Source of the DNA: an uncultured Bacteroidia bacterium
GTDB taxonomy: Bacteria; Bacteroidota; Bacteroidia; Bacteroidales; UBA932
Assembly: GCA_902796455.1 (NCBI GenBank)
Contig: CADBPH010000197.1
Span: 1 to 10,696, forward strand
DNA length: 10,696 nucleotides
Reading direction: 5' to 3'
Both the position numbers and the translations under genes were made by a program. Position 1 is the first letter of the stretch, and each line of letters opens with the position of its first letter. Below are positions 1 through 10,696 of the stretch, piece by piece. The notes under the pieces were generated by a model. It did no database searches. It saw only the letters and a list, made by a program, of their open reading frames with translations, and was not told the DNA's origin.

Positions 1-885
1 GACATGCTGCGGGAATTCCGCTTCAGCGAGCCCGGAGAAACTGCCGATCCCGGTCTGGAATACACCGAACGCTGGTCGCACGAACGCGCCTGGAAACGCA
101 TGGTCTGCGGCCCTGTCAAGGGAATCCATCTTCCCTCGGCCAACCTGGCAGCCGTGCCGGCCGGCTACAACAGTGCCCGGATCAAATTCAATTACCAGGA
201 CTGGGCGGCGGACAAGGACGCCTTCTTCGCCCGGACGGATGCGCTGGTAAAAGCCGCGAATGCCCGTGGCATCACCCTCCTGCCCGTGCTGGTGGATGAC
301 AATGACAGCGCCGTTTCCGACGAGGCGCTCGGCGCTTATGTCGAAAGCGTCATCGGCAAATATTACTACGATCCCGCCATCCAGGCATGGGACCTGTATT
401 GGCATCCCGGCGAGAAGTGGAATGACAAAGAGAAGCTCTCCCGCAGGGTGACGACGTTGTTCCAGTATGCACGCAACCAGTACGCGAACCAGCCGCTGAC
501 AGCAACGCCGCTGGTGCGTGTCAAACCCTTCGAGCCCGGCTTTGACTACATCAATGCCCTCATGCACGGAAGGACGAACGGCTGGACCAAACTGGAGTAT
601 CCGGGAGCGAGCGACGTGGAACTGGTCCACAAGATCTGGAGCATCTCCGATGTCCTCTCCTTCTCGACGGACCAGCCGCAGCCCGAGGCCGGATGGCTCC
701 TGAGCATCTGCTTCCGTTATGGCCGTCCGATTTTCTGCACGGACCTGTCCTCCCCTTCCACGGAAGAGGCCGTCAAGACCCTGGAGCGCTTCTCCATGAG
801 CCATGTCTTCTGGTATACGGGCAAGCCCCTGCCGGCCAGCGCAGTAGCCGGTTTCCGCTTCCAACCCATTTCAACGAAACATTAA
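1..885 (+). CDS. GH5-like (clan GH-A) TIM-barrel protein with substituted catalytic residues, 5'-truncated
   Basis: The frame is open from base 1. The first ATG (base 4) has no signal peptide or upstream context, so the gene almost certainly begins before the window; residue numbers here count from that ATG. I recognise the pattern of Bacteroidota cellulase-family (GH5-like) proteins: RWSxExAW entry (about 23-30), NSARI at the beta-2 strand (56-60), GITLLPVLVDD (89-99), AWDLY (128-132), NQPLT (162-166), SDVLSF (215-220) and YGRPIFCT (239-246). At the key positions, however, the usual N-E-P acid/base motif reads W-H-P (133-135), the usual H-N-Y after SDVxSF reads S-T-D (221-223), and the nucleophile motif T-E reads T-D (246-247). 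The fold call is fairly safe; activity is doubtful, and a binding role or altered chemistry is possible. It ends 13 bases before the DUF5107 gene and is probably co-transcribed with it. Confidence 0.75.
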   Translation, partial: DMLREFRFSEPGETADPGLEYTERWSHERAWKRMVCGPVKGIHLPSANLAAVPAGYNSARIKFNYQDWAADKDAFFARTDALVKAANARGITLLPVLVDDNDSAVSDEALGAYVESVIGKYYYDPAIQAWDLYWHPGEKWNDKEKLSRRVTTLFQYARNQYANQPLTATPLVRVKPFEPGFDYINALMHGRTNGWTKLEYPGASDVELVHKIWSISDVLSFSTDQPQPEAGWLLSICFRYGRPIFCTDLSSPSTEEAVKTLERFSMSHVFWYTGKPLPASAVAGFRFQPISTKH

Positions 886-898
886 ACCCTGATTTTCA

Positions 899-3800
899 AT
901 GAAGAAAGCAATCTACAGCCTCCTTGCCATCCTGATGGCCGGCCTGCTTGCCGCCACACCTTCATTTGCCCAGCAAGTGACTGTGTCCGTTGAGCAAGAG
1001 ACCATTCCCACGTACCAGATCGGTGCGCCGGAGGTGAATCCCATCTTTTTCACGGGCCGTACCTATCAGGGAGCAGAAGGCTACATCTATCCCTATCCCC
1101 TGTACGATGTCATGACGGACAAGGTCGTCGACCAGACCTATGATATCGTCAAGCTGAAAAACAACTACATCAGCCTGGGCGTCCTCCCCGAAATCGGAGG
1201 CCGCATCTTCCAGGCGGAAGACCTGACGGACAATTACCACTTCTTCTACACCCAGACCGGGATCAAACCCGCCCTGATCGGCATGCTCGGTGCCTGGCTC
1301 TCGGGCGGTGTGGAATGGGACATCCCGGACCATCACCGCGCCAGCAGCTACATGCTGGTTGACTGGACAATGGAAGAGAACGCCGACGGCAGCAAGACGG
1401 TCTGGGTCGGAGAAACGGAATTGAGGCACCGGCTCAAATGGTCGGTCGGCATCACCATCTTCCCGAACAGTTCCCGCGTGCAGGCCAGCGTGAAGGTCAT
1501 CAACCCGACCCCGATGGTGCAGTCCATGCTCTACTGGGCCAATGTTTCGGTCCACTGCAACGAGGACTATCAGGTTGTCTTCCCGCCGGATGTCCAGTTC
1601 GGAACCGACCACAGCAAGGTATACTTCACCCGCTGGCCGGAAGGCCCCGTTTCGCGCAGCAACAAGACCGAGGTGGACCTGTCCTGGTGGAAAAACTTCG
1701 ACCAGTCATCCCGTTCCATTTTCGCCTGGGGCAGCCGCATGGGCTTCGTCGGCGGCTATGACCACGGAAAAGATGCCGGTACCGTCCACGTTGCCAACCG
1801 TTTCCAGGTTCCCGGCAAGAAATTCTTCCTGTGGGGCAACAACCCGACCGGCATGCTCTGGAACAAGATCCTTTCCGACAATGACGGGCATTACCTGGAA
1901 TTGATGGTCGGCGGTTATTCCGACAACCAGCCGGACTACAGCTGGCTCGCTCCGGGTGAAATCCGCGAATTCAAACAGACCTGGTTCCCGATCAAGGGCA
2001 TCAAGGGCATCAAGAATGCAACCGAATTCGCCGCCGTGAACCTGCAGAAAGCTGCGGACGGGAAATGGCTGGTCGGCTACAATGCTTCCATCGATCTCAA
2101 GGGCGCGAGGGTCATCCTGGCCGCAGGCGACAAGATGCTGCTGGACAAGAAGATTGACATCAATCCCGACAAATTCTTCCTCGAAGAAGTCGCCGTTCCC
2201 GCCGGTGTGGCGGAGAAAGACCTGTACACGGCTTTGTGCGACGCCAAGGGCAACCTGCTCGTGGATTACCGCCCTGTCCAGCTGGAAGAGAAAGAATTGC
2301 CGAAGGTCATCGACGGGACGAAACCTGTGGACCAGTACGAGACAGTGGAAGAACTGTATCTGGCCGGACTCCGTGTCGACCAGTTCAACAATGCCCGCCT
2401 GGACTACATGGACTTCTACAATGAGGCGCTCCGCCGCGACCCGGGTGATGCCCGCGTCAACATCGAGGTCGGCAAGCATTACATCCGCCAGGCAGCGTGG
2501 GCCAAGGCAGAGGAGCATCTCCTCCGCGCCCAGGCCCGGCTGGAGCACGACTATACGCGTGCCTACAACACGGAAGCAGATTATTATCTGGGCTATGTCT
2601 ACCGCATGACCGGCAAACGGATCGAAGCGGAGGAAAACCTGTGGGCAGCGACCTACACCCCCGCCTTCAAGCATCCCGCCTATTACCAGCTCGCCGTCAT
2701 GGCCACGGAAGACAAGGACTACAACAAAGCCCTCCAGCTGGCTGACGATGCCCTGCTGACCGGCGCGCACGACCTGCAGACCTTGACCCTGAAGACCTAT
2801 CTGCTCCGCAAGCTCGGCCGCAAGGACGAGGCGCAGAAAGTGATTGCCGCGATCAAGCGCATCGATCCGCTCGACTACTGGAGCGAATTCGAGCAGAGTT
2901 ATCTCCAGAAAGGGAATCTCTCCTTCCTCGCAGGCACCCGCAGCCGCCGCAGCGAAGGCATCATTGCCGTGCAGGAGCTCCTCGAAGTTGCTTGCAACTA
3001 CTTGAATCTCGGGGACAAAGAAGCCGCCCAGGCTGTGATTGACGAAGCCATCGGCATCGGCACGCCGTTCGCCGATTATCCGCTCGTGCACCTGTACCGC
3101 GCCTACATCGCCGGAGATGCGGAAGCAGTGGCCAAGGCAACGCAGCTGAGCCCCCGGAACAACTTCCCGCTGCGCCTGGAAGAGGTGCAGATGCTGGAAA
3201 CCCTCGAGGCCAAGTATCCCGACAACAGCGTCATCCCGTATTACCTGGGCAACCTGCTGTACTATATCGGGCAAAAAGACCGCGGACTGGCCGAATGGCA
3301 CAAGTCCGTCAAGATGAATCCTGCCTTCTCCCTGGCTTGCCGCAACGTCGGTTTCGGAGAAGGCCAGAAGGGCAACTACAACGATGCGCTCAAGTATTAT
3401 GACATGGCCATCGCGGCGGATCCGTCCGACCCGATGCTCTTCACGGAATCCGACAAAATCTGCGAAAAAGCCGGCATCGACGCCAAGACCCGCATGAAAC
3501 GGATGGAAGCCAATATAAAGACGGTCATGAAGCACGACGATGCCGTCATGCGCCTGCTCCAGACCTACAACACGACCGGCAATTATGACAAGGCCATCAA
3601 GATCATGAATACCCGTCACTTCCATCTGTGGGAAGGCGGCGGAGAGATCCACAACATCTATGTGGCCTCCCATATCCTGAAGGGACAGTCTTACCTCGAG
3701 AAGAAGAAGTACGACAAAGCCCTGAAGGAATTCGACCTGGCGACCCTGTATCCCGAGAACCTCGAAGTGCCTGCCCCGGCCGGCAAGAATGTCACGCTGG

Positions 3801-3931
3801 AATCCCTGCTGCAGGAAATGCAGGATGAGCTGAACGACAATTATGCGAAGTTCGGTGAAGCGGATAAGGCAGCTACGCAAAAACGGATCGAAGAATACAA
3901 GAAACTCCTGGAAATCATTAAGAAACGATAA
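899..3931 (+). CDS. Secreted DUF5107 domain protein with C-terminal TPR repeats
   Basis: A 1010-residue protein of a large Bacteroidota family with no function I can name. Residues 1-25 form a Sec signal peptide (MKK, a hydrophobic core, then PSFAQQ), so it is exported and probably periplasmic. DUF5107 spans about 30-370; typical segments are LGVLPEIGGRIFQ (93-105), GGVEWDIPDHHR (136-147), MLYWANVSVH (210-219) and TWFPIKGIKG (361-370). The GGRI-type strand resembles mutarotase-superfamily beta-sandwiches, suggesting sugar binding. A beta-rich linker follows (about 375-465). From about 485 to 950 there are helical TPR-type repeats, for example around 500-540, 560-585, 595-620, 780-805, 820-842 and 930-950, ending in a charged helix (985-1010). 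The start at 899 is set by the signal peptide; no Shine-Dalgarno is visible. The gap to the mutarotase is 4 bases, so the two are surely one transcript. Confidence 0.85.
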   Translation: MKKAIYSLLAILMAGLLAATPSFAQQVTVSVEQETIPTYQIGAPEVNPIFFTGRTYQGAEGYIYPYPLYDVMTDKVVDQTYDIVKLKNNYISLGVLPEIGGRIFQAEDLTDNYHFFYTQTGIKPALIGMLGAWLSGGVEWDIPDHHRASSYMLVDWTMEENADGSKTVWVGETELRHRLKWSVGITIFPNSSRVQASVKVINPTPMVQSMLYWANVSVHCNEDYQVVFPPDVQFGTDHSKVYFTRWPEGPVSRSNKTEVDLSWWKNFDQSSRSIFAWGSRMGFVGGYDHGKDAGTVHVANRFQVPGKKFFLWGNNPTGMLWNKILSDNDGHYLELMVGGYSDNQPDYSWLAPGEIREFKQTWFPIKGIKGIKNATEFAAVNLQKAADGKWLVGYNASIDLKGARVILAAGDKMLLDKKIDINPDKFFLEEVAVPAGVAEKDLYTALCDAKGNLLVDYRPVQLEEKELPKVIDGTKPVDQYETVEELYLAGLRVDQFNNARLDYMDFYNEALRRDPGDARVNIEVGKHYIRQAAWAKAEEHLLRAQARLEHDYTRAYNTEADYYLGYVYRMTGKRIEAEENLWAATYTPAFKHPAYYQLAVMATEDKDYNKALQLADDALLTGAHDLQTLTLKTYLLRKLGRKDEAQKVIAAIKRIDPLDYWSEFEQSYLQKGNLSFLAGTRSRRSEGIIAVQELLEVACNYLNLGDKEAAQAVIDEAIGIGTPFADYPLVHLYRAYIAGDAEAVAKATQLSPRNNFPLRLEEVQMLETLEAKYPDNSVIPYYLGNLLYYIGQKDRGLAEWHKSVKMNPAFSLACRNVGFGEGQKGNYNDALKYYDMAIAADPSDPMLFTESDKICEKAGIDAKTRMKRMEANIKTVMKHDDAVMRLLQTYNTTGNYDKAIKIMNTRHFHLWEGGGEIHNIYVASHILKGQSYLEKKKYDKALKEFDLATLYPENLEVPAPAGKNVTLESLLQEMQDELNDNYAKFGEADKAATQKRIEEYKKLLEIIKKR
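1991..2014 (+). repeat. Short tandem 9-base repeat inside the DUF5107 gene
   Basis: ATCAAGGGC is present twice in tandem followed by a partial third copy (ATCAAG), encoding IKGIKGIK at residues 365-372, at the end of the DUF5107 domain. The TW(F/Y)PIKGI segment is part of the family consensus as I remember it, so at most one unit is extra. It could be prone to slippage in nine-base steps without breaking the frame. Confidence 0.6.
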
Positions 3932-3935
3932 CGGG

Positions 3936-5051
3936 ATGAAACATTACCTGCTGTGGGCGGCCGCTGTGCTGGCGGTCGCCTGCACAGCAAAACCGAAACC
4001 GGTTTTGCTGGATGAGACAAAATTCAAGACCGAGGTGGACGGCGCACCGGTATCCCTCGTCACGATCCAGGGCGGGAAACTGGCCCTGCAGGCGACGAAT
4101 TTCGGCGGCCGGGTCGTCTCGCTCTTCGTACCGGACAAAACCGGGGCGTACAAGGATGTCGTCCTGGGGCATGAAACCATCGACGAATACGTCCACTACA
4201 CCAAGGAACGGTTCCTGGGAGCCTGCGTCGGCCCCGTCGCGAACCGGATCACGAATGCCTCTTTCACCATCGACGGCGTCACCTACCAACTGGACGCAAA
4301 CCACGGAGGGAAAGGGACCCTGCACGGCGGATTCAAAGGATTGGATTCGGTTGTGTGGGACATCCGGGAGAAAACGGACCATTCCGTCACGTTCCATTAT
4401 CTGCACAAGGACGGCGAAGCAGGATTCCCGGGAAACCTGGACATCCTGATGACCTATTCGCTGACACCGGACGACTCCTTCAAGATTGAATACAAGGCGA
4501 CGACGGACAAGACCCGTCCCGTCAATATTTCCAATCACCCGTATTTCAACTTCTCGCAAAGCGGCACCATTGACGACTACGTGATGTACATCAATGCGGA
4601 CGCCATTACCGCGACCCAGGGCCTCGATATCCTCAGTCCCCCGGTTTCCATCGTCGGGACAGCCATGGACTATCGCACGCCCCATCCGGTCGGGGATGCG
4701 TTCAGCAGCGACTACGAGCACTTGAAACGCGGCCGTGGTTTCGACCACAACTACTGCCTGAACCGCAAGGAAGCAAAGGACATCGAGCTGGCAGCTTCCG
4801 CCTACGACCCTGCTTCGGGCATTTTCCTGGAGGTCTTTACGGACCAGCCTGGCCTGCAGGTTTACAGCGGACAGTATTTCAACGGGGAAGAGAACGGCAA
4901 GTACGGTTCCAAACTCCTGTACCACGGTTCCCTGACCTTTGAAACCCAGAATTGGCCGGACGCTCCGAACAAACCGGATTTTCCGGATCCCTACCTGAAG
5001 CCCGGGCAGACCTACACGCATACCTGCATCTATCATTTCTCGACAAAATAA
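3936..5051 (+). CDS. galM: Aldose 1-epimerase (mutarotase), lipoprotein
   Basis: Interconverts the alpha and beta anomers of aldoses such as galactose or glucose. The 371-residue protein carries the whole GalM signature: GPVANRI (99-105) with substrate-binding N103/R104, GTLHGG (127-132) with H130, SNHPYFNF (199-206) with catalytic acid H201, RGFDHNY (267-273) with D270, and FETQNWPDAPN (335-345) with catalytic base E336. Length is normal for the extracytoplasmic Bacteroidota form. The start at 3936 is chosen because it gives a lipoprotein signal (LLWAAAVLAVAC, lipidated C16); the same frame is open back to 3843, but that would overlap the DUF5107 gene and bury the signal. It follows the DUF5107 gene by 4 bases and is followed by a hairpin. 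Activity is likely because all key residues are present; the natural sugar is unknown. Confidence 0.93.
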   Translation: MKHYLLWAAAVLAVACTAKPKPVLLDETKFKTEVDGAPVSLVTIQGGKLALQATNFGGRVVSLFVPDKTGAYKDVVLGHETIDEYVHYTKERFLGACVGPVANRITNASFTIDGVTYQLDANHGGKGTLHGGFKGLDSVVWDIREKTDHSVTFHYLHKDGEAGFPGNLDILMTYSLTPDDSFKIEYKATTDKTRPVNISNHPYFNFSQSGTIDDYVMYINADAITATQGLDILSPPVSIVGTAMDYRTPHPVGDAFSSDYEHLKRGRGFDHNYCLNRKEAKDIELAASAYDPASGIFLEVFTDQPGLQVYSGQYFNGEENGKYGSKLLYHGSLTFETQNWPDAPNKPDFPDPYLKPGQTYTHTCIYHFSTK

Positions 5052-5058
5052 TTCGGAT

Positions 5059-5104
5059 TCCGTCCGGGAGGACAGCTTGGGCTGCCGCTTCCGGACGGAG
5101 TTTT
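5059..5104 (+). terminator. GC-rich hairpin with T run, candidate intrinsic terminator or attenuator
   Basis: Eight bases after the mutarotase stop, bases 5059-5070 (TCCGTCCGGGAG) pair with 5088-5099 (CTTCCGGACGGA) over 12 positions, with one G-T wobble. Inside the loop a second short stem, CAGC (5073-5076) with GCTG (5081-5084), closes a TTGG tetraloop. The structure is followed by G then TTTT (5101-5104). It has the form of a rho-independent terminator, although the T run is short. Only 12 bases remain before the next ATG, leaving no room for a promoter downstream of it, so partial termination or mRNA processing within a single operon is also plausible. Confidence 0.65.
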
Positions 5105-5116
5105 ACCGGCACACGC

Positions 5117-6601
5117 ATGAACATGACAGCCAACAAGTTATTCGCATCCATCCTGCTGCTTGGCGCGATCTCCTGTCAAGGAGGGCGCCCGGAGAGGACC
5201 GCTGATGAGCTCCCGCCGATCTGGCCGGATTATACCGGCGTGACCGTCCCGGTGAATATCGCCCCCATGAACTTCGGCCCGGCAGACGGGCTGCCTGTCA
5301 GACGCATGCTTGTCGAGGTGTGCGACCCCTCCGGAAAGCCCGTGCTCCGCAGCCGCGGCACCGTCGCCCGTTTTCCGCTCCGCCGCTGGCACCGGATCCT
5401 GAACCGGCACGCCGGAGCAGACCTGACTTTCCAAGTAGCGATGCGGACCCAAAACAGATGGACCCGGTACCGCCCCTTCACGATGCACATCAGCCCCGAC
5501 CCCATTGATTTCGGACTGACCTACCGGCTCATCCCGCCCGGCTACCAGTCTTTCGGACACATGGGCATCTACGAGCGCCATCTTTCGGATTTCCGGCAAC
5601 GGGAGCTGATCGATACGCGGATGCTGGACTCCGGGTGCATCAACTGCCACACCCAGAACCGGACCGATCCGGCTTCGTTCAGCCTGCATGTACGGGGAGC
5701 CCACTCGGCCACCATCCTCCGGCATGACGGGCAGATGGAATGCCTCAACACCCTCACGGACAGCACAGGCGGATTCTTCGTTTACCCGTACTGGCATCCC
5801 ACCGGCCGCTATACGGCTTATTCGGTCAATACGACCCGGCAGTCATTCTATTCCGCTGCCGACCATTTCCTGGAGGTTTATGACGAGAAATCGGACATCA
5901 TCGTCTATGAGCCCCAGACCCATACCGTTCTCCGCCCCCGGGAACTCAGCCGCAAGGACCGGTTTGAAACCTGGCCTGCATTCTCGGCGGACGGGAACAC
6001 CCTGTATTATTGCTCCTCCCTGCCGGGCCGCCTCCCGCGGGATGCCCGCCAAATGCAGTACAGCCTGTGCAGCTTGTCCTTCGACCCGGCCACAGGCACA
6101 TTCGGAGCGAAAGCGGACACCCTGGTCGATGCACGCGTGAAAGGGATGTCCCTGAGCCAGCCCCGTCCGTCTTACGACGGGAAATACCTCCTCGTGACAG
6201 CCGCCGATTTCGGGACATTCCTGATCTGGCACAAAGAAGCCGATCTGTGGCTGTACAATCTGGAAAACGGCGACTTTTACCCGGCCGGCGGCATCAACAG
6301 CGGCGACACGGAAAGTTTCCACAACTGGAGTTCCAATTCCAAATGGGCCGTTGTCGCCTCGCGTCGGGACGACGGCCTCTATACGCGCCTGTATCTGGCG
6401 CACATGAACGAAGAAGGACGCTTCGACAAGGCCTTTCTCCTTCCGCAGAAGAATCCCGGAAAGTATTATTCCGAAATGATTTATTCATACAACACCCCGG
6501 ATTTCACTTCGGAGCGTGTTCCTTTTGACCGGCATGCCGTACGCAAAGCCGTCCTCGCGAAGGATAGACAAGGTGTCAAAGCAAACGGAATGAATCCCTG
6601 A
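5117..6601 (+). CDS. PD40 (TolB-like) beta-propeller lipoprotein with c-type haem motif CXXCH
   Basis: A 494-residue predicted lipoprotein (MNMTANKLFASILLLGAISC, C20 lipidated by a relaxed lipobox). Segments in order: an N-terminal beta domain with PPIWPDYT and VPVNIAPMNFGPADG (33-58), common in Bacteroidota; a near-invariant PPGYQSFGHMG stretch (140-150); SGCINCHTQNRTDP (172-185) holding the CXXCH haem-attachment motif C174-C177-H178; then PD40-type propeller strands around 223-238, 285-301, 347-366 and 403-429. Some relatives have been labelled cytochrome c biogenesis proteins, but I see no biogenesis domain. The start at 5117 is preferred over the in-frame ATG at 4952 because only it gives a lipoprotein signal and avoids a 100-base overlap with the mutarotase. 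The next gene begins 5 bases on. A paralogue starts at 9865. Family call firm; haem binding inferred. Confidence 0.82.
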   Translation: MNMTANKLFASILLLGAISCQGGRPERTADELPPIWPDYTGVTVPVNIAPMNFGPADGLPVRRMLVEVCDPSGKPVLRSRGTVARFPLRRWHRILNRHAGADLTFQVAMRTQNRWTRYRPFTMHISPDPIDFGLTYRLIPPGYQSFGHMGIYERHLSDFRQRELIDTRMLDSGCINCHTQNRTDPASFSLHVRGAHSATILRHDGQMECLNTLTDSTGGFFVYPYWHPTGRYTAYSVNTTRQSFYSAADHFLEVYDEKSDIIVYEPQTHTVLRPRELSRKDRFETWPAFSADGNTLYYCSSLPGRLPRDARQMQYSLCSLSFDPATGTFGAKADTLVDARVKGMSLSQPRPSYDGKYLLVTAADFGTFLIWHKEADLWLYNLENGDFYPAGGINSGDTESFHNWSSNSKWAVVASRRDDGLYTRLYLAHMNEEGRFDKAFLLPQKNPGKYYSEMIYSYNTPDFTSERVPFDRHAVRKAVLAKDRQGVKANGMNP

Positions 6602-6606
6602 AAAAC

Positions 6607-8136
6607 ATGAAACCTCACTCTATCATACGGATCCTCGCAGCGGGACTGGCTGCCGCCCTGCTGAGCCTCACCGGATGCACCGAAAAAGAACAGCCGGACG
6701 GAACTGTCTCATACAGCGCTGAATATGTAGTTGTTACGCAGCATGGAATCAAGAACGACGGGACCCCGATCGGCGGCGAACTCAACGCGCTGGTCAAGGC
6801 CAACTATGGGAAAACGCTCTATTTCCCGCCCGGGGTTTACCGCCTGACCGAACCGATCGTACTTCCCTACGACTATGCGAAGAACGTCAACCTGATGCTC
6901 GACCACAATGCCGAGGTCACTTCGTCCATCCACCTGGACGCCCTGCTGAAAATCGGCTTCTCGGAAATGACGAACACCTCCCGCATGCGGCTGTTTTCTT
7001 TCGTCGAAGGCGGTACCTTCAATGCGGAGAACACGGATGTCGGCATCTGGGTCAACGGCTTGAAACAACTGGTCTCCCTGCGCACGCTCAATGTCATCAA
7101 ATGCCACGGAACACACATCAAAATCAGTGTGACGGACGATTTCAAAGGCACGGGCAGTTCGGACACGAAGCTGGACAATGTCACGATTGAGGGATATTCC
7201 TCCAATGAAAACAATTACGGGATCTATATCGACCGGTCCTGCTGCGACTGCAAGATTTCCGACTGCTTCATCTACGGGACCCGATGCGCCATCTATACCG
7301 CCTCTGCAGGCCACATCATCAACAATGTGCACATCCTGTCCTGGGTCGCCGCCGGCGGAGAAAACGGCGCATTTGTCGGGACGGAAGGCATCCGGGTCGA
7401 AAGCGGCGGGTTCTTTACCTTCAACGAAATCTACTTCGACACGACAGACCACGACCTGGTCATCGGGAATGTCTCGCCGGACATCATCATGGACAAGCCC
7501 CTGTCGTATTCCTGGTACAAAGGGCTCGGATCCGCTTTCGTCTACCGTCCGGATTATATCAGCCCGTTCCGGCTGAAAATCTCCGGAGGGAACATTGACC
7601 TCGGCAACAAAGCGGACAATTTCAGGATTTTCCACATCGACCGCACCATCATCCCCTCGGACAACGAGCAGCGCATCACATTCACCAACAACAACTTGAT
7701 GGGCGCAAGCAAACTCTACCCCCTGGACTATTCCCTGATGATGAAGATGCGGGGGACACGGAGCGAAAAGCTTGTCAACAAGCCCTCAGCCTTCGACGCG
7801 GGAGTTTGGTATCCGCTCGGAGCCCTGGCCATCAGCCCATCTGAGAATCACTTGGAGGTCCGCCTGTCCAACGAACAACGCATCCGCCTGAAAGTCAATT
7901 ATTCCACGAACGGTGTCGACATCCAGAAAGAAACGGCCGTCCCGGAAGGCTTCACCCTGGGTTATCTCGTGCAGGACAAATGCTGCATCCTGCTGTTCCA
8001 AAGCACGGCACAGGTCACCCTGCAACCTGAAGTCATCGACCTGGACGGAAACAGTTCCTACCTCTGCACCCCGGACAAAGACAAGGTCTACACCTTGAAA
8101 GACTATACAACTACCACTTACGTCAATCCTATCTGA
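6607..8136 (+). CDS. Right-handed beta-helix lipoprotein, pectate-lyase-like
   Basis: A 509-residue predicted lipoprotein (hydrophobic signal, lipobox LTGC, C24). Residues 40-87 match the entry of pectate-lyase-superfamily beta-helices: HGIKNDGTPIGGELNALV, then LYFPPGVYRLTEPIVLP. Repeating short beta strands with N/D/G turns run to about 370, as expected for a parallel beta-helix; a second beta-rich domain of about 120 residues (about 390-509) closes the protein and might be a carbohydrate-binding or capping module. I see no clear GH28 catalytic aspartate motif or pectate lyase calcium/arginine site, so the activity is unassigned; lyase, hydrolase or binding protein are all possible. A cysteine cluster (C212, C213, C215, C220, C227) is unusual. 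It lies 5 bases after the PD40 gene and 1 base before the membrane protein gene, implying translational coupling. Confidence 0.72.
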   Translation: MKPHSIIRILAAGLAAALLSLTGCTEKEQPDGTVSYSAEYVVVTQHGIKNDGTPIGGELNALVKANYGKTLYFPPGVYRLTEPIVLPYDYAKNVNLMLDHNAEVTSSIHLDALLKIGFSEMTNTSRMRLFSFVEGGTFNAENTDVGIWVNGLKQLVSLRTLNVIKCHGTHIKISVTDDFKGTGSSDTKLDNVTIEGYSSNENNYGIYIDRSCCDCKISDCFIYGTRCAIYTASAGHIINNVHILSWVAAGGENGAFVGTEGIRVESGGFFTFNEIYFDTTDHDLVIGNVSPDIIMDKPLSYSWYKGLGSAFVYRPDYISPFRLKISGGNIDLGNKADNFRIFHIDRTIIPSDNEQRITFTNNNLMGASKLYPLDYSLMMKMRGTRSEKLVNKPSAFDAGVWYPLGALAISPSENHLEVRLSNEQRIRLKVNYSTNGVDIQKETAVPEGFTLGYLVQDKCCILLFQSTAQVTLQPEVIDLDGNSSYLCTPDKDKVYTLKDYTTTTYVNPI

Positions 8137-8137
8137 T

Positions 8138-9868
8138 ATGTCCCATATCCTGAAAAGAATCCTGCCGACAGCCGTTCTGGGTCTGCTGAGCCTGTGGTTC
8201 TGGGCCATCATTAGCCCGAATATCCTGCATTTCCACGAAACGGCACAGTTTTTCCCGTATACCTGGACCCACCTGCGGGAAGCGCTCGGCATCCCGGGCG
8301 GACCGGCCCGCTATGTATCGGAATTCTTCGTCCAGTTCTTCCTGTACGCATTCCCGGCCGGGCTGATTGTCTCCCTGTTCCTCTGCGCCCTGCAAGGCTT
8401 GTCCTGGAAACTGGCCTGCCAGTTCCGGAAACAGGAGTCTGAGGCACTGTACCCCCTGAGCTTCATTGTCCCCTTCTGCGCGTGGACCTATCTCTGCGAT
8501 TTCGGGAACATGTTTACAGGAATCGTCGCCCTGACCGGAGTCCTTGCCGGCGCCTGCCTGTATTTCAACAAGGAACGTTCCTGGGGGGCTGCGGCGCTGA
8601 CCACCCTGCTGCTGTACTGGACTTGCGGGCCGTTGGCCGGCATCTTTGTCCTCCTGCTGGCCCTGCATACGATCCTGAAGGGAGGCAAGGCATGGCCGGT
8701 CATTGCAGCCCTCGCGCTATGGGCCCTGCTCCCCTTCCTCTGGCATTACTGCATCCAGTATACTCTGAAGGAACTGTATCTGGGCAATGAATACTACCAT
8801 GAGCCGCAGAAATGGTCTGCAGGCTATTGGATACTGGCTGCTTCTCCCTTGGCAGTCTGCCTGGTCCAGGGACTGCTTCCCGCACCCAGGGAAGGACGTG
8901 GAGCGACATGGTCATGGCTGATCGGCAGCATCCTGGTCTTCGGCCTGGGCTGGTTCTGGATGATCCGGCACTGCAACCCGACGTATGAACGGATTTTCAA
9001 ATACGATAAGATGGCCCTCCACCAGGACTGGGACGGCATCCTGGCCAAAGCCAAAAAAGTTCCGCCCCGGACCCTGGCCGAAGCGACAGCTGTCAACCTG
9101 TCCATGGCCATGCAGGGGCGCCTCCTGACCGATCTCTTCCAATTCCAGCAACCGGGTCCCACTTCCCTGTTCCCGGACTATGCGTCCGGCTATGTCGTTA
9201 CCCTGACCGCAGGTGAATCCGTCTACCGGGCAGGCCTGCTCAGCACGGCCCGCCATTACGCTTTTGAGGAGTACGAGTCCTATCCGAACTACCAAGTAAG
9301 CGCCCGACACATGAAACGCGTGGCGGAAATCGATCTCATGCACGGACAGTACACCTTGGCCCGGCGTTTCCTCAAAGACCTCAGTCACACGTTGTTCTAT
9401 CGGAAATGGGCGAAACGGTACCTCGAAGACCCGACCCGTATCGAAGAAGATCCGGAATACCAGCGTCTGATGCAATACCGTGATTCTTCCGATTTCCTGT
9501 ACAGCGATTCTTCCGATGACGACAAGCGTGAAATGCTCCGCCACATTGTTGCAAAAGACGGACAGGTTTCCGTCCCGATGCAATACCTGCTGGCGTATGA
9601 CCTGCTGGCCCGTGACCTGTTCTCCCTGCGGGTTCACCTGCTCCTCATCGATTTCAAAGGGGAAGTGCCGCCGCTTATCCAGCAGGCTGCGGCCATGTTT
9701 GACGGCGCCTTCTTCGAAGTCGCTCCCGAGGAACGCGCGCTGGTGAGCGATGAAATCCGCAAACAGTACTCGGACTTCCAGACCGCCTTGATTGAGGACC
9801 GGAGCGGCGGCGAGATCAAAGCCCGCTTCGGTAAGACCTATTGGTACTATTATTCGCAAAAACAATGA
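8138..9868 (+). CDS. Polytopic membrane protein with large soluble C-terminal domain (DUF6057-like)
   Basis: A 576-residue protein of unknown function. The N-terminal half is strongly hydrophobic with about eight candidate membrane helices, near residues 9-29, 62-85, 104-120, 124-143, 149-180 (one or two), 186-204, 229-247 and 258-276. Residues from about 280 to 576 are soluble, mostly helical and TPR-like in feel (for example ATAVNLSMAMQGRLL at 316-330 and LARRFLKDLSH at 407-417), and should lie on one side of the inner membrane. I believe this is the Bacteroidota family called DUF6057, often seen beside PD40 lipoproteins; that name is from memory and unverified. The ATG at 8138 comes one base after the preceding stop, and the stop overlaps the next start (ATGA). 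No catalytic motif is visible. It may anchor or serve the two flanking haem-motif lipoproteins. Confidence 0.68.
   Translation: MSHILKRILPTAVLGLLSLWFWAIISPNILHFHETAQFFPYTWTHLREALGIPGGPARYVSEFFVQFFLYAFPAGLIVSLFLCALQGLSWKLACQFRKQESEALYPLSFIVPFCAWTYLCDFGNMFTGIVALTGVLAGACLYFNKERSWGAAALTTLLLYWTCGPLAGIFVLLLALHTILKGGKAWPVIAALALWALLPFLWHYCIQYTLKELYLGNEYYHEPQKWSAGYWILAASPLAVCLVQGLLPAPREGRGATWSWLIGSILVFGLGWFWMIRHCNPTYERIFKYDKMALHQDWDGILAKAKKVPPRTLAEATAVNLSMAMQGRLLTDLFQFQQPGPTSLFPDYASGYVVTLTAGESVYRAGLLSTARHYAFEEYESYPNYQVSARHMKRVAEIDLMHGQYTLARRFLKDLSHTLFYRKWAKRYLEDPTRIEEDPEYQRLMQYRDSSDFLYSDSSDDDKREMLRHIVAKDGQVSVPMQYLLAYDLLARDLFSLRVHLLLIDFKGEVPPLIQQAAAMFDGAFFEVAPEERALVSDEIRKQYSDFQTALIEDRSGGEIKARFGKTYWYYYSQKQ
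9482..9517 (+). repeat. Two copies of a 12-base direct repeat inside the membrane protein gene
   Basis: GATTCTTCCGAT occurs at 9482-9493 and 9506-9517, a 24-base period that keeps the frame. It encodes DSSD twice within an acidic, serine-rich stretch (residues 449-462), probably a surface loop created by a small in-frame duplication. Confidence 0.6.
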
Positions 9869-10696
9869 AACGGATTATCGGCCTATTGCTTCTCGCCGCC
9901 GGCACCTTGTCCTGCGCAGGGACGGACGGGACCTCTTCAGAGGCATTCCCTCCTATCTGGCCGGATTACACGGATGTTACCATCCCCGTGAACATTGCCC
10001 CGATGAATTTCGGGCCGGCGGACGGACTGCCCGTCAAGGGCTTACGCGTTGAAGTACGCACGCCGGACGGGAAAACCGTGCTGCGGAGCCGCGGCCGCGT
10101 CGCCCAGTTCCCCCTCCGGCGCTGGCACAAGATCCTCCGGCGGCAGGCCGGAAGTTCCCTGACCTTCCATGTCGCGATGAAAGCGGAAGGGCAGTGGACG
10201 AACTACAAGCCTTTTGACATGCATGTCAGCCCCGACCCGATCGACTACGGACTGACTTACCGCATGATTCCTCCGGGCTACCAGTCCTTCGGCCACATGG
10301 GCATTTTTGAACGGAACCTGTCCAATTTCCACCAACGGGAACTGATTGATACCCGCATGCTCAATTCGGGCTGTGTGAACTGCCATACACAAAACCGGAC
10401 AGACCCTGCAACGTTCTCCCTCCACATCCGGGGGCGCCACGGTGCGACCGTCCTGCAACACGACGGGCAGTCCGAGTATTTGAATACCGTAACAGACAGT
10501 ACCGGCGGCGTTTTCGTCTATTCGTACTGGCATCCATCCGGAGAGTATATCGCGTATTCCACCAATGCGACGCGTCAGTCATTCTACACGGATTCGCACC
10601 GTTTGCTGGAAGGCTACGACGAAAAGTCGGATGTCATCGTGTACCATGTTCCCAGCCACGCCATCCTGCGGCCGCCGCAAAGCAACCGGAAAGACC
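9865..10696 (+). CDS. Second PD40 lipoprotein with CXXCH haem motif, 3'-truncated by the window
   Basis: The ATG at 9865 overlaps the membrane protein stop (ATGA) and the frame stays open for 277 codons to the window end. The N-terminus is a lipoprotein signal (MKRIIGLLLLAAGTLSC, C17 lipidated). It is a close paralogue of the gene at 5117: in an ungapped hand alignment from PPIWPDYT to RKD, about 180 of 249 residues are identical (72%). PVNIAPMNFGPADGLP (41-56), PPGYQSFGHMG (136-146) and the haem motif C170-V-N-C173-H174 in SGCVNCHTQNRTD are retained; the first PD40 strand (SYWHPSGEYIAYS, 220-232) is present and the rest lies beyond the window. The signal peptides have diverged much more than the mature domains. 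The role is unknown; it probably acts with, or as an alternative to, the first copy. Confidence 0.85.
   Translation, partial: MKRIIGLLLLAAGTLSCAGTDGTSSEAFPPIWPDYTDVTIPVNIAPMNFGPADGLPVKGLRVEVRTPDGKTVLRSRGRVAQFPLRRWHKILRRQAGSSLTFHVAMKAEGQWTNYKPFDMHVSPDPIDYGLTYRMIPPGYQSFGHMGIFERNLSNFHQRELIDTRMLNSGCVNCHTQNRTDPATFSLHIRGRHGATVLQHDGQSEYLNTVTDSTGGVFVYSYWHPSGEYIAYSTNATRQSFYTDSHRLLEGYDEKSDVIVYHVPSHAILRPPQSNRKD

Follow-up and report, generated by a model that had tools for sequence, protein, structure and literature searches.

Membrane glycosyltransferases that combine a GT-C module with an extracytoplasmic TPR domain include TMTC1-4 (GT105) and TMEM260 (GT117), and the TPR part of these enzymes is thought to recruit beta-rich substrates (excerpt of PMC11292533). 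The DUF6057 protein described here is predicted to share this order, with a GT-C-like module carrying an acid in its first loop followed by a TPR domain outside the cytoplasm. In contrast to TMEM260 it lies outside PF11028 by sequence, with a profile match that is not significant, and it differs from both TMTC and TMEM260 in being accompanied by a lipoprotein gene of its own; the genome analysed has a separate TMEM260-like gene. In the model, the arrangement up to about residue 290 also resembles the GT-C proteins PMT, OST/STT3/AglB, ArnT and AftD, though no sequence homology with these was found.

The accompanying PD40 lipoprotein has a predicted TolB fold, but differs from TolB of the Tol-Pal system in being a lipoprotein with a CxNCH motif and in its identity of 11-14% in the TolB rows; Pfam found no tolQRA or pal partner genes in the window. 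It resembles c-type cytochromes in being exported, in having a CXXCH motif and in coming from bacteria with CcsBA genes, whereas its motif lies in a propeller strand and no cytochrome c fold is seen in the model. The likeness to Sus-like polysaccharide utilisation loci is that, of the 143 operon-like runs containing DUF6057, 35 have both SusC- and SusD-cluster genes; the other 108 differ in this respect (as judged by the two clusters), 36 runs hold the pair genes alone, and Pfam found no SusC/SusD-like pair on the window's contig.

Gene layout of the window and pairing across genomes

The window, which is the whole stretch analysed, corresponds to contig C197 in full (10,696 nt) and comes from a fragmented assembly that is 78% complete. 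Four genes are closely spaced on the plus strand: PD40a, encoding a TolB-like CxNCH lipoprotein of 494 aa (5117..6601; PD40 Pfam match, 6e-8), a beta-helix lipoprotein of 509 aa (6607..8136; PF12708 at 5e-6 and 26.8 bits, just under the cut-off of 27), a DUF6057 membrane protein of 576 aa (8138..9868; Pfam DUF6057, 2e-118), and PD40b, a second TolB-like CxNCH lipoprotein (9865..10695). They are separated by 5 bases, 1 base and a 4-base overlap, respectively. PD40b is incomplete, as its reading frame leaves the contig end at 10696 with the 5' 277 codons present, and, cut within the propeller, it has no Pfam match over the cut-off. The same-strand run extends upstream of PD40a with gaps of 13, 4 and 65 bases, and comprises W1, the C-terminal portion of a protein of some 620 aa (4..885, partial), a DUF5107 and TPR protein of 1010 aa (899..3931; PF17128, 4e-50), and an aldose 1-epimerase that is a putative lipoprotein (3936..5051; PF01263, 3e-69). 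No CXXCH occurs in the five called genes other than PD40a and PD40b, and no RNA family reached the gathering score in the window. The original prediction, which saw in the tight coupling of the four genes a hint of a fixed stoichiometry or a complex and a candidate undescribed envelope system, had these coordinates, spacings and the two motif-bearing genes right.

Among 295 genomes of the order Bacteroidales, DUF6057 exceeded the cut-off in 36 (about 1 in 8), several of which have three or four copies, and the lipoprotein aligned with at least 150 bits, a threshold of our own setting, in 35; both genes were present in 34. At E 1e-3 the lipoprotein alignment reached 121 of the 295 genomes, those beyond the 35 being weak (mostly below 36 bits) and left uncounted, while matches of 98-113 bits in G072, G157 and G167, with no DUF6057 over the cut-off, may represent distant relatives. 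In a sample of the phylum, 6 of 395 genomes had DUF6057 over the cut-off, two of them outside the class. We selected 40 stretches around DUF6057 matches from 76 rows over the cut-off, mostly the stronger ones, with fragments and weaker copies under-represented; these hold 45 DUF6057 genes of at least 350 aa, for which the lipoprotein lies directly downstream in 37 cases, only upstream in 5, on the opposite strand in 1 and non-adjacent in 2. A further 80 named loci (Bacteroides, Prevotella, Tannerella, Marinilabilia, and unclassified Bacteroidales or bacteria) contain 139 DUF6057 genes, 130 with the lipoprotein directly downstream, 2 at a contig edge and 7 without it, a rate that is biased because the loci were picked via the lipoprotein among the matches listed. 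The miss in L145 is an artefact, since the mechanical ORF caller placed an antisense ORF (cluster c13) at the position of the lipoprotein, and such an ORF likewise occurs in L083 and L108. The 4-base overlap that joins DUF6057 and PD40b, the window's copy of the core pair, is the commonest spacing of the two genes in relatives. DUF6057 and the PD40 lipoprotein are almost certainly an inherited two-gene unit.

This is also seen in the way the two proteins diverge. The distance matrices of DUF6057 and PD40 correlate at 0.914 over 151 adjacent pairs, compared with a mean of 0.35 and a maximum of 0.54 when partners were shuffled among pairs of the same locus (200 trials), and at most 0.09 for global shuffles; the two proteins have matching nearest neighbours for 44% of pairs, versus 27% with shuffled partners (maximum 32% in 100). 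The two genes have been duplicated and passed on together, and their correlation is tighter than that with linked neighbours. In loci with SusD (38), SusD correlates at 0.77 with DUF6057 and 0.75 with PD40, against 0.97 between the two; the corresponding values are 0.86, 0.88 and 0.98 for loci with the c4 lipoprotein (37), and 0.85, 0.85 and 0.95 for those with a DUF4369 lipoprotein (28). Co-divergence alone is no proof of contact, because linkage by itself yields correlation, and as an argument for contact it is weakened by the linked neighbours, which co-diverge too (0.75-0.88).

The beta-helix gene behaves differently. A single-sequence search (E 1e-5) found no relative in the 120 other loci, and 5 of the 295 genomes had any match: the window's own, with its gene and one distant relative (28%), and four others with partial matches of 25-37% identity over 63-231 residues. 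We therefore rejected it as a fourth conserved component, and from these searches it is regarded as part of the operon and outside the conserved unit. An envelope complex of four components that includes the beta-helix, for which the tight spacing on this one contig speaks, is very improbable: this distribution refutes it as a conserved system and leaves at most a private association. When single sequences were searched at E 1e-5 against the window together with the 121 loci, DUF5107-TPR turned up in the window only, W1 only in the window and on C253, another contig of this genome, and the epimerase in one further locus, L151. The window's gene at 899-3931 fuses DUF5107 to a long TPR region.

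Nor are the two bracketing lipoproteins a feature of the system. PD40a has no DUF6057 of its own directly upstream, and over 277 residues it is 68% identical to PD40b, whereas the best identity of either to a protein found in another genome is 54% (L074); by these comparisons PD40a is a local duplicate of the lipoprotein gene. As the beta-helix is private and the two lipoproteins are each other's closest relatives, the arrangement of four genes was put together locally, from a core pair, a duplicated lipoprotein and the private beta-helix. At the end of C253 the minus strand encodes 199 aa of a PD40 C-terminus, which align to PD40a 295-487 at 69%, and PD40b aligns to PD40a 7-281 at 68%. Since the two pieces are complementary, C253 is the likely continuation of C197. 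Beyond its PD40 end, C253 carries two full-length W1 paralogues of roughly 620 aa (L073 11521-15270; 50 and 49% identical to W1), the three paralogues being 49-57% identical. The 625-aa paralogue gave a Glyco_hydro_2_C match (GH2 TIM-barrel) at 7e-4, below the cut-off, and W1 and its paralogues are possibly an unnamed glycoside hydrolase family.

Of the proposed association, the DUF6057-lipoprotein part is supported as a fixed pair, in view of gene order, the 34 genomes with both genes and joint inheritance, and the beta-helix is not supported as a partner. Scrambled order with partners missing in most genomes had been named as grounds for giving up the system; this is what we find for the four-gene set, but not for the two-gene core. 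Among open-licence papers, searches returned none on DUF6057 or PF19529, none pairing PD40 with a c-type cytochrome in Bacteroidetes or DUF5107 with Bacteroides, none linking CXXCH to SusD and polysaccharide utilization, none on DUF2723 in Bacteroidetes, and, for PD40 with polysaccharide utilization, none on the present subject by title. The two-gene unit is apparently undescribed so far.

The DUF6057 membrane protein

DUF6057 is predicted to consist of a GT-C-like part in the membrane, up to about residue 280, and a TPR-like helical domain (about 290-576), which the charge pattern places in the periplasm and which, in the predicted model, matches TPR proteins over residues about 290-440. The first extracytoplasmic loop, between TM1 and TM2, is long (helices 27-35, 43-50 and 55-69). 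Of the 168 distinct sequences in which this place is occupied, 165 carry an acid at 34 or 35, the one in the window being E34 (8237..8239, plus strand). The protein thus has the long, acid-bearing first loop of the GT-C superfamily; first-loop acids of GT-C enzymes are held to be catalytic. By sequence, no solved structure matched DUF6057, the TMEM260-like profile PF11028 gave no significant match (hhalign probability 2.3%), and Pfam up to E 0.1 listed only DUF6057. Profile comparison was rejected as proof of GT-C membership: TMEM260-like and PMT_2 profiles gave P values of 0.0026-0.082 (six comparisons) versus 0.022-0.76 for hydrophobic control clusters, one of which equalled TMEM260. On the basis of the model, the membrane module probably has a GT-C-like fold. 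Whether it also transfers sugar is a closer call, and we put active transfer at slightly less than an even chance.

The distribution of conserved residues can also be read otherwise. Of the positions with at least 80% conservation, about two thirds fall in the TPR part, after residue 290 (W298, N320, G366, L415, W424 and others), and neither the acid at 34 nor the one at 121 is strictly kept, as might be expected if the GT-C-like module were no longer an enzyme and DUF6057 an anchor or scaffold whose TPR domain holds the lipoprotein in a structural or sensing envelope complex. The fold of the lipoprotein would suit this role, TolB-like proteins being known envelope adaptors, but a mere anchor would need no acid at the GT-C first-loop position, and we consider this explanation rather unlikely.

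Some DUF6057 proteins (L055, L063, L064, L066, L067, L068, L069 and L070) lack the acids at 34 and 121, most of them having an acid at 35, and are candidates for inactive or altered forms. A separate clade (L092, L098, L105, L126 and others) has H instead of E at 34, nearly always with D35 and E38 (HDRSEF), a loop that resembles the DCGEF motif of TMEM260-like proteins; in all 13 paired members the partner lipoprotein has P at 402.

The PD40 lipoprotein and its CxNCH motif

Searches of solved structures by sequence gave weak propeller or TolB matches for the lipoprotein, the best being 2ojh (E 2e-4). The lipobox column is cysteine in 187 of 188 relatives. In Bacteroidetes, lipoproteins of the cell surface have acids directly behind the lipid cysteine (excerpt of PMC5080379), and two or more acids between +2 and +7 were found in 91% of 66 SusD proteins (lipobox found, of 76) and 98% of 44 c4 lipoproteins (of 45), compared with 17% of 152 PD40 lipoproteins (lipobox found by script, of 188) and 7% of 27 DUF4369 lipoproteins (of 33). 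As surface-export acids are rare in PD40 lipoproteins, these are predicted to face the periplasm, on the same side as the TPR domain, and a periplasmic location without surface exposure is, from this signal, quite probable.

The motif reads CINCH in PD40a (residues 174-178; 5636..5650, plus strand) and CVNCH in PD40b (10372..10386, plus strand). C174, C177 and H178 are kept in 188/188 distinct full-length relatives aligned, and the motif must for this reason be more than chance. A CXXCH in an exported protein is what is expected of a c-type cytochrome, and matches to the haem attachment proteins ResB and CcsA were found in 35 of 36 carriers, including the window's genome; the single exception is a genome that is 61% complete. 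In the cytochrome c fold, CXXCH sits at the start of a helix. Here it does not, as the model places residues 174-181 in a strand (mean pLDDT 82 for residues 171-180). Covalent haem on the lipoprotein we regard as evenly balanced.

If the lipoprotein were a true cytochrome, the pair could be an electron-transfer module in respiration or in reductive chemistry on carbohydrates or metals, in keeping with the invariant motif, the CcsBA genes and the few units found in runs with Rnf/NQR genes. Yet besides the strand position of the motif in a TolB-like propeller, DUF6057 has no histidine conserved at 80% or more, and no redox family is prominent beside the pair (Fer4 in 3 and Rnf-Nqr in 2 of 104 members) in the best 25 of 165 and best 25 of 111 families of our tallies, which cover 169 of 182 selected neighbour genes. 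Such a module is improbable. Somewhat less doubtful, but still on the unlikely side, is a site for a metal ion or a disulphide instead of haem, giving a metal- or thiol-stabilised propeller that would fit either role of DUF6057. Further histidines at 191, 227, 372 and 402 are conserved in 151-174 of 189 rows, and Q191/H256/Q372 change jointly in 15 lipoproteins; against it, C-x-x-C-H is invariant in its entirety and nearly all carriers have CcsBA. The histidine changes were rejected as proof of a metal site, the three clade-specific patterns being too few independent events.

Neighbourhood and proposed function

Two or more DUF6057 copies occur in 45 of the 143 runs, and a c4 lipoprotein in 30. 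A DUF4369 lipoprotein (cluster c5; L085 7438-8070 and others), mostly without a surface-export signal like PD40, adjoins the pair in 31 runs, and a RidA-like (PF01042) protein (cluster c6; L076 3360-4481 and others) occurs in 10. The remaining neighbours vary and include assorted glycoside hydrolases.

We propose that the conserved unit is periplasmic, with DUF6057 in the inner membrane partnered by the periplasm-facing TolB-like lipoprotein encoded beside it. The TPR domain would dock this beta-rich partner beside the membrane active site, as in the TMTC/TMEM260 O-mannosyltransferases, and the GT-C module would transfer sugar from a lipid-phosphate donor to the lipoprotein or to a target that it presents. 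CxNCH would probably take covalent haem from the host's CcsBA, which might tune or stabilise the lipoprotein. In the window's genome, where only one DUF6057 was found (assembly 78% complete), this protein would serve two lipoprotein copies from an operon with carbohydrate genes. We infer contact, docking, sugar transfer and haem attachment alike, and the mechanism as a whole is tentative, somewhat below an even chance. Its most specific form, a haem-gated periplasmic glycosyltransferase in which the GT-C/TPR enzyme has an obligate TolB-like partner with covalent c-haem in the propeller, is a long shot.

If the members of the DUF6057 family are GT-C enzymes, every copy and the lipoprotein encoded beside it would provide gut and rumen Bacteroidales with a ready-made pair of enzyme and substrate (or enzyme and adaptor). 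A haem motif within a TolB-like propeller would, if true, place c-type haem in a new setting, and in the haem-gated form envelope glycosylation would be coupled to the redox state or haem status, one genome having several enzyme-partner pairs, each separate from the others.
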